Of a stretch of DNA of 64,000 nucleotides, positions 1-64,000 are shown one piece after another. Both the position numbers and the translations under genes were made by a program. The notes under the pieces were generated by a model. That model made no database searches. It was not told where the DNA came from and saw only the letters and a program-made list of their open reading frames with translations. This DNA is from Ralstonia sp. SET104 (GTDB lineage Bacteria > Pseudomonadota > Gammaproteobacteria > Burkholderiales > Burkholderiaceae), in contig NZ_BHVX01000016.1 in NCBI RefSeq assembly GCF_003851545.1, forward strand, positions 1-64,000, read 5' to 3'. Every line of letters starts with the position of its first letter. Positions within the stretch are counted from its first letter, which is position 1.

Positions 1-100
1 AAAGCCCCCGGTTTCTGGCCTGTGCCAGAGCCTGGGCGGTCGGCCCGTCCGGGGACGTCGTCAGACGCATGTGGCGCCGGCCAAACACCTAACGATAACG

Positions 101-1690
101 ATGCAGGATTTCTGGCATGCGGCATCAGCCCAGCTCGAGAGTGAGCTGACGCCGCAACAATTCAAGACGTGGATCAAGCCGCTGACGCCGCTGTCGTTTG
201 ACGAGCAGGCATGCACGCTGCGGATAGCCGCGCCCAACCGTTTCAAGCTCGACTGGGTCAAGAGCCAGTTCTCGGGCCGCATCCAGTCGCTCGCGTGCGA
301 CTACTGGGAGATGACGGTCGACGTGCAGTTCGTGCTCGACCCGACCGCCGGGCAGCGCCAGGCGGCCCTGCAGCCGGCGCTCGCACCGGTACCGATGCAG
401 CCTGTGGGGGCGCTATCGATTCAACCTCGGCAGGCCATGTCGACTGGCGGCGGTGTTGCGCATGAGGCCGCGACCGTGCGCCCAGCGCCGTCGATGTACC
501 GCGAAACCGCGCTCGCTACGGCCAGCCATGTTGCCGCCGATATCGACGTGCCCGTGATGGATGCCGCCGAGGTCAGTGCACAGTCGTACCGCGTGCCGCC
601 GCAAGCGCCCGCCGTGGTCGCGCGTCCGGCCGCGCCGCCGCAGGCGCCCGTGGACGACTCGGTGCACGAGCGCTCGCGCCTGAACCAGATCCTCACGTTC
701 GACAACTTCGTCACCGGTAAGGCCAACCAGTTGGCGCGTGCCGCCGCCATCCAGGTCGCCAACAACCCGGGCAAGTCGTACAACCCGCTGTACCTGTACG
801 GCGGCGTGGGCCTGGGCAAGACGCACCTGATTCACGCCATCGGCAACTTCATGCTGATGGAGAACCCGCGCGCGCGCATCCGCTACATCCACGCAGAACA
901 ATACGTTTCTGACGTAGTGAAGGCTTACCAGCGCAAGGCGTTTGATGATTTCAAGCGCTACTACCACTCGCTTGATCTGTTGCTGATCGATGACATTCAG
1001 TTCTTCTCGGGCAAGAACCGCACGCAGGAAGAATTCTTCTACGCGTTCGAGGCGCTGATCGCCAACCGCGCGCAGGTCATCATCACCAGCGATACCTATC
1101 CGAAGGAGATCACCGGCATTGACGACCGTTTGATCTCGCGCTTCGACTCCGGGCTGACGGTAGCCATCGAGCCGCCCGAGCTGGAGATGCGCGTTGCGAT
1201 TCTGATGAAGAAGGCGCAGGCCGAGAACGTGACCGTGCCCGAAGAGGTGGCCTTCTTCGTGGCCAAGCATCTGCGCTCGAACGTGCGTGAGCTGGAAGGC
1301 GCACTGCGCAAGATCCTGGCGTACTCAAACTTCCACGGCAAAGAGATCACGATCGAGGTCACGCGCGAGGCGCTGAAAGACCTGCTGACGGTGCAGAACC
1401 GCCAGATCTCGGTGGAGAACATCCAGAAGACCTGCGCGGATTTCTACAACATCAAGGTCGCCGACATGTACTCCAAGAAGCGGCCGGCCAACATCGCGCG
1501 CCCGCGCCAGATCGCCATGTATCTGGCCAAAGAGCTCACGCAGAAGAGCCTGCCGGAAATCGGCGAACTCTTTGGCGGACGCGACCACACCACCGTGCTG
1601 CATGCCGTGCGCAAGATCGCCGACGAGCGCACGAAAGACGCCCAACTCAACCACGAGTTGCACGTGCTGGAGCAAACGCTCAAGGGTTGA
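101..1690 (+). CDS. dnaA: Chromosomal replication initiator protein DnaA
   Basis: DnaA binds DnaA boxes at oriC, oligomerises with ATP and opens the origin. The 529-residue product starts [11 protein letters not shown], the usual beta-proteobacterial N-terminus; an in-frame GTG at 71 would add ten residues with no family resemblance, so the ATG at 101 is preferred. Domain I (about residues 1-85) is followed by a long Pro/Ala/Val-rich linker to about residue 190. The AAA+ domain follows, with Walker [10 protein letters not shown] near residue 234 and Walker [11 protein letters not shown] near residue 293. The C-terminal DNA-binding domain carries [11 protein letters not shown] near residue 492. 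It is followed by a hairpin terminator and then dnaN, the canonical order. The origin upstream lies outside the window or is only partly included. Confidence 0.98.
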
Positions 1691-1748
1691 CCGCAGGATG
1701 GTCACGAGAGCGCATGGCAACGCCATTCGCCTTGAATCAAGCCTCCAT

Positions 1749-1778
1749 AGACGCCCGCTCCAATGCGGGCGTCTTTTC
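1749..1778 (+). terminator. Terminator after dnaA
   Basis: A perfect 10-bp stem (AGACGCCCGC, loop tccaat, GCGGGCGTCT) runs straight into a T-run. It lies 58 bp past the dnaA stop and fits an intrinsic terminator or attenuator separating dnaA from the dnaN promoter. Confidence 0.8.
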
Positions 1779-1837
1779 ATGCACAATAGACACATTTGCC
1801 GCGCGCGTGACGCTATCCAGCGCCCCCTTTTTTGCGG

Positions 1838-1884
1838 TATAATTTGTGATTAACCCCTTGATTTTCAACAACTTTGGGTTAATC
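1838..1884 (+). promoter_or_regulatory. dnaN promoter -10 box and downstream inverted repeat
   Basis: A perfect TATAAT lies at 1838-1843 with no convincing -35 at ideal spacing. Five bases after it begins a 9-bp perfect inverted repeat, GATTAACCC (1848-1856) and GGGTTAATC (1876-1884), with a 19-bp spacer that itself can fold (TTGA ttt TCAA). The repeat would lie at the transcription start or in the 5' leader, about 80 bp ahead of the dnaN ATG. It could be an operator or a leader stem; which one is inference. Confidence 0.5.
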
Positions 1885-1966
1885 GCGAATGCTCCTGCTG
1901 GCAGCGGCCCTTGTGGCCTGGACTGGGGCGCGCGCGGTGTCACCTCTCAAGCCAAGGATCGCCTTC

Positions 1967-3082
1967 ATGCAATTGGTCAAAACCTCGCGAGACAACCTGC
2001 TGCGTCCGCTGCAAATCGTGAGCGGCATCGTGGAACGCCGACACACGCTGCCCATCCTGGCCAATCTGCTCATCACCAAGAAGGGTGAACGGGTTTCCTT
2101 CCTGTCCACCGACATCGAAATCCAGATCACCACGCACGCCGATTGCGGCGCCGGCACCGGCGATGTGGCCACCACTGTGGCCGCCCGCAAGTTGGTCGAC
2201 ATCCTGCGTGCGATGCCCGACGGCGAAGTCGCCCTCACGCTCAACGACAAGCGCATGACGGTGCAATCCGGCAAGAGCCGCTTTGCGCTGCAGACGCTGG
2301 CCGCCGAAGAATTCCCCACGGTGGCAGAGGCGACCGACTTCGGCGCGCGCATCACGCTGCCGCAGAAGACGCTCAAGCACCTGCTGGCGATGGTGCATTT
2401 TGCGATGGCCCAGCAGGACATCCGCTACTACCTGAACGGCATGTTGCTGGTGGTGGACGGCAAGCAAGTCATGGCCGTTGCCACCGACGGCCACCGCCTG
2501 GCGTACTGCGGCGTGGAAACGGGCGAACAACCCGCAGGCGCCGGTGGCCGCCACGAAGTCATCATCCCGCGCAAGACCATTCTTGAGCTGCAACGCCTGC
2601 TGGAAGACGTGGACGATCCCGTCTCGGTGCAACTGGCGTCGAACCAGGTCAAGTTCACCTTCGGCAATATCGAGCTGATCTCCAAGCTGGTCGAAGGCAA
2701 GTTCCCGGATTTCCAGCGCGTGATCCCGAAGGGTTACCGCAACAGCTTCACGATCGACCGCACGTTCTTGCAAAGCGCACTGCAACGTACGGCCATCCTG
2801 ACCACCGACAAGTTCAAGGGCGTGCGCTGCATGCTCGACACCAACGTCCTGAAGATCAGCTCGACCAACGCTGACCAGGAAGAGGCGCAGGAAGAACTCG
2901 AAATCGACTACCAGGGCGATGCGCTGGATATCGGCTTCAACGTCACCTACCTGCTGGACGTGCTGGCCAACCTCAAGGCCGAAAAGGTGCAGGTGAGCCT
3001 GGGCGACTCCAACTCGAGCGCGCTCATCACCCTGCCCGACGACGACACCTTCAAGTACGTCGTCATGCCGATGCGCATTTGA
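1967..3082 (+). CDS. dnaN: DNA polymerase III beta subunit (sliding clamp)
   Basis: This is the ring-shaped processivity clamp of DNA polymerase III. The ATG at 1967 gives 371 residues beginning MQLVKTSRDNLLRPL, the normal start and a typical family length. A longer in-frame reading from 1889 adds 26 residues that do not resemble the family and runs into the leader. Three clamp domains of about 120 residues each can be followed, including the NYLNG-type segment (RYYLNGML) and the C-terminal VVMPMRI end that closes beta clamps. It sits between dnaA and gyrB and has its own apparent promoter and a terminator behind it. Confidence 0.98.
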   Translation: MQLVKTSRDNLLRPLQIVSGIVERRHTLPILANLLITKKGERVSFLSTDIEIQITTHADCGAGTGDVATTVAARKLVDILRAMPDGEVALTLNDKRMTVQSGKSRFALQTLAAEEFPTVAEATDFGARITLPQKTLKHLLAMVHFAMAQQDIRYYLNGMLLVVDGKQVMAVATDGHRLAYCGVETGEQPAGAGGRHEVIIPRKTILELQRLLEDVDDPVSVQLASNQVKFTFGNIELISKLVEGKFPDFQRVIPKGYRNSFTIDRTFLQSALQRTAILTTDKFKGVRCMLDTNVLKISSTNADQEEAQEELEIDYQGDALDIGFNVTYLLDVLANLKAEKVQVSLGDSNSSALITLPDDDTFKYVVMPMRI

Positions 3083-3109
3083 CGCACCGCTGCACCCAGA
3101 GCAAGACGA

Positions 3110-3147
3110 GGGGCTGGATCGTAACGATCCGCCCCTTCGCCGTTTTT
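3110..3147 (+). terminator. Terminator after dnaN
   Basis: GGGGC-T-GGATCG pairs with CGATCC-GCCCC around a taa loop (3110-3135, one bulged T). A TTCGCC spacer and a five-T run follow. It is a plausible intrinsic terminator between dnaN and gyrB. Confidence 0.65.
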
Positions 3148-3171
3148 AAGCAACCCCGCTGTGTGCGCTGA

Positions 3172-5748
<2,577 letters not shown>

Positions 5749-5765
5749 GGGCTAGCCTCTGTGAG

Positions 5766-5799
5766 AAAAACGCCGAGATTTAGTCTCGGCGTTTTTTTT
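5766..5799 (+). terminator. Terminator after gyrB
   Basis: AAAAACGCCGAGA, loop tttag, TCTCGGCG and eight T residues form a textbook intrinsic terminator. The A-run on the left side could also serve transcription from the other strand. Confidence 0.92.
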
Positions 5800-5953
5800 C
5801 GGCGGTGACCTTCTCGGATCATTCTTGAGCGGTGCTCTGGTTGGGTACCTATTCTTCATTATCTAGTGACCCCTCTTTGAGGGGGGGATTTTCCATCCAC
5901 GTTATGCAGGCTTTGTCCACCACCTTGAAGGTGGGCAACTGCGCTCAAATAGG

Positions 5954-6787
5954 ATGCTTGCAGACCTCCACATACGTTCGCCCAATACCGACCAAGCTAG
6001 CGTGCTCAGTGCGGACACGCCGATTGCGCTACTCATCGACGCACTCCAAGAATCAGACAAAGACCACGAAAAGTCATCGTGGGCGGAAACGTGGGGGCTC
6101 GGTCTCTCCTTGTCGCTGATGGCAATTGGTTTCTGCGCATATCTTGTCCACGACCACCTGTGGAAGCAGCCTTTTTTGGTTTTCTTCGCATTAGGGGCGA
6201 TGGTTGTTGGAGAGATTGGTGCAGTCATCTGCTCGTTCTCAGGTGCGAGAACTACTTGGGCAGAGCTCAAGCGGTTTGACCATGAAATGCTTTCCGGCGC
6301 GGCGAAACGCTTGAGCAATCGTTATGTGCTCGCTAAGCGCATCGCCGAGCGCTTTGACGAGAAGCAGATCGCTTTCGCTAAGGACTATTTGCAGTCTGTC
6401 TGCGCGCACATGCGCTCAAGAATTGGGTTGATGATTGGCGCGTTAGACAAGGTGGGAATCATCCCCCTCGCCGTGTCGTCATTGGTGGCATTGGTGAAGG
6501 TTTACGGCAACGGCGCATTCGCGGGAGTTTGGTATGCGGGTGCCTTTGTCTTGCTGTTGTTCTATGTTGGCTCGATGAAAATGCTGGGTACTGCATACAC
6601 GATTGAGCGGTTCGTCGTTGTACTGACCCATGCGGAAGGCTATGCGCTTGAGCGCTCCGCATCAAAAAGCAAGCACAGGACACGCTGTCAAACGAAGAAG
6701 CCGCCCAAGGGCGGCTTCTTCAGATCATCAACAACCAATCAAGCTACTGCGCAGTTTCCTCCACCTTCTTCCGCGGCCCCCGACTAA
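5954..6787 (+). CDS. Predicted four-helix membrane protein of unknown function
   Basis: I do not recognise this 277-residue protein. Two hydrophobic segments lie near residues 48-65 (WGLGLSLSLMAIGFCAYLV) and 72-95. A charged cytoplasmic-type loop follows, with KRFDHEMLSGAAKRLSN and a YVLAKRIAERFDEKQ helix. Two more hydrophobic segments lie near 165-185 and 190-210. The last 50 residues are basic and Pro-rich and are encoded by DNA that forms a perfect terminator hairpin (6694-6721), so the annotated C-terminus may be read-through sequence. Only a weak ribosome site precedes the ATG, so the start is uncertain. Composition is less GC-biased than dnaA-gyrB, suggesting an acquired gene. Confidence 0.6.
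   Translation: MLADLHIRSPNTDQASVLSADTPIALLIDALQESDKDHEKSSWAETWGLGLSLSLMAIGFCAYLVHDHLWKQPFLVFFALGAMVVGEIGAVICSFSGARTTWAELKRFDHEMLSGAAKRLSNRYVLAKRIAERFDEKQIAFAKDYLQSVCAHMRSRIGLMIGALDKVGIIPLAVSSLVALVKVYGNGAFAGVWYAGAFVLLLFYVGSMKMLGTAYTIERFVVVLTHAEGYALERSASKSKHRTRCQTKKPPKGGFFRSSTTNQATAQFPPPSSAAPD
6694..6721. terminator. Bidirectional terminator inside the 3' end of the membrane-protein gene
   Basis: A 13-bp perfect stem, GAAGAAGCCGCCC aa GGGCGGCTTCTTC, sits between two convergent genes. It lies within the last ~95 bases of the plus-strand ORF and just beyond the stop codon of the minus-strand gene. T-runs are weak on both sides, so its strength as a terminator is inferred from stem stability. Confidence 0.6.
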
Positions 6788-7214
6788 ACCGCACCGACAA
6801 CGCCGCCCGGGCCGTATCCAACGCCTCGCCCTTGCCGGCCACCTTCAGGAAGGCATACCCTTCCAGCGAGGCCGTCATCAAGTCGCTACCCAGCGCCATT
6901 TGCGAGTCCTGCATTTTTTCGTAGAGCTTTCCAACGCGGAGCAGGCGAGGGCGCAGAGTATCAAAGGCGGCTAGGTCACGTTTGACTTCTGCAAGGTTGT
7001 AGTTCACTGCGAGTACGCCCGGGTTGTTGCTCAGTACTTCCACGGCTTTGCGGCAAAACGCTTCGGACTTGTCGCCCATCTTCGTGATCGTGCTGCGTTG
7101 TTCGATCGACAGATCAATCAGGCCAGCAAACTTGTCTTCCAGTGTCTTCAGCGCGGCGTCCACCGCAGTCAGGTCATTCGCGCTGAGTTGAAGCGAAATC
7201 AGGTTCTGTGACAT
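6744..7214 (-). CDS. Conserved small helical protein of unknown function
   Basis: The 156-residue protein from the ATG at 7214 begins MSQNLISLQLSANDLTAVD. It is almost entirely alpha-helical, with conserved-looking segments KMGDKSEAFCRKAVEVL, LRPRLLRVGKLYEKM and MALGSDLMTASLEGYAFLKV. I recall a widespread uncharacterised proteobacterial family with the same KMGDKSEAFCR and SD-M-A-EGY-LLKVAGK features, but no function is established. The longer in-frame start at 7310 adds residues unlike this family. It converges on the upstream membrane-protein gene and shares its terminator. Confidence 0.7.
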   Translation of the reverse strand: MSQNLISLQLSANDLTAVDAALKTLEDKFAGLIDLSIEQRSTITKMGDKSEAFCRKAVEVLSNNPGVLAVNYNLAEVKRDLAAFDTLRPRLLRVGKLYEKMQDSQMALGSDLMTASLEGYAFLKVAGKGEALDTARAALSVRFSRGPRKKVEETAQ

Positions 7215-7363
7215 TGCAATCCTTATCTTGGGGTAGGCAAGATCGCGCCGGGTCGACGCGACCGGGTGAGATTGGTCTGCCGTAATCCCCATAGCAAGGC
7301 TGGACACCACTTTTGACAGAAGCGAATTGCCTGCGTTTGGCGCAAATCGTCCCGTCGCGCTCC

Positions 7364-7780
7364 GATATTCAAGGCTGGAGAGCGAAGCTGAGACTGTCGA
7401 TCACGCGAGCCAAAGTCCTGAACTTGACCGTTCGGTTTCCGAGCTCGAATCGCCGAAAGCGGAATGCGGATCTCAAACCGGCGCATTCAAGTGTTTGAGG
7501 GCGAAAGTTTTGACCTCAGACCGGCGACTTCGATTGTCTGACAGCCGAGCTTGAGCTTCGCCTCGGCGATTTCGGATGTTCAACGCTGGAGGGCGGCCCT
7601 GAGACTATCGACTTGTCGGCCGTCTGAGACCGGAATGCGAGTCGTACGGCGCGGACTCCGGCCGTCAAAGAGCCCAGTGCCGCGGACAAAGTTTCGAAAT
7701 CGAGTGTTTGAGGTCCGTGCGTGAGTCTCAAACCACGACGCATCGGTCACTGCTATTCAACTGAGGGCGTATCCGGAGCA
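7364..7780. repeat. Non-coding stretch with a degenerate ~210-bp direct duplication
   Basis: The 567 bp between the genes at 7214 and 7782 has no credible gene. Two blocks about 208-212 bp apart resemble each other: TTCAAGGCTGGAGAGCG near 7369 against TTCAACGCTGGAGGGCG near 7577, both continuing into CTGAGACTRTCGA; and AAGTGTTTGAGG near 7490 against GAGTGTTTGAGG near 7702. Within each block, shorter units related to CTCARACCGGCG recur. This looks like an old, diverged tandem duplication of non-coding DNA. Short ORFs here are inconsistent between copies and are not annotated. Confidence 0.55.
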
Positions 7781-7781
7781 A

Positions 7782-8705
7782 CTACAGAGAGTCTTCTCCG
7801 CCGAACTCCGCTTCCTTGGCGGCAATCCGCCCTCGGAGCTCGTCGTTTCGCTGTTGGCCGTTCACACCGAAGTGAATGAGCCGATGGCACGTGGGGCAGA
7901 TGGCTCCAACGTACTTCGGGTGGTCCAAACCACCGTCGGAGAGGCGGTTGATGTGGTGGGGTTCGAGATATGGCGTGCCGTCGCTTTTGCGGTTGAATGG
8001 CGCGGGTTCTTCGCAGAGCTCGCAGTGTCCTTGCGCACGCGCCAGCACGTAGCGTTTCACTTGCGCACTGCGCTGGTACGCAATACGAGCAGTCTCTTTC
8101 GGGTCCGGGACGGGGGTGCCTGGCTGACAGGCCGCAATCGCGGCTTCCCTAAGTTTCGGAAAATCGCTTTGTCCTGCTTGGCCTGTGGCCGCAGAGTCGT
8201 TTGCGTCCGGCATATCGTCGAGCTCGCGTCGCAGCGTACTTGATACAGGGATCAACCGGAACACGATTACGTTGCGCTCCGATCCATTGCGGTCCAGGCC
8301 TCGCTCGATAGAGTGCGAGTCACAGGAGTATTCCCCTTTGTACTCGCAGGGCTTGCCCTTGCCCTTCATTTCAAAGACATGCAGCGCACGCCCGTCTTTT
8401 GCGTGTGACGCGACGGCGAGGTTGCCCTTGGTCATCTTCATGTCACCAAGCTGGCCTTCGCCGACATAGCTCAGATAACCGAACGCATCAAAGGCGTCGT
8501 GGTAGCCGTGCTGCGCACCGTTGCCGAAGAATAGGAAGATCGCGGGTGATTGCCGGGATGGCGCAATGCCGCTTTGGGCGCTTCCCCCAAATTTCCCGGT
8601 GATCTCTTCTCGGCGGCTGTAGGACTTCCCAACAACGAAGCTGGGAATCTCGATTGGTAGCGCATCGGCAGCCGCAGCGGCACCTTCGTCAACATTGGGC
8701 AGCAT
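7782..8705 (-). CDS. HNH endonuclease, probable McrA-like modification-dependent restriction enzyme
   Basis: The 307-residue protein has a C-terminal HNH nuclease module. Zinc-binding C228/C231 (CELC) and C270/C273 (CPTC) flank the core LEPHHINRLSDGG near residue 248, and CHRLIHFG completes the beta-beta-alpha-metal fold. The N-terminal ~150 residues (SYSRREEITGKFGGS, then FLFFGNGAQHGYHD, then HVFEMKGKGKPCEYKG) resemble, from memory, the SRA-like base-reading domain of ScoMcrA-type enzymes, which recognise methylated or phosphorothioated DNA. Together they suggest a type IV restriction enzyme. No methyltransferase is nearby, which fits a modification-dependent enzyme. It lies in the accessory segment after gyrB. 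Confidence 0.75.
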   Translation of the reverse strand: MLPNVDEGAAAAADALPIEIPSFVVGKSYSRREEITGKFGGSAQSGIAPSRQSPAIFLFFGNGAQHGYHDAFDAFGYLSYVGEGQLGDMKMTKGNLAVASHAKDGRALHVFEMKGKGKPCEYKGEYSCDSHSIERGLDRNGSERNVIVFRLIPVSSTLRRELDDMPDANDSAATGQAGQSDFPKLREAAIAACQPGTPVPDPKETARIAYQRSAQVKRYVLARAQGHCELCEEPAPFNRKSDGTPYLEPHHINRLSDGGLDHPKYVGAICPTCHRLIHFGVNGQQRNDELRGRIAAKEAEFGGEDSL

Positions 8706-9192
8706 GCAATCCCCCCGGATTGGCTGTAAATTTTTGTGCCCATTTTATGCCACGTTGCTAGGCTGCTTGGTCCAGTGCGTCCAGTGCGTCCAGTGCGATC
8801 AAGGCTGGCTGCATATTAAGGGTCAATAAATGGACCAGATTTTTCTGCTTTGACCCAAATGCGGTTGCGCAACATGACAAGTTGGACCCGGATGCCGCCA
8901 TGATTTCGGCGGCGTTCAGGAACACGCTGGAATTCGACCTGCTTCGGCGTGCTATCGATGAAGAAGGGCTCTCATCCGACGCCGCGCTGCGGAGGGTTGC
9001 CAGCAACGGCGTTTCATTCCTGGCTGGGGTTGAGTACAACCGGGACCGGATATCCACCATTTGCTCTCAGCCGTCGGACGGCAGTTGCGACCGGCGAACG
9101 GTCATATCGCACGCGTCATGGCTTTGTAACGGCGTCGAACTACGGTTGGCTCATCCGGTTGCTGTGTTCACAGCGCGATATGGAGGTACAGG
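8706..9192. other. Intergenic region with 9-bp tandem repeats
   Basis: No convincing gene lies in these 487 bp. GTCCAGTGC is repeated three times in tandem at 8770-8796. A 116-codon plus-strand ORF at 8882-9232 overlaps the start of the next gene, has no clear ribosome site and matches nothing I recognise; it may be a gene remnant. Confidence 0.5.
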
Positions 9193-10203
9193 ATGGACGA
9201 TCGACGCAAATTTTTGCGCAATTCAATGGTAATCGCCGGCGCCTTGGGCGTATCGCGAGCTAACGCGGCATCAACGGCAAACCAGGGGAATGAGGGCGAG
9301 CATGAGCATGGGCATCGTCGCCAGCAAAGCGAACTGAGCCGGCGCCTGAAAACCTTGACCGGAAATACGACCTGGACAAAGGTAGGCGAAGTGCCGATGA
9401 ACTTCAGGACGTTTCATCCGCAGGGGATGGTGAGGATCGGCAGTGTCTACTACATATCGTCGGTCGAAATCATCGTCGCGCCCGTCAAGTATCCGCAACC
9501 CGTGAACGGCTACGACCGCGATACCGGTGTGGGGCGAGGGCACCTGTTCAAGGTCGATCTCAACGGCAACCTGTTGGCTGACCTGCCAATCGGCGAGGGA
9601 AGCGTGTATCACCCAGGTGGCTGCGATTTTGACGGTCAGAACATCTGGGTGCCGGCGGCGGAATATCGCCCGAACAGCCGAGGGTTCATCTATCGTGTCG
9701 ATCCACTGTCACTCAGAGCAGTCAAGGTTCTTGAGTACCCCGATCATCTCGGAGGCTGCTCGCGCAACCCGGACGACAATTCAGTGCATGCGGTCAATTG
9801 GGGTTCGCGCGGTTTCTATCGATTTGAATTGAACCACTCGCAAACGGCAAGCCCGAGCGCTCTAATACCGCCAGCAGAACTCAAGAGAATAAATCACGAG
9901 TTTTATATTGATTACCAGGATAATAAATATCTCGGTCATCAGGAAATGCTTTATACCGGGTTGAATTCATATAAGGTCAACTCGTCGGCAGTGCCTTTCA
10001 ACCTCGGTGGCCTCGAGATTGTCGATCTTGAGACCAACTTGGCCGTTCATCAGGTTCCTATCAAGTTGTGGTCGCCGGTGACTGCGCGGGCGATGACGAA
10101 CAATCCGACCACGTTTGAACTGACCACCAATGGTGTGCGCGGCTACTTCATGCCTGACGACGACACCTCCGTTCTCTATATCTATGAAGCGGTAACTGCG
10201 TAG
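9193..10203 (+). CDS. Tat-exported protein, probable beta-propeller, unknown function
   Basis: The 336-residue product starts at an ATG preceded by GGAGG. It has a twin-arginine signal, DRRKFLRNS followed by a short hydrophobic stretch and an ANA cleavage site near residue 25, so it is probably exported folded to the periplasm. After a His/Glu-rich linker, the body has repeated beta-strand/turn segments of propeller type (GMVRIGSVYYIS, GHLFKVDLNGNLLADL, GGCDFDGQNIWVP, GFIYRVDPLSLRAV). It resembles uncharacterised secreted propeller families, and no catalytic residues can be assigned. DNA near 9880-9970 is clearly AT-rich for this genome, a sign of foreign origin. Confidence 0.7.
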   Translation: MDDRRKFLRNSMVIAGALGVSRANAASTANQGNEGEHEHGHRRQQSELSRRLKTLTGNTTWTKVGEVPMNFRTFHPQGMVRIGSVYYISSVEIIVAPVKYPQPVNGYDRDTGVGRGHLFKVDLNGNLLADLPIGEGSVYHPGGCDFDGQNIWVPAAEYRPNSRGFIYRVDPLSLRAVKVLEYPDHLGGCSRNPDDNSVHAVNWGSRGFYRFELNHSQTASPSALIPPAELKRINHEFYIDYQDNKYLGHQEMLYTGLNSYKVNSSAVPFNLGGLEIVDLETNLAVHQVPIKLWSPVTARAMTNNPTTFELTTNGVRGYFMPDDDTSVLYIYEAVTA

Positions 10204-10530
10204 CTGGCTCGCTCCGGGCCTGCCCTCACGCGGCGGCCCGGTTCTGCGGCCTGTGTCGCGCAGGCTCCGGTGTGTTGCATCTCCGCCATAGAGCGGGCTG
10301 GTGAAAGCCAATAACTACAGCAAGACGGTTCCCCGCGACGGGCGGGGTGCCGGTGCTGCAGCACCTGACTGCCCAACGGGCGCGCTGGCCCGATGGCGGT
10401 CTCTGCCTTCTATACGTGCCGGGTGAAGCAGACCCATTGCAACTGCTGTCAGACCAACACCGCACGCAGGCGGGGCACTTGGGCCGGTCTGCCATAATCG
10501 CGCCACTCAAGCTTTCGCCGCGCGCAATCC
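10204..10530. other. Intergenic region, no recognisable gene
   Basis: These 327 bp lie between the exported protein and the bestrophin-like gene. Several short overlapping ORFs occur on both strands but none has a ribosome site or recognisable product. No clear hairpin terminator or repeat was found. Confidence 0.4.
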
Positions 10531-11466
10531 ATGGTCGTCCGCCCCCACCTGCACTGGTTCCGCATGCTGCTCGCGTGGCGCGGCTCCGTTCTGCCGCAGC
10601 TTCTGCCGCGCCTGTTCCTGATCTTCTGTATCTCGCTGGTGGCCATGGCAGTGCATGTGCACTGGCTGCCGCTCACCGTCAATCTGAGCACGACGCCGTT
10701 CTCGCTTGTTGGCATTGCGCTGGCGGTGTTCCTGGGCTTTCGCAACAACGCGAGCTACGACCGCTACTGGGAGGCGCGCAAGCTCTGGGGCCAGTTGCTC
10801 AATGATTCGCGCTCGCTCACGCGGCAGGCACTGACGTTGCCGCGCGGTGATGCCTCGAACGGCGGTGTGGCGCAAGCCGATGTGCGCGAGTTCGCGCAGG
10901 TGCTGGGCGCGCTGCCCCATGCGCTGCGCCACCAATTGCGCCACACCGATGCGCGTGATGACCTGGCCGCCCGTCTGCCCGCGCCGCTGCTCGAGCGTGT
11001 GATGGCCGCACGCTACCGGCCCATCGCCATCGTGCTGTGGCTGGGGGAATGGGTGCAGCGTCGCACGCAATCCGGCGCGCTTGATCCGTATGCCGCGCTG
11101 GCGTTTGACCGCAACCTGAACGAGCTGTCGAACCTCATCGGGGGGTGCGAGCGCATTGCCAGCACACCGTTGCCGTTTGCGTACTCGGTCATGATCCACC
11201 GCACGGTGTACTTCTTCTGCGCGACGTTGCCGTTCGGGCTGGTAGAGAGCATCGGCAGTTTCACGCCGGTGTTTGCGGTGTTTGTGGCGTACACCTTCAT
11301 GGCGCACGAGGCCATCGCCTCGCAGTTGGAAGACCCGTTTGGCACGGAAGACAACGACCTCGCGCTCAATGCGATGTCCACCATGATTGAAGATGCCGTG
11401 CGCGACATCATGGGCGAGCCGAGTCTGGCCGGTGCCAAGGGGGCGCAGGATTTTATTTTGGATTGA
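10531..11466 (+). CDS. Bestrophin-family chloride channel-like membrane protein
   Basis: The 311-residue protein begins MVVRPHLHWFRMLLAWRGSVLP, the usual opening of bacterial bestrophins (YneE/UPF0187 type). These proteins form pentameric anion channels in the inner membrane. Hydrophobic helices cover about residues 25-45, 50-70 and 220-260. The conserved GFRNNASYDRYWEAR after the second helix and LEDPFGTEDNDL near residue 270 are family hallmarks; the latter is the acidic cluster that binds Ca2+ in animal bestrophins. The start is fixed by the family N-terminus. It appears to be a single-gene unit. Confidence 0.9.
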   Translation: MVVRPHLHWFRMLLAWRGSVLPQLLPRLFLIFCISLVAMAVHVHWLPLTVNLSTTPFSLVGIALAVFLGFRNNASYDRYWEARKLWGQLLNDSRSLTRQALTLPRGDASNGGVAQADVREFAQVLGALPHALRHQLRHTDARDDLAARLPAPLLERVMAARYRPIAIVLWLGEWVQRRTQSGALDPYAALAFDRNLNELSNLIGGCERIASTPLPFAYSVMIHRTVYFFCATLPFGLVESIGSFTPVFAVFVAYTFMAHEAIASQLEDPFGTEDNDLALNAMSTMIEDAVRDIMGEPSLAGAKGAQDFILD

Positions 11467-11595
11467 GCGGACGCGCTGCGCGTGAAGAGGGCCTGATGAT
11501 GGCCTGACCGCGGGCACGGTTTGCGCTGGCTGACTATCATGAACGTCCGTGCCCGCGCTGCACCCAAACCGCGCCCACACCACTCAGGAGATTCC

Positions 11596-12210
11596 ATGAA
11601 GTTGATCGGCATGCTTGATTCCCCGTACGTGCGCCGCACGGCCATTTCGCTCAAGCTGCTCGGGCTGCCGTTCGAGCACGCATCGGTGTCGGTGTTCCGG
11701 CATTTCGACCGGTTTCGTGAGATCAACCCGGTGGTCAAGGCGCCCACGCTGGTGTGCGACGACGGCACGGTGCTGATGGATTCCACGCTCATCATCGATT
11801 ACGCAGAAACGCTGGCGGGCCGCAGCCTGATGCCGGCCGCCATTGCCGAGCGCCAGCACGCGCTGCGCGTGATCGGCTTGGCGCTGGCCGCGTGCGAGAA
11901 GGCGGTGCAGATCGTCTATGAACACAATCTGCGCCCGACCGAGAAAGTGCACGGGCCGTGGGTCGACCGCGTCCAGAGCCAGTTGCTGGCCGCCGTGGAA
12001 GCGCTGGAGGCCGAATGGAAAGAAGTGCCGCTACCCGTGGATGCGGGTGAGCTCACGCAGGCGGGCGTGTCGGTGGCGGTCGCCTGGGGCTTCATCCAGT
12101 TGATGGTGGCCGACCGGGTGCCGGCGGCGGATTACCCGCGTCTGGTGGCGTATTCGGTGGCGGCGGAACAGCTTGGTGTGTTCCGTGAGACGCCCATCAA
12201 CGCGACCTGA
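11596..12210 (+). CDS. Glutathione S-transferase family protein
   Basis: The ATG at 11596, seven bases after CAGGAG, gives 204 residues starting MKLIGMLDSPYVRRTAISLKL. This is the thioredoxin-fold GST N-terminal domain with its catalytic-site SPYVRR loop, then NPVVKAPTLVCDDGTVLMDS, which contains the cis-Pro and glutathione gamma-Glu-binding Asp-Ser. The C-terminal all-helical domain covers about residues 85-204. Substrate is unknown. The longer in-frame reading from 11521 lacks support. Confidence 0.9.
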   Translation: MKLIGMLDSPYVRRTAISLKLLGLPFEHASVSVFRHFDRFREINPVVKAPTLVCDDGTVLMDSTLIIDYAETLAGRSLMPAAIAERQHALRVIGLALAACEKAVQIVYEHNLRPTEKVHGPWVDRVQSQLLAAVEALEAEWKEVPLPVDAGELTQAGVSVAVAWGFIQLMVADRVPAADYPRLVAYSVAAEQLGVFRETPINAT

Positions 12211-12226
12211 TTGCTGCGCTTGCCGT

Positions 12227-13375
12227 TCAGGCCACCTGCGGCGCGATGTTGGCCTGGCGGTACAGCCCGCCCACCAGATCTGATTCGGTGACGATGCCGG
12301 CCAAGCGGCCATCGGCATCGAGCACCGGAATATGGTGGTGACCGGCGCTGGCAAACATCGGCACCAGATCGGACATGGGCGCGCCGACGGCGATGGTCTG
12401 CACGCGCGTCTTCATGTGATCGGCCACGCGTGGTGGTGTGAGGGCACCGATGCTGAACCAGCGGCGCAGCGTCTGGCGCAAATCCGCCGGCGCGAGGCCG
12501 AGCAAGTCGGCGCGCGTGACGATGCCCACCACGCGCAACCTGTCATCCACCACCGGCAGCGCCTTGAAGCCGTGCTGGCGCAGCAGTTGCAACGCACGGG
12601 GGATCGACGTGCCGGCCATCACTGTCACCACCGGGCGCGTCATGATGTCCGCACAGGTGAGCGCCTGGAAGGTGCGCGTATAGGCCTGGAGCTGCATTTC
12701 CCGCAGCACGGCTTCGATGTCTTCGGGGTCGATGTCGAGCAGCTCGCTCTGGCGGCGCAGTGCAGCCACGATGTCGGCGCGGGTGAAACCGGCCGCGGTG
12801 GGCGGGCGCTCGGCAGCGGGCAGGCGCTGCGCGTGCGGATACCGGTGGCCCGTGGCCGCGTGGTACACCAGCGCGCCCACCAGCAGCAGGGCTGACTGGA
12901 TCAGGATCGGCTCCAGCACAAAGCGATAGCCCAGCGCATGCACGGCCGGCCCGCCAATCACGGCGGTGAGCGCCACCGCGCCCGAGGGCGGGTGCACGCA
13001 GCGCAGCGCAAACATGCCGGCAATGGCCGCCGAGATGGCCAGCGCAGACGCAATCACTGGGTCATCCACCAGCAGCGCGAACGTCACGCCCACGGCGGCC
13101 GCCACCAGATTGCCGCCAAGGATCGACCACGGCTGCGCAAGCGGGCTGGCCGGCACCGCAAACAGCAGCACGGCAGACGCGCCCATTGGCGCGACCAGGA
13201 GCGGGATCTGCGTGGAAGCACCGGGCACCATCTTCATGATCGTGCCGATAAAGAGAATGCCGACGAGTGCGCCGACGGCGGAGCGCACGCGCTCGCTCCA
13301 GCGCACCGTGACGGGTGCAGGGACGAAGCTGTGGAGCCAGCGGCGCAGGGCGGGATGCAGAGATGAAACGGACAT
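12227..13375 (-). CDS. HPP-family membrane protein with tandem CBS domains
   Basis: The 382-residue product starts at the ATG at 13375. The N-terminal half is an HPP-family integral membrane domain with about five hydrophobic segments between residues 25 and 180, including LLVAPMGASAVLLFAVPASPL and the name-giving CVHPPSGAVALTAV. Two CBS domains follow, near residues 240-300 (DIMTRPVVTV, VVDDRLRVVGIVTRADLLG) and 320-380 (MKTRVQTIAVG, VLDADGRLAGIVTESDLVGG). CBS pairs usually sense adenine nucleotides, so a nucleotide-regulated transporter is likely; some HPP proteins have been linked to nitrite transport. The longer ORF start at 13528 is not supported. Confidence 0.85.
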   Translation of the reverse strand: MSVSSLHPALRRWLHSFVPAPVTVRWSERVRSAVGALVGILFIGTIMKMVPGASTQIPLLVAPMGASAVLLFAVPASPLAQPWSILGGNLVAAAVGVTFALLVDDPVIASALAISAAIAGMFALRCVHPPSGAVALTAVIGGPAVHALGYRFVLEPILIQSALLLVGALVYHAATGHRYPHAQRLPAAERPPTAAGFTRADIVAALRRQSELLDIDPEDIEAVLREMQLQAYTRTFQALTCADIMTRPVVTVMAGTSIPRALQLLRQHGFKALPVVDDRLRVVGIVTRADLLGLAPADLRQTLRRWFSIGALTPPRVADHMKTRVQTIAVGAPMSDLVPMFASAGHHHIPVLDADGRLAGIVTESDLVGGLYRQANIAPQVA

Positions 13376-13614
13376 GGTCGACGGACGGCGATTGCCCGGA
13401 CCAGGCTTCACCAAAGTCAAAAAAATGCAGGCGCGAATTCTATCACGGCGTGACATAACTCGCCGTTTGCTCTGTTCTGACGGCGCGTGCTCCAAAGCGG
13501 TGTGAGGTGCGCTTGCATTTGCCAGCAAAGCGTCACATCCGCTTCATGGTGTGTACCGCGACGGCTGCGTTTCTCCAGCGCTCTCGCCGGGTTGCCGCTC
13601 CGCCGCTCCGCCGC

Positions 13615-14574
13615 TTACTTGAGCGGCAGCAGGATGTCTGTCACGGCTTCGTGTTCGGGCACATCGGGGTAGAAGCGCATGCGCTGGAACAGCAGCGGCG
13701 CGTCGCGCAACGCTTCGCCGCTGGCGGGCAGCCAATCGGCATAAAGGTGGGCGACGCTCTGGCCGAGTGTGTCGTCGGAGCCCGTGTGGCGCAGCACGGC
13801 ATAGCGGCCGCCCGCCAGTGTCCTGCCCGTCACGCCTGCGGCATTGGGTGCAACCGGCACGTGCGTGGCGGCGCAGAGGTCTATGCGAAACGCTTCGGGC
13901 GGCACATCATCGGGGTTGTCGTAGACGACGTTGTACGTGGCCGAGACGCTCGGGGGCAGCCGATGCTCGCGTCGCCAGGCGATGAAGGTGCGGATGGTCT
14001 CGCCCAGGCGCGCCGGATCGCCCCGGTGTTCGATCAGCGCGACGGGCACGGCCTCGCGTTCAACGATCTCGACGGACTGGTGTTGCGGCTGTATGGGCAT
14101 GTGTTGGCTCCTGAGGGCGCGCAGCGCCTGTAGATCGGCAGCCCAGGTCGCCCACACCGGTGCCGCCCGAAATGCCGATGGCGACTGCCCCGCCTGCCTG
14201 CGGAACGCCCGCGCAAATGCCTCCGGCCCTTCGTAGCCGCACGCCAGGGCGATGTCGGTGATGCGCGCATCGTCGCGATAGGCCAACTGGTGCGCGGCGC
14301 GTTTGAGGCGCAGCAACTGCACGTAGCGCCGGATGTTCATGCCGAACAGCAACGCGAACTGGCGATGGAAGTGGTACTTCGAAAACGCGGCCACCTCGGC
14401 CAGCCCGTCCACGTCCAGCGCGTCCTCCAGATGCGCGTCGATGTGCGCGAGCACGGCACGGAAGCGGGCGAGGTAGCGGTCGGTGGCGAAGGTCAATGCG
14501 TGGCTCCTGGGTGTCGACACGGTATCGCCGGCGGGCTTGCCGAGCCTGACCGAAATTGCGCAGTTGCTTGCCAT
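13615..14574 (-). CDS. AraC-family regulator with GyrI-like effector domain
   Basis: This regulator has an N-terminal AraC double helix-turn-helix (about residues 30-135: VDGLAEVAAFSKYHFHRQF, then ITDIALACGYEGPEAFARAF). A C-terminal GyrI-like domain (about 160-319: VEIVEREAVPVALIEHRGDP, ending in DILLPLK) typically binds amphipathic small molecules, as in Rob and SoxS-like regulators. The start is uncertain; ATG 14574 gives 319 residues and ATG 14628 adds 18. It is divergent from the cysteine-protease-like gene at 14738. Confidence 0.87.
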   Translation of the reverse strand: MASNCAISVRLGKPAGDTVSTPRSHALTFATDRYLARFRAVLAHIDAHLEDALDVDGLAEVAAFSKYHFHRQFALLFGMNIRRYVQLLRLKRAAHQLAYRDDARITDIALACGYEGPEAFARAFRRQAGQSPSAFRAAPVWATWAADLQALRALRSQHMPIQPQHQSVEIVEREAVPVALIEHRGDPARLGETIRTFIAWRREHRLPPSVSATYNVVYDNPDDVPPEAFRIDLCAATHVPVAPNAAGVTGRTLAGGRYAVLRHTGSDDTLGQSVAHLYADWLPASGEALRDAPLLFQRMRFYPDVPEHEAVTDILLPLK

Positions 14575-14737
14575 GAGCTTTGGCCCGTGCCGCCTGCCAA
14601 GGGGCGTGGTTGGGCACATGCGTTGCATATCGGCGCAGGGGCAGCGTTCCTAGAGTGAGGCTTGCCGTGGGGCGGTTCCTCGCGGTGCACCGGCACCCGT
14701 GCTGGTGCTTCACGCTGATGGATTACGAGGCCACATC

Positions 14738-15253
14738 ATGGCAGAACAAAAGCTCTTCGCATCTCACAACGAGTATTCCAGCCTGCAAAGGCAAGCCGGC
14801 GACAACAAAATCGAAAGCCGTGAAGGCTGGTGCGCCGGCGCGAGCGCCGTCTGGTGCAAGAATGCGCTTGCCCCGTCAATTGCACCCAAGGATTCGGACC
14901 CGTCCAAACTGCACGCCGGCATCCTGCAGGTGAAGTACCGCTGGGACGACGCTGTGGGCGGCGCCGATGCACAGCAGATGCTGGAGCATCTGAACTTGAA
15001 CAGTGCATCGGCGGGCAAGAACGTCTCGCTCGACACGTTGCTGGGCACCACGTTCAGCGCGCCGGGGGTGTATTGGATCTCCTATGGTCCGCACGCCATG
15101 GCGGTGGATACGCGTGAGGGCCGGCTGCTTTTCTACGATATCGAGGAAGGGTTGTTCCAATACGCCTCGGCGGCCGAACTGCGCGAGGGTATCCGGACGC
15201 GCTATGGCACGAAGCCGAAGTGGTACGGTTTCCGCGCGACGCCCCAGCACTGA
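14738..15253 (+). CDS. Small protein with YopT/AvrPphB-like Cys-His-Asp triad
   Basis: The ATG at 14738, preceded by ACGAGG, gives 171 residues with no signal peptide. Three segments match the layout of the C58 (YopT/AvrPphB) papain-like protease family: GWC with Cys32 at the start of a helix (GWCAGASAVW), GPHAMAVD with His119, and LFYDIEEGLFQY with Asp134. The His-to-Asp spacing of 15 equals that in AvrPphB (His212, Asp227), and the hydrophobic strands around them fit. The Cys-His distance is shorter than in known effectors. This is a fold-level inference from motifs, so a structural homologue without protease activity is possible. It is followed by a good terminator. Confidence 0.6.
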   Translation: MAEQKLFASHNEYSSLQRQAGDNKIESREGWCAGASAVWCKNALAPSIAPKDSDPSKLHAGILQVKYRWDDAVGGADAQQMLEHLNLNSASAGKNVSLDTLLGTTFSAPGVYWISYGPHAMAVDTREGRLLFYDIEEGLFQYASAAELREGIRTRYGTKPKWYGFRATPQH

Positions 15254-15278
15254 GACGCCCAACAAGACGCCCAACAAA

Positions 15279-15303
15279 AAACCGCCCCGAAGGGCGGTTT
15301 CTC
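15279..15303. terminator. Bidirectional terminator between the C58-like gene and metK
   Basis: AAACCGCCC cgaa GGGCGGTTT is a perfect 9-bp stem with a GNRA-like loop, flanked by A-rich and T-rich sequence. It lies between the plus-strand C58-like gene and the convergent metK, and can serve both. Confidence 0.88.
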
Positions 15304-15331
15304 TTTGACGCGCGATGGCACCAACGCTGGC

Positions 15332-16549
15332 TCAGGCAAGCGCCTTGGCCGGTTCGCCCGCCAGGCCAGCCGCTTCGCGCAGCAGCAGGGCCTTGTCGGT
15401 GGCTTCCCAGCTGAACTCCGGCTCCTCGCGGCCGAAGTGGCCATACGCGGCCGTCTTGGCGTAGATCGGGCGCAGCAGGTCGAGCATCTGCACAATGCCT
15501 TTCGGGCGCAGGTCGAAGTGCTCCAGCACGAGCTTGGCGATCTGCTCGTCCGGGATCACGCCCGTGCCTTCCGTGTACACCGTGATGTTGATCGGGCGCG
15601 CCACGCCAATCGCGTAGCTCACCTGCACCTGGCACTGGCGTGCCAGGCCAGCGGCGACCACGTTCTTTGCCACGTAGCGTGCAGCGTAGGCTGCCGAGCG
15701 GTCGACCTTGGACGGGTCTTTGCCCGAGAACGCGCCACCGCCGTGCGGGGCCGCGCCGCCGTACGTGTCGACGATGATCTTGCGCCCGGTCAGGCCGCAA
15801 TCACCCTGCGGGCCGCCAATGACGAAGCGGCCAGTCGGGTTCACCAGGTACTTGGTGTCGGCCAGCATGTGCGAGGGCAGCACGGGCTTGATGATCTCTT
15901 CGATCACGGCTTCGCGGATGGCCTCTTGCGACATCTCCGGTGCGTGCTGCGTCGACAGCACCACGGTGTCTACGCTGTGCGGCTTGCCGTTCACATAGCG
16001 CACCGTCACCTGCGACTTGGCGTCCGGGCGCAGCCAAGGCAGGCGGCCGTCGCGGCGCAGTTGCGACTGGCGCTCGACCAGGCGGTGTGCGTAGTAGATC
16101 GGGAAAGGCATCAGCTCGGGCGTTTCATCGCACGCGTAGCCGAACATCAGGCCCTGGTCGCCGGCGCCCTGGTTGAGGTAATCATCCGAAGCGCGGTCCA
16201 CGCCCTGGGCGATGTCCGGCGATTGCTTGTCGTAAGCGACGAGCACGGCACAGCCCTTGTAGTCGATGCCGTAGTCGGTGTTGTCGTAACCGATGCGCTT
16301 GATGGTTTCGCGCGCGACCTGGATGTAGTCGACATTGGCCGACGTGGTGATTTCACCCGCGAGCACCACCAGACCGGTGTTGCACAGCGTTTCTGCTGCG
16401 ACGCGCGCATATTTGTCCTCGGCCAGGATGGCATCGAGGATGGCGTCGGAAATCTGGTCGGCGACCTTGTCGGGATGGCCCTCGGAGACCGACTCCGAGG
16501 TGAAGAGGAAGTCGTTTGACACGGCTGTTAGCTCCAGATTGGCTATCAC
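15332..16549 (-). CDS. metK: S-adenosylmethionine synthase
   Basis: MetK makes S-adenosylmethionine from methionine and ATP. The 405-residue protein has the family signatures in order: [21 protein letters not shown] at the N-terminus (methionine and metal binding), [12 protein letters not shown] near residue 130 (ATP-binding hexapeptide region), and [19 protein letters not shown] near residue 275. It ends after [13 protein letters not shown]. The ATG at 16549 gives [16 protein letters not shown]; starting at the internal GTG before SNDFLF would remove nine residues. It is divergent from the lpxL genes. Confidence 0.98.
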
Positions 16550-16690
16550 GTTGCCAATCCGTTAAGCCACGGCCGGCGACGCTTTAGCGGAATTTAGCAA
16601 CCCTGCTTGATTGATGGACTCAGGTTTGAGGCCCAGCAAGGATTCGCCCCGCAAGTTGTCAGTTAAGTCGGCGAATCGCGTTATTATACG
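16550..16690 (-). promoter_or_regulatory. metK leader and -10 box
   Basis: On the minus strand a perfect TATAAT lies near 16682-16687, with no ideal -35. It would give a metK leader of about 125 nt. The leader is long enough to hold an RNA element, but I could not match it to a known SAM or SAH riboswitch. The same AT-rich spot could serve the divergent acyltransferase gene. Confidence 0.4.
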
Positions 16691-16774
16691 CGGCACTTTT
16701 CGGGGCCGCAGCAAGGCCCGTCAAGACCCTGCTCCCCTGTCGACTGCGACCAACACATTGCAGCGTACGCACGC

Positions 16775-17623
16775 ATGACCTTCCTCTACTGGCTGTTTTC
16801 ACGCCTGCCCCTGTCAGTGCTGCAGGCGCTGGGCGGCTGGCTGGGGGCGTTGGCCGCTAAGGTGCCCGGCCGCTATCACGACCGGCTCATCGCCAACTTC
16901 CGCCACGCCTATCCTGATGTCACGCCCGCCATGCTCAAAGAGGCTGGGCGTTCCGCCGGCCGCATGGTGTTCGAGATGCCGTACTTCTGGGTGCGCAAGA
17001 ACGGGGCGGATGTTGCTCCGTACCTGTTCGACGTCTGCCGGCCGGCTGTCGAACGAGCGCTTGCCGACGGGCGCGGGCTGATTTTTCTGACACCGCATTT
17101 AGGTTGTTTCGAGGTGCTGCCGCAGGCCTACGCGCGCGAGCATCCTGTCACGTCGCTGTTCAAGCCGCCGCGCAAGGAGAGCCTGCGCACCTGGATCGAA
17201 ACCATGCGCACGGGACCGAACATGCACATGGCGCCGGCCGACCCGCGCGGCGTGCGCATGCTGGTGCGTGCACTCAAGCGTGGTGAAGCCGTCGGCATCC
17301 TGCCAGACCAGACGCCTACCGGTGGTGAAGGTGTATGGGCGCCATTCTTCGGCAAGCCTGCCTATACGATGACGCTGGTGCATCGTTTGCATCGGCTTAC
17401 AGGTGCGCCCATCGTGGCGTTGTTCGCCGAGCGGCTGCCGCGTGGCTCAGGGTATCGCTTGCACATGCATGAGATTGGCGACCTGCCCGAAGACGCAACG
17501 CAGGCCGCCACCCGCATCAACGCCGCCATCGAACAGTTGATTGCGCTGGCGCCGACGCAATATCTCTGGGGCTATAACCGATACAAGCACCCGAAGGGTG
17601 CGGACGCTCCGCCCGCTACCTGA
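16775..17623 (+). CDS. Lipid A biosynthesis acyltransferase (LpxL/HtrB family), first copy
   Basis: This inner-membrane acyltransferase adds a secondary acyl chain to Kdo-lipid A or a precursor. The 282-residue product starts with a hydrophobic anchor (FLYWLFSRLPLSVLQALGGWLG). It carries the HX4(D/E) catalytic motif HLGCFE near residue 109, then the substrate-pocket segments FKPPRKESLRTWIE and VGILPDQTPTGGEG, and ends QYLWGYNRYKHP, as is usual for this family. A second paralogue follows 14 bp after its stop and then dapF, a likely single transcription unit. Which acyl position each enzyme serves cannot be read from sequence. Confidence 0.92.
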   Translation: MTFLYWLFSRLPLSVLQALGGWLGALAAKVPGRYHDRLIANFRHAYPDVTPAMLKEAGRSAGRMVFEMPYFWVRKNGADVAPYLFDVCRPAVERALADGRGLIFLTPHLGCFEVLPQAYAREHPVTSLFKPPRKESLRTWIETMRTGPNMHMAPADPRGVRMLVRALKRGEAVGILPDQTPTGGEGVWAPFFGKPAYTMTLVHRLHRLTGAPIVALFAERLPRGSGYRLHMHEIGDLPEDATQAATRINAAIEQLIALAPTQYLWGYNRYKHPKGADAPPAT

Positions 17624-17636
17624 CACTGCCGCTTTT

Positions 17637-18530
17637 ATGGAACGTTTCTCTGCCAATCTCGGACTCGGCTTTCTGTGGCTGCTGTCTTTCCTGCCATACG
17701 GTTTCGTCGCGCGTTTTGGCGAGGGCCTGGGCGGGCTGCTGTACCGCATCCCCAACGGCCGCCGCCGCGTGGTGCTGGCCAACTTGAAGGCATGCTTTCC
17801 CGAGAAGTCCGACGCCGAGCGCGAAGCCATGGCGCACGAAGTCTTCCGCAAAGTCTTCCGCAGCTTTGCTGAGCGTTCGTTTGCATGGTTTGCCTCGGAA
17901 AAACGCCTGAACCGCGTGGTGAAGATCGACGACCAGGCCAACCTGCCAGCGCTGCACGGCCAGCCGCACATCCTTGTCACGCTGCACCTGTCGGGCGTGG
18001 AGATCGGCGCGCTGGCGCTCACGGACTACCTGCGCAAGAACGTCGGCAACGCCGGTTGCTCGCTCTACACGCGCATGGCCAATCCGGTGCTGGACGATGC
18101 CATCAAGGCGCTGCGCAGCCGCTTTGGCGCGACCATGGTGTCGCGCAACGAGAACATCCGCCAGATCATGCGCACCATCAAGCGCGGCGAGGCGCTGCAA
18201 CTGATTTCCGACATGGATTTCGGTGAACGCGACTCGGAGTTCGTGCCGTTCTTCGGCGTGCCGGCGCTCACGCTCAACGCCATCCCGCGCATGGCGTCGA
18301 TGACCGGTGCCAAGGTCGTGCCGATGTACACCGAGATCCTGCCCAACTACGAGGGCTACGCACTGCGCATCCTGCCCGCGTGGGAGAACTACCCCACCGG
18401 TGACCTGACCGCCGACACGCGCCGCATGAACGCCTTCTTTGAAGACGCCATCCGTCCGCGCATCACCGAGTACTACTGGGTGCACAAGCGTTTCAAGCAC
18501 CGGCCAGAAGGCATGCCCGGCATCTACTGA
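17637..18530 (+). CDS. Lipid A biosynthesis acyltransferase (LpxL/HtrB family), second copy
   Basis: The ATG at 17637 gives 297 residues beginning MERFSANLGLGFLWLLSFLPY. A membrane anchor is followed by the HX4(D/E) motif HLSGVE near residue 117, then SLYTRMANPVLDDA, LISDMDFGERDSEFVPFFG and the C-terminal YYWVHKRFKHRPEG. It is clearly homologous to, but well diverged from, the preceding acyltransferase, so the pair probably acts on different positions or substrates of lipid A. The longer in-frame ORF from 17541 overlaps the upstream gene and is not used. Confidence 0.92.
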   Translation: MERFSANLGLGFLWLLSFLPYGFVARFGEGLGGLLYRIPNGRRRVVLANLKACFPEKSDAEREAMAHEVFRKVFRSFAERSFAWFASEKRLNRVVKIDDQANLPALHGQPHILVTLHLSGVEIGALALTDYLRKNVGNAGCSLYTRMANPVLDDAIKALRSRFGATMVSRNENIRQIMRTIKRGEALQLISDMDFGERDSEFVPFFGVPALTLNAIPRMASMTGAKVVPMYTEILPNYEGYALRILPAWENYPTGDLTADTRRMNAFFEDAIRPRITEYYWVHKRFKHRPEGMPGIY

Positions 18531-18606
18531 GTGGCCGCCGCATCCGCCCGGCTCGCTTTAGAATGGGTGTTTCCGAACGCTCATCGCCGCATCTGTGCGG
18601 CCAGCC

Positions 18607-19488
18607 ATGAAACTGCACTTCACCAAGATGCACGGCGCGGGCAACGACTTTGTCGTGCTCGACGGCATCCAGACCCCGATCGACTTCACGCCCGAGCAAT
18701 GGGCCGCCATTGCGGATCGCCACTTTGGTGTGGGGGCTGATCAGCTCCTGCTGGTCGAGCGGTCGACGCGGCCCGACGTTGATTTCCGCTACCGGATCTT
18801 CAATCACGACGGCGGTGAGGTAGAGCACTGCGGCAACGGCGCACGCTGCTTCGTCAAGTTCGTCACCGACCGCGGTTTGACGACCAAGCGCACCGTGCGC
18901 GTTGAGGTCATGAACGGCATTGCCACGCTGACGATGCAAGACGATGGCCAGGTGAGCGTTGACATGGGCGCGCCGGTATTTGAGGCCGCGCGCCTGCCGT
19001 TCCTGCCCGAAGGCCTGCCCACGCGCGTCGAGGGCGATGACACGCAGCACGCGCTGCAGATCAACGGCCGCACAGAGTGGCTGTCCACTGTGTCGATGGG
19101 CAACCCGCACGCCGTGCAGGTGGTGGATGACACCGAGGCCTTCCCCGTGCTGGAAGACGGCCCGTTGATCGAATCGCACGCTGTGTTTCCGCGCCGCGTG
19201 AATGCGGGCTTCATGCAGATCGTCGATCGTCAATCCGTGCGCCTGCGCGTGTACGAGCGCGGCGCGGGCGAGACGCTCGCCTGCGGCACCGGTGCGTGCG
19301 CGGCTGTGGTGGCGGGCATCCGCCGCGGCCTGATCGATTCGCCGGTCAAGGTGGCCACGCACGGCGGCGACTTGACCATCGCCTGGGCGGGCGTCGGCCA
19401 GCCCGTGATGATGACCGGCCCCGCCACGACCGTCTTTGAAGGGACGCTGGACCTGGATGCGCTCAAGCTGAACGCCGCCGCGCATTGA
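18607..19488 (+). CDS. dapF: Diaminopimelate epimerase
   Basis: DapF converts LL- to meso-diaminopimelate for peptidoglycan and lysine synthesis. The ATG at 18607 gives 293 residues starting [20 protein letters not shown], the canonical opening. The two catalytic cysteines are visible in HCGNGARCF (near residue 78) and [10 protein letters not shown] (near residue 226); these act as the base pair in the two-base epimerisation. Length fits the family. It lies 76 bp after the second acyltransferase. Confidence 0.98.
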
Positions 19489-19536
19489 TCATCGGGCGGC
19501 GGGCTGCCGCATGCGTCAGAACACCAAGGAGATCCC

Positions 19537-20364
19537 GTGGGCACGAACGGCAAGAACCTGATTGACGAGTATCGTTTCGACGGCAGCAACAAGCTCAAGA
19601 TTGCCAAGGTGGACGCCTCCAGCAAGCCGTTCTCCACCGGCAACAAGGCGGATGACAATGCGCGGCTGGCCGAGGTATCTGCCAGGCTCGATGCGCTGCA
19701 GGATGTGTTTTATGCCGAGCACCGGCGCAAGGTGCTGGTGATCCTGCAGGGTATGGATACCTCTGGCAAGGACGGTACCGTGCGCAGTGTCTTCCGCGCG
19801 ATGGACCCCCTCGGTTTGCGCGTAGTTGGTTTCAAGGCGCCGACGCCGCAGGAACTTGCACACGATTACCTCTGGCGCGTGCACGCCCAAGCGCCGGCGC
19901 GCGGCGAAATCGTCATCTTCAACCGCAGCCACTACGAAGACGTACTCATCACGCGTGTGCATGGCGACATCGACGCGGCCGAATGCAAACGCCGCTACGG
20001 GCACATCAACGCGTTCGAGCAGATGCTGGCCGATACCGGCACGACCATCGTCAAATGCTTCCTGCACATGTCGAAAGACGAGCAGCGCAAGCGGCTGCAG
20101 GAACGCATCGACGATCCGCACAAACACTGGAAGTTCGACCCGGCCGATATTGCAGAGCGCGAGTTTTGGGATGGCTACATGGAGGCCTACGAGGCGGCCA
20201 TCAACGCCACCGCGACGCCGGAGGCCCCCTGGTATGTGGTTCCTGCGGATTCCAAGACGCATCGGAATGTGATGGTCGCGGAGGTTTTGCTGCAGGTGTT
20301 TGAGGCGATGAAGCCTCAGTATCCGGAGGGGAATCCGGCGTTTGAGACGATGAGGATTGAGTAA
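19537..20364 (+). CDS. ppk2: Polyphosphate kinase 2 family protein
   Basis: PPK2 enzymes transfer phosphate between polyphosphate and nucleotides, mostly to phosphorylate ADP/GDP or AMP. The 275-residue protein starts at a GTG after AAGGAGATCCC. It contains the Walker A-like GMDTSGKDGT near residue 72, the following SVFRAMDPLG, the lid/Walker B region IFNRSHYEDVLITRVHG near residue 128, and HKHWKFDPADIAERE. The single ~270-residue domain matches one-domain PPK2s (class I or III); substrate preference is not evident. It lies 48 bp after dapF and may be cotranscribed. Confidence 0.93.
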   Translation: MGTNGKNLIDEYRFDGSNKLKIAKVDASSKPFSTGNKADDNARLAEVSARLDALQDVFYAEHRRKVLVILQGMDTSGKDGTVRSVFRAMDPLGLRVVGFKAPTPQELAHDYLWRVHAQAPARGEIVIFNRSHYEDVLITRVHGDIDAAECKRRYGHINAFEQMLADTGTTIVKCFLHMSKDEQRKRLQERIDDPHKHWKFDPADIAEREFWDGYMEAYEAAINATATPEAPWYVVPADSKTHRNVMVAEVLLQVFEAMKPQYPEGNPAFETMRIE

Positions 20365-20439
20365 GGTTTTTTTTGCTCGTGGTCCATCCGCCTTTCGTAC
20401 CCTGCCGGGCGCGAAATAACGGCTAAACCCAACAAACAA

Positions 20440-20471
20440 AAAACAAAACCCCGGTGATCACTCAACCGGGG
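20440..20471 (-). terminator. pyrE terminator
   Basis: Read on the minus strand, CCCCGGT and its complement ACCGGGG (20449-20471) enclose a 9-base loop. The stem is followed by a T-rich run, seen as AAACAAAAAACAAAA on the plus strand. It lies 27 bp past the pyrE stop. Confidence 0.75.
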
Positions 20472-20498
20472 GCTTCAAACCAAAAACAATAAGAAGGA

Positions 20499-21176
20499 TC
20501 AGATCGCGCTAACGCCGTATTTGTCGCGATAGGCTGCAGCCTTATCCCGATACCCCGCCAGCGCTGGATCGCCAGCCCCATCCAGGTACCCCAGCAAGTC
20601 ATCCAGATTGGCAATCGACACAACGGGCATCCCATACTGCGCCTGCACCTCCTGCACCGCAGAGCGCTCCCCGATATCCACCGCATTGCCGCTGCGCTCC
20701 ATCCGGTCCATCAGGATCAGCACGGCAGCAGGCGTGGCACCCGCGGCGCGAATCAGCTCTACCGACTCGCGCACCGAGGTACCGGCAGAAATCACGTCAT
20801 CCACAATCACTACGCGCCCGCCCAGCTTGGCGCCGACGAGGCTGCCGCCTTCGCCGTGGTCCTTCGCTTCCTTGCGGTTGTACGCAAAGCCCACATTGCG
20901 CCCCATGCCCGCCAGCGCCACGGCGGTGGCCGATGCCAGCGTGATGCCCTTGTAAGCGGGCCCGAACAGCATGTCGAATTCCACGCCCGAGTCCAGCAGG
21001 GTTTTCGCATAGAATTGCGCGACTTGGCCCAGCAGTGCGCCGTCTGCAAACTTGCCGGCGTTGAAGAAATAGGGCGACGTCCGCCCCGCCTTGGTCACGA
21101 ATTCCCCGAACGACAGCACGCCGGCTTCCACCGCAAAGCGGATGAAGGATTGGCGCAACTCGCTGTTTTGGCTCAT
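20499..21176 (-). CDS. pyrE: Orotate phosphoribosyltransferase
   Basis: PyrE joins orotate to PRPP to give OMP in pyrimidine synthesis. The 225-residue protein begins MSQNSELRQSFIRFAVEAG. It has the substrate loop region KAGRTSPYFFNAGKF, the flexible catalytic loop NRKEAKDHGEGG near residue 105, and the PRPP-binding motif VVIVDDVISAGTSVRE near residue 128. The length matches the E. coli-type enzyme. It is divergent from exonuclease III with only 32 bp between start codons, so the promoters overlap. Confidence 0.97.
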   Translation of the reverse strand: MSQNSELRQSFIRFAVEAGVLSFGEFVTKAGRTSPYFFNAGKFADGALLGQVAQFYAKTLLDSGVEFDMLFGPAYKGITLASATAVALAGMGRNVGFAYNRKEAKDHGEGGSLVGAKLGGRVVIVDDVISAGTSVRESVELIRAAGATPAAVLILMDRMERSGNAVDIGERSAVQEVQAQYGMPVVSIANLDDLLGYLDGAGDPALAGYRDKAAAYRDKYGVSAI

Positions 21177-21208
21177 CTTTTTTCTCTGGTCTGCAAAAAA
21201 GTCCCGCC

Positions 21209-21994
21209 ATGTTACGCATCATTTCCGCCAACCTCAACGGCGTTCGCTCTGCCTCCAGCAAGGGCTTTTTCGATTGGATGGGCAAGCAGGACGCCGATTT
21301 CGTCTGCGTGCAGGAGCTGAAATGCGCGCAAGACGACATGACGCCCGAGTTTCTCGCGCCGCACGGCTATCACGGCGTCTTCCAGCACGCGGTGAAGAAG
21401 GGCTACAGCGGCGCGGGCCTGTACACGCGCCACAAGCCGGACGAGGTCATCATCGGCTTCGATAACGGCGAGTTCGATGCCGAAGGCCGTTACGTCGAGG
21501 CGCGCTACGGCAAGCTGTCGATCATTTCCGTCTACGTGCCGTCGGGCTCCAGTGGCGAAGAGCGCCAGCAGGCCAAGTTCCGCTTCATGGACTTGTTCAT
21601 GGCGCACCTGAAAGACCTGCGCCACGAAAAGGGCCGCGAGGTCGTGCTGTGCGGCGACGTCAACATCGTCCACAAGGAAATCGACATCAAGAACTGGAAG
21701 GGCAACCAGAAGAACTCCGGCTGCCTGCCCGAAGAGCGCGCATGGCTGACCAAGTTGTTCGACGAGGTCGGTTATGTGGACGTGTTCCGCACGCTGGACC
21801 AGCGCCCCGAGCAGTACACGTGGTGGAGCAACCGCGGCCAGGCGTATGCGAAGAACGTCGGGTGGCGGATCGATTACCAGATCGCCACGCCGGGCATTGC
21901 CGCCACGGCGCGCCGCACGTCGGTGTTCAAGGACATCAAGTTCAGCGACCATGCGCCGCTGATCATTGATTACGACACCAAGCCGCACTGGTAA
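21209..21994 (+). CDS. xth: Exodeoxyribonuclease III / AP endonuclease
   Basis: This base-excision-repair nuclease cuts abasic sites and degrades duplex DNA 3' to 5'. The 261-residue protein starts [21 protein letters not shown] and has the metal-binding QELKCAQDD (Glu), the [15 protein letters not shown] segment with the catalytic Asp/Asn near residue 152, [21 protein letters not shown] near residue 207, and the closing [11 protein letters not shown] with the catalytic His. These are all exonuclease III family positions. Confidence 0.96.
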
Positions 21995-22134
21995 AGCGGC
22001 ATAAAAATCACTTTATTGCGCTGCCGCAGAAATTTCTGTGGCAGCCGCTACAATGCAAAACTCACGCGCCAAGGCTCATTCAAAAACGTAGGCTGGCGCT
22101 GTGTTTTGCCCACAGTTTTTTTAGCGAGATCACC

Positions 22135-23148
22135 ATGGCATGCAAGGTTTTCGTCGACGGTCAGGAAGGCACCACCGGCCTTCGCTTGCTCGACTATCTG
22201 TCGCAACGCGACGATATCGAGCTTCTGCGCATCGCCGAAGACAAGCGCAAGGATTCGGCCGAGCGCGCCAAATTCCTGAATGCCGCCGATGTCGCGTTTC
22301 TGTGCCTGCCCGACGTTGCCTCGCGCGAGGCTGTCTCGCTGGTCAACAACCCGAACACCTGCATCATTGACGCCAGCACCGCGTTCCGCACGTCGGACGA
22401 TTGGGTCTATGGCCTGCCGGAACTGGCCCGCGGCCAGCGCGAGCGCCTGCGTGCCTCCAAGCGCATCGCCGTGCCGGGCTGCCACGCCAGCGCGTTTGTG
22501 CTGCTGATGCGCCCGCTGGTGGAAGCGGGCATCGTCCCGGCCGATTACCCGGTCACTGCGTTCTCGCTCACGGGCTACAGCGGCGGCGGCAAGGCGATGA
22601 TTGCCGACTACCTGGCGGCCAATAACCCGAAGCTCGATAGCCCGCGCCCGTACGCGCTGGCGCTGGCGCACAAGCATCTGCCCGAGATGCGCGTGCAGAG
22701 CAAGCTGAGCCTGTCGCCGATCTTCACGCCGGTGGTAGGCAACTTTCTCAAGGGCCTCGCCGTGACGATCGGTCTGCACCCGCAACATCTGGCGCGCAAG
22801 GTGAGCCCGGCGGATGTAGCCAAGGTGCTGGCTGATTACTACCAAGGCGAGCAGTTCATCCGCGTGGCCCCGGCCGACAACGTGGCAACGCTCGACAACG
22901 GCTTCTTCGACGTGCAGGGCGCCAACGACACCAATCGTGCCGACCTGTTCGTGTTCGGCTCGGACGAGCGCATGGTTGTCACCGCCCGCCTGGACAACCT
23001 GGGCAAGGGCGCAGCCGGTGCGGCGGTGCAATGCATGAACGTGCACTTGGGCGTGGATGAAGCGACCAGCCTGCATGTGGATGCGCCGATTCCCGCGGCA
23101 GGCGCCGAGCACGCCGTGCGCGAAGCCGCGCCGGGTTTTGCAAGCTGA
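22135..23148 (+). CDS. argC: N-acetyl-gamma-glutamyl-phosphate reductase, short type
   Basis: ArgC reduces N-acetylglutamyl-5-phosphate to the semialdehyde in arginine synthesis. The 337-residue protein starts [22 protein letters not shown], the NAD(P)-binding opening of the shorter AGPR class. The catalytic cysteine is in [12 protein letters not shown] near residue 122, and [15 protein letters not shown] follows. Presence of both argC here and rocF/rocD at 30-32 kb means arginine can be made and degraded. A terminator follows. Confidence 0.95.
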
Positions 23149-23169
23149 TCGCCAAAACAGCAGAAACGA

Positions 23170-23193
23170 AAAACGCGCCTTGGGCGCGTTTTT
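23170..23193. terminator. Terminator between argC and the SPFH gene
   Basis: AAAACGCGCC ttg GGCGCGTTTT followed by TTC forms a strong stem with flanking A and T runs. It lies 22 bp after argC and 23 bp from the convergent SPFH gene, and can act in both directions. Confidence 0.87.
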
Positions 23194-23215
23194 CTTTGGT
23201 GCATTGGCTTGACCG

Positions 23216-24124
23216 TTAGTGGCTCTGCCCCGTCGCGGGGATGTTGAACAGCATGCCGCCGCCATTGCCGCCTGCCATCACGGTCGGCGTCACGCCGTTC
23301 CACTTCTCGATGGCGGCGCGCTCCAGCTTCAGGCGTTCCCACGCCAGCAGCCGGTCATCCAGCGACGAGGCCAGCGCGTGGTTGGCGGCGGCTTCACCTT
23401 CGGCAATCGCCACCTTCTTCTTGGCCTCTGCCTGCGCGGAGCGCACTTCGTTCTCGGTGCGGATGGCGTCCTGGATGGCTTTGGTCTTCGCGCTCACCGC
23501 GTCGAGCAGCGCACGCGGCGGGCGCAATGAACCGACGATACCGAACTGCTTGATCGACACGCCCAGCGGCGCGAGCCGGATGTCGAGTTCCTTGGTCAAT
23601 CGCGCGACGAATTCTTCCTTCTTGCCGCCGTTCACATCGTCAAAGTTGTATTCCGAGCCGATAGCGACGATCACGTTGCGCGCCGTGTCGCGCAGGTAGC
23701 CGTGCGTGAAGGTCTCGATGTGGTCCGCGCGGAAGTTGGTGTAGAACGCTGGAACCTTGTCGCGGTCGAGCTGGTACGAGACGGCCACGTCCACGTTCAC
23801 GGGCACGGCATCTTTGGTGTTGAAGGTCAGCTCTTCATTGAGCGCATGGCCTTCGTTCAGGTCGTGCGTCCAAATCACGCGCTGCACGAAGGTCGGGTAT
23901 TGGATGATCGCCGTTTGTATCGGGTTGTAGAACACGAATCCGGTGACGACGTTTTCATGCGTGATGCCGCGATCGACCAGCCGGTTGATCTTGATGCCCG
24001 TGTAACCGGGCGGAATGATCTGCCAGTTCAGCAGGAAGGTGCGCGCGATCACCAGCGCCGCCAGGGCGCCGAAGACGAACGCGAGCAGTTTGATCGGCAG
24101 CTTGCTTGCCGTGACTTGAGGCAT
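23216..24124 (-). CDS. SPFH/prohibitin-family membrane protein
   Basis: The 302-residue protein has one N-terminal transmembrane helix (LLAFVFGALAALVIARTFLL). A PHB/SPFH domain follows from about residue 38 to 210 (IPPGYTGIKINRLVDRGI, VNVDVAVSYQLDRDKVP, RDTARNVIVAIGSEYNFD). A charged coiled-coil-prone segment, AIRTENEVRSAQAEAKKKVAIAEGEAAAN, follows in turn. Such proteins form oligomeric scaffolds in the inner membrane, often with proteases. No NfeD-type partner is adjacent. Specific role unknown. Confidence 0.87.
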   Translation of the reverse strand: MPQVTASKLPIKLLAFVFGALAALVIARTFLLNWQIIPPGYTGIKINRLVDRGITHENVVTGFVFYNPIQTAIIQYPTFVQRVIWTHDLNEGHALNEELTFNTKDAVPVNVDVAVSYQLDRDKVPAFYTNFRADHIETFTHGYLRDTARNVIVAIGSEYNFDDVNGGKKEEFVARLTKELDIRLAPLGVSIKQFGIVGSLRPPRALLDAVSAKTKAIQDAIRTENEVRSAQAEAKKKVAIAEGEAAANHALASSLDDRLLAWERLKLERAAIEKWNGVTPTVMAGGNGGGMLFNIPATGQSH

Positions 24125-24439
24125 GAGGTTCCCCTTGATTGTTGATTTGCTCTGAGGTGTCGGCTGGCGGGGCGGGTGTGCTGCAAATGCAATCGCAGAG
24201 GCCCGCTGCTGGCGCAGGAATCGTCAGCGATTCCCGTCAGGGATGGCCGCGCCCGGTGGGCGGGTGGTGGCAAGCGCGCTTGCCAATGGTGATCAGGTGG
24301 TGAGCATCAATACGACCGAGGTGCCGCATTGCAAAGCCCGGATGTTGCGATGCACAAAGTATAGGCCGGCGCCGGATTTTTGCTCCCCTCCGGAAGCACT
24401 AGAGCGGCGCTTCGAATGCGTCGGCGGTGAGCGCTCGGA
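24125..24439. other. Intergenic region with a small hairpin
   Basis: No gene found in these 315 bp. A short perfect hairpin, GGAATCG tcag CGATTCC, lies at 24217-24234, without a T-run. The region should contain the promoter of the minus-strand SPFH gene and the 3' end of the ydcF-like transcript. Confidence 0.4.
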
Positions 24440-25195
24440 TCAGGCGTCGCCGGGGTGGATGCGCGCCGGGTTCCAGCCGAGCGCGTTGTACACGTGATAG
24501 CGGGCAATGCCGATCCACTCGTGCAGCGCGAAATCCGCTAGCGCAAAGTTGTACGCCATCGGCAGCGGTGATGCGGTGGCCTGCAGATCGTCGGCGCGTA
24601 CGGGAATCGGCGCCATGCCGAAATGCGCGAAGTACAGCAGGCTGCGCCGCAGGTGGATGGCCGACGACACCAGCACTGTGCGATCAGCCGCGTATTGCGC
24701 GAGCACCCCGCGCGAGAACTGCGCGTTCTGCCACGTGTTCATGCTCTTGGGCTCTATGAGCACGTCGGCATTGTCGACACCGAGCGCGACGAGTTCGCGG
24801 CGATACACCGTGGCTTCGGCCGCGCCGTGGTGGCGCGCGTCGCCGCCGCTGACGAGGATCTTGCAATCGCCATCGGCCTTGCGGCACGCCTGATACAACT
24901 GCGTGGCCTCCACCAGGCGCGGATACGAGAACAGCCCCGGCTCAACCGAGTCGCCCACGCGGAACGTGCCTGCGCCCAGCAGCACGATGGCATTGCGCGC
25001 GCCCCATTGGATGCGTGGCTCGTTCTCGAACGGCTTTTCCAGCGAATCGAGCAACCACGCCGGTAGCGGCCCGCAGCCGATTGCCATGACCAGCGCACCG
25101 CAGACCACTGCCACCCCGCGCGCAGCACGACGCCGGCCGCGTGCGGCAAACACCGCTGCCACGATCACCAGCACACACAGGATGGTCAGGCTCAC
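24440..25195 (-). CDS. YdcF/ElyC-like DUF218 membrane protein
   Basis: The 251-residue protein has two N-terminal hydrophobic helices (about 1-20 and 27-47). A DUF218 domain follows: AIVLLGAGTFRV near residue 69, KILVSGGDARHHGAAEA near residue 112, IEPKSMNTWQNAQFSRGVL near residue 147 and VSSAIHLRRSLLYFAHFG near residue 176. These are the conserved positions of the YdcF/SanA/ElyC group. ElyC affects envelope biogenesis in E. coli; the exact reaction of this group is not established. Confidence 0.87.
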   Translation of the reverse strand: MSLTILCVLVIVAAVFAARGRRRAARGVAVVCGALVMAIGCGPLPAWLLDSLEKPFENEPRIQWGARNAIVLLGAGTFRVGDSVEPGLFSYPRLVEATQLYQACRKADGDCKILVSGGDARHHGAAEATVYRRELVALGVDNADVLIEPKSMNTWQNAQFSRGVLAQYAADRTVLVSSAIHLRRSLLYFAHFGMAPIPVRADDLQATASPLPMAYNFALADFALHEWIGIARYHVYNALGWNPARIHPGDA

Positions 25196-25288
25196 AGGTT
25201 CCTCCAGGTTGGCGCGCCACGCGTACGAGAGGAACCATCGTAAAGAGGAATGGCCGGGCGCGCGACCCGTTTGCTTATGGGGTTGTTT

Positions 25289-26233
25289 CTACCGCCGGAC
25301 CATCGGTCGCATAGGTGCCTCGTCGCCATTGTCGATGGGCGCAGCCCCAAGGTATTGCATGTTCGATCGATACTCCGGCAGTTTCGCCATGGTCATATGC
25401 ATGGCGTCGGCAAACAGCGTGAGCGTTTCGGGCAAATGGCGCGACAGCACGACCATGCGCGTGCGCCCCGACGGGTGCGTCGATAGAAACTGCTTCTGCT
25501 CCACGCCGCCGATCGAGCCCATCTTCTGCCACAGCGTGAGCGCGGCGCGCGGATCGTAACCGGCACGTGAGGCGATGTCCATGCCGATCAGGTCGGCTTC
25601 GGTTTCCTCCGCGCGCGAGAACGACAGCAGGTGCATTTTGGCGCCCTCACCTAAGTCCGTATCGCCCCGGTTGCCGAAGCCGAACAGCTGCGAGACCACG
25701 TTGGCACCCAGGTTGGTGATCTCGCGCTGGCCGGCGCGGGCGCGGGCATGTTCGCGCAGCGCATGGGCGATCTCGTGGCCGAGCGCCATGGCAAGTTCGT
25801 CATCCGTCAGCTTGAACTGCTCGACCAGCCCTGAGAACACGGCGATCTTGCCGCCGGGCATGCAGAACGCATTCACTTGCGACGAGCCGATCAGGTTGAC
25901 CTCCCACTGCCAGTGCGTGGCGTCGGGGTTCCAGCGCGGCGCCTGCGGGGTGAGGCGCTTGACGATGCCGCGGATACGGATGAGGTCCGGCACGTTATCG
26001 GGCGCCAGCGCGCCTTCGTGCGCGGCGTTGTTGATGATTCCCTTGTATTCGGCCAGCGCGCGCTTGTCGATTTCCTCCGCCGGAATGACCAGGCGGATAT
26101 TGGGCGAAGTGGTGGTTGGCGCTTCGAGCTTGACGCCATCGGCGGGCACGGGCAGCGGGCCGTCCATGGCAATCGACCCCGTCGACAGCGCGAGGCCGAT
26201 AGCAGTCAGCAGAGAGCGTGTTACGCGGGGCAT
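25289..26233 (-). CDS. M48-family zinc metalloprotease, exported
   Basis: The ATG at 26233 gives 314 residues with a cleavable signal peptide (SLLTAIGLALSTGSIAM). The M48 peptidase domain has the zinc motif HEIAH in ALGHEIAHALREHARAR near residue 166, the third ligand in EETEADLIGMD near residue 220, and a C-terminal TLWQKMGS...THPSGRTRM segment. It resembles periplasmic LoiP/BepA-like proteases but lacks the TPR repeats of BepA. Likely role is outer-membrane or periplasmic protein quality control (family inference). It is divergent from ampG with 97 bp between the starts. Confidence 0.9.
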   Translation of the reverse strand: MPRVTRSLLTAIGLALSTGSIAMDGPLPVPADGVKLEAPTTTSPNIRLVIPAEEIDKRALAEYKGIINNAAHEGALAPDNVPDLIRIRGIVKRLTPQAPRWNPDATHWQWEVNLIGSSQVNAFCMPGGKIAVFSGLVEQFKLTDDELAMALGHEIAHALREHARARAGQREITNLGANVVSQLFGFGNRGDTDLGEGAKMHLLSFSRAEETEADLIGMDIASRAGYDPRAALTLWQKMGSIGGVEQKQFLSTHPSGRTRMVVLSRHLPETLTLFADAMHMTMAKLPEYRSNMQYLGAAPIDNGDEAPMRPMVRR

Positions 26234-26330
26234 ATGAGTGAAGGGCCGGATCCGTGCGACATAATATCGGCCAACGCACCGCGCCACGCTACGTGGCAAC
26301 CCGCATTCGCCTTCGCCTCCGGCCCGCCGC

Positions 26331-27611
26331 ATGACCTTCCACGATTATCTCGACATCTTCCGCAACCGCCGCATCGGTGCGATGTTGCTGCTGGGCTTCG
26401 CTTCCGGCCTGCCGCTGGCGCTCACCTCGGGCACGCTGCAGGCGTGGATGACGGTGGAGGGGCTGGACATCCGCACCATCGGGCTGTTTTCCCTGGTGGG
26501 CCAGGCGTACATCTTCAAGTTTTTGTGGGCGCCGCTGATGGACCGCTTCACACCGCCGCTGATGGGCCGGCGCCGTGGCTGGCTGGTGCTCACGCAGGCT
26601 GGGCTGGTGGCGTCGATTGCCGCCATGGCCTTCACGCCGCCGCACGCCGCGCTGTGGGCGCTGGCCGGGTTGGCGGTGCTGGTGGCGTTTCTGTCAGCGT
26701 CGCAGGACATCGTCTTTGATGCCTACAGCACGGATGTGCTGCATACGAGCGAGCGCGGCGTCGGTGCGGCTGTGAAGGTGCTTGGTTATCGGTTGGCGAT
26801 GTTGGTGTCGGGCGGCTTGGCGCTGTATCTGGCTGATCGCGTGATGGGCTGGAGCAACATGTACCTGCTAATGGCCGGGCTGATGGCGCTGGGCATCTTC
26901 ACCACGCTGTGGTCGCCCGAGCCCGAGGTGTCGGCGCGCCCGCCGCGCAGCCTGCAGGAAGCGGTGGTTGGCCCGCTGCAGGATTTCTTCTCGCGCCGCG
27001 GCGCGTGGGCGCTGCTGGCGCTGATCGTGTTCTACAAGCTGGGCGATGCGTTTGCGGGCAGCCTGTCGACCACGTTCCTGATCCGGGGTGTTGGCTTTTC
27101 GGCCGGCGAGGTGGGCATCGTCAACAAGACATTGGGGCTGGCGGCCACCATCGTCGGCGCGCTGTATGGCGGCACGCTGATGGTGCGGCTGGGCCTTGTG
27201 CGCGCGCTGCTGCTCTTCGGCGCGCTGCAGGCGGTGTCGAACCTGGGCTACTGGGTGCTGGCCGTCACGCCGCAACATCTGTGGACGATGGCCGTGGCCA
27301 TCGGCATCGAGAACCTCTGCGGCGGCATGGGCACGGCAGCCTTCGTGGCACTGCTGATGGCACTGTGCAACCGGTCGTTCTCGGCGACGCAGTATGCGTT
27401 GCTCTCGGCGCTGGCCTCCGTTGGCCGCGTGTACGTCGGGCCAACCTCGGGCTACCTTGTGGAAGCCTATGGCTGGCCCGCCTTCTATCTGATGACTGTG
27501 GCGTTTGCGTTGCCCGGCCTCGTGGTGCTGTGGTGGATGCGCGGCACGATCGGCCGCTACGAAGCCGAGCAGAACGAACGTGCCCTGGAAGCCAAGGCCG
27601 CGTCAGCCTGA
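26331..27611 (+). CDS. ampG: AmpG-family muropeptide permease
   Basis: AmpG imports GlcNAc-anhydroMurNAc peptides for cell-wall recycling. The 426-residue MFS protein has about 12 hydrophobic helices. AmpG-type signatures include LLLGFASGLPLALTSGTLQAWM at the N-terminus, FKFLWAPLMDRFTPP near residue 63, and SASQDIVFDAYSTDVL near residue 122. It ends in a short charged tail. Neighbouring MidA, ElyC-like and M48 genes do not form an operon with it. Confidence 0.92.
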   Translation: MTFHDYLDIFRNRRIGAMLLLGFASGLPLALTSGTLQAWMTVEGLDIRTIGLFSLVGQAYIFKFLWAPLMDRFTPPLMGRRRGWLVLTQAGLVASIAAMAFTPPHAALWALAGLAVLVAFLSASQDIVFDAYSTDVLHTSERGVGAAVKVLGYRLAMLVSGGLALYLADRVMGWSNMYLLMAGLMALGIFTTLWSPEPEVSARPPRSLQEAVVGPLQDFFSRRGAWALLALIVFYKLGDAFAGSLSTTFLIRGVGFSAGEVGIVNKTLGLAATIVGALYGGTLMVRLGLVRALLLFGALQAVSNLGYWVLAVTPQHLWTMAVAIGIENLCGGMGTAAFVALLMALCNRSFSATQYALLSALASVGRVYVGPTSGYLVEAYGWPAFYLMTVAFALPGLVVLWWMRGTIGRYEAEQNERALEAKAASA

Positions 27612-27615
27612 CTGA

Positions 27616-28821
27616 CTAACCCAAGCGGTTCGAGCGGTCGGCATCGCCAAAGCCGGCCAGCGGCAGCGCCGCGTCAATGCCCTTGCCCAGCGCGATGGCC
27701 TTAAACAGCTCGCCCATCTCTGCTTCCGACAGCAGCTTTTGCACGGCGTTGGCCGCTGGCAGGAACTGCATCGGATCGGACGGGTCGAGCGTCATCAGCA
27801 GTTCGCCCACGCCCGTGCTCAAGAGGAAGCGCGCCTGGCTCGTGTAGCCGAGCAGCTCCAGCCCGGCCTCCTGGCCTGCCTGGGCAATGCCCGAAAAATC
27901 GACGTGCGCCGTGATGTCTTGCAGGCCCGGCAGCCAGAACGGGTCATCATGCGCGTGCTGGCGGTAGTGGCACATCAACGTGCCGCTGGCGCGGTGCGCG
28001 TGGTAGTACTCGGCCGCCGGGAAACCGTAGTCGATCAGCAGCAGCAGGCCGCGCTCCAGCGCCGCGCCCGTGCTGCGGATGAAGCCCTCGGCGGCCTCGT
28101 GCGATTCGGTGACGATGTCGTGCGTGCCGGGCAGCGCGGCCAGCTTGGCCGGAAGCTCGGACGGATCGGCCAGGCGGTCTTCCCATTGCAGGCCGAGTTC
28201 TGCATCGAGCACCACGCCGCGCCGGTGCCACACGCCGCCGCGCCGCGCCCACAGCGACACAGGCATCGCATCGAGCACTTCGTTGCCGAGCATCACGCCG
28301 GTGAAAGGCGCGGGCAGCGTGTCGTGCCATTGCGCAATGGTGGCCAGGTCGGACCCAAGCGTGGCGCCGAGTGCCGTCAGGCGCGCTTGCTGGCGCTGAC
28401 GCAATTCGCCAGACAGTTCGACGATGCCGTAGCTATCGGGCCGCACCCCCATCGCATCCAGTTCGGTGAGGATGTCGGCGGCCAGCTTGCCGGTGCCGGC
28501 GCCGAATTCCAGCACGTGGCGCTGGCCCTCGGGCAGCGTTTGCAGCACCTGCGCGATCTGATGTGCGACGGTGCGGCCGAAGAACGGTGTCAACTCGGGT
28601 GCAGTGATGAAGTCGCCACCGTCTTCCACGCGGCGGCCGAACTTGGCCGCGCCGCCGCTGTAGTAGCCCAGGCCCGGTGCGTAGAGCGCCAGTTCCATGT
28701 AGCGGTCGAACGAAAGCCAGCCGCCAGCGGCCGCAATGGCGTCGGCGATCAGGGCGAACAGGCGCGTGGATTGCGCCTGCGCCGCTTCGCTGGGAAGCGG
28801 TAAACTCACAGTTTTGCTCAT
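27616..28821 (-). CDS. MidA/NDUFAF7-like SAM-dependent methyltransferase
   Basis: The ATG at 28821 gives 401 residues (MSKTVSLPLPSEAA). Conserved features are LALYAPGLGYYSGGAAKFG near residue 47, FITAPELTPFFGRTVAHQI, the SAM-binding VLEFGAGTGKLAADIL near residue 106, and MLGNEVLDAMPVS near residue 180. LLLIDYGFPAAEYYH and GTLMCHYRQHAHDDPF further downstream are the hallmark of the DUF185/MidA family. In eukaryotes it methylates an arginine in a complex I subunit; the bacterial substrate is not known. The much longer in-frame ORF crosses into the divergent folM gene and is not used. It is convergent with ampG, 4 bp apart. Confidence 0.92.
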   Translation of the reverse strand: MSKTVSLPLPSEAAQAQSTRLFALIADAIAAAGGWLSFDRYMELALYAPGLGYYSGGAAKFGRRVEDGGDFITAPELTPFFGRTVAHQIAQVLQTLPEGQRHVLEFGAGTGKLAADILTELDAMGVRPDSYGIVELSGELRQRQQARLTALGATLGSDLATIAQWHDTLPAPFTGVMLGNEVLDAMPVSLWARRGGVWHRRGVVLDAELGLQWEDRLADPSELPAKLAALPGTHDIVTESHEAAEGFIRSTGAALERGLLLLIDYGFPAAEYYHAHRASGTLMCHYRQHAHDDPFWLPGLQDITAHVDFSGIAQAGQEAGLELLGYTSQARFLLSTGVGELLMTLDPSDPMQFLPAANAVQKLLSEAEMGELFKAIALGKGIDAALPLAGFGDADRSNRLG

Positions 28822-28837
28822 CGCCGGATTGTAAACA

Positions 28838-29644
28838 ATGGCGCAGACGCCGACTGAACTGAACCCACAACCGCCTGTACAGACACGGGTGGCCCTTGTC
28901 ACTGGCGCTGGCCGCCGCGTGGGCCGCGTGATCGCCCTGGCGCTGGCCCGCCAAGGCTGGGATGTGGCCGTGCACTGCCACCGCTCGCGCGCCGAGGCCG
29001 ACACCGTGGCCGCCGAGATCACCGCCATGGGGCGGCGCGCCGCCGTACTGCAGGCCGACCTGTCAGACGAAGCTGCCGCCGGCCGCCTGATCGCCGATTG
29101 CACCGCCGCGCTGGGTACGCCCACTTGCCTGGTCAACAACGCCTCGCTGTTCCAGTACGACGTGGCGACCAGCTTCAGCTATGCGTCGCTCGACACGCAC
29201 ATGCGCACCAACGTGGCGGCGCCGCTGCTGCTGTCGCGCGAGCTGCACCGTGCGCTCACAGCCGGTGATGCGCAGCATCGCGGCGTAGTCATCAACCTGC
29301 TGGACCAGAAGCTGGACAATCTGAACCCCGATTTCCTGTCGTACACGCTGTCGAAGGCGGCACTGTCCACGGCCACGATGCAGCTTGCACAGGCTCTGGC
29401 ACCGACACTGCGCGTGGTGGGCGTGGCGCCGGGTATCACGATGGTGTCGGGCGACCAGTCGCAAGGCGGGTTTGCGCGTGCGCACCAGATGACGCCGCTG
29501 GGCCAGTCGTCCACACCGGAAGACATTGCCGAGGCGGTGTGCTACCTCGCCACCGCGCGCGCCGTGACCGGCACCACGCTGTTCGTCGATGGAGGCCAGC
29601 ACCTGATGCCGCTGGCCCGCGACGTGATGTTCCTCACTGAATAA
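28838..29644 (+). CDS. folM: FolM-like pteridine reductase (SDR family)
   Basis: The 268-residue short-chain dehydrogenase has the pteridine-reductase form of the dinucleotide motif, TGAGRRVG near residue 22, with Arg replacing the usual Gly. Later come VNNASLFQYD near residue 95, the catalytic Tyr-X3-Lys as YTLSKAAL near residue 168, and the C-terminal GTTLFVDGGQHL. It lies 18 bp before folB, which supports a role in dihydrofolate/dihydromonapterin reduction, as for E. coli FolM. It starts 16 bp from the divergent midA start. Confidence 0.88.
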   Translation: MAQTPTELNPQPPVQTRVALVTGAGRRVGRVIALALARQGWDVAVHCHRSRAEADTVAAEITAMGRRAAVLQADLSDEAAAGRLIADCTAALGTPTCLVNNASLFQYDVATSFSYASLDTHMRTNVAAPLLLSRELHRALTAGDAQHRGVVINLLDQKLDNLNPDFLSYTLSKAALSTATMQLAQALAPTLRVVGVAPGITMVSGDQSQGGFARAHQMTPLGQSSTPEDIAEAVCYLATARAVTGTTLFVDGGQHLMPLARDVMFLTE

Positions 29645-29662
29645 TTTCCCTCCGGACGCCCC

Positions 29663-30055
29663 ATGCTCTCTCTGCTATCCCACCCGCGCCTGTCGAACTG
29701 CCGTCGCATGTTTTTGCGCAACTACGAGGTGCAGATCAACATCGGCGTGCACGACTTCGAGAAGAAGGGCGAGCAGCGCGTGCTGATCAACATCGAGTTG
29801 TACGTGCCGCTGGAGTATTCGTCGCCGACGGAAGACAAGCTGCACGAGGTGGTGGACTACGACTTCATGCGCGAGACGGTGGCGCGGCGCATGGCGCAAG
29901 GGCATATCCACTTGCAGGAGACGCTGTGCGATGACGTGCTGACGGCCATGCTCAAGCACCCGCACGTGCTGGCGGCGCGCGTGTCGACGGAGAAGCCGGA
30001 TGTGTATCCGGATTGTGAGTCGGTAGGGGTTGAGGTGTTTCGTATCAAGGACTAA
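29663..30055 (+). CDS. folB: Dihydroneopterin aldolase
   Basis: FolB cleaves dihydroneopterin to 6-hydroxymethyl-dihydropterin in folate synthesis. The 130-residue protein has MFLRNYEVQINIGVHDFEKKGEQRV, with the conserved G-(V/I)-HDFE that includes the substrate-binding Glu. VDYDFMRETVARR near residue 71 and QETLCDDVL follow. The C-terminus, STEKPDVYPDCESVGVEVFR, has the catalytic Lys. About 15 extra N-terminal residues precede the usual start; the ATG before FLRNYEV is an alternative. It overlaps the 3' end of convergent rocF by 4 bp. Confidence 0.93.
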   Translation: MLSLLSHPRLSNCRRMFLRNYEVQINIGVHDFEKKGEQRVLINIELYVPLEYSSPTEDKLHEVVDYDFMRETVARRMAQGHIHLQETLCDDVLTAMLKHPHVLAARVSTEKPDVYPDCESVGVEVFRIKD

Positions 30056-30996
30056 GCCGCCGTCGCATACTCACGGCGCTGGGCGTGCAACGCGCCCGCG
30101 ACGCTGCCCAGCAGGTCGAGCGCCAGGCGCGCCGTGATCCCGCTCCCTTGGCTGTCGTGCTGGTCGTGGCGCGGGTTGTATTCCACCAGTTCAAACGCCG
30201 CAAAACGCGCATCGCGTGCGCAGGTCGCCAGGGCCTGCGCCATGCCCTGCGCGGTCAGCCCGTCCGTTTCCGGCGTGCCCACGCCCGGGGCGACGGCGGG
30301 GTCGAAGGCATCCAGATCCAGCGTCACGCCAAAGGCCGCCGTGCCTGTTTTGACCAACCGAATGGCTTCGGCCATGACGGCGCGCAGGCCGTTGCGTGCC
30401 ACTTCCGCGGCGTCGATCACGCGCACACCAAGTCGCTCCAGCAACGCGCGTTCGGCAGGCTCATAGCTGCGCGCACCGATCACCACCACGTGCTGCGGCA
30501 GCAGCTTGGGCGATGCATCGCGGACTTGCGTGAGGGCCGGCGCGCCGTGGCCGAGCAGCGCCGCCAGCGGCATGCCGTGGATGGCACCGGAATCGCTCGT
30601 CTGCGGCGTGTGGCTGTCGAGATGGGCGTCGATCCAGATCAGGCCAAGCGGGCCGTGCGGACGCAGCGCGTTGGCCGCGCCCGACCACGTGCCGATCGCG
30701 CACGAGTGGTCGCCGCCGAGGATGATCGGCACGTGCCCCTCGTGCATGCTGCGCGCGGTCGCATCGGCCAACGCGCGCGAGAAACCGGCCACGCCCGGCA
30801 GCACCGCCAGACGGGCCGAACGGCTGTGCCCTGCTGACATCGCCAGTTCGATGTCGTGCACGAGCGTGCCCCGTGTGTCCGGCGTCTGCAATCGCGCCAA
30901 CGCACCGGCTCGCAGCAGCGCACGCGGGCCGTCCTTGCAGCCGTCGTCTTGCGCTCCGCAGCCGATGGCCGCGCCAATCAGATCGATGATGGTCAT
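30052..30996 (-). CDS. rocF: Arginase
   Basis: Arginase hydrolyses arginine to ornithine and urea. The ATG at 30996, preceded by AAGGGGAGTGAC, gives 314 residues. The binuclear manganese ligands are present: GGDHSCAIG (near residue 102), WIDAHLDSHT (near residue 126, which has the DAHxD ligands) and the C-terminal LDLDAFDPAVAPG (near residue 230). Glu in LVEYNPRHD completes the site. It lies 23 bp after rocD on the same strand, so arginine goes to ornithine and then glutamate semialdehyde in one operon. Confidence 0.95.
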   Translation of the reverse strand: MTIIDLIGAAIGCGAQDDGCKDGPRALLRAGALARLQTPDTRGTLVHDIELAMSAGHSRSARLAVLPGVAGFSRALADATARSMHEGHVPIILGGDHSCAIGTWSGAANALRPHGPLGLIWIDAHLDSHTPQTSDSGAIHGMPLAALLGHGAPALTQVRDASPKLLPQHVVVIGARSYEPAERALLERLGVRVIDAAEVARNGLRAVMAEAIRLVKTGTAAFGVTLDLDAFDPAVAPGVGTPETDGLTAQGMAQALATCARDARFAAFELVEYNPRHDQHDSQGSGITARLALDLLGSVAGALHAQRREYATAA

Positions 30997-31019
30997 GTCA
31001 CTCCCCTTGCCAGTTTTAC

Positions 31020-32246
31020 TCAAGCCACTTTGCGGCGCGGCCAACCGGCCAGCGTCTGGCGGATGGCTTCCAGCGCCAGCGCCAGTTCGGCCTCGCCAAT
31101 CACCAGCGGCGGCGTGAGGCGAACCACGTTGCCGTAGGTGTCCTTGGTCAGCACGCCGCGCTCTGCCAGCGCGAAAGCGAAGTCGTGGGCGTCGATGTCG
31201 GCGTCAAGCTGCAGGCCGATCATCAGGCCGCGTCCGCGCACCTGCCGCACGCCGTGGCCGATGAGCGTTTTCAGTTCGTTGATGAACGCGGCCCCCACGC
31301 GCGCGGCACGCTGCGGCAGTTGTTCTTCGATCAGCAAGGCCAGTGCCGCCCGCCCAATGTGCGCTGCGAGCGGGTTGCCGCCAAACGTGGAGCCATGATC
31401 ACCCGGGTGGAATACGCCGATGACCGCCTCGCGCCCCGCGATGGCCGATACGGGCACCATGCCGCCGCCCAGTGCCTTGCCCAGCACCACCAGATCGGCA
31501 TCCACGCCTTCATGCCAGCTCGCCAGCACATCGCCGGTTCGGCCCAGGCCGGTTTGCACCTCATCGCAGACGAGCAGGACGTTGTGCTGCGTAGCGAGCT
31601 CACGCGCGCGTTTCAGGTAGCCCGGCGGCGGCTCGACAATGCCGCCCTCACCCTGCACGGGCTCCATCAGGATCGCGCCGGTGTTGGGCCCGATGGCTGC
31701 ACGCAGCGCATCGGCGTCACCAAACGGAATGCGCCGGAAGCCTGCTGCGAACGGGCCGAACCCGTAGCGATATTGATCATGCGAAGAGAACCCGACGATG
31801 GTGGTCGTGCGGCCGTGGAAATTGTTCTCGAAGACGATGATCTCGGCCGCCTCGGGCGCCAGGCCCTTTACATCGCGCGCCCATTTGCGGGCAGCCTTGA
31901 TGGCCGTCTCGACCGCTTCGGCGCCGGTGTTCATTGGCAGTGCGCGGTCCATGCGCGTGATGCGGCAGACGTCGGCCAGGAAGGGGCCCAGTTCGGTGTT
32001 GTGGAACGCGCGTGAGGTGAGCGTCAGGCGCTGTGCCTGTTCCATCAGTGCAGCAACCAGTTTGGGGTGCGAGTGCCCGAAGCTGACGGCCGAGTATGCC
32101 GACATCATGTCGAGATAGCGGCGGCCATCCGTATCGAACAGCCACACGCCTTCACCGCGTTCCAGCATGACCGGCAAGGGCGCGTAGTTGCGTGCGCCGT
32201 AACGGTCTTCCAATGCATAGCTCGGATGTTGCATTGCGGTCGTCAT
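31020..32246 (-). CDS. rocD: Ornithine aminotransferase
   Basis: RocD transfers the delta-amino group of ornithine to 2-oxoglutarate, giving glutamate-5-semialdehyde. The 408-residue class-III PLP aminotransferase has MNTGAEAVETAIKAARKW near residue 104 and ENNFHGRTTTIVGFSS. The PLP-contacting VCDEVQTGLGRTG near residue 227 follows, then the Schiff-base lysine in VVLGKALGGGMVPVSA near residue 253. It is the first gene of the rocD-rocF pair and is divergent from a LysR regulator. Confidence 0.95.
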   Translation of the reverse strand: MTTAMQHPSYALEDRYGARNYAPLPVMLERGEGVWLFDTDGRRYLDMMSAYSAVSFGHSHPKLVAALMEQAQRLTLTSRAFHNTELGPFLADVCRITRMDRALPMNTGAEAVETAIKAARKWARDVKGLAPEAAEIIVFENNFHGRTTTIVGFSSHDQYRYGFGPFAAGFRRIPFGDADALRAAIGPNTGAILMEPVQGEGGIVEPPPGYLKRARELATQHNVLLVCDEVQTGLGRTGDVLASWHEGVDADLVVLGKALGGGMVPVSAIAGREAVIGVFHPGDHGSTFGGNPLAAHIGRAALALLIEEQLPQRAARVGAAFINELKTLIGHGVRQVRGRGLMIGLQLDADIDAHDFAFALAERGVLTKDTYGNVVRLTPPLVIGEAELALALEAIRQTLAGWPRRKVA

Positions 32247-32308
32247 GATGGCCTCCGTTTGCGTGGGTCGTTCACTTGCGGCGGATTGTGCGATCTGACA
32301 GACTTGAA

Positions 32309-32350
32309 ATCAAATCGAATGATTTTGGTTTTTCGATCCAAAAATTTGAT
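32309..32350. promoter_or_regulatory. Nested inverted repeats between rocD and lysR (likely LysR operator)
   Basis: ATCAAAT (32309-32315) pairs with ATTTGAT (32344-32350), and inside them TTTTGG (32323-32328) pairs with CCAAAA (32338-32343). The inner repeat contains a T-N11-A-type dyad expected for LysR-type regulators. The region is AT-rich and lies in the 129-bp divergent intergenic space, so it likely controls rocDF and the regulator itself. This is inferred from position and symmetry only. Confidence 0.55.
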
Positions 32351-32375
32351 GGATTAAGGCATCACTTTTTCGCTC

Positions 32376-33302
32376 ATGTCGCATTCGCCATTGCGCTATC
32401 TGCATAGTTTTCTGACCGTTGCCAACGAAGGCAGCTTCGTGCGCGCGGCAGACCGCCTGGCCGTGTCGCAACCGGCGCTGTCGTACCAGATGCGGCAGTT
32501 GGAGCAGTGGCTGGGCGTGCCGCTGTTCGAGCGGTCGGGGCGCAAGCTCGTGCTCACGCGTGCCGGCACGTCGGTGCGCGCGTGGTGCCGCGATGCGTTT
32601 GCAGGGTTGGACGAGTTGCGTGCCGCACTGCACAGCGGCGAGATGGAGCGCGTGTCGCTCAAGCTGGCGAGTGGCTCCAGCTTCGGGCGCTACGTGCTGA
32701 TGCCAGCGCTGCTGACACCGTCGCCCGAATCGGACGCGCCATTGCTCGATGAGGTGCGCCTCGAACTTGCATTCGGCAGCGACGACGAGGTCTTCAGCCA
32801 CGTGGAATCGGGCCGTGCTGATCTCGGCTTCGTCTACACGCCGCGCACCTCACGCTTGTTCGAGCACCACGCGGTCTACACCGAGGAATTCGTGCTGGCC
32901 TGCAGCGCGCGTGCACTGCGCGAGCACGGTTCGCCGCGCACGCTGGCGGATTGCGCGGCGCTGCCCTTTGTTACCTACGACGAGTCGGATGCGGTGTACG
33001 GCCTGTGGTTCAAGGCGCTGTTCCGGCGTCTGCCAGAGACGACGGTGAGCGCGCATCACGTGTCAGATATCGAAGAGGTCAGCACCCTTGTGGAAGCTGG
33101 CATGGGCTGGTCAGTACTGCCGCTGCACGCCATTCAGGATGCGGTGGAGCGCGCACGCTTGCAGGTGGTACGCCCGATCATGGCGCGGCGCTGCCTGAAC
33201 ACGGTATTCGCGGTGCGCCGCACGTCGAGCTTTCCGAGCGAGGCGCAGGACCGCCTGCTCGTGCGCCTCGCGCAGCTCGATGCGGCGGCAGCCAAGGCGT
33301 AG
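32376..33302 (+). CDS. LysR-family regulator, probable activator of rocDF
   Basis: The 308-residue protein has the LysR N-terminal winged helix (LRYLHSFLTVANEGSFVRAADRL, then SQPALSYQMRQLEQWLGVPLFER, then RAGT). The effector-binding domain follows from about residue 95 to 300. It is divergent from rocD, the typical position for a LysR regulator of the adjacent operon, so arginine or ornithine may be the co-inducer (inference). Confidence 0.9.
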   Translation: MSHSPLRYLHSFLTVANEGSFVRAADRLAVSQPALSYQMRQLEQWLGVPLFERSGRKLVLTRAGTSVRAWCRDAFAGLDELRAALHSGEMERVSLKLASGSSFGRYVLMPALLTPSPESDAPLLDEVRLELAFGSDDEVFSHVESGRADLGFVYTPRTSRLFEHHAVYTEEFVLACSARALREHGSPRTLADCAALPFVTYDESDAVYGLWFKALFRRLPETTVSAHHVSDIEEVSTLVEAGMGWSVLPLHAIQDAVERARLQVVRPIMARRCLNTVFAVRRTSSFPSEAQDRLLVRLAQLDAAAAKA

Positions 33303-33414
33303 CCCGCGTCTCAATACGCCACATCTCCTACGGCCTGGAACACGGATTGCACCCGCCCGACGTTGCGTTGGGCGCCACGCGGGTTGGGGCAGGCACACCA
33401 TTGCCTTGAAATTA

Positions 33415-33432
33415 ATTAATTCGACAATTAAT
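33415..33432 (+). promoter_or_regulatory. Palindrome upstream of tetR (likely TetR operator)
   Basis: ATTAATT CGAC AATTAAT is a perfect 7-bp inverted repeat ending nine bases before the tetR start codon, with an extra ATTA copy upstream. Its AT-richness stands out in this GC-rich genome. Position and symmetry fit autoregulation by the TetR protein, with the following efflux genes probably under the same control. Confidence 0.65.
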
Positions 33433-33441
33433 ATTTGCGGC

Positions 33442-34173
33442 ATGGCAACCTGCAACCCTTCCCCTCGCGGTCCCGGTCGTCCCAAAGGCTCAACGCAGGA
33501 CGACCTGCGTGACCGCCTGCTCGACATGGCCGTCACGCTGTTCGCGCGAGATGGCGTGGGCCCCACCACGCTTGCCGCCATCGCTCGAGAGGCCGGTGTG
33601 ACGGCGCCGATGGTGCATTACCACTTCAAGACGCGCGACCAGTTGCTTGATGCAGTGGTGGAAGCGCGCATCCGCCCACTGATCGATCAGGTAACGGGGC
33701 CGGCGCTCATGCTCCTTGCCGACGATGGCCATCTGCCGGATCTGCCGCAGACGGTGGCGGGCGTGGCCCAGCGCATGGTGGCCGCTGCTTCGGCCACGCC
33801 GTGGTTTCCGACCTTGTGGATCCGCGAGATTGCCAGCGAAGGCGGGCAGTTGCGCGAGCGCGTGTTTGCGCGCATTGCGCTGGAACGCGCTACGTTGATG
33901 GTTGATCGCATTGCCAGCGCTCAGGCCGCGGGAGCGGTGAACCCAGCGTTGCAGCCGTCGCTGGTGATGCTGTCAGTGATCGGCTTGGCGATGCTGCCGT
34001 TTGCGACGCGCTCGCTGTGGGGGCGCCTGCCGCTGGCAGATCAGGTGGACGCCGACGCCATCGGCCAACACGTGGCGGCGTTGCTGCTGCACGGCATCAG
34101 CGCGGTTGCCGTGCCTCAGGAGAGCCGCGTCAAGAAGGTGAAGCCGCGACCAAAGGGCAAGGGGCGCAAGTAG
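33442..34173 (+). CDS. TetR-family regulator of the following efflux operon
   Basis: The ATG at 33442 gives 243 residues. The TetR helix-turn-helix is near residues 30-75 (LFARDGVGPTTLAAIAREAG, then VHYHFKTRDQLLDAV). The C-terminal domain resembles CecR (YbiH)-type regulators, and CecR controls the YbhFSR-type ABC exporter in E. coli; the genes downstream here are of that kind. The C-terminus is a basic tail. A palindrome lies just upstream. Confidence 0.87.
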   Translation: MATCNPSPRGPGRPKGSTQDDLRDRLLDMAVTLFARDGVGPTTLAAIAREAGVTAPMVHYHFKTRDQLLDAVVEARIRPLIDQVTGPALMLLADDGHLPDLPQTVAGVAQRMVAAASATPWFPTLWIREIASEGGQLRERVFARIALERATLMVDRIASAQAAGAVNPALQPSLVMLSVIGLAMLPFATRSLWGRLPLADQVDADAIGQHVAALLLHGISAVAVPQESRVKKVKPRPKGKGRK

Positions 34174-34192
34174 GCAACACGGCATTCATCGT

Positions 34193-34219
34193 GTCAATCG
34201 CGTCAATCGCGTCAATCGC
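34193..34219. repeat. Three tandem copies of a 9-bp unit
   Basis: GTCAATCGC is repeated three times exactly, followed by a partial GCATCAATCG. It fills most of the gap between tetR and the HlyD-type lipoprotein gene. A 9-bp unit keeps frame, so length changes would not disrupt an overlapping reading frame. Confidence 0.8.
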
Positions 34220-34247
34220 GCATCAATCGAATCCGGCGGAGGGCGGT

Positions 34248-35219
34248 ATGCGGCAAGCGTTGTACATCGGCAGGGCAGGGTGGTTGGCGGTAGCCGCCGC
34301 AGCATGGGTCTTGGCAGGTTGCACCAGGCAAGACAACCGCACCTACCAAGGCTATGTGGAAGGGGAGTTTGTCTACGTGGCATCGCCCGTGGGCGGGCGG
34401 TTGGAACACCTGGCTGTGCAGCGTGGACAGACCGTGAATGCTGGCGCGCCGTTGTTCGCGCTGGAATCGGTGGACGAGACTGCGGCCCGCCAGCAGGCTG
34501 CCGCACAACTGCAGGGTGCGCAAGCCCAGCTCGCTGATCTGAATATCGGCAAGCGCGTGCCCGAAGTGGACGCAGTGCGCGCACAACTGGCGCAGGCGGT
34601 GGCAGCCGACAAGCTCTCGGCCACGCAGCTTGCGCGTGACGAGGCGCAGTTCCGCGCGGGGGGCATCGCGCAATCGCAGCTCGACACCAGTCGCTCAAGC
34701 GCGCAGACCAACAGGCAGCGCGTGCGTGAACTGACCAATCAGTTGCGCATTGCGCAGTTGCCCGCACGCAATGATCAGATTCGCGCGCAATCGGCGCAGG
34801 TGGAGGCCGCGCGCGCGGCGGTGGCGCAGGCGCAATGGCGGCTCGATCAGAAGGCGCAGAAGGCCACGCAGGGCGGGCTTGTATTCGACACGCTGTATCG
34901 CGAAGGTGAATGGGTCGGTGCTGGCAGCCCGGTGGTGCGCATGCTGCCACCGGCCAACGTAAAGGTGCGCTTCTTCGTGCCGCAAGGCGTGGTGGGTGCG
35001 CTCAAGCCGGGGCAAGCCGCGCGTCTTCACTGCGATGGCTGCGCCGCCGACATTAACGCCACCGTCACCTACATCGCCGCCGAGGCCGAATACACGCCGC
35101 CCGTGATCTACAGCAACAACACGCGCGACAAGCTCGTCTTCATGGTGGAGGCGCGGCCCACCGCCGCCGATGGCCCGAAGCTGCGTCCCGGCCAACCCGT
35201 CGGGGTGACGTTGCCATGA
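34248..35219 (+). CDS. HlyD-type periplasmic adaptor lipoprotein of ABC efflux pump
   Basis: The ATG at 34248, after GGAGGGCGGT, gives 323 residues with a lipoprotein signal peptide ending VLAGC (lipobox near residue 26). The membrane-fusion-protein layout follows: a biotinyl-lipoyl half motif (GEFVYVASPVGGRLEHLAV), a long alpha-hairpin coiled coil rich in Ala and Gln (about residues 80-210), the second lipoyl half, and a beta-barrel domain. It resembles YbhG. It overlaps the ATPase gene by 4 bp (ATGA), so translation is coupled. Confidence 0.9.
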   Translation: MRQALYIGRAGWLAVAAAAWVLAGCTRQDNRTYQGYVEGEFVYVASPVGGRLEHLAVQRGQTVNAGAPLFALESVDETAARQQAAAQLQGAQAQLADLNIGKRVPEVDAVRAQLAQAVAADKLSATQLARDEAQFRAGGIAQSQLDTSRSSAQTNRQRVRELTNQLRIAQLPARNDQIRAQSAQVEAARAAVAQAQWRLDQKAQKATQGGLVFDTLYREGEWVGAGSPVVRMLPPANVKVRFFVPQGVVGALKPGQAARLHCDGCAADINATVTYIAAEAEYTPPVIYSNNTRDKLVFMVEARPTAADGPKLRPGQPVGVTLP

Positions 35220-36205
35220 ACGCCGCCAGCACCAACAACACCAACCGCACCAACAGCCAGCATCACACTGGTAACGGTGCTTACGCCATCGACGTGCATG
35301 GCCTGAACAAGCACTTTGGCGACAAGCACGTCGTCAAAGCGCTCTCCATGCGGGTCGCGCGCGGCGAGATCTTCGGCTTTCTCGGGCCCAACGGCAGCGG
35401 CAAGACCACGTCGATCCGCATGATGTGCGGCCTGCTTACACCCGACAGCGGCAGCGGCACGTGCCTGGGCTACGACATCCTCAAGCAGTCTGCGCAGATC
35501 AAGCGCCGCGTCGGCTACATGACGCAGCGGTTCTCGTACTGGGATGATCTTTCCATCCGCGAGAACCTCGATTTCGTCGCGCGCCTGTACGAGATGCCCA
35601 ACCGCCGCGAGGTGGTTGATCACGCGCTTGAGCATCTCGGGCTGGCATCACGCGCCAAGCAATTGGCGGGCGCGCTGTCGGGAGGCTGGAAGCAACGCCT
35701 GGCGCTGGCCGCGTGCATGCTGCACAAGCCCGAGCTGCTGCTGCTCGACGAACCCACCGCCGGTGTCGACCCGAAAGCGCGCCGCGATTTTTGGGAAGAG
35801 CTGCACCGGCTGGCCGCGGAGGGCATCTCGGTGCTCGTCAGCACGCACTACATGGACGAGGCCGAGCGCTGCCACAAGCTTGCCTATATCGCCTATGGCG
35901 AGTTGCTCGCGCAAGGCACGGCGGATGAGGTGATCGACAGCCAGCATCTGTCGACGTGGTCTGTCTCGGGCGGCAACCTGGTTGAACTGGGCCGCAGGCT
36001 CGAAGGGCAGCCGGGCGTGGACCAGACCGTCGCGTTTGGCTCCGTGCTGCACGTGACCGGTGCCGACGCGCAGGCGCTGGAAGGCACGCTGCGCAAGCTC
36101 ACCGGCGGTTCCGGCATGCGTGCCGAGCCGATCAACACCGGGCTCGAAGACGTGTTCATTCACATGATGAAGCGCTCGTCTGACAACTACGGGGCGCAGT
36201 CATGA
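35216..36205 (+). CDS. ABC transporter ATP-binding protein (YbhF-like)
   Basis: The 329-residue ATPase has Walker A GPNGSGKTTS near residue 60, the signature LSGGWKQRLALA near residue 157, Walker B LLLLDEPTAGVDP near residue 176 and the H-loop VSTHYMDEAERC near residue 210. The C-terminal ~80 residues are an extra domain typical of multidrug-export ATPases. Unlike E. coli YbhF, it has one ATPase domain only. It overlaps the upstream adaptor and the downstream permease by 4 bp each. Confidence 0.95.
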   Translation: MNAASTNNTNRTNSQHHTGNGAYAIDVHGLNKHFGDKHVVKALSMRVARGEIFGFLGPNGSGKTTSIRMMCGLLTPDSGSGTCLGYDILKQSAQIKRRVGYMTQRFSYWDDLSIRENLDFVARLYEMPNRREVVDHALEHLGLASRAKQLAGALSGGWKQRLALAACMLHKPELLLLDEPTAGVDPKARRDFWEELHRLAAEGISVLVSTHYMDEAERCHKLAYIAYGELLAQGTADEVIDSQHLSTWSVSGGNLVELGRRLEGQPGVDQTVAFGSVLHVTGADAQALEGTLRKLTGGSGMRAEPINTGLEDVFIHMMKRSSDNYGAQS

Positions 36206-37377
36206 GTACCAACGGCAACGCCAACCGCAACGCCAACCGCTTCTCGTTCGTGCGCTGGTGGAGCGTGGTGCTCAAGGAATTCCTGCAACTGCGCCGCGAC
36301 CGCGTGACGTTCGCCATGATGATCGGCATCCCGATCATGCAGCTGTTCCTGTTCGGCTTTGCCATCAATGCTGACCCGAAGCACCTGCTGACCGGGGTGA
36401 TTGCGGCCGACCAGAGCGAGTTCACGCGCAGCTTCCTCGCCAGCCTGCGCAACTCCGACTACTTTGACCTGACCACCACGCTTGCCGACGAAGCTGCCGG
36501 GCGCGAGGCGTTGGCGAAAGGGCAGCTCCAGTTCGTCGTGTCCATCCCGCCGGATTTCACGCGCAAGCTGGTGCGTGGCGAAAAGCCCTCGCTGCTGGTG
36601 GAGGCCGATGCCACCGATCCTGCCGCCACCGGGCTGGCCGTTGCCTCGCTTTCGCAATTGGTGCAGGGCGTCGTCAGCAAGGATATGAAGGGGGCGCTGT
36701 CACCGCTCGCGGGTGGTGCGGGAAACAATGCGCCGCCGTTCGACGTGCGCATCCACAAGCTCTACAACCCCGAAGGCATCACGCAGTACAACATCATCCC
36801 CGGCCTGATGGGCACCATCCTCACGATGACCATGGTGATGATGACGGGCCTGGCCATGACGCGCGAACGCGAGCGCGGCACCATGGAAAACCTGCTCGCC
36901 ACGCCGGTGCATCCGCTGGAAGTGATGACGGGCAAGATCGTGCCGTACATCTTCATCGGGCTGGTGCAAGTGACCATCATCCTGTTGATGGCGTTCTACG
37001 TCTTCCGTGTACCGTTTGTGGGCAGTGTGTGGATGGTCTATGTGTCGGCGCTGCTGTTTATCGTGGCGAGCCTGACGGTGGGCATCACGTTGTCTTCGCT
37101 CGCGCAAAACCAGTTGCAGGCGACGCAGCTTACGTTCTTCTACTTCCTGCCGAACATCCTGCTCTCGGGGTTCATGTTTCCATTCGTGGGCATGCCCAAG
37201 TGGGCGCAGGTGATCGGCAACCTGCTGCCGATGACGTATTTCAACCGGCTCACGCGCGGCATCCTGCTCAAGGGCAACGGCTGGTTTGAGTTGTGGCCCA
37301 GCATCTGGCCGTTGATGGTGTTTACGGTCGTGGTGCTGGGGGTTGCGCTGCGGTTTTATCGCAAGACGCTGGATTGA
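36202..37377 (+). CDS. ABC-2 type permease of efflux pump (YbhR/YbhS-like)
   Basis: The 391-residue protein has an N-terminal transmembrane helix (MMIGIPIMQLFLFGFAINAD) and a large extracytoplasmic domain to about residue 190. Five to six C-terminal helices from about residue 195 include GTMENLLATPVHPLEVMTGK, the ABC-2 signature region. E. coli YbhFSR uses two permeases; only one is encoded here, so it probably works as a homodimer. It overlaps the ATPase by 4 bp. Confidence 0.93.
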   Translation: MSTNGNANRNANRFSFVRWWSVVLKEFLQLRRDRVTFAMMIGIPIMQLFLFGFAINADPKHLLTGVIAADQSEFTRSFLASLRNSDYFDLTTTLADEAAGREALAKGQLQFVVSIPPDFTRKLVRGEKPSLLVEADATDPAATGLAVASLSQLVQGVVSKDMKGALSPLAGGAGNNAPPFDVRIHKLYNPEGITQYNIIPGLMGTILTMTMVMMTGLAMTRERERGTMENLLATPVHPLEVMTGKIVPYIFIGLVQVTIILLMAFYVFRVPFVGSVWMVYVSALLFIVASLTVGITLSSLAQNQLQATQLTFFYFLPNILLSGFMFPFVGMPKWAQVIGNLLPMTYFNRLTRGILLKGNGWFELWPSIWPLMVFTVVVLGVALRFYRKTLD

Positions 37378-37461
37378 GGTGGCGGCCATGCATAGGCTTC
37401 TGATGTTTCTCGGTGATGGCGGTGATGGTGCATCCCCTGTTTCGTCCCCTGCCGGGGCCGA

Positions 37462-37627
37462 CTTACTTTCTTTGTCTTGCCAAAGAAAGGTAAGCAAAGA
37501 AAGGCGCGCCCAAGATGGCGACCCCTCCTTGAATTTCCGTAACCGGGCGGAGACGGGGAAAACTCGCTGCGCTCAGACAGTTCCCCGTCTTTTTTCCGCC
37601 CGCTTACAAAAATTCAAGGCGCCATCT
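37462..37627. repeat. Palindromic intergenic element with three nested hairpins
   Basis: Three inverted repeats lie here. CTTACTTTCTTTG pairs with CAAAGAAAGGTAAG (37462-37494). GATGGCG...CCTTGAATTT (37514-37536) pairs with AAATTCAAGG...CGCCATC (37610-37627). GGGCGGAgacggggaa pairs with ttccccgtcttttttCCGCCC (37545-37601). I recall similar TTTCTTTG/CAAAGAAA palindromic units between genes of Ralstonia and relatives. It may be a REP- or MITE-like repeat inserted into the efflux operon, and its inner hairpin with a six-T run may terminate transcription. Confidence 0.65.
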
Positions 37628-37660
37628 AGGGCAAGGTACGGCCAAACCGTCTGGGGACGT

Positions 37661-39115
37661 GTGTTGGCGTTCAAGCGAGCTTTGGCGGGTTGTTGCGTTG
37701 TGTCTGTCGCCGCGTTGTTGATGGGCGGCTGCGCCGTCGGGCCGGACTTCAAGACGCCGGCCGCACCCATTGCGCCCAAGTATTCCGCGCAGCCGTTGCC
37801 TGCTGAAACCGTGTCGGCCCCGATGCCGGGTGGCGAAGCACAGCATCTGGCAGATGCGAATGTGCCGGCCGATTGGTGGCACCTGTTCCAGTCGCCCGTG
37901 CTTGATGCGCTGGTGGATGAAGCGCTGCGCGCGAGCCCCACTGTCGTGCAGACCGAGGCGCGTTTGCGTCAGGCGCAGGCGCAAGCCGAAGCGCAGTTCG
38001 GCTATGCGCTGCCCTCGGTGGACGGCAGTGTGTCGGCGGTGCGTCAGCAGATCAATCCGGAGGCGTTCGGCTTCAAAACGCCCAAGCCGGGGCCGTTCAC
38101 GCTGTACTCCGCTTCGCTGTCGGTGTCGTATGCGCTGGATTTGTTTGGCGGCGTGCGCCGGGCGTTGGAGGCATCGCGCGCGCAGGTCGATACGCAGCGC
38201 TATGAACTGGAGGCGGCGCGTCTGTCGCTGGCGGGCAATGTGGTGACGGCGGTGGTGCGCGTCGCTGCGCTCGATGCGCAGATCGCCACAACGCAACGGC
38301 TGGTGGCCGAGCAGCGCAGGCAGCTTGATATCACCGAGCGCCGTTTCGCGTCGGGTGGCATCGCGCAGGTGGATGTGATGTCGCAACGCACGCTGCTCGC
38401 GCAGACTGAAGCCACGCTGCCGCCGCTCAATCAGCAGGCCGCGCAGATGCGGCATCGGTTGTCTGTGCTTCTGGGCCGCGAGCCGGGCGCGGGGCTGCCA
38501 GACTTGCCCGCGCTCGATGCGCTGCACTTGCCTGATCCGCTGCCGGTGTTGCTGCCGTCTACGCTGGCGCAGCGCCGGCCTGACATTCGCGCGGCCGAGG
38601 CCGTGTGGCACGCGGCCAGCGCCAATGTGGGCGTTGCCACGGCCAACCTGTATCCGCGCATCACGTTGTCGGCGGGGCTGGGTTCGGAGGCGACGGGGTT
38701 TCGCAACCTGCTTGGCGCCGGGTCCAGCATCTGGAATCTGGGTGCCTCGCTCACGCAGCCGATCTTTCATGGCGGCACACTGCGCGCCCGCAAGCGCGAG
38801 GCCGAAGCCGCGTACGACGCAGCGGGCGCGGCTTACAAGCAGGCAGTGCTGCAGGGTTTGCAGGAGGTGGCGGACGCGCTGCACGCTGTGCACAACGATG
38901 CGCAAGCGCTGCAGGCGCGCGCACTGGCAACCGATCAGGCCACGCAGACACTGCGCGCCGCCGAAGCCCGCCACGCTGCCGGTGGCATCAGCACGCTCAC
39001 GCTGCTCGATGCGCAGCGCCAGCTCGACCAAGCCACGCTGCAGCAGGTGCAGAGCCGCGCTGATCGTCTGCTCGATTCCGCTGCGTTGATGCAGGCGCTG
39101 GGTGGTGGGTGGTAG
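37661..39115 (+). CDS. Outer-membrane efflux lipoprotein (NodT/OprM family)
   Basis: The GTG at 37661, after CTGGGGAC, gives 484 residues. A lipoprotein signal ends LLMGGC near residue 25, followed by AVGPDFKTP, the standard start of NodT-type channels. Two TolC-type repeats follow (ADWWHLFQSPVLDALVDEAL; then RRPDIRAAEAVWHAASANVGVATANLYP near residue 310). It is the outer-membrane exit duct for the ABC pump encoded just upstream, although a palindromic element separates them. In-frame codons extend upstream to 37343 but that part is the repeat, not protein-like. Confidence 0.9.
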   Translation: MLAFKRALAGCCVVSVAALLMGGCAVGPDFKTPAAPIAPKYSAQPLPAETVSAPMPGGEAQHLADANVPADWWHLFQSPVLDALVDEALRASPTVVQTEARLRQAQAQAEAQFGYALPSVDGSVSAVRQQINPEAFGFKTPKPGPFTLYSASLSVSYALDLFGGVRRALEASRAQVDTQRYELEAARLSLAGNVVTAVVRVAALDAQIATTQRLVAEQRRQLDITERRFASGGIAQVDVMSQRTLLAQTEATLPPLNQQAAQMRHRLSVLLGREPGAGLPDLPALDALHLPDPLPVLLPSTLAQRRPDIRAAEAVWHAASANVGVATANLYPRITLSAGLGSEATGFRNLLGAGSSIWNLGASLTQPIFHGGTLRARKREAEAAYDAAGAAYKQAVLQGLQEVADALHAVHNDAQALQARALATDQATQTLRAAEARHAAGGISTLTLLDAQRQLDQATLQQVQSRADRLLDSAALMQALGGGW

Positions 39116-39510
39116 TAGACGCCCATACCGTTTTGCTAAAAGCGATCAACGCACCGTTGATATTCGGGGTGTTTGAAGGGGCTCGGTATCCCGCGGGCAT
39201 CAGCAAATTCTGATTTATAGTTGCGGCCTTGCTTTGACGAAGCGGCGGTCATTACACTGGCTACCATCGCTTTCGGTGCCATAGAGGAAGTGATCGAGGT
39301 GTGGAAACCTCGTAAGCAACGGGCAAGTGCCGAGCATAGGTGCTTGTCCTCAACCACTATGGCTTGGCTTCGTCTTTCTGGGCGAGCCAGGCTTGAACGG
39401 CTTCGGCCGTGCCGATTGTTGCTTATCGGTTTTCCACCCTGCCTGTGCTCGCCCACCCCCTTCCCCCAAGGGCGTGGCACGGTTCCTTTATCCGATGAAA
39501 GGAAAGCCCG
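39116..39510. other. Long leader-like intergenic region before a small gene
   Basis: These 395 bp hold no recognised gene. A 97-codon plus-strand ORF (39221-39514) and a 114-codon minus-strand ORF overlap here, but neither has a clear ribosome site. The imperfect dyad CAAGTGCC/GGTGCTTG near 39330-39352 suggests RNA structure. A structured leader or small RNA is possible but unproven. Confidence 0.35.
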
Positions 39511-39741
39511 ATGACCCGCTTGTCAGATCCCCAACCCCTTGATCCCCAACGCCTGGAAGCGCATGGCGAACTCTTCGACAAACTCTCGAAGCTGCGCGCG
39601 ATGCTGGGCATGCTGCATTCCAATGGCCTGGAGCACTTCCGAGAACTGGATGCGCCCCGGCAGGCCGAATACCTGTGGACGTGCATGGAATACGCCAACG
39701 AGGCGTATGCCGCGATGCTGGTGTCCGATGGGATGAATTAG
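39511..39741 (+). CDS. Small conserved-looking hypothetical protein
   Basis: The 76-residue protein starts at an ATG preceded by GAAAGGAAAGCCCG. It is acidic and helical, with LRAMLGMLHSNGLEHFREL and YLWTCMEYANEAYAAML. There is no signal peptide or membrane segment. I do not recognise its function; its composition and clear ribosome site suggest a real gene. It faces panE, which converges on it 22 bp away. Confidence 0.6.
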   Translation: MTRLSDPQPLDPQRLEAHGELFDKLSKLRAMLGMLHSNGLEHFRELDAPRQAEYLWTCMEYANEAYAAMLVSDGMN

Positions 39742-39763
39742 CGCAGCTTGCGTCGTTGTCTGC

Positions 39764-40726
39764 TCAGCCAACAGCGGGCCGCAACAACCGCTGCTGATAC
39801 GCCTGCAAGTGCGCATACGCCACGCGCAACAGCGACACCTCCGCGCCCAGCGCCCGCCCGCGCCGCAGCATGTCGCCAACGATCTGGTCGGCCTCCACGC
39901 GGCCGCCGCTCTCCAGGTCGCGCAGCATCGACGCGGTCATCGGCGAGCCCGCCTTGGTGAGGAACTCGAGCCCGCGCGTGCGCGCCTGCTGGCGGATCGG
40001 ATACCCCGACGCGGCCGACACGGCTTCACACGCGGCAAACATTGCCTCATTCAATGCCTTGCCTTCATTGGTGGCGACAATCTCGCCCACCGATGCGCGC
40101 ATCAGGCACGTCATCGAGGCAAGCGAGGTGATGAAGACGAACTTCTCCCACATGTCTTGCATGACGTTCTCGGCCAGCACCGAGTCGAACTGCGCGGTGG
40201 CGAAGACGTTCTTGATGGCTTGCGTGCGTTCACGCGGCGCGTTGGGGGTGCGCTCGCCAAACGTGATGGAGTGCAGCGGGTTCAGGTGCAGCACGGCGCC
40301 ATCCGGTGCGCTGGCCGCGCTGATATGGCACAGCCCGCCCAGCACGCGGGATTCGCCAAAGGCGGCGTCGAGCCGTTCCAGATGCGCCAGCCCATTGAGC
40401 AACGGCAGCACCATCGTGCGCTCGCCCACCACGGGGCGGACCGCGGCGATGGCGTCATCCAGGTCATAGGCCTTGCAGCTCAGCAGGATGAGGTCGGCGT
40501 GGCCGCCTTGGGTCCATCCGGCAGCCTCGTCGGCGGTGATGACCTGGATGGGGAAGCGCACGTCGCCCAACGGGCTGCGGATTTCCAGGCCGTGTTCGCG
40601 CAGCCGTGCCGCGCGCGCGGGGCGCACCAGAAAGGTGACGTCCGCGTCCGCTTGGGTGAGCCGTCCGCCAAAGTAGCCGCCGGTGCCGCCGGCCCCGAGT
40701 ACCAGAATCCGCATTGCTGTCGTCAT
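39764..40726 (-). CDS. panE: 2-dehydropantoate 2-reductase
   Basis: PanE reduces ketopantoate to pantoate in pantothenate (CoA) synthesis. The protein (320 residues from ATG 40726; ATGs at 40741 and 40714 are alternatives) begins with the NADP-binding MRILVLGAGGTGGYFGGRL. It continues with LLSCKAYDLDDAIAAV, the MWEKFVFITSLAS segment holding the catalytic Lys, and the C-terminal SMLRDLESGGRVEADQIVGD with the substrate-binding Ser/Glu. Several PanE-like paralogues act on other ketoacids, so the exact substrate is an inference. Confidence 0.88.
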   Translation of the reverse strand: MTTAMRILVLGAGGTGGYFGGRLTQADADVTFLVRPARAARLREHGLEIRSPLGDVRFPIQVITADEAAGWTQGGHADLILLSCKAYDLDDAIAAVRPVVGERTMVLPLLNGLAHLERLDAAFGESRVLGGLCHISAASAPDGAVLHLNPLHSITFGERTPNAPRERTQAIKNVFATAQFDSVLAENVMQDMWEKFVFITSLASMTCLMRASVGEIVATNEGKALNEAMFAACEAVSAASGYPIRQQARTRGLEFLTKAGSPMTASMLRDLESGGRVEADQIVGDMLRRGRALGAEVSLLRVAYAHLQAYQQRLLRPAVG

Positions 40727-40880
40727 TGGGTTCGTTTCCATCGAGCAGAAGATAGGCAGTCGATTCTAGGCCTGTTCGGCCAGCCCTGCAGACGCTGGCC
40801 CGCGCGCGCTAAAATGCTGATTTTCCTCACGATTTGACGCCCGTTCGGCCATTATTCAGCGCCAGCGGGGTCGATATGCC

Positions 40881-41813
40881 ATGACGTTTTCCAATAACTT
40901 CCACCGCCTCGAAACCCGTCTGCAGTCGCAGGTCGGCCGCGCCATCGGCGACTTCAAGATGATCGAAGACGGCGACACCATCCTCGTGTGCCTGTCCGGC
41001 GGCAAGGATTCATACACGATGCTGTCGGTGCTGATGGCGCTGCAAAAGCGTGCGCCGGTCGACTTCAAGCTGATTGCCATGAACCTCGATCAGAAGCAGC
41101 CCGGTTTTCCGGCCGAGGTGCTGCCCAATTACCTGAAAAAGCTGGGCGTGGAATACGTGATCGTTGAGGCGGACACCTATTCGATCGTCAAGGAGAAGGT
41201 GCCCGAGGGCAAGACCACGTGCTCGCTGTGCTCGCGCCTGCGCCGCGGCGTGATCTATCGCACCGCCAAGGAGCTGGGCGCCAACAAGATCGCGCTGGGG
41301 CATCACCGCGACGACATCGTCAACACGTTCTTTCTGAACATGTTCTTCGGCGGCAAGATGAAGTCGATGCCGCCCAAGCTGGCCACTGACAACGGCGAGC
41401 ACATCGTCATCCGCCCGCTGGCCTATTGCGCCGAGAAGGAAATCGCTTCCTACGCCCGCGCGATGGAGTTCCCCATCATCCCGTGCAACCTGTGCGGCTC
41501 GCAGGAAAACCTGCAGCGCAAGAAGGTCAAGGAGATGCTGCTGGAATGGGAGCGCCAGACGCCGGGCCGCATCGACAACATCTTCGCGTCGTTGCAGAAC
41601 GTGGTGCCGTCGCACCTGGCCGATACCGATTTGTTTGATTTCAACGGTCTGACCACGGGCCTGGCGAAGATCGGCGAAGACGCGCTGTTCGGCCAGACCG
41701 CCTACGACCAGGCGCCGCTGGTGTTTGCCGGCTCGCACGACGACCGCATTGAGTTCGTGCGCTTCGAGCGCAAGCCCGGCGATCAGCCCGCCGACGCGCC
41801 AGCCGTGGGCTAA
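40881..41813 (+). CDS. ttcA: tRNA 2-thiocytidine biosynthesis protein TtcA
   Basis: TtcA makes 2-thiocytidine at position 32 of certain tRNAs using an iron-sulfur cluster and ATP. The 310-residue protein has the PP-loop [10 protein letters not shown] near residue 40. Two CXXC motifs follow: [10 protein letters not shown] near residue 114 and [14 protein letters not shown] near residue 205. [18 protein letters not shown] also matches the family. A TAAAAT box lies about 65 bp upstream at 40810. Confidence 0.95.
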
Positions 41814-41822
41814 CGCTTAACG

Positions 41823-42761
41823 CTATCTCGCTCTGGCGTCGCGCATCAGGTCACGCACGTCGTCGATCCAGCCTTGCAGCCGCTCACGTGCGTGCTGTTT
41901 CTGGCGCGGCGTGGTCAGGTTGGCGATGGTCACCAGCATGGCCGTGTCGGCCTCGCGGCGCAGGCGTTGCTGGTTGCCGCGCTCGCCGGGCGCGTGCTGC
42001 CACTGGTCGGCATAGGCAGCGAGCCACTGCGCGACGGTCGCTTCATCCGGGTGTTCCTGCTGCACTCGCGCAATCAATGACAGCCAGAGGCGCTGCCGGG
42101 CGAGGCGCTCTTCATACCGGGCGGGGGTGCTGTCCACCATCGGGGTGATGGCCACCCGGATGGCCTCTTCCTGCTCCGCCGAGAAATTGCCGTACATCAG
42201 CCGTGCATCTTTCATGACTTTCTTGATGCGGGCGCGCAGGCGTTCGTCGGGGGTGTCGCCCAGATAGCGGCGGCGGAATTTTGCGTTGCTCTCGTCCAGC
42301 TTGTTCTGCACGTGCATGAGCTGCGCCGGTGTGGTGCTCAGCAGCAGGCGGGCAATGTCGGGCCTGGCCTGGTCGAACGCGGCGCGCCCGAACTGCTGGA
42401 AGGCGTCCTGATACACCCGTATTTGCGGGGCGGTCACGGGCTGCTGCAACTCATCTTGTGCGCGCTGCAGCACGGCCGCCATGCGCGGTAGCTGATCCTG
42501 CCTGTGCCAGGCAAAAAGGCGGCCGATCGCGTCGCGGGTGGGGCCAACCTGGGCGTCCTGCAGGTCGAATTGCCCATCGACCCACCAATACGTGAGCCGT
42601 GCGCCCTGCTGGTAGCCCAATTTCAGGGTGCTGCAGGCCGGCAGCCACGCCAACAAGCTGACCGCCGCCAGTACGACCAGCCAGCGGCCTAGCCGGCCCG
42701 GCAATGGCGTAACTGCAACAATTCCACCGTTTGACCGGTTCAGTTGGGGGGGAGGGCGCAT
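41823..42761 (-). CDS. DUF6279-type lipoprotein
   Basis: The 312-residue protein has a long N-terminus with a hydrophobic signal (WLVVLAAVSLLAW) and lipobox LPAC (Cys43), followed by STLKLGYQQGARLTYWWVDGQFDL. The rest is helical and charged (LDESNAKFRRRYLGDTPDERL, KKVMKDARLMYGNFSAEQE). This matches my memory of the uncharacterised DUF6279 lipoprotein family. The start is weak (no ribosome site); an internal TTG near LPGRLGRW would give a shorter signal. It is divergent from glmU. Confidence 0.78.
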   Translation of the reverse strand: MRPPPQLNRSNGGIVAVTPLPGRLGRWLVVLAAVSLLAWLPACSTLKLGYQQGARLTYWWVDGQFDLQDAQVGPTRDAIGRLFAWHRQDQLPRMAAVLQRAQDELQQPVTAPQIRVYQDAFQQFGRAAFDQARPDIARLLLSTTPAQLMHVQNKLDESNAKFRRRYLGDTPDERLRARIKKVMKDARLMYGNFSAEQEEAIRVAITPMVDSTPARYEERLARQRLWLSLIARVQQEHPDEATVAQWLAAYADQWQHAPGERGNQQRLRREADTAMLVTIANLTTPRQKQHARERLQGWIDDVRDLMRDARAR

Positions 42762-42931
42762 GTTAAAATTTTTTACTGTGTCTTATACGCCGCAAAGCGC
42801 CCCGCAGAAGGGTTGGCAGGCGGTCCGGCCATCCTGAGGGGAGATGGCGGGCGATGGGTTCCGGGCGGCTATCAGCGTGCTTGGCGGTCCCATCGCAGGC
42901 TATCACTTCGAGTCACTCTAGGAACCTCCTT

Positions 42932-44299
42932 GTGAATATCGTCATCCTTGCTGCGGGCATGGGCAAACGCATGCGCTCCGCCCTGCCGAAAGTGTTGCAC
43001 CCCCTGGCCGGCAAACCGCTGCTGGCGCACGTCATTGAAACTGCGCGGTCCATGTCGCCGACGCGGCTGGTGGTGGTGGTGGGCCACGGCGGCGACCGGG
43101 TGCGCGAGATGGTTGGCGCGCCAGACGTCGTCTTCGCCACGCAAGACAAGCAGCTTGGCACCGGCCACGCCGTCATGCAGGCTGTGGACCAGCTCGACGA
43201 AAGCGTGCCCACCCTTGTGCTCTACGGTGATGTGCCGCTCACCCGTGCCGAAACGCTGGACGCACTGGTGGGTGCCGCCGGCCGCGACCACCTGGGCGTG
43301 CTGACCGTGCACCTGTGCGACCCAACCGGCTATGGCCGCATCGTGCGCGATGCCGCGGGCCGCATCACCCGCATCGTCGAGCAGAAAGATGCCAACGAAA
43401 CGCAGCTTGTCATTCACGAGGTCAACACCGGCATCCTGGTTTGCCCGACAGCCAAGCTCAAGAATTGGCTCGCCACGCTGTCCAACGACAACGCGCAGGG
43501 CGAGTACTACCTGACCGACGTGATTGAACGCGCCGCCGCCGAAGGTGTGCCCATCACGTCTGCGCACCCGCTGGCCGAGTGGGAAACGCTGGGCGTGAAC
43601 AGCAAGGTGCAACTGGCCGAGCTGGAGCGCATTCACCAGCGCAACCTCGCGCAGCAACTGCTGGAAGACGGCGTCACGCTGATCGACCCGGCGCGCATCG
43701 ACGTGCGCGGCAAGCTCACGTGCGGCCGCGACGTGGTGATCGACGTCAACTGCATCTTCGAAGGCAGCGTCACGCTGGCCGACGGCGTGCGCATCGGTGC
43801 GAATGCGGTGATCCGCGATGCGGCCATCGAAGCCGGTGCCGAGATCCTGCCGTTCTGCCATATCGAACAAGCCAAGGTGGGTGCCGACTCGCGCATCGGC
43901 CCGTACGCGCGCTTGCGCCCGGGCACCGAACTGGCTGAAGACGTGCACATCGGCAACTTTGTCGAGGTGAAGAACAGCCAGATCGCGGCCCACAGCAAGG
44001 CCAATCACCTGGCCTATGTGGGCGATGCCACGGTCGGCTCGCGCGTGAACATCGGCGCGGGCACCATCACCTGCAACTACGATGGCGCGAACAAGTTCCG
44101 CACCATCATCGAAGACGACGCCTTCATCGGCTCTGATACGCAGCTCGTGGCGCCAGTGCGCGTGGGCAAGGGCGCGACGCTGGGCGCCGGCACCACCCTG
44201 ACCAAGGACGCGCCGGAGGGCATGCTGACGGTTTCGCGCGCGCGTCAGACCACCATTCAAAATTGGCAGCGCCCGGTCAAGCAGAAGAAGGAAGGCTGA
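42932..44299 (+). CDS. glmU: Bifunctional UDP-GlcNAc pyrophosphorylase / GlcN-1-P acetyltransferase
   Basis: GlmU acetylates glucosamine-1-P and couples it to UTP, giving UDP-GlcNAc for peptidoglycan and LPS. The GTG at 42932 gives 455 residues starting [21 protein letters not shown], the family opening; the ORF from 42854 adds sequence without resemblance. The N-terminal uridylyltransferase domain (about 1-228) has LYGDVPLT and [11 protein letters not shown]. The C-terminal left-handed beta-helix of hexapeptide repeats (about 250-440) includes [23 protein letters not shown] and [15 protein letters not shown]. It is followed by glmS, which makes its precursor. Confidence 0.97.
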
Positions 44300-44414
44300 C
44301 AGGCTTTCTCCTGCGCCAAACAGCGGATGCCGCTTCGGCACACGAGCATCGATACTGAATTACCGAGTGCGGCGCACATTGACAGTGCCGCCCACCCCAA
44401 CTGGAGAAATCAAC

Positions 44415-46253
44415 ATGTGCGGTATCGTTGGCGCGGTTTCCACGCGCAATATCGTTCCCGTCCTGATCGAAGGCCTGCGCCGCCTGGAATACCGCGGCTA
44501 TGACTCGTGCGGCGTGGCCGTGCAGCGCGATGGCCAGCTTGAGCGCGCGCGCACCGTGTCGCGCGTGGCGGATTTGGATACCCAGGCACAGACGAGCCAC
44601 CTGGACGGCGCTATCGGCATTGCCCACACACGCTGGGCCACGCACGGCCGGCCGGACACGGTGAATGCCCACCCGCACTTCTCGGGCGACACCATCGCCC
44701 TGGTGCACAACGGCATCATCGAAAACTACGAAGCGCTGCGCGAAGAGCTCAAGGCCGTCGGCTACGGCTTTGAATCGCAGACCGACACCGAAGTCGTCGC
44801 ACACCTGATCCACCAGGCCTACACGTATCCGAGCAGCGCCACGCGCGGCGACCTGTTTGCCTCAGTGCGTGCGTCCGTCAAGCGCCTGCACGGCGCCTAC
44901 GCGATTGCCGTGTTCGCGCGCGACAACCCCGACGTGGTGGTCGGCGCGCGCGCAGGCTCCCCGCTGGTGGTGGCGATTGGCGAGAACGAATCGTTCCTCG
45001 CCTCCGATGCGCTGGCCGTGGCCGGCACCGCCAGCCGCATGGCCTATCTGGAAGAAGGCGACGTGGTGGAACTCACCCGCGACGGCTTCACCGTGGCTGA
45101 CGCACACGACAAGATCGTCGAGCGTGAAGTGAAGGAAGTCGGCACCTACGCCGCCGCCGTGGAACTTGGGCCGTTCCGCCACTTCATGCAGAGGGAAATC
45201 TTCGAACAGCCGCGCGCGCTGGGCGACACGCTCGAAGGCGTGCAGGGTTTCGGCCCCGACCTGTTCGGCCCCGAAGCGGCCCAGGTGCTGCCCAAGGTGG
45301 ACAGCGTGCTGATCCTGGCCTGCGGCACGAGCTATTACTCGGGCTGTACGGCCAAGTACTGGCTGGAGTCGGTCGCCAAGATCCCGACCCAGGTGGAGGT
45401 GGCCAGCGAATACCGCTACCGCGAGACGGTGCCCAATCCGAACGCGCTGGTCGTCGTGATCTCTCAATCGGGCGAAACCGCTGACACGCTGGCCGCGCTG
45501 CGCCACGCGCGCGAACTGGGCCACACGCATACGCTGGCCATCTGCAACGTGGCGACCAGCGCCATGGTGCGTGAGACGCAGCTCAAGTTCCTCACGCGTG
45601 CCGGTACCGAGATCGGTGTGGCCTCCACCAAGGCGTTCACGACGCAGTTGGCGGCGCTGTACATGCTGGCGCTGACGTTTGCCAAGCTGCGCGGCCATCT
45701 GAACGCCGATCAGGAAGAAGACGCGCTGCGCCACTTGCGCCACCTGCCCTCTGCGCTGAACGCCGTGCTGGCGCTGGAGCCGCAGATCATCGCGTGGTCG
45801 GAAGAGTTCGCTCGCCGCGAGAACGCGCTGTTCCTGGGCCGTGGTCTGCACTACCCCATCGCCCTGGAGGGCGCGCTCAAGCTCAAGGAAATCTCGTACA
45901 TCCATGCCGAGGCCTACCCGGCCGGCGAGCTCAAGCACGGCCCGCTGGCGTTGGTGACAGACGAGATGCCGGTCGTGACGGTGGCCCCGAACGACGCGCT
46001 GCTCGAAAAGCTCAAGTCCAACATCCAGGAAGTGCGCGCGCGCGGTGGCAAGCTGTACGTGTTTGCCGATGCCGATACGCACATCCAGTCGAGCGACGGC
46101 ATTCAGGTGATCCGCATGCCCGAGCACTACGGGCAGCTTTCGCCGATCCTGCACGTGGTGCCGCTGCAGTTGCTGGCGTATCACACCGCCCTGGCGCGCG
46201 GCACGGACGTAGATAAGCCGCGCAACCTGGCTAAATCCGTGACGGTGGAATAA
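44415..46253 (+). CDS. glmS: Glucosamine-fructose-6-phosphate aminotransferase
   Basis: GlmS makes glucosamine-6-phosphate from fructose-6-phosphate and glutamine. The ATG at 44415, after CTGGAGAAATCAAC, gives 612 residues starting [12 protein letters not shown]; Cys2 becomes the N-terminal nucleophile. The glutaminase domain has [14 protein letters not shown] and [13 protein letters not shown]. Two SIS domains follow ([17 protein letters not shown] near residue 298, [24 protein letters not shown]-type [15 protein letters not shown]). The C-terminus is AKSVTVE, as in most GlmS. No glmS ribozyme is expected outside Firmicutes. Confidence 0.98.
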
Positions 46254-46273
46254 GCGCAGCACTGCTTGTTATG

Positions 46274-46303
46274 AAAAAGCCGCTGTTGACAGCGGCTTTT
46301 TTG
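46274..46303 (+). terminator. Terminator after glmS
   Basis: AAAAAGCCGCTGT tg ACAGCGGCTTTTTT is a 13-bp perfect stem with a T-run, 20 bp after the glmS stop. Confidence 0.93.
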
Positions 46304-46510
46304 TGTCTGGCGATGGCACAAGCTGTCTTGCCCGGCATTTCGCATGGCACGTCAATCGCGCGCAGGTAGCCGCTTAACCTGTGCAGGTTTCGCGGGGTCA
46401 TTACATCTCGGGGGGATCTGATTCACGCGGGGTTGGCTTGGATCAAAGAACCGGCGGCCGTACCGGCGGCATAGTCGGCGCCGTGTCCACGGTGTCCGTA
46501 AGGAGCCCCC

Positions 46511-47275
46511 ATGAATGCCCCCGACAATGTCCCCGGTGTCACCCGGCATAGCCTGCTTGAGGACGTGCTCGCCATCGTTACCGGTACGCTTTTCGTGTCG
46601 CTCGGCATCACGCTGTTCAAGCAGGGCGGTTTGCTGTCAGGCGGGACGGCCGGCTTGGCCTTTCTGATCCACTACGCCACATCGCTGCCCTTTGGTGTGG
46701 TGTTCTTCACCATCAATCTGCCGTTCTATTACCTGGCTGTGCGGCACATGGGATGGCGCTTCACGCTCAAGACGTTCTGTGCGGTGGCGCTGGTGTCGTG
46801 GCTGAGCGAGGTGCACGCGTATTTCGTACAGCTGGGGTCGCTCAATCCGCTGTATGCGGGCGTCATTGGAGGCACGTTGATGGGCGTGGGCTTCATCGTC
46901 CTATTTCGGCACCAGGCCAGCCTGGGCGGTGTCAACATCGTCGCGCTGTATCTGCAGGACAAGTGCGGCATTCGCGCTGGCAAGCTGCAGATGGCGGTGG
47001 ATGTGGGCATCGTGCTGGCCTCGCTGGTCGTGATCAGCCCGATGGCGCTGGCGGCCTCGCTGGTGGGGGCTGTGGCGCTCAACCTCAGCATTGCGTTGAA
47101 CCATCGGCCTGGTCGCTACCTGGCCACGCAGACTTCTTGTACAGGCGCTGCCGATACAGTGCGCCATGCGCAATCCGACCTCGACGTTCGCACGCGCGAG
47201 GCCGAACTTCGGACCTGCGGCATGGCCGCCGTATTGCCCCCTGACGCGGAGGAGGCCGAATCCAGCGAGAGTTGA
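46511..47275 (+). CDS. YitT-family membrane protein
   Basis: The 254-residue protein starts at ATG after AAGGAGCCCCC and has five to six hydrophobic helices between residues 18 and 195. Segments include LFVSLGITLFKQGGLLSGGTAGLAF, GGTLMGVGFIVLFRHQASLGGVN and DVGIVLASLVVISP, which are characteristic of the YitT/DUF161 family. Its function is unknown. The last ~55 residues are hydrophilic and may be dispensable. It converges on the fap-like operon with 39 bp between stops. Confidence 0.87.
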   Translation: MNAPDNVPGVTRHSLLEDVLAIVTGTLFVSLGITLFKQGGLLSGGTAGLAFLIHYATSLPFGVVFFTINLPFYYLAVRHMGWRFTLKTFCAVALVSWLSEVHAYFVQLGSLNPLYAGVIGGTLMGVGFIVLFRHQASLGGVNIVALYLQDKCGIRAGKLQMAVDVGIVLASLVVISPMALAASLVGAVALNLSIALNHRPGRYLATQTSCTGAADTVRHAQSDLDVRTREAELRTCGMAAVLPPDAEEAESSES

Positions 47276-47314
47276 ACGCCGGGTAGTTGTCCTGCGGCTG
47301 CACCGGCGCTCGGG

Positions 47315-48631
47315 CTACCACGTGTACGGGAAGCGCAGCGAGAACACATAGTTCGGGGCGTCTGGCGTTAGGCCCATTGCTAAAGTGGCACTGATCGACA
47401 GGTTCTTGGTCAGCACATGACTGATGCCAAAAGTCATCGTACCCACGTTGGTTTTGCTGCCCACCACCGATTGCTGGGCGCCGCCATCTGGCGTAATGCG
47501 CGTATTGCCCGATACGGCCGTGCTATACGCCATCGTAAGCGCCGTGCGGTCGTTGAGCGCCAGGGCCAGGCCGCCGCCAAGGGTGATGGTGTCGCCAAGC
47601 TTGACCTTGCCAGGCTGCACCACGCCAGCAGTTGAAGAGATGTCACCGAACGAGCGCGGCAGGTAGTACGTGTAGCTCGCATTGGCAAACAGAACGACCG
47701 GGTCATAGGTCTTCAGGAACGAGAAGCCCAGCGTGCCGCTCCACACGCCATTGCCGGTGGGCAATTGCTGCTCGACGATGAGGTTGTTGTTATTGGCGTC
47801 GGGCTGAATCAGTTTGATGCCGAAGGGCGAGCGTCCAGTCGGCGCACGTACGCGGAAGCTGCCCACGATATCAGGCCAGTCAGCCGATTCCTTGACCAGT
47901 TGATAGTAGAGACCGGCACTCACATCGCCTAGACCGGCGGAGGATTTGTCGGCCTCGCTCACCGTGCTGGATGCACCTCCCGCTCCGCCGCTGAAGAACG
48001 TACTGGAGCGGTACACAGTTGGCACAGTGAAATCTGCGCTCAGGCGATCGCTGAAGCCATAGCGGCCGGTGACGTCAAACGTTGTCACGTTGGCCTTGGT
48101 CTGGACCAGGTTGATTTGCCCCAGGAAGATGGCATCCAGGGCCAAAAAGCCGGAGAGCGCCAGATTGCGGCGGTCGTAGTAGCTGTAGCTGATGCCTGTG
48201 TCGAGCGTGAAACGTCGCTCGAAAAGCGGCGCGTGCTCCGACTGGAAAACGAGGTCTTTGCTCTGGATGCGCGGCTTTTCGTTCGGGTCGGTTCTTCCCG
48301 CGGGCGTGCTTTCGGAGGCTGGCGCGGTGCCGTTGGTCGATTGCGCAAGCAGTGCGCCTGAGGGTTGTGCTGTCGAAGTGCCCGCGCCTGCCGTTGCCGC
48401 TGCCGTACTGCCGCTCGAACCGCTTACCCCACGCCCTCGCACACGCACGAGTTCCAGGTCTGAGACGCGCTCCTCAAGCGCCTGGATGACCTTTTGTTGC
48501 CGCTCGATGATGCGTGACAACCTGGCCAGCCGAGCGTCGAATGACTCATCTCCCGTTTGCGCCCAGGCCGCTGCTGGAAGCAACGACCAACATGCCACTG
48601 CCCACGCCACTGCGGTGCGCCGGTGTTCCAT
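47315..48631 (-). CDS. fapF: FapF-like outer-membrane beta-barrel with coiled coil
   Basis: Proposed amyloid secretion pore. The ATG at 48631, after CCGGGGGGAAAC, gives 438 residues. A signal peptide ends AAAWA (about residue 25). A short heptad coiled coil (ARLSRIIERQQKVIQALEERV, about 35-60) follows, then a Ser/Ala/Thr-rich linker to about 110. A transmembrane beta-barrel of alternating strands (FTLDTGISYSYYDR, FDVTGRYGFSDRLSADF, GLYYQLVKESADWP) ends in FSLRFPYTW, the aromatic terminus that BAM recognises. Pseudomonas FapF is a trimer with a coiled-coil plug and barrel, the same layout. It is the last gene of the cluster; overall sequence similarity cannot be measured here. Confidence 0.75.
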   Translation of the reverse strand: MEHRRTAVAWAVACWSLLPAAAWAQTGDESFDARLARLSRIIERQQKVIQALEERVSDLELVRVRGRGVSGSSGSTAAATAGAGTSTAQPSGALLAQSTNGTAPASESTPAGRTDPNEKPRIQSKDLVFQSEHAPLFERRFTLDTGISYSYYDRRNLALSGFLALDAIFLGQINLVQTKANVTTFDVTGRYGFSDRLSADFTVPTVYRSSTFFSGGAGGASSTVSEADKSSAGLGDVSAGLYYQLVKESADWPDIVGSFRVRAPTGRSPFGIKLIQPDANNNNLIVEQQLPTGNGVWSGTLGFSFLKTYDPVVLFANASYTYYLPRSFGDISSTAGVVQPGKVKLGDTITLGGGLALALNDRTALTMAYSTAVSGNTRITPDGGAQQSVVGSKTNVGTMTFGISHVLTKNLSISATLAMGLTPDAPNYVFSLRFPYTW

Positions 48632-48762
48632 GTTTCCCCCCGGAAAGCTAGGTTGAGACTGAAGCGTCTCGGTAGCGGCGCGCGAGCTCAATTGCTGCGC
48701 GCCATTGCTCTATACCTGTCTTGTATTGCGCTACGTTGTTTTCGGGCCATCTTGATGCCGGG

Positions 48763-49566
48763 CTACCGCCGCAAGCCCGCAACCGATTGCAATGCCTGCG
48801 CCACCCCAATCTGCGCCAATTGCTGGCGCGACATCGTCTGTACTTGCAACTGAATCGACAACTGATTGGCAATCACTTGCGCGTTGCCTGCCATCTGGGC
48901 CACCTGCATGACGCTCCCCGCCGCCCCTGCCGTACCCGGCGTCACGGCCTGAGAGGCCACGCCCATTGGGCTGGTGACGGCAACTTGCACGCCGCCCAGG
49001 CCCGCTTGAGCCTGAGCGACAAAACCGTTCTGCGCCGCCATCGCTGAAGCGCTGCCAGAAGGCAGTGTAGGCAACGATGCGGTTTGTATCGAGATGGATG
49101 TGCTATTGCTGGCCAGATTGTTGGCACCTGCTACCTGGGTCACCTGGCCGACACCGTTCACCTGGACACCGATACCGCCCGACACGCTCGCGGCTGGGGT
49201 CACTCCGGAAAGTGAGCCCGCACCCATCTGCACCGACGCTTGCGTGTTTGCAGCGGCGTTCGGGCGATGGCCGGCCAGGTCGGTGGCCAGCAGCCGAGCT
49301 TGTGCCGACGCCTGCCCGGCCTCATTGCGCCAGTGCGTGGCCATTTCGACCATGAATCCGCTGACCACGCTGGCCCCCAGGTACTTGCCTCGTTGCTGCG
49401 CCAGTTCATCATCTCCGGCGAGTTCCACGACGGTGCCGGAATGGAACAGCGCTGCACTGTCATGGGCGTCAGTCGCGTCAAATGTGCCAGGCAGTGCAGC
49501 ACCCGCGCCTGCACACCAGCCGGCGCACGCCAGGGGCACAATCCATGCGAGTGTTTTGGTTTTCAT
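48763..49566 (-). CDS. FapE-like secreted protein
   Basis: The 267-residue protein has a signal peptide ending GAGAA (about residue 24), then DDELAQQRGKYLGASVVSGF. A body very rich in Ala, Gly, Gln, Val and Asn follows, including GGIGVQVNGVGQVTQVAG and GANNLASNS. Near the end is QVQTMSRQQLAQIGVAQALQS. The GxGQVxQVAGxxN stretch recalls Fap fibre proteins, and its place between the C39 peptidase and the barrel is that of FapE, a minor fibre component in Pseudomonas. Its ATG overlaps the TGA of the peptidase gene by one base, so translation is coupled. Assignment rests on position and composition. Confidence 0.6.
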   Translation of the reverse strand: MKTKTLAWIVPLACAGWCAGAGAALPGTFDATDAHDSAALFHSGTVVELAGDDELAQQRGKYLGASVVSGFMVEMATHWRNEAGQASAQARLLATDLAGHRPNAAANTQASVQMGAGSLSGVTPAASVSGGIGVQVNGVGQVTQVAGANNLASNSTSISIQTASLPTLPSGSASAMAAQNGFVAQAQAGLGGVQVAVTSPMGVASQAVTPGTAGAAGSVMQVAQMAGNAQVIANQLSIQLQVQTMSRQQLAQIGVAQALQSVAGLRR

Positions 49567-50282
49567 CAGAACAAGTCCCAGCGGGCAGGCCCGAACTCCA
49601 TCTGGATGGGCAGAGCGCCTCCCCCGAACGCTGCGTTCTCACGCGCGCGCAGAGAGGGTGCGTTGGTCTGCAGCAATCCGGAGTCAGCCTGCACCGATTT
49701 CTCGCCGACGATTGCGAATACGAGGCCATTCCATGCAGGCGCGAATTCCCATTCCTGCATGATGCGATTGCCTAGAGCCGGGTCGGCGATGAACACTCGT
49801 CCCTGGGCAGCGCGTTTGACGACCACAAAATGTTGGTACCCGTTCAAGTTCAGCAAAACAATCACCGGAATCGCGAGGTCGCGAAGGGCCGTCATGTCGA
49901 CCCGGTAGCCACGGCCTCGAAAGTTCAGTGTTTGCACGTAGTTGCGCATGTCGAGCATGGAGAACCCTTGCTCGGCGACCTGCTTTGGGTCGCTCACCTT
50001 CATCATGTCAGTGATGATGTTGCGCTCATCGATGTCTATGCCGTAGCCGTAGCGCAGTAGCGTGCCGACTGCAGCGGCACCACAACTGAAATCCTGCTGC
50101 TGGCGCATCACGTTGCGATAGCGCAGCTCCGCCATGCTCTTCACCGGCTTTCTCAGTGGCATCTCGTTATCAGCGCGCAGGTCGATTGCACCGTCTTCCG
50201 CGCAAGCCACCGGCCCGGTCCACATGCAGCCGCAGACCAGGCACAGTCCGACGACACCCTTCGATAGCGGCACCGCTCGCAT
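49566..50282 (-). CDS. fapD: FapD-like C39-family peptidase
   Basis: The ATG at 50282, after GGGAGGGGAGCC, gives 238 residues with a signal peptide (GVVGLCLVCGCMWTGPVACA), so it acts in the periplasm. The C39 papain-like domain has the Gln-Cys pair in QQQDFSCGAAAVGTLLRYG near residue 59, the His in GYQHFVVVKRA near residue 139, and Asp in VFIADPALGN. In the Pseudomonas Fap system FapD is the only predicted protease and is needed for export. There is no ABC transporter attached, unlike bacteriocin C39 exporters, which supports the Fap reading. Confidence 0.82.
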   Translation of the reverse strand: MRAVPLSKGVVGLCLVCGCMWTGPVACAEDGAIDLRADNEMPLRKPVKSMAELRYRNVMRQQQDFSCGAAAVGTLLRYGYGIDIDERNIITDMMKVSDPKQVAEQGFSMLDMRNYVQTLNFRGRGYRVDMTALRDLAIPVIVLLNLNGYQHFVVVKRAAQGRVFIADPALGNRIMQEWEFAPAWNGLVFAIVGEKSVQADSGLLQTNAPSLRARENAAFGGGALPIQMEFGPARWDLF

Positions 50283-50347
50283 GGCTCCCCTCCCTGGTGT
50301 TGGCCCAGCCCGCATCGCTTGTGGCGACGGGGCCGGGCTGACACGAC

Positions 50348-51127
50348 TCAGTTCGCAGCCTTGGCCGTGGCGATGGCCAGACCGTTGTGTTGCAGGTTGC
50401 CCGCGCCGGCAGCGATGTTCACGCCAATGTTGCCCATGGCGTTCATCAGTGCGGAACCGCTCAACGATGCAACGTTGGTCGGGTCGCAGCCGTTCAGTCG
50501 CAGCGAGTTGTTATCTGCGGCCTGCTTGTTGTAGTCCGTGGCCTTGGCGATGTGGCCCGAGCTGTTGGTGGAAGCCGCCATGCCGTTTTCTTGCAGGTTG
50601 CCCGCGCCGGCAGCGATGTTCACGCCAATGGTGCCCTTGGCGCCTTTGAGTGCGTTACCGCTGAGCGACGCCATATTGACAGCGTTGCCGATAGCGAGCG
50701 ACTCACCCGGGTCCGACTGGTTGTTAAAGACCTGGGCGGAAGCGAACACCTTGCCGGCATCCACCGCCGCCAGCGCAACATCGTTGGATTGGGCGTTGCC
50801 TGCACCGGCCGCCACGTTCAGGCCCACTGCACCCTGGGCGCCCTGCAGAGCCTGGTCGTTGACGGTGGCCTTGTTGTCACCGCGCCGGAGGTCGACGCTG
50901 TTGTTGCTGCTGCTTTGCGTGGAATCCACCACGGCGGACGACTCTGACGAGAACGGAATCCGCCCGAGTGCCAGGCCATAGCCCTGCACGTGGATGTCGT
51001 TGCTGATTTCGGTCACGTTGCTGATGACCGCGCCGGAAGAGCGCGGACCATCGTCACGGTCGTGGGCATAGGCGGCACCTGTGGCAAGCAGGGCCAGTAC
51101 GGCAATGGCAGTCAGTTTGGCTTTCAT
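50348..51127 (-). CDS. FapC-like repeat protein, candidate major amyloid subunit
   Basis: The ATG at 51127, after GGGAGATTTTCACC, gives 259 residues with a signal peptide ending GAAYA (about residue 21). Three imperfect repeats of about 30 residues lie at 92-121, 154-185 and 222-253, sharing G-x-x-G-(V/L)-N-(I/V)-AAGAGN-x-Q-x-N, e.g. GTIGVNIAAGAGNLQ. They are separated by Ser/Asn/Asp-rich linkers of 32-36 residues. Three Gly/Asn/Gln/Ala repeats with hydrophilic linkers is the architecture of the Fap fibre proteins FapC and FapB. The C-terminal CXXC of Pseudomonas FapC is absent; the only Cys is C214 in a linker. Confidence 0.7.
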   Translation of the reverse strand: MKAKLTAIAVLALLATGAAYAHDRDDGPRSSGAVISNVTEISNDIHVQGYGLALGRIPFSSESSAVVDSTQSSSNNSVDLRRGDNKATVNDQALQGAQGAVGLNVAAGAGNAQSNDVALAAVDAGKVFASAQVFNNQSDPGESLAIGNAVNMASLSGNALKGAKGTIGVNIAAGAGNLQENGMAASTNSSGHIAKATDYNKQAADNNSLRLNGCDPTNVASLSGSALMNAMGNIGVNIAAGAGNLQHNGLAIATAKAAN

Positions 51128-51155
51128 GGTGAAAATCTCCCTTCCGTTATCGCTG

Positions 51156-51767
51156 TTAAAAAAGAGTGCCCGCCGGGGGACGGAGCACAAAAGTGTTGGA
51201 CGTGACATTCCCCGTTCCAGCCGTCTGGTTCACCTGCACGACGCCGGAGGTATTGCGCAACGCGGTCGATGCAATCGATGCGTCTTGCCGTCCCTCCGTT
51301 GCCGGTGAGGTGTCCTGACGACGACCCTGTTGTGCCGCTACGCCTGACAGTGCGTTGTCAGCGAGTGGCTCGATATGACGGACCTGCTTTTGCATAACGG
51401 AAACGTTGGGTGCAATCGCTGCAACGTTGACCTGTGCATTAGCGGTACCGCTGGTCTGGTTGATGGAAACGATTCCCGACGCGCTGTTGAAGGCGGCGCC
51501 GGACATCTGGCTCGCAGCAGAAAGCCCCGCTTGCGCAGAGCCGACGCTCTGCAACGACACCACGTTTGCCTGGTCGGTCGAGAGGGTTGCGACGTTCGCC
51601 TGTGCGTGACTCGTGCCCGCTGCCTGATTCACAGAGATGCGGCCTGCGGTGTGCTGTGCGAACTCGCCATCCATCACGGCTGACGGTGACAGACCCTGCG
51701 CCCAGACTGTCCCTGCAAGCAGCGTGGCAAAGGCAACCAAGGCGTGGCGTGCGCCGAAGCTCCTCAT
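51156..51767 (-). CDS. FapB-like repeat protein, candidate amyloid nucleator
   Basis: The 203-residue protein has a signal peptide ending TVWA (about residue 23). Three imperfect repeats lie at about 41-61, 97-118 and 173-195, each built on V-N-Q-(A/T)-(A/S)-G-T-x-x-x-x-(A/S)-(Q/N)-x-N (GRISVNQAAGTSHAQANV, GIVSINQTSGTANAQVNV, GVVQVNQTAGTGNVTSNT). Linkers are Ser/Gln/Ala-rich. This three-repeat design again matches FapB/FapC, and its position second in the operon matches FapB, the nucleator in Pseudomonas. It overlaps the upstream gene by 4 bp. Confidence 0.68.
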   Translation of the reverse strand: MRSFGARHALVAFATLLAGTVWAQGLSPSAVMDGEFAQHTAGRISVNQAAGTSHAQANVATLSTDQANVVSLQSVGSAQAGLSAASQMSGAAFNSASGIVSINQTSGTANAQVNVAAIAPNVSVMQKQVRHIEPLADNALSGVAAQQGRRQDTSPATEGRQDASIASTALRNTSGVVQVNQTAGTGNVTSNTFVLRPPAGTLF

Positions 51768-52261
51768 GGCTGACCTCCACGGGACAAGGGCATCAGCGCT
51801 CCGCTGATTTGGGATGCGATTCCGGCGGTGGCTTGTACCACTTGGCCACCCACGCCGGCCACCGCAGCACCGCCTGTTGCCGTCCCGGTCGCCAGCGCGC
51901 CAGGCCCCGGCTGCAGTCCGCCCAGCGATGCAGGGACGGGGCGTTGCAACCCGGAGAGCGAACTACCGGCGGAGGCGTGCGACGTGCTGAGCTCTCCGTC
52001 GGAGAGCGCAGACATCACAGAGCCGATGGATCCGTTGAATGCGCGCGTAGGAAACGGACTGATGGCCGTTCGTACGGGCAGGGACTCGGTCGGGACACCG
52101 CGATACGCGACGCGCGGCGTGACGTCACGCTGCACGACGATGTCGCCGTCTTCAGCGAGCGCCGATGCGCTGGCGAACAGGGCCATAAGGCCTGCGACCA
52201 GTATGTTTTGGACAATCGTCGACCCGCGCCGAGCACGGCACTGCAAGGTGGCTGTTGACAT
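51764..52261 (-). CDS. Secreted protein in the FapA position
   Basis: First gene of the cluster, 165 residues. A signal peptide covers about residues 1-36 (NILVAGLMALFASASALA), followed by EDGDIVVQRDVTPRVAYRGVP, a Ser/Leu-rich middle (GSIGSVMSALSDGEL) and a Gly/Ala/Pro-rich C-terminus (GGAAVAGVGGQVVQATAG). I see no clear sequence match to Pseudomonas FapA, a small periplasmic chaperone-like protein, so the link is by position only. GGGAGGGGAG precedes the ATG. Its stop overlaps the next start (ATGA). Confidence 0.55.
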   Translation of the reverse strand: MSTATLQCRARRGSTIVQNILVAGLMALFASASALAEDGDIVVQRDVTPRVAYRGVPTESLPVRTAISPFPTRAFNGSIGSVMSALSDGELSTSHASAGSSLSGLQRPVPASLGGLQPGPGALATGTATGGAAVAGVGGQVVQATAGIASQISGALMPLSRGGQP

Positions 52262-52738
52262 GACTCTCCCCTCCCGGGCGGTGAGCAGAGCGACATCCGT
52301 GCCATGGCGATTAAACGTCTGTTTCTACGGAAGATTCCGGCGGCTCAAGACACATTGCGGTGCTTCTGCGAGCGAATTTTGTGTCAGGGCTGAAACAGGT
52401 GGGTCATCGAACAGCGTGTATCGCTGCGCCCCACGCCGCGATGGATGGCGCCGACATGCGTATTGCACATGGTCGGCTAGTAGTCGCTCACACCGACGCG
52501 ATGCCCCAAGCTACCCGGCAGGATTGGAGCGTTCGTGCGTTCAGGGGATGGGCAAGCCACGGCTTCACTATGTGCATAGCAATGCGCCTGTGATGTGCTG
52601 TGACGCTGTCCAGTACGCTGTTTCAAGACGGCAACACGTTGTCTTTCCGGCCTCTACACAGGGCGTTTAAAGCGGGGGCAGCGCGCATGGCGCTTGTATG
52701 CTGCCGGGACTTTGATTCCACCCTGCGGAGGCTGCCCC
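52262..52738. other. Promoter region of the fap-like operon, otherwise empty
   Basis: These 477 bp lie between the divergent fap-like operon and the DUF1145-like gene. Both promoters should be here, but I find no clear sigma-70 or sigma-54 consensus. A 77-codon ORF at 52360-52593 has no ribosome site and is not accepted. Confidence 0.45.
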
Positions 52739-53011
52739 ATGCTCTATTTCGTCAACAAGGTGCTATTGCTCGTCGTGTATGGCGTGGCGGTGGCCAGTTA
52801 TGTGACGCTGTTGCCCATATCACCGGACGTCATCTATTGGGTGCGCATCGTCGCGATCGTTTTGTTGGCCGCACATCTGCTGGAGGTGGTGTTCTGCTTC
52901 AGCAAGGTCACCCTGCACAAAGGGCCGCTGCTCGACAGCGTGCTGCTGACCTTGCTGTTTGGTTTTCTGCATTGGAAACCGATGGCCGACGCGGCGCAGC
53001 GTGCCCGCTGA
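52739..53011 (+). CDS. DUF1145 (YhhL-like) small membrane protein
   Basis: The ATG at 52739, after CGGAGGCTGCCCC, gives 90 residues. Three hydrophobic stretches cover about 5-25 (VLLLVVYGVAVASYVTLL), 32-50 (IVAIVLLAAHLLEVVFCF) and 60-75. The length and the AHLLEVVFCF and LLTLLFGFLHWKP segments fit the DUF1145 family, including E. coli YhhL. Function unknown. Confidence 0.75.
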   Translation: MLYFVNKVLLLVVYGVAVASYVTLLPISPDVIYWVRIVAIVLLAAHLLEVVFCFSKVTLHKGPLLDSVLLTLLFGFLHWKPMADAAQRAR

Positions 53012-53110
53012 GCTTCGCCGCAGGGGCACGACTAGCCACAACCGCCGCCCAGACCTACTCTAGTTCCAGTCGTCTTTAGCGGACTCCCTTGCTGCGGTGC
53101 AGCGTGGATC

Positions 53111-54004
53111 ATGGACAGAGCAGAGCGAACGGCTTTTGTGTTTGCCGGTGGCGGCAGCCTTGGCGCCATCGAGGCCGGCATGCTGCGTGAGCTGGTGGCG
53201 TCGGGCGTGGTGCCGGACATGGTGGTTGGTGCATCAGCCGGGGCCATCAACGCAGCGTTCTTTGCGTGTAACCCGCATGCGGCCGGCACGGTGCAACTGG
53301 AAGCGTTATGGCGGAGTGTGCGCCGCGCCGACGTGATGCCGTGGTCGTGGCGCGCCATGTTCGGCATGCTGGGTCGCCGCCGTGAGCATCTGGTGGAGGC
53401 CTCCGGCCTGCAGCGCCTGCTGACACGGCATTTTGCGCAGACCCTGGTGGAGGCCGCAACGCTCCCGCTGCACGTGGTGGCCACCGACATGCGCACCGGC
53501 GCCGAAGTCATCCTGTCTTCCGGCCCCATCGTGCCGGCGGTGCTGGCCAGCGCAGCCATTCCGGGCGTGTTCCCGCCCGTGCGCATCGGTGATCGCCTGC
53601 TCATCGACGGCGGCGTCGCCAACAACACGCCCATCTCTGCCGCCATCCGCCTCGGTGCCACACGCGTGGTGGTGCTGCCCGCCGGTTTTGCCTGTGCCGA
53701 TCGCCGCGCCCCGCGCAGCGCCATCGAACACGCGCTGAATGCGCTGTCGCTGCTGGTGGCGCGTCAGCTTGTGCAAGACTTGGAGCGCTGGGCGGGGCAG
53801 GTGCCCATCGCCGTGGTGCCACCGCTGTGCCCGCTCGATATTTCCCCCTACGACTACACCCGCTGTGGCGAGCTGATCGACCGCGCGGCGGCGGCCACGG
53901 CTGCGTGGCTGGCGGCGGACGGCTTGGCTGGCACCGGGATTCCGGGGGCGTTGCGCGAGCACGATCACGACGAGACGTACGCAAGCTGCGGCGCCGAGGT
54001 TTGA
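53111..54004 (+). CDS. Patatin-like phospholipase
   Basis: The 297-residue protein has the patatin Ser-Asp dyad layout: oxyanion loop FAGGGSLGAIEAGML near residue 12, nucleophile elbow GASAGAIN near residue 39 (GXSXG), and DGGVANNTP near residue 175 (catalytic Asp in DGG). There is no signal peptide. Such enzymes hydrolyse acyl chains from phospholipids; substrate and cellular role are not evident. A 13-bp tandem repeat lies downstream. Confidence 0.9.
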   Translation: MDRAERTAFVFAGGGSLGAIEAGMLRELVASGVVPDMVVGASAGAINAAFFACNPHAAGTVQLEALWRSVRRADVMPWSWRAMFGMLGRRREHLVEASGLQRLLTRHFAQTLVEAATLPLHVVATDMRTGAEVILSSGPIVPAVLASAAIPGVFPPVRIGDRLLIDGGVANNTPISAAIRLGATRVVVLPAGFACADRRAPRSAIEHALNALSLLVARQLVQDLERWAGQVPIAVVPPLCPLDISPYDYTRCGELIDRAAAATAAWLAADGLAGTGIPGALREHDHDETYASCGAEV

Positions 54005-54190
54005 TGCGTCGGCACGGGGTTGCGCGGCACGCTGTGCGTGCCGGCAGCCAACACTGCCGATCAAGACACGAAGACCGGCGATTATCATGCCGTTTCTTTA
54101 CTCACACGCCGTCTCCGGTGCCCCAACCATGCCGACGCACGTACCGTGCACAACCTGACATGCGTTGCGCGAAGGGTGCGCAGACCCGCA

Positions 54191-54256
54191 GGCAGAACAA
54201 CCTGGCAGAACAACCTGGCAGAACAACCTGGCAGAACAACCTGGCAGAACAAACCT
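54191..54256. repeat. Five tandem copies of a 13-bp unit
   Basis: GGCAGAACAACCT is repeated four times exactly from 54191, and a fifth copy with one extra A ends at 54256. It lies 10 bp beyond the poxB stop codon (poxB reads the other way) and 187 bp after the patatin gene. No protein-coding role. Perfect short repeats like this are prone to copy-number change and could serve as a strain marker. Confidence 0.9.
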
Positions 54257-54265
54257 GGTTGCGCT

Positions 54266-56062
54266 TCACTCCTTGTCCTGGTGCACCGGGAACAACGCCG
54301 ACAACACCTGCCGCGCCGTTCCCCTCAGCACACCGCTGGCATCCGGGTCGCCATACGCCAGTGCCGTCGCAAAGTTGCGCGCCTGCTGCAGCGTGACGTG
54401 CGGCGGCAGCGGCGGCACGTCGGGGTCGGTCTTCACTTCCAGCACGACGGGGCGGTCGGCGTTGAGCGCTTCGTCCCACGCCCCGGCCAATTGGTCGGGG
54501 TTGTCGATGTAAATCCCTTTCAAGCCGATCAACTCTGCAAAGCGGTGATACGGCACGTCGGGGATGTCCTGTGAGGCTGGGAATTTCGGGTCGCCTTCCA
54601 TCACGCGCTGCTCCCAGGTGACTTCGTTCAAATCCTGGTTGTTGAGCACCATGCAGATCCACTTGGGCGACTTCCAGCGCTTCCAGTATTTCGACACGGT
54701 GATGAGTTCGGCCATGTTGTTCATCTGCATGGCGCCGTCGCCCACGAGTGCAATGACGGGCCGATCGGGATGCGCAAACTTGGCGGCAATGGCATACGGC
54801 ACCGCCGCGCCCATTGATGCCAGCCCACCCGAGAGCGAGCCCATCATGCCGGGCCTGAACTTGAGATCGCGCGCATACCAGTTTGCACATGTGCCGGAAT
54901 CGCTTGTGACGATCACGTTGTGCGGCAGCCTGGGTGACAGCTCCCAGAACACACGCTGCGGATTGACGGGGTAGGCCGGTTGCAGCGCGCGGTCTTCCAG
55001 CGTCTTCCACCAGCTTTCATTCCAGCGGGCAACGCGGTCGGGCCAGTAGCGATCGGCCTTGCGCTGAAGCAGCGGCAGCAGCGCATGCAGCGTCTGCGCG
55101 CTGTCGCCAACGAGGTTGACTTCCATCGGGTACCGCAGCCCGAGCATGCCTGGGTCCAGGTCGATCTGCACGCCGCGCGCCTGGCCTTCCTTGGGCAGGA
55201 ATTCCGCATAAGGGAAGCCGGAGCCGACCATCAGCAGCGTGTCGCAGTGGTTCATCAGTTCCCAGCTTGGCTCAGTGCCCAGCAGGCCAATGGCGCCCGT
55301 CACGTAGGGCAGCTCGTCGGGCAGCACGGCCTTGCCGAGCAGCGCTTTGGCGACGCCCGCGCCCAGCGCTTCGGCCACCGCCGCCACTTCAGCGCTGGCC
55401 CCGAGCGCGCCCGCACCCACCAGCATGGCGACCCTGCGGCCGCTGTTGAGAATCTCCGCCGCGCGCTGCAGGTCGGCAGCCTGCGGCACCACACTCGGCG
55501 CGCTGTAGCCCACGCCCGAGTGCACCGTGCCATGCGCGTGCGCCGGCGCGGTGTAGGGCATTTCCTGCAAGTCGTTCGGCAACACCAGTGCCGTGACGCG
55601 GCGCTGCCCGATGGCAATGCGCACCGCGCGGTCCAGCAGATGCCGCACCTGCGCCGGCATGCTGGCCTGGTGCACAAACGCGCCGGCCACATCGCGGAAC
55701 ATCGCCACCAAGTCCACTTCCTGCTGATAGTGTCCGCCAACCGCCGTGCGCGCCTGCTGGCCGGTAATCGCCAGCACAGGCATGTGGTCGAGCCGCGCGT
55801 CATACAGCCCGGTGATGAGGTGCGCGGCGCCGGGCCCGGAGGTTGCCATGCACACACCCAGCTCACCGGTAAATTTGGCGTGCGCCGAAGCCATGAAGGC
55901 AGCCATCTCTTCATGCCGCACCTGCACGAACTCGATCTTGCCGCCGGCGCGCTGCAGCGCACCGAACATGCCGTTGATGCCATCCCCAGGGTAGCCAAAG
56001 ATGCGCCGCACGCCCCAGTCATACAGGCGGGCGACAAGGAAGTCGCAGACGGTGGCTTGCAT
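54266..56062 (-). CDS. poxB: Pyruvate oxidase-like thiamine-diphosphate enzyme
   Basis: The 598-residue protein has the three-domain layout of PoxB-type enzymes. The N-terminal PYR domain carries the catalytic Glu in VRHEEMAAFMASAHAKFTG near residue 51. The central domain has GAGALGASAEVAAVAE. The C-terminal PP domain has the ThDP/Mg motif GDGAMQMNNMAEL near residue 450. PoxB decarboxylates pyruvate to acetate and passes electrons to the quinone pool; related enzymes use acetyl-phosphate chemistry or other keto acids, so substrate is an inference. It is downstream of the hemerythrin gene (21-bp gap), probably one operon. Confidence 0.87.
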   Translation of the reverse strand: MQATVCDFLVARLYDWGVRRIFGYPGDGINGMFGALQRAGGKIEFVQVRHEEMAAFMASAHAKFTGELGVCMATSGPGAAHLITGLYDARLDHMPVLAITGQQARTAVGGHYQQEVDLVAMFRDVAGAFVHQASMPAQVRHLLDRAVRIAIGQRRVTALVLPNDLQEMPYTAPAHAHGTVHSGVGYSAPSVVPQAADLQRAAEILNSGRRVAMLVGAGALGASAEVAAVAEALGAGVAKALLGKAVLPDELPYVTGAIGLLGTEPSWELMNHCDTLLMVGSGFPYAEFLPKEGQARGVQIDLDPGMLGLRYPMEVNLVGDSAQTLHALLPLLQRKADRYWPDRVARWNESWWKTLEDRALQPAYPVNPQRVFWELSPRLPHNVIVTSDSGTCANWYARDLKFRPGMMGSLSGGLASMGAAVPYAIAAKFAHPDRPVIALVGDGAMQMNNMAELITVSKYWKRWKSPKWICMVLNNQDLNEVTWEQRVMEGDPKFPASQDIPDVPYHRFAELIGLKGIYIDNPDQLAGAWDEALNADRPVVLEVKTDPDVPPLPPHVTLQQARNFATALAYGDPDASGVLRGTARQVLSALFPVHQDKE

Positions 56063-56083
56063 GGTGTGTCCGGTATCAGGTGA

Positions 56084-56560
56084 TCAGGCGGTGGTCTCGG
56101 CCAGCAGCGCTTCCTTGCGTGCGGTCATGGGCGCTTGCAGCGGCGTCAGCTCAACGTGCTGGTGGATCAGTTTGGGAAAGAGTTCAGTTTCTTCCTCTTC
56201 CACGTGGTGTGAGACGTACTCGGCCAATACGGTGAACCTGGCCGCGAACAAATCGTCGCCCGCGTGCATGCCGTCCAACTGCTGGATCAGATCCTTGGCG
56301 GTGGCGTGCTCGACCACGGCTTCGTCGACAAGGTCTTTGAATGCTTCGCCGCCGTTGTCTCGCACAAACGGGTAGAACACCTGTTCTTCAAGCTGCGTGT
56401 GCACGGTCAACTTTTCACACGCCTCGCGCACGATCTGCTCGCAAGCGCCTTTGTCCTTCTCCTGCGCAAACGCCTTGAACAGCTTTTTCACCTCGCGGTG
56501 ATCGTCCAGCAGCATCGACAGCACGGCGCGTTGCGCCACAGGGATTTCAGCTTTGTTCAT
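56084..56560 (-). CDS. Hemerythrin HHE-domain protein
   Basis: The 158-residue all-helical protein has diiron ligand candidates H21 (DDHREVKKLF), H54 and E58 (HTQLEEQVFYP), H85 (EHATAKDL), and H118/H119 and E123 (HHVEEEETELFP). This is the order of a hemerythrin four-helix bundle. Such proteins bind O2 or NO, or take part in oxidative-stress defence. It is the first gene of a pair with poxB, suggesting a role around oxygen-linked respiration (inference). Confidence 0.9.
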   Translation of the reverse strand: MNKAEIPVAQRAVLSMLLDDHREVKKLFKAFAQEKDKGACEQIVREACEKLTVHTQLEEQVFYPFVRDNGGEAFKDLVDEAVVEHATAKDLIQQLDGMHAGDDLFAARFTVLAEYVSHHVEEEETELFPKLIHQHVELTPLQAPMTARKEALLAETTA

Positions 56561-56759
56561 GGGGCTCTCCGGTAGGCGTTTTCTGTTTCAGATACGCCGT
56601 ACCGTCGAGCAAGCGCCATGCCGTGCGGGCCTGCTTCTGAAAGCGGCGGGCCGCAGGCAAGCTTCGTGCTGACAGGGGTGATTGCGTGCGACAGATACCG
56701 CGCAGATGCGTGGCGTGTCGCACATCATCCTGAACGCCAATTGATGGGAGGTAACTGCT

Positions 56760-57224
56760 ATGCAAACCACGACAACCGGCGGCACGCTAGGCACGGGCAC
56801 CGGAGTTGGAACCGCCACCAGCGTACGCATGCGCATCATCGGGCGCGCCGATGTCGCTTCACCCGGCCCAGGCCCCGAGCTGATGGGGGCCGACACGCTG
56901 GAGGGCGATCGCGTCGTCAACCTCAACGGAGACGACCTCGGCAAGATCACCGACATCATGCTCGACGTGCAGCGCGGCCGCATCGCTTATGCAGTGATGT
57001 CGGTGGGCGGCTTTCTGGGCATTGGCGACAAGCTCTTCGCCGTGCCCTGGAGTGCCATGTCGCTCGATATTGACCGCAAGTGCTTCGTGCTCGATGCCGA
57101 CAAGGACCGCCTTGAAGCCGCCCCCGGCTTCGACAAGGACCATTGGCCCACGATGGCCGACCCGACCTGGGCCGAGTCCGTGCATGAGTACTACGGCTCG
57201 CGTCCGTACTGGGAGGAGTATTGA
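56760..57224 (+). CDS. PRC-barrel domain protein
   Basis: The 154-residue protein starts after GGGAGGTAACTGCT. A Thr/Gly-rich N-terminus (about residues 1-20) precedes a PRC barrel (about 40-120). Characteristic segments are LEGDRVVNLNGDDLGKITDIMLD, GRIAYAVMSVGGFLGIGDKLFAVPW and SLDIDRKCFVLD. The C-terminal tail ends in PYWEEY. PRC-barrel proteins of this type are common stress-associated proteins without known reaction. It is divergent from the hemerythrin gene and close to the small gene at 57285. Confidence 0.87.
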   Translation: MQTTTTGGTLGTGTGVGTATSVRMRIIGRADVASPGPGPELMGADTLEGDRVVNLNGDDLGKITDIMLDVQRGRIAYAVMSVGGFLGIGDKLFAVPWSAMSLDIDRKCFVLDADKDRLEAAPGFDKDHWPTMADPTWAESVHEYYGSRPYWEEY

Positions 57225-57473
<249 letters not shown>

Positions 57474-57483
57474 TCACATCTGC

Positions 57484-57516
57484 GCCCGCATCGCTCATCG
57501 GCATGCGGGCATTTTT
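57484..57516 (+). terminator. Terminator after the small FPASDPP gene
   Basis: GCCCGCAT, 11-base loop, ATGCGGGC, then ATTTTTC. It lies 11 bp beyond the stop codon at 57473. Confidence 0.8.
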
Positions 57517-57529
57517 CTTGGCTGCAGCG

Positions 57530-57883
57530 CTATCGGTGCGCGAGGATGTTGACCACGTTGCCGAACGGATCGCGCACGTAAAAGCGGCGCACGCCCCAAG
57601 GCTCGTTGACGAGCGGGTAGACGATTTCCAGGCCGAGCAACAGCGCGCGCGCATGCACGGCATCCACGTTGTCCACTTCCACCGACAGCGCTGGCACCGG
57701 CGTGTGGCTGCCGCCCTCGCTGGCAATGCTGACTTGCGGCGTCATCGTGTGGGCCGTATCGGCAAAGGTGATGATCCAGCCGTGGTCCATCACCACTTCC
57801 AGGTCGAGCAGCTCGGCATAGAAGGCGCGCGCGCGTGCCGGATCGGGGGCATGCAGGTTCGCAACGATGCGTCGGACGGCCAT
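57530..57883 (-). CDS. VOC-family (glyoxalase-like) protein
   Basis: The ATG at 57883 gives 117 residues. One VOC domain with the two beta-alpha-beta-beta-beta halves is visible: VRRIVANLHAPDPARARAFYAELL, DHGWIITF, then LSVEVDNVDAVHARALLLGLEIVYP and GVRRFYVRDPFGNVVNIL (the usual DP-x-GN ending). Metal-ligand positions are not certain. Related proteins include glyoxalase-, fosfomycin- and bleomycin-resistance enzymes; function unknown. The ORF extends in frame upstream to 57970 without support. Confidence 0.82.
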   Translation of the reverse strand: MAVRRIVANLHAPDPARARAFYAELLDLEVVMDHGWIITFADTAHTMTPQVSIASEGGSHTPVPALSVEVDNVDAVHARALLLGLEIVYPLVNEPWGVRRFYVRDPFGNVVNILAHR

Positions 57884-58010
57884 GCTGTGCTCCGTTTTTA
57901 CTTGGTGTGGTGGCGGCATTTTAGTCACGGCTGTGACGCCGTGTTGGCATGCGCGGGCGGCGCACATCACGTAAAGTGGCGGGCACTCGAACTACAGAGA
58001 CACGCACGCC

Positions 58011-59231
58011 ATGGAATTCTTGCAATCGCTGCTGGCACCCCGCCTGCAAAACGTTGAAACCTCCGCCATCCGCGAGCTGTTCAAGGTGCTCGGCAAGCCG
58101 GGCCTGATCTCGTTTGCCGGCGGCTTTCCTGACTCCGCCCTGTTTGACGTAGAAGGCCTGAGCGCCGCTGCCAACAGCGCACTTGCCACCGATGCCGCCC
58201 GCGCGCTGCAGTACGGTGCCACCGAAGGCTTCGAGCCGCTGCGCGAGGCCATCGTCGCGCTGATGAAGGTGCGCGGCGCCAACGTCGCCAACACCGACAT
58301 CCTCGTCACCACCGGCTCGCAGCAGGGGCTCGACCTGCTGGGCAAGGTGCTGATCGGCGAAGGCGACATCGTGCTGACCGAAGCGCCCACGTTCCTCGCC
58401 GCCATCCAGGCGTTCAAGCTGTACGGTGCCAAGGTGGCCGGCGTGCCGACCGACGAAGACGGCCTGGACATTGACGCCCTGGAAAAAACGCTCGCCGCCG
58501 GGGGTGCCGCATCAAGCCCCAAGTTTCTCTATGTGATTCCCAACTTCGGCAACCCGAGCGGTGCGCTGATGAGCCTGGAGCGCCGCAAGCGCCTGCTGGA
58601 CGTGGCCGTGCGCCACAACCTGCTGCTGGTGGAAGACGACCCCTACGGCGAGCTGTATTTCGACGCTCCCCCGCCACCGTCGCTGTATGCACTCAGCCAG
58701 CAGACCGATGGCGCCCAGGGCCGCGTGATCTACCTGGGCAGCCTGTCGAAGGTGGTAGCGCCGGGCCTGCGCGTGGGCTGGATGATCGCCTCGCAGCCGG
58801 TGCTGGGCAACGCGGTGATGGTCAAGCAGTTTGCCGACGCGCACACCTCCACGTTTGCACAGGCCACGGCCGCCGCTTACCTGCGCAGCAATCGTCTGGA
58901 CGCCGTGCTGCCGCGCACGCGCGCTGCCTACGCCGAACGTGCCCACGCCATGGCCGACGGCCTGCGCGCACTGCTGCCCGAAACCGAGTTGACCTTCAAC
59001 CGCCCGCGCGGCGGCATGTTCCTGTGGGGCAGCCTGCCGGGCCGCAACGCGGGTGACGTGGCCAAGGTCGCCATCGAACGCGGCGTGGCCTTCGTGCCGG
59101 GCGCGGCGTTCTACCCGGCGGACCCGGACCGCTCGACGCTGCGTCTGTCGTACGCCACCTCGTCGCTCGCTCAGGTGGAGGAGGGCGTGCGCAAGCTGGC
59201 CGGCGCCATCAGCGAATGCAAGCGCGCCTGA
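58011..59231 (+). CDS. PLP-dependent aminotransferase (class I/II, LysN/Aro8-like)
   Basis: The 406-residue fold-type I aminotransferase starts MEFLQSLLAPRLQNVETSAIRELF. It has ISFAGGFPDSALFDVE near residue 33, LQYGATEGFEPLREAI, the PLP-contact YVIPNFGNPSG near residue 173, VEDDPYGEL and the Schiff-base lysine in LGSLSKVVAPGLRVGW near residue 248. The layout matches 2-aminoadipate/aromatic aminotransferases (Aro8/LysN group). The exact amino-acid substrate cannot be read. It is followed by a 12-bp hairpin. Confidence 0.9.
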   Translation: MEFLQSLLAPRLQNVETSAIRELFKVLGKPGLISFAGGFPDSALFDVEGLSAAANSALATDAARALQYGATEGFEPLREAIVALMKVRGANVANTDILVTTGSQQGLDLLGKVLIGEGDIVLTEAPTFLAAIQAFKLYGAKVAGVPTDEDGLDIDALEKTLAAGGAASSPKFLYVIPNFGNPSGALMSLERRKRLLDVAVRHNLLLVEDDPYGELYFDAPPPPSLYALSQQTDGAQGRVIYLGSLSKVVAPGLRVGWMIASQPVLGNAVMVKQFADAHTSTFAQATAAAYLRSNRLDAVLPRTRAAYAERAHAMADGLRALLPETELTFNRPRGGMFLWGSLPGRNAGDVAKVAIERGVAFVPGAAFYPADPDRSTLRLSYATSSLAQVEEGVRKLAGAISECKRA

Positions 59232-59249
59232 ACGTGCATCGCTGACTCA

Positions 59250-59345
59250 GGTACGCATCGGGCAGCACGCCGATGCGTACCGCGCATCACGCGAGGCGCG
59301 CGCCATGTACCTCCATGTACCGCATTCACGCATTCACGCATTCAC
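59250..59345. repeat. 12-bp inverted repeat and 8-bp tandem repeats
   Basis: GGTACGCATCGG (59250-59261) pairs perfectly with CCGATGCGTACC (59270-59281), eight bases apart. There is no T-run, so it is not a standard terminator. Downstream GCATTCAC is repeated three times at 59322-59345, and CCATGTAC occurs twice nearby. The region precedes the exported binding-protein gene. Confidence 0.75.
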
Positions 59346-59391
59346 GCGGTAAGCTGGCGGCTCCATAAAAAGCACACACAGGAGACATCCC

Positions 59392-60210
59392 ATGCTGCCA
59401 CTGCCTCGCCTGCTCCGTTTCACCGCGCTTGCCCTCAGCGCGCTGTCGGTGGGTTTTCTGCCCGCCGCCGCCCGTGCGGACGAAGTGCGCGTGATGAACT
59501 CGGGCGGCTTCACCGCTGCCTACAAGAGCCTCGCACCCGCGTTTGAGCGCGCCACCGGCAATACGCTCGTCACCGCATGGGGGCCGTCGATGGGTGCATC
59601 GCCCGAGGCCATCCCCAACCGCCTCGCGCGGGGCGAACAGGCCGACGTGCTCATCATGGTGGGCGAGGCGCTCAATGGGCTGATCCAGAAGGGCATCGTC
59701 GACCGTGCCAGCCGTGTCGATCTGGCCGAATCGCGCATCGGCATGGTGGTCAGGGCGGGCGCACCCAAGCCTGATATCAGCACCGAGGACGCCCTGCGCA
59801 ACACGCTGCTGCAGGCCAAATCCGTGGCGTATTCCGACAGCGCCAGCGGCGTGTATATCGAGACCACGCTGTTCAAGCGCCTCGGCATTGAAGACCAGAT
59901 GCGCGGCAAGGCACACAAGATTGAGAAGACGCCGGTTGCCAGCCTGGTGGCCACGGGCGACTACGCGATCGGCTTTCAACAGGTGAGCGAACTGCTGCCG
60001 GTGCCGGGCGTGGACTTTGTCGGCAAGATTCCTGAGTCGCTGCAAAAGGTGACGGTGTTCTCGGCGGGCATTCCGGTGGGGGCGGCGCACCCGAAGGCGG
60101 CGCATGAGCTGATTCGCTACCTGGCCTCGCCAGCGGCCGCGCCGACGGTGCAGCAGAGCGGCATGGAACCGGCGCGCGCATCGGCAAGGGCGCCGGAGCC
60201 CGCGCAGTGA
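59392..60210 (+). CDS. Exported ModA-like extracytoplasmic substrate-binding protein
   Basis: The 272-residue protein has a signal peptide ending AARA (about residue 29), then DEVRVMNSGGFTAAYKSLAPAFE, GPSMGASPEAIPNRLARGEQADVLIMV and VGAAHPKAAHELIRYLASPAA. These are typical of the ModA/AfuA-like binding-protein fold. True molybdate permease genes (modB, modC) are not adjacent, so the ligand may be different. It overlaps the AraC-type regulator gene by 4 bp, an unusual pairing suggesting linked expression. Confidence 0.8.
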   Translation: MLPLPRLLRFTALALSALSVGFLPAAARADEVRVMNSGGFTAAYKSLAPAFERATGNTLVTAWGPSMGASPEAIPNRLARGEQADVLIMVGEALNGLIQKGIVDRASRVDLAESRIGMVVRAGAPKPDISTEDALRNTLLQAKSVAYSDSASGVYIETTLFKRLGIEDQMRGKAHKIEKTPVASLVATGDYAIGFQQVSELLPVPGVDFVGKIPESLQKVTVFSAGIPVGAAHPKAAHELIRYLASPAAAPTVQQSGMEPARASARAPEPAQ

Positions 60211-60773
60211 CAGCACCGGAGGTATCGGAAGCGCCGGACATTCCGGGCATTCCGGGCATTCCGGACACTCCGGGCGCACCGATCGACCCGCTGCAGGACC
60301 CGGCGCTGCTGCGCCGCCTGCTTCGCGCTAAAGACCGCATGGACGCCGCCTCGCACGAGGCGTGGCCCGTCCGGCGGCTGGCCGAGGTGAGCGGCGTGTC
60401 GGAGGCGCATTTCGCGCGCTCGTTCAAGCAGGCCTTCGGCATTCCGCCGCACCGCTACCTGCTCACGCGCCGTATCGAGCAGGCCACCACCTTGCTGCGC
60501 GATACCGACCTGCCCATCATCGAAATTGCTTACGCCACCGGCTGGGAAAGTCTGGGCACCTTCGGCCGCATCTTTCGGGACATCACCGGGCAGAGCCCCA
60601 GCGCGCTGCGCCGGCAGGCCCAGGCCGCCGCGCCATGGCAACAGCTCGACCGCGTGCCCGCCTGCGTGCTGAAGGCGGCGCAGCGGCCCGACCTCATCAC
60701 AGCAGTTTCGGAGAAGCGCCGCCAACTGGCGGAGGGTACAAATCCATCACCAACCAACACAAAGGAGCGGTGA
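60207..60773 (+). CDS. AraC-family DNA-binding protein
   Basis: The GTG at 60207 overlaps the previous stop and gives 188 residues. The N-terminal ~35 residues encode a Pro-Gly-Ile repeat (IPGIPGIPDTPG) from a 9-bp DNA repeat at 60239-60274. The AraC double helix-turn-helix spans about residues 45-140 (VRRLAEVSGVSEAHFARSFKQ, then IIEIAYATGWESLGTFGRIF). No effector domain is present. An internal ATG (residue 45) could be the true start. Its last base is the first base of the next ATG. Confidence 0.85.
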   Translation: MTAPEVSEAPDIPGIPGIPDTPGAPIDPLQDPALLRRLLRAKDRMDAASHEAWPVRRLAEVSGVSEAHFARSFKQAFGIPPHRYLLTRRIEQATTLLRDTDLPIIEIAYATGWESLGTFGRIFRDITGQSPSALRRQAQAAAPWQQLDRVPACVLKAAQRPDLITAVSEKRRQLAEGTNPSPTNTKER

Positions 60774-61189
60774 TGAGCCAAGGGATCAACGTTGTCGGGC
60801 TGTATGTGGACGACCAGGACGCGGCACTGGCGTTTTATGTCGACAAGCTCGGGTTTCGCGTGCATACGGACGTGCGCAACGGGCCGTACCGATGGCTGAC
60901 GGTGCAGCATCCGGAGCAGCCGTCGTTCCAGCTTGGCCTGTTTCAGCCGGGGCCGCCCATCCACGACGAAGCCACCGCGCAGACGCTGCGCGCCATGGTC
61001 GCCAAGGGTGCGATGCCGCCGCTGGTGCTGACCGTGGCCGACTGCCGCGCCACCTACGCGCAACTGCGCGAGCGCGGTGTGGAGTTCACGCAGGAACCGG
61101 TCGAGCGCTTTGGCAGTGTCGATGCCGGGTTCCGCGACCCGGCCGGCAACGGCTGGAAGATGATCCAGGCCGCTGGAGGCGCAAAGTGA
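60773..61189 (+). CDS. VOC-family protein, translationally coupled to the AraC gene
   Basis: The ATG at 60773 overlaps the preceding TGA (TGATG) and follows AAAGGAGCGG, giving 138 residues. The VOC domain has NVVGLYVDDQDAALAFYVDKLGF, FQLGLFQP, PPLVLTVADCRATYAQLRERG and FGSVDAGFRDPAGNGWKMIQ. Similar proteins are annotated as glyoxalase or extradiol-dioxygenase-like; the AraC gene just upstream probably controls it. Function unknown. Confidence 0.88.
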   Translation: MSQGINVVGLYVDDQDAALAFYVDKLGFRVHTDVRNGPYRWLTVQHPEQPSFQLGLFQPGPPIHDEATAQTLRAMVAKGAMPPLVLTVADCRATYAQLRERGVEFTQEPVERFGSVDAGFRDPAGNGWKMIQAAGGAK

Positions 61190-61434
61190 ACGCCCGCAAC
61201 GGTATCCGCCAGTTCCACCGCTGGGTGTCGATGGCCTTCACGCTGACGGTCGTCGCCAACTTTGTCGCCATGACCTGGGGGCCGCCACCGGCGTGGATGA
61301 CCTATGCGCCGTTGTTGCCGCTGGCGCTGTTGCTGATCACGGGGCTGGTCATGTTTGCGTTGCCGTATATGGATCGGCGCAGCGCCCGGCGTGCGGGGTA
61401 CGCCAGTCCTGACGCCCCGGCCGCGCGGGTTTGA
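61186..61434 (+). CDS. Small two-helix membrane protein
   Basis: The GTG at 61186 overlaps the VOC stop (GTGA) and gives 82 residues. Two hydrophobic helices (AFTLTVVANFVAMTWG, about 18-33, and YAPLLPLALLLITGLVMFALP, about 40-60) precede a basic tail. Translational coupling to the VOC gene supports that it is real. I do not recognise its family with certainty. Confidence 0.7.
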   Translation: MNARNGIRQFHRWVSMAFTLTVVANFVAMTWGPPPAWMTYAPLLPLALLLITGLVMFALPYMDRRSARRAGYASPDAPAARV

Positions 61435-61528
61435 GGCTGGCGCGTCGTGCGCCAAGCCCGGTGCACGAGGTGTTTTTGCTCGACCGCCGGGTTCAGAACC
61501 CCGAGGCATAAAGTTCCGCACCCGGTGG

Positions 61529-62737
61529 TCAATGGGCAACCGACGTGGCTGCCGGTTCGTCTGCCTCTACCGGCGCATGCCGGCCACCGCTGCGCCACAG
61601 CACCACCGCCACCACATGGCAGGCCGCTGCTGCCCAGCCGAGCATGCCCGGTCCACCATGGGCCAGTGCCAGCGCACCCACGCTCGACCCTAGCGCAATC
61701 CCCGCATACACCGCAGACGCATGCAGCGACAGCGTGATCGGCGACACATCGGGCGCGAGGCGGATCAACCGTGTTGCCTGCGCCGGGCCAAAGCCCCAGC
61801 CCGCCATGCCCCACAGCACGACCGCCCCGATGGCGATGGCACCCGCCACCGCGCCCGAGGTTGTCCGATGAAGCACCTGGGCTGACAGTGACAGCACCGA
61901 GAACGCCAGCACGATCCCCGCGCTGCTCACGGCCAGCACGCGCGCCACGCCCGCACGGTCAGTCATGCGTCCGCCCAGACCGGTGCCCAGCGCCGCAAAG
62001 CTGCCGACCAGGAACAGCACGATGCCAACGTGCTGCGGTGCAAAGCCGAGTCCTTGTACAAAGAACGGCGCGACGTACGTGTAGAACGTGAAGCCGCCTG
62101 CCGCCCACAACGCGGACACGGCCAGTGCGCCCGGCATGCCGGGCCGGCGGGCGACGCTCAGGCGCTGCGCCAGCGTGGTCACACTGTGCGGCAGCGCGCG
62201 CGGCAGGCCGAAGGCCAGACCCGCTGTGGCCAGCGCCGACAACACCCCGCACGCCACGAACGTCGAGCGCCAGTCGCCCTGCGCCGCGATCCACGCGCCC
62301 AGCGGCACGCCGAGCGCTACCGCCACCGTGCCGCCGCCCGTGATGATGGCAAGCGCCGTGCCGCTGCGTGCAGGCGGCGCCAGCGAGGTTGCCACCGCAT
62401 TGGCCGTCGGCAGGAACACGCCGGCGGCGAGTGCCAGCAGCACGCGCGCCGCCATCAACTGGCCGAAACCGTGCGCGCTGGCGGCCACCAGATTGCCGCA
62501 CGCAAAGATGGCCAACGCCCCAATCAGCACGCGGCGCCGGTCAACGTTGCCAAGCAGCGCCGCCATTACGGGCGACCCCACGGCGTACGTGACAGCAAAC
62601 ACAGTGACGAGCTGCCCTGCTGCCGGCACGCTCACGCCCAGGTCTGCGGCCAGCACCGGCAGCAGGCCGGCGATCATGAAGCCTTCCGTGCCGATGGCGA
62701 ACGCGCCCAGGCACAACCACCACAGCGATGCCGGCAT
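61529..62737 (-). CDS. MFS drug-efflux-type transporter (DHA1 family)
   Basis: The ATG at 62737, six bases after CAGGAG, gives 402 residues with about 12 hydrophobic helices. The N-terminus WWLCLGAFAIGTEGFMIAGLLPVLAADL and LGNVDRRRVLIGALAIFACGN (the loop-2 motif A region) fit the DHA1 group of drug:proton antiporters, such as AraJ- or Cmx-like proteins. No regulator is adjacent on the same strand; substrate unknown. Confidence 0.9.
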   Translation of the reverse strand: MPASLWWLCLGAFAIGTEGFMIAGLLPVLAADLGVSVPAAGQLVTVFAVTYAVGSPVMAALLGNVDRRRVLIGALAIFACGNLVAASAHGFGQLMAARVLLALAAGVFLPTANAVATSLAPPARSGTALAIITGGGTVAVALGVPLGAWIAAQGDWRSTFVACGVLSALATAGLAFGLPRALPHSVTTLAQRLSVARRPGMPGALAVSALWAAGGFTFYTYVAPFFVQGLGFAPQHVGIVLFLVGSFAALGTGLGGRMTDRAGVARVLAVSSAGIVLAFSVLSLSAQVLHRTTSGAVAGAIAIGAVVLWGMAGWGFGPAQATRLIRLAPDVSPITLSLHASAVYAGIALGSSVGALALAHGGPGMLGWAAAACHVVAVVLWRSGGRHAPVEADEPAATSVAH

Positions 62738-62809
62738 GGTCAACTCCTGTCAGAAGAGGACGGCGGGAATAATGAAAATGCGGGGGCGGAGCGTGTGGCC
62801 CCGCGTGGC

Positions 62810-63517
62810 TCAACGTGCGGTGGCGCTGGCGGTTTGGCCAAATAGCACGCGGCGCTCGTCGTCGGAGATGTCTTCACGGCGGCGCGAGTAGGCGCGTTCG
62901 ACGCCCGCATAAGCGCGCTCGGTGGCCGGGCGTGCGCCAACGGCCTCGAACCAGCGCTGCAGGTTCGGAAAATCATCGAGGTTCTGGCCGTGCCCGGCGT
63001 GCGGCACGATCCACGGGTAGGCTGCGATGTCGGCGATGGTGTAATCGTTGCCCGCAATGTAGGCGCGATCGGCCAGGCGGCGGTCGAGCACGCCGTAGAG
63101 GCGGTTGGTCTCTTTGGTGTAGCGGTCGATGGCGTAGGGCACGCGCTCGGGCGCATACACGTTGAAGTGGCCGATCTGCCCGGCCATCGGGCCCAGGCCG
63201 CCCACCTGCCAGAACAGCCACTTGAGCACTTCCATGCGGCCGTGCAGGTTGGCGGGCATCAGTTGGCCGGACTTTTCGGCCAGGTAGAGCAGCATGGCGC
63301 CCGACTCGAACAGCACCACGGGTTCCGTGCCGTCAGCCGGGTTGTGGTCGACCATGGCCGGGATTTTATTGTTGGGCGAGATGGCGAGGAATTCGGGCCT
63401 GAACTGCGCCCCCCGGCTGATATCGACGGGGATGACGCGGTGCGGCAGGCCGGTTTCGGCAAAGAACAGCGCCATCTTCAAGCCGTTGGGCGTGGCGCAG
63501 TAGTAGAGGTCGATCAT
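62810..63517 (-). CDS. Nu-class-like glutathione S-transferase (YfcG/YghU type)
   Basis: The ATG at 63517, after GGGCCCCACC, gives 235 residues starting MIDLYYCATPNGLKMALFF. The TPNG-x-K start is characteristic of YfcG-type GSTs, which act as disulfide-bond oxidoreductases with glutathione. FRPEFLAISPNNKIPAMVDHNP with its cis-Pro, and VLFESGAMLLYLAEKSGQL with the glutathione-binding Glu-Ser, follow. The C-terminal helical domain has WQVGGLGPMAGQIGHF, also typical of this group. The longer ORF to 63826 is not used. Confidence 0.9.
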   Translation of the reverse strand: MIDLYYCATPNGLKMALFFAETGLPHRVIPVDISRGAQFRPEFLAISPNNKIPAMVDHNPADGTEPVVLFESGAMLLYLAEKSGQLMPANLHGRMEVLKWLFWQVGGLGPMAGQIGHFNVYAPERVPYAIDRYTKETNRLYGVLDRRLADRAYIAGNDYTIADIAAYPWIVPHAGHGQNLDDFPNLQRWFEAVGARPATERAYAGVERAYSRRREDISDDERRVLFGQTASATAR

Positions 63518-63627
63518 GGTGGGGCCCTCGTGTTCTGTCATGTTGGATGACAGCGTAGGCGTGCGAGTGGCCTTTTGTAATCGCCAGAATCGGGAAATTT
63601 CAGGTAGCCACTTCAGGTGCCCGCGGT

Positions 63628-64000
63628 TCAGCGCCCGTGCGCCTGCGCAGGCTCGGGCAGTTCGCACGAGCGCGCATAGCCTTCCCACGCGGCGGTGCCG
63701 CACAGCACCAGCGTCGCGAGCGCGGAGACGGCCAGCGCCGGCAGCCCGCCTGCCACCAGCCCAGTCACGCCAAGCACAATCAGCCCCACCACATGCGCCG
63801 GCCGCACCCGCCCGAAAATCGCCCACTTGAACAGCAGGTTGCCGAGCAGGTAGAGCCCCGCGCTGCCCAGCACCGCCAAGGCCGCACCCGCGTGTGCATG
63901 GCCCACGGGGTGCGCCAGCACAAACTCATCGGCCACCGCCCCGACGATGATGCCCGCCACCAGCACGACGTGAATGTAGGTATAGGCCAGCCGCGCGAGG
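63628..64000 (-). CDS. LtrA-like low-temperature-requirement protein, C-terminal part
   Basis: The reading frame stays open to the right edge, so only about the last 124 residues are in the window. They hold three hydrophobic helices and the segment YIHVVLVAGIIVGAVADEFVLAHP, followed by GLYLLGNLLFKWAIFGR. This strongly recalls the C-terminal half of LtrA-family (low temperature requirement protein A) membrane proteins. The rest lies beyond base 64000. It is upstream of the GST on the same strand, about 110 bp away. Confidence 0.8.
   Translation of the reverse strand, partial: LARLAYTYIHVVLVAGIIVGAVADEFVLAHPVGHAHAGAALAVLGSAGLYLLGNLLFKWAIFGRVRPAHVVGLIVLGVTGLVAGGLPALAVSALATLVLCGTAAWEGYARSCELPEPAQAHGR

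Follow-up and report, generated by a model that had tools for sequence, protein, structure and literature searches.

The window, a 64,000-nt stretch of Ralstonia sp. SET104 (contig NZ_BHVX01000016.1), carries a complete fapABCDEF operon on its minus strand between positions 47315 and 52261, as established from open reading frames and profile matches. Fap is a bacterial system that builds amyloid fibres for biofilms. The operon itself is expected here and adds little; what is new are three linked things, namely a sigma54 promoter with its activator, a fapA remnant beside that activator and a hairpin in the end of fapB. Taking the data together, we consider it highly probable that the locus is a Fap amyloid operon; sigma54/VpsR control is most likely, a partial stop at the fapB hairpin is probable, and the operon was probably gained or moved. 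The hairpin outweighs the operon in interest, being a 23-nt element in a coding end that is kept across genera and found without nearby fap genes. It suggests either that bacterial amyloid is controlled at a level not recognised so far, or that the biofilm switch includes a new small RNA.

The fap operon and its proteins

The six reading frames, which run from 52261 down to 47315 as the earlier note had placed them, and the control elements are as follows.

51764..52261, minus strand: fapA, 165 aa, putative periplasmic chaperone (NCBIfam chaperone_FapA, E 2.1e-9, 37.8 bits, cut-off 110)
51156..51767, minus strand: fapB, 203 aa, minor fibre subunit with three repeats (NCBIfam FapB, E 2.1e-19, 69.8 bits, cut-off 190)
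50348..51127, minus strand: fapC, 259 aa, major fibre subunit with three repeats (NCBIfam FapC, E 2.8e-29, 102.8 bits, cut-off 195)
49566..50315, minus strand: fapD, 249 aa, C39 cysteine peptidase (NCBIfam C39_FapD, E 6.4e-57, 192.4 bits, cut-off 330)
48763..49566, minus strand: fapE, 267 aa, Ala/Gly/Gln-rich secreted component (NCBIfam FapE, E 8.7e-16, 57.9 bits, cut-off 250)
47315..48631, minus strand: fapF, 438 aa, outer-membrane export barrel with an N-terminal heptad stretch (NCBIfam FapF, E 9.7e-114, 380.4 bits, cut-off 700)
51166..51188, minus strand: 23-nt stem-loop with a T run behind it, within the final fapB codons, a match of the terminator-like scan
52289..52304, minus strand: sigma54 (-24/-12) promoter TGGCACGGATGTCGCT, conserved in 7/7 loci
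52377..52398, minus strand: candidate enhancer site, 93 to 94 bp upstream of the promoter, conserved in 7/7 loci

The genes fapA/fapB and fapD/fapE overlap by 4 bp and 1 bp, respectively, in line with the overlaps of 1 to 4 bp reported before, and the remaining spacings are 28 bp (fapB/fapC), 32 bp (fapC/fapD) and 131 bp (fapE/fapF). The ATG start of fapF was chosen by us; a TTG further upstream, at 48691, could also serve.

All six proteins matched the NCBIfam Fap models in fap order, which excludes chance, and none of them reached the curated cut-offs of these narrow equivalog models. The complete order fapA to fapF as in Pseudomonas, claimed in the earlier note, was upheld on this basis, and the profile searches that it had proposed gave matches for FapC (E 2.8e-29), FapF (E 9.7e-114) and the C39 peptidase encoded by the fourth gene (Pfam Peptidase_C39, E 1.9e-23; NCBIfam C39_FapD, E 6.4e-57). 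A sequence search aligned FapF residues 136-437 with the solved FapF barrel (PDB 5o65, E 3.5e-87); the likeness of the last gene to FapF, on which the proposal had been made to depend, is thus present at the sequence level. In FapF residues 29-56, considered as a candidate coiled-coil plug of a trimeric barrel, hydrophobic residues occupy 7 of 8 a/d positions in the best of many frames. Q72, C78, H162 and D178 of FapD, which we take to be the C39 catalytic set and which are intact here, are all kept in 7/7 other Ralstonia FapD proteins. With Pseudomonas Fap the system thus shares gene number and order, the homology of the FapF barrel, the catalytic residues of the peptidase and three-repeat FapB and FapC proteins; it differs in that all six proteins score under the equivalog cut-offs and that FapC has no CxxC motif.

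The three repeats described for both fibre subunits were confirmed, the best triple of 35-residue segments scoring 315 in FapC and 187 in FapB; 20 shuffles of each protein reached at most 84 and 64, respectively. The idea of a distinct repeat motif had to be dropped: these are usual Fap repeats, the repeat core aligns with that of Pseudomonas FapC, and FapC residues 63-254 align with a solved FapC fibre (PDB 9u4u, E 2.3e-17). For FapB, the search of PDB sequences gave no Fap match, and the matches listed were to unrelated proteins (E 0.0058 to 0.22). The alignment of FapC and its retention of three repeats make it very unlikely that the operon belongs to a Fap relative exporting a non-amyloid fibre or adhesin, its repeats serving another fold. 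Two observations speak for such a function. First, Ralstonia FapC has a single cysteine (Cys214) and no CxxC, a motif called conserved in the available part of a review; we did not count it as defining Fap because the term is absent from the text of a 2013 survey of the system (PMC3792158). Second, another locus of the same genome combines a weaker FapF-like protein with a C39 peptidase and a Gly-rich secreted protein, and it encodes neither FapB nor FapC, showing that the exporter family need not be amyloid-bound. For the amyloid system that we favour, and by analogy with Pseudomonas, all six proteins would enter the periplasm, FapA would act as a chaperone and FapD as a processing peptidase, and FapB, FapC and FapE would exit through FapF to form a surface amyloid that stiffens the biofilm.

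The presence of Fap outside Pseudomonas, also put forward in the earlier note, stands, since the six models are matched in order, and its novelty does not. In the available text of the 2013 survey, Fap is reported in Beta-, Gamma- and Deltaproteobacteria, and the same system, as a fapABCDEF operon, is described in Ralstonia pickettii and other Burkholderiales (PMC3792158). Among 369 genomes sampled from the class, FapC matches at E 1e-20 were found in 15 (the window's own included), representing 11 of 272 genera.

Promoter, upstream site and VpsR-domain activator

In all seven intact Ralstonia loci aligned, the promoter and the upstream site are conserved and their spacing is fixed; the eighth locus, in G004, runs into a contig edge and was left out. 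Taken alone, the sigma54 pattern is not significant in the window (one match, chance mean 0.47). The scan of positions 47000-52700 gave no sigma70-type promoter. At up to 3 mismatches, the candidate enhancer site has one other copy in the genome, located on another contig (G000:C2) at a fapA remnant that adjoins the gene of a VpsR-domain activator (Sigma54_activat, E 2.2e-65; VpsR, E 3.4e-21). This arrangement of remnant and activator was found in 14/14 Ralstonia genomes read.

The activator gene is not adjacent to fap in this genome, unlike the situation in Pseudomonas. Homologues lie by the fap operon in 6/6 other Burkholderiaceae loci read, and the two are adjacent also in G013. Because the activator is unlinked here, we infer its action on the fap promoter from the shared upstream site and from the linkage in relatives. 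Transcription most likely starts at the sigma54 promoter, activated by this unlinked protein, which perhaps responds to c-di-GMP, as does BrfA. In Pseudomonas fluorescens PF07, according to the available text, a -24/-12 promoter has been mapped for fapA, and fap genes drop in rpoN and brfA deletions (PMC9207406); BrfA is described as a c-di-GMP sensor in the accessible part of another source (PMC13101488). The promoter, the upstream site and the activator resemble the RpoN/BrfA control of Pseudomonas fap. A sigma54 activator over a set of biofilm matrix genes is also common to BrfA and to BerB of Burkholderia cenocepacia as they are described in the sources at hand; the likeness is one of description, and the Ralstonia protein differs from these c-di-GMP/RpoN activators by its VpsR domain. 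In G003, neither a close activator match nor the hairpin was found. In G006, the activator copy contains one stop within its reading frame.

A conserved hairpin in the last fapB codons

The hairpin is identical in 8/8 intact Ralstonia operons. With up to one mismatch, it occurs in 148 of 299 genomes of the family and is absent from 151, the reversed control giving 0. The same scan of 10 FapC loci from other orders of the class (~4 kb each) did not reveal it, which sets the Ralstonia operon apart from those loci. Conservation extends beyond the stem to the loop and the bulge, and genera that keep the hairpin have FapB proteins only ~37-45% identical to that of the window. Of the six other fap operons of the family, one (L076) lacks both the exact hairpin and the strict promoter pattern.

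Could the hairpin be an intrinsic terminator of the usual kind, or a side effect of the conserved protein sequence, without any role in regulation? We regard this as unlikely, though it has points in its favour. The hairpin encodes a conserved FapB end, VLRPPAGT; its folding energy is unexceptional (z -1.87, -1.39, -1.62 and +0.42 in four sequences); and terminator-like sites are no more common in the operon than in shuffles (3 sites, mean 4.8), with two at the fapA remnant for a shuffle mean of 1.0. Against it, between 9 and 12 of 12 fapB genes (six of the eight from Ralstonia and six others) use the same codon at each of the eight VLRPPAGT residues, whereas codon identity at twelve other invariant four-fold residues of the same genes is 27-75%. 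The loop and bulge are kept as well as the stem, and the hairpin persists in 13/14 Ralstonia remnants, discussed below.

The hairpin also occurs apart from fap. From the genomes with the hairpin and no FapC match (at least 61, i.e., 148 minus 87), 20 loci were hand-picked. In the locus set as a whole, L003/L025, L004/L028, L005/L027 and L006/L026, whose contigs are equally long, were treated as the same places. No fap operon was present within 4 kb at 18 of the 20 hand-picked loci, and the upstream reading frames differed among the 17 fap-less loci compared (L104 was omitted), a further argument against a plain terminator. The other two loci do carry fap genes, indicating that the FapC search misses some.

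From its sequence, we read the hairpin as a candidate attenuator or 3'-end small RNA. It probably ends part of the transcripts, and a partial stop at this site is proposed to result in different amounts of fapAB and fapCDEF; it may also give rise to a 3'-end small RNA. Rfam covariance models yielded no family match at the hairpin. By description only, it is reminiscent of the S17 sRNA of Bordetella pertussis, which, in the available part of a preprint (PMC11722255), has 27 nt fully conserved across Betaproteobacteria and a 3'-end terminator; the fap hairpin differs in being absent, at up to one mismatch, from about half of the family genomes (151/299). Neither the hairpin nor a Ralstonia remnant is described for Burkholderiales Fap in the available text of the 2013 survey (PMC3792158).

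A fapA remnant and the ancestry of the operon

The promoter, the upstream block and the hairpin are each kept in 13 of the 14 Ralstonia remnants, the exception being G002, in which the block and the hairpin are lost and the promoter is degraded. A protein-coding role is unsupported: in 13 genomes (the frameshifted G008 was left out), the three codon positions differ evenly (16.8, 14.2 and 15.1%), and dN/dS is 0.81. This lack of coding constraint, the state of G002 and single-sequence folding energies near those of shuffles (z -0.80, -1.09 and -1.73 in three sequences) are what one would expect if the remnant were plain decaying DNA, alike only through the closeness of Ralstonia genomes. We doubt this explanation. 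In the 12 genomes compared, the remnant has hardly any indels along ~347 nt. It differs by 12-22% per 40 columns, and by 3.2% in one such block; by contrast, four-fold sites in the three genes that flank it differ by 27-32%, and the following 440 columns by 35-56%. The consensus fold of 12/14 genomes (G008 and G004 do not have the exact 3' pattern at which the alignment was cut) has a z of -4.78, compared with +0.75 to -2.8 in 13 control windows, and a weaker signal that fits decay, z -3.47, is present on the opposite strand. The copy beside the activator would have been reduced to a promoter-plus-hairpin unit. Rfam gave one sub-threshold, chance-level hit at the upstream edge of the remnant. 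As for intact fapA, conserved structure inside the gene is unsupported (consensus-fold z -1.06 for seven sequences; -0.69 for the window sequence alone).

A bolder reading joins hairpin and remnant, and we hold it tentatively, as possible but short of even odds. The true constant of the Burkholderiaceae locus would be a 3' regulatory RNA from the fapB end, with a near-invariant hairpin and a C-rich loop, and a sigma54/VpsR (c-di-GMP) switch would drive this RNA to act in trans on ribosome-binding sites. Where the amyloid genes disappeared or other small genes took their place, promoter, hairpin and activator would have stayed, and the Ralstonia remnant would be a stand-alone structured RNA gene derived from the fapA 5' end.

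Together with a conflict between trees, the remnant provides a tangible example of an amyloid operon that was either lost and regained or relocated. In the eight genomes with an intact operon, the fap data reject the marker tree and the marker data reject the fap tree (AU p 2.3e-5 and 3.1e-132): G000, the window's genome, and G008 share 90.0% in markers and 79.2% in fap, whereas the values for G008 and G012 are 87.0% and 88.3%. A strong FapF match is missing in 8 of 16 genomes. Next to fapF, the 3' end of yitT is unlike that in other copies. From these sequence data, the intact copy probably arrived by transfer or was relocated. The case contrasts with the available account of the 2013 survey, in which Fap and 16S trees are similar in topology, little horizontal transfer is inferred and inheritance is mostly vertical, and remains of partly deleted fap operons are noted in Acidithiobacillus and Burkholderia (PMC3792158). 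In keeping with that account, vertical descent with no more than a rearrangement could explain the Ralstonia operon. The marker set comprises few genes, some of them linked (of the four, three are neighbours and one is the activator; glmS is partial in G002), and in 3/8 genomes the operon has the same DUF1145-like and patatin genes in its vicinity, ~0.4 kb upstream of fapA in G000 and ~0.35 kb and ~4.5 kb downstream of fapF in G012 and G004, respectively. Given the mutual rejection of the trees, the discordant pairwise values and the patchy FapF matches, we judge vertical descent rather improbable, and favour gain or relocation.

Fap identity and spread

The six minus-strand genes reported in the earlier note were found where it had placed them. 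In a profile search, the best NCBIfam match of every protein was the Fap model for its own place in the operon (six of six):

52261-51764 (-), fapA, E 2.1e-9
51767-51156 (-), fapB, E 2.1e-19
51127-50348 (-), fapC, E 2.8e-29
50315-49566 (-), fapD, E 6.4e-57
49566-48763 (-), fapE, E 8.7e-16
48631-47315 (-), fapF, E 9.7e-114

The proposed compact spacing held for two short overlaps and short gaps but not before fapF, which follows a 131 bp gap. None of the six proteins reached the curated NCBIfam cut-offs, and among curated Pfam models the sole match past its cut-off was the C39 domain of FapD. Low scores are normal for this system, because the average Fap identity to P. aeruginosa reported by a 2013 survey is only 17 to 39% outside Pseudomonadales (PMC3792158). 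By sequence comparison, FapF matched the solved FapF barrel (E 3.5e-87), which bears out its proposed assignment, and FapC aligned with a pair of solved FapC fibre structures (at E 2.3e-17 and 2.7e-17); no Fap structure was matched when FapB was compared with PDB sequences. FapD residues Q72, C78, H162 and D178, which we take to be its C39 motif, are kept in all seven other Ralstonia copies. We regard the operon as a member of Fap with high confidence, and we infer that it forms amyloid.

Fap outside Pseudomonas is not new: the survey had already documented the fapABCDEF operon in Beta-, Gamma- and Deltaproteobacteria, with R. pickettii among the organisms it names (PMC3792158). One scan found four close FapF relatives (85 to 88% identity). 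Three come from Ralstonia records, among them one that bears the name R. pickettii; the fourth is from a Burkholderiaceae bin. A strong FapF match occurs in 8 of 16 Ralstonia genomes. At E 1e-3, 87 of 299 family genomes gave a FapC match; at E 1e-20, 15 of 369 genomes of the class did, counting the window's own. The window's genome holds a second Fap-like locus (L021:4378-8889, i.e., contig C9 at about 112.4-116.9 kb). It encodes a FapF-like barrel (NCBIfam FapF, E 1.6e-44), a C39 peptidase resembling FapD (E 1e-39) and three secreted proteins, two of them small and one Gly-rich, that have no FapB or FapC family match. This weaker FapF type is present in all 16 Ralstonia genomes.

Promoter, activator and a probable gain or relocation

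The region upstream of fapA holds a -24/-12 sequence and, 93-94 bp farther upstream, another block; both are conserved, at fixed spacing, in seven of seven loci. The evidence for a sigma54 promoter rests on this conservation, since the pattern in the window alone is not significant. In P. fluorescens PF07, a mapped -24/-12 promoter precedes fapA, and deletion of rpoN or of the adjoining brfA lowers fap expression (PMC9207406); BrfA is described as c-di-GMP-sensing (PMC13101488).

The genome has one further copy of the upstream block, on contig C2, where it precedes a truncated fapA adjoining the gene of a VpsR-domain sigma54 activator. Fifteen of 16 Ralstonia genomes have this activator at an identity of at least 91%. 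It adjoins an intact fap operon in one of them (G013) and has homologues (54 to 62% identity) in all six other family fap loci read. It presumably acts on the window operon.

We read the remnant in 14 Ralstonia genomes, leaving out G003 and G013, the latter having the intact operon at that place. The fapA-like 5' part lies beside the activator in all 14, with the sigma54 promoter and upstream block kept in 13; the exception is G002, which has a degraded promoter and has lost the block. The fapA-like part has no coding signal; indels are nearly absent, and variation is below that at four-fold sites of the flanking genes. Its consensus fold stood apart at z -4.78, against +0.75 to -2.8 in 13 control windows, with the opposite strand at -3.47. 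Seventeen pairs changed on both sides versus 6.8 in shuffles; the structure had been obtained from the same 12 related sequences, and such a derivation alone can give values above those of shuffles. Single-sequence folding energies were unremarkable.

The trees from fap and from four marker genes, three of them neighbours, are in conflict: each data set rejects the tree of the other. DNA similarity of the window to three fap-less genomes ends at 47134-47150. We conclude that the copy beside the activator was lost and that the present copy was gained, perhaps by transfer, or was relocated. The differing end of a neighbouring yitT-type gene likely marks an insertion edge near 47134-47150. This gene (46511-47275) adjoins fapF, and its last 40 or so codons are unlike four other Ralstonia copies; matches in these genomes end at residue 212-217 (236 in G002). 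The window yitT tail resembles sequence directly downstream of fapF in two genomes, G009 and G012.

A hairpin at the end of fapB

The last codons of fapB hold a conserved element:

51188-51166 (-), 23-nt stem-loop, followed by T

All eight intact Ralstonia operons share it without any change, 13 of 14 remnants retain it (one, in G009, has a changed base and still folds), and it lies at the same place in five of six other family fap operons, the sixth (L076) having diverged. Codon choice at the fapB end is near-uniform (9 to 12 of 12 fapB genes), compared with 27-75% at the twelve other invariant four-fold residues. The hairpin matches no Rfam family, and none of the three papers listed by a literature search addressed it in the title or the opening of the abstract. 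Part of the fapAB message would most likely end here, and the hairpin may yield a small RNA. For comparison, a preprint on the Bordetella RNA S17 describes 27 nt that show full conservation across Betaproteobacteria, as well as repression of a sigma54 activator (PMC11722255).

The hairpin without fap genes

When at most one mismatch is allowed, 148 of 299 family genomes contain the hairpin, usually as one copy (reversed control, 0), and at least 61 of the 148 have no FapC match. From the latter we picked 20 loci and examined 4 kb to either side. The activator is present in all 20 and a sigma54-type promoter lies upstream on the same strand in 19; 18 contain no fap operon within this range, their only resemblance to one being the FapB end or weak matches to FapC. 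The other two do have fap genes. Upstream of the hairpin, fap-less loci of one genus (10 loci, L090-L099) carry a 64-80 aa frame and those of another (7 loci) a 107-108 aa frame, both changing mostly at third positions. As the frames differ between genera, the constant parts there are the promoter, hairpin and activator, not a protein. That the hairpin also occurs where fap genes are absent makes a sequence-specific role likelier for it.

The shorter frame, which is conserved, directly precedes the hairpin, starts with MRHPP or MRQPP and has a sigma54 promoter of the same kind ahead of it. In L100-L103 and L105-L107, the 107-108 aa protein has a signal-like N-terminus and occupies the place of the fap genes, with a repeat, GTTTCA-N4-TGAAAC, upstream. 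An extra hairpin copy lies at G001:C5:35970-35992, on a different contig from the activator; this Ralstonia genome has no strong FapF match.
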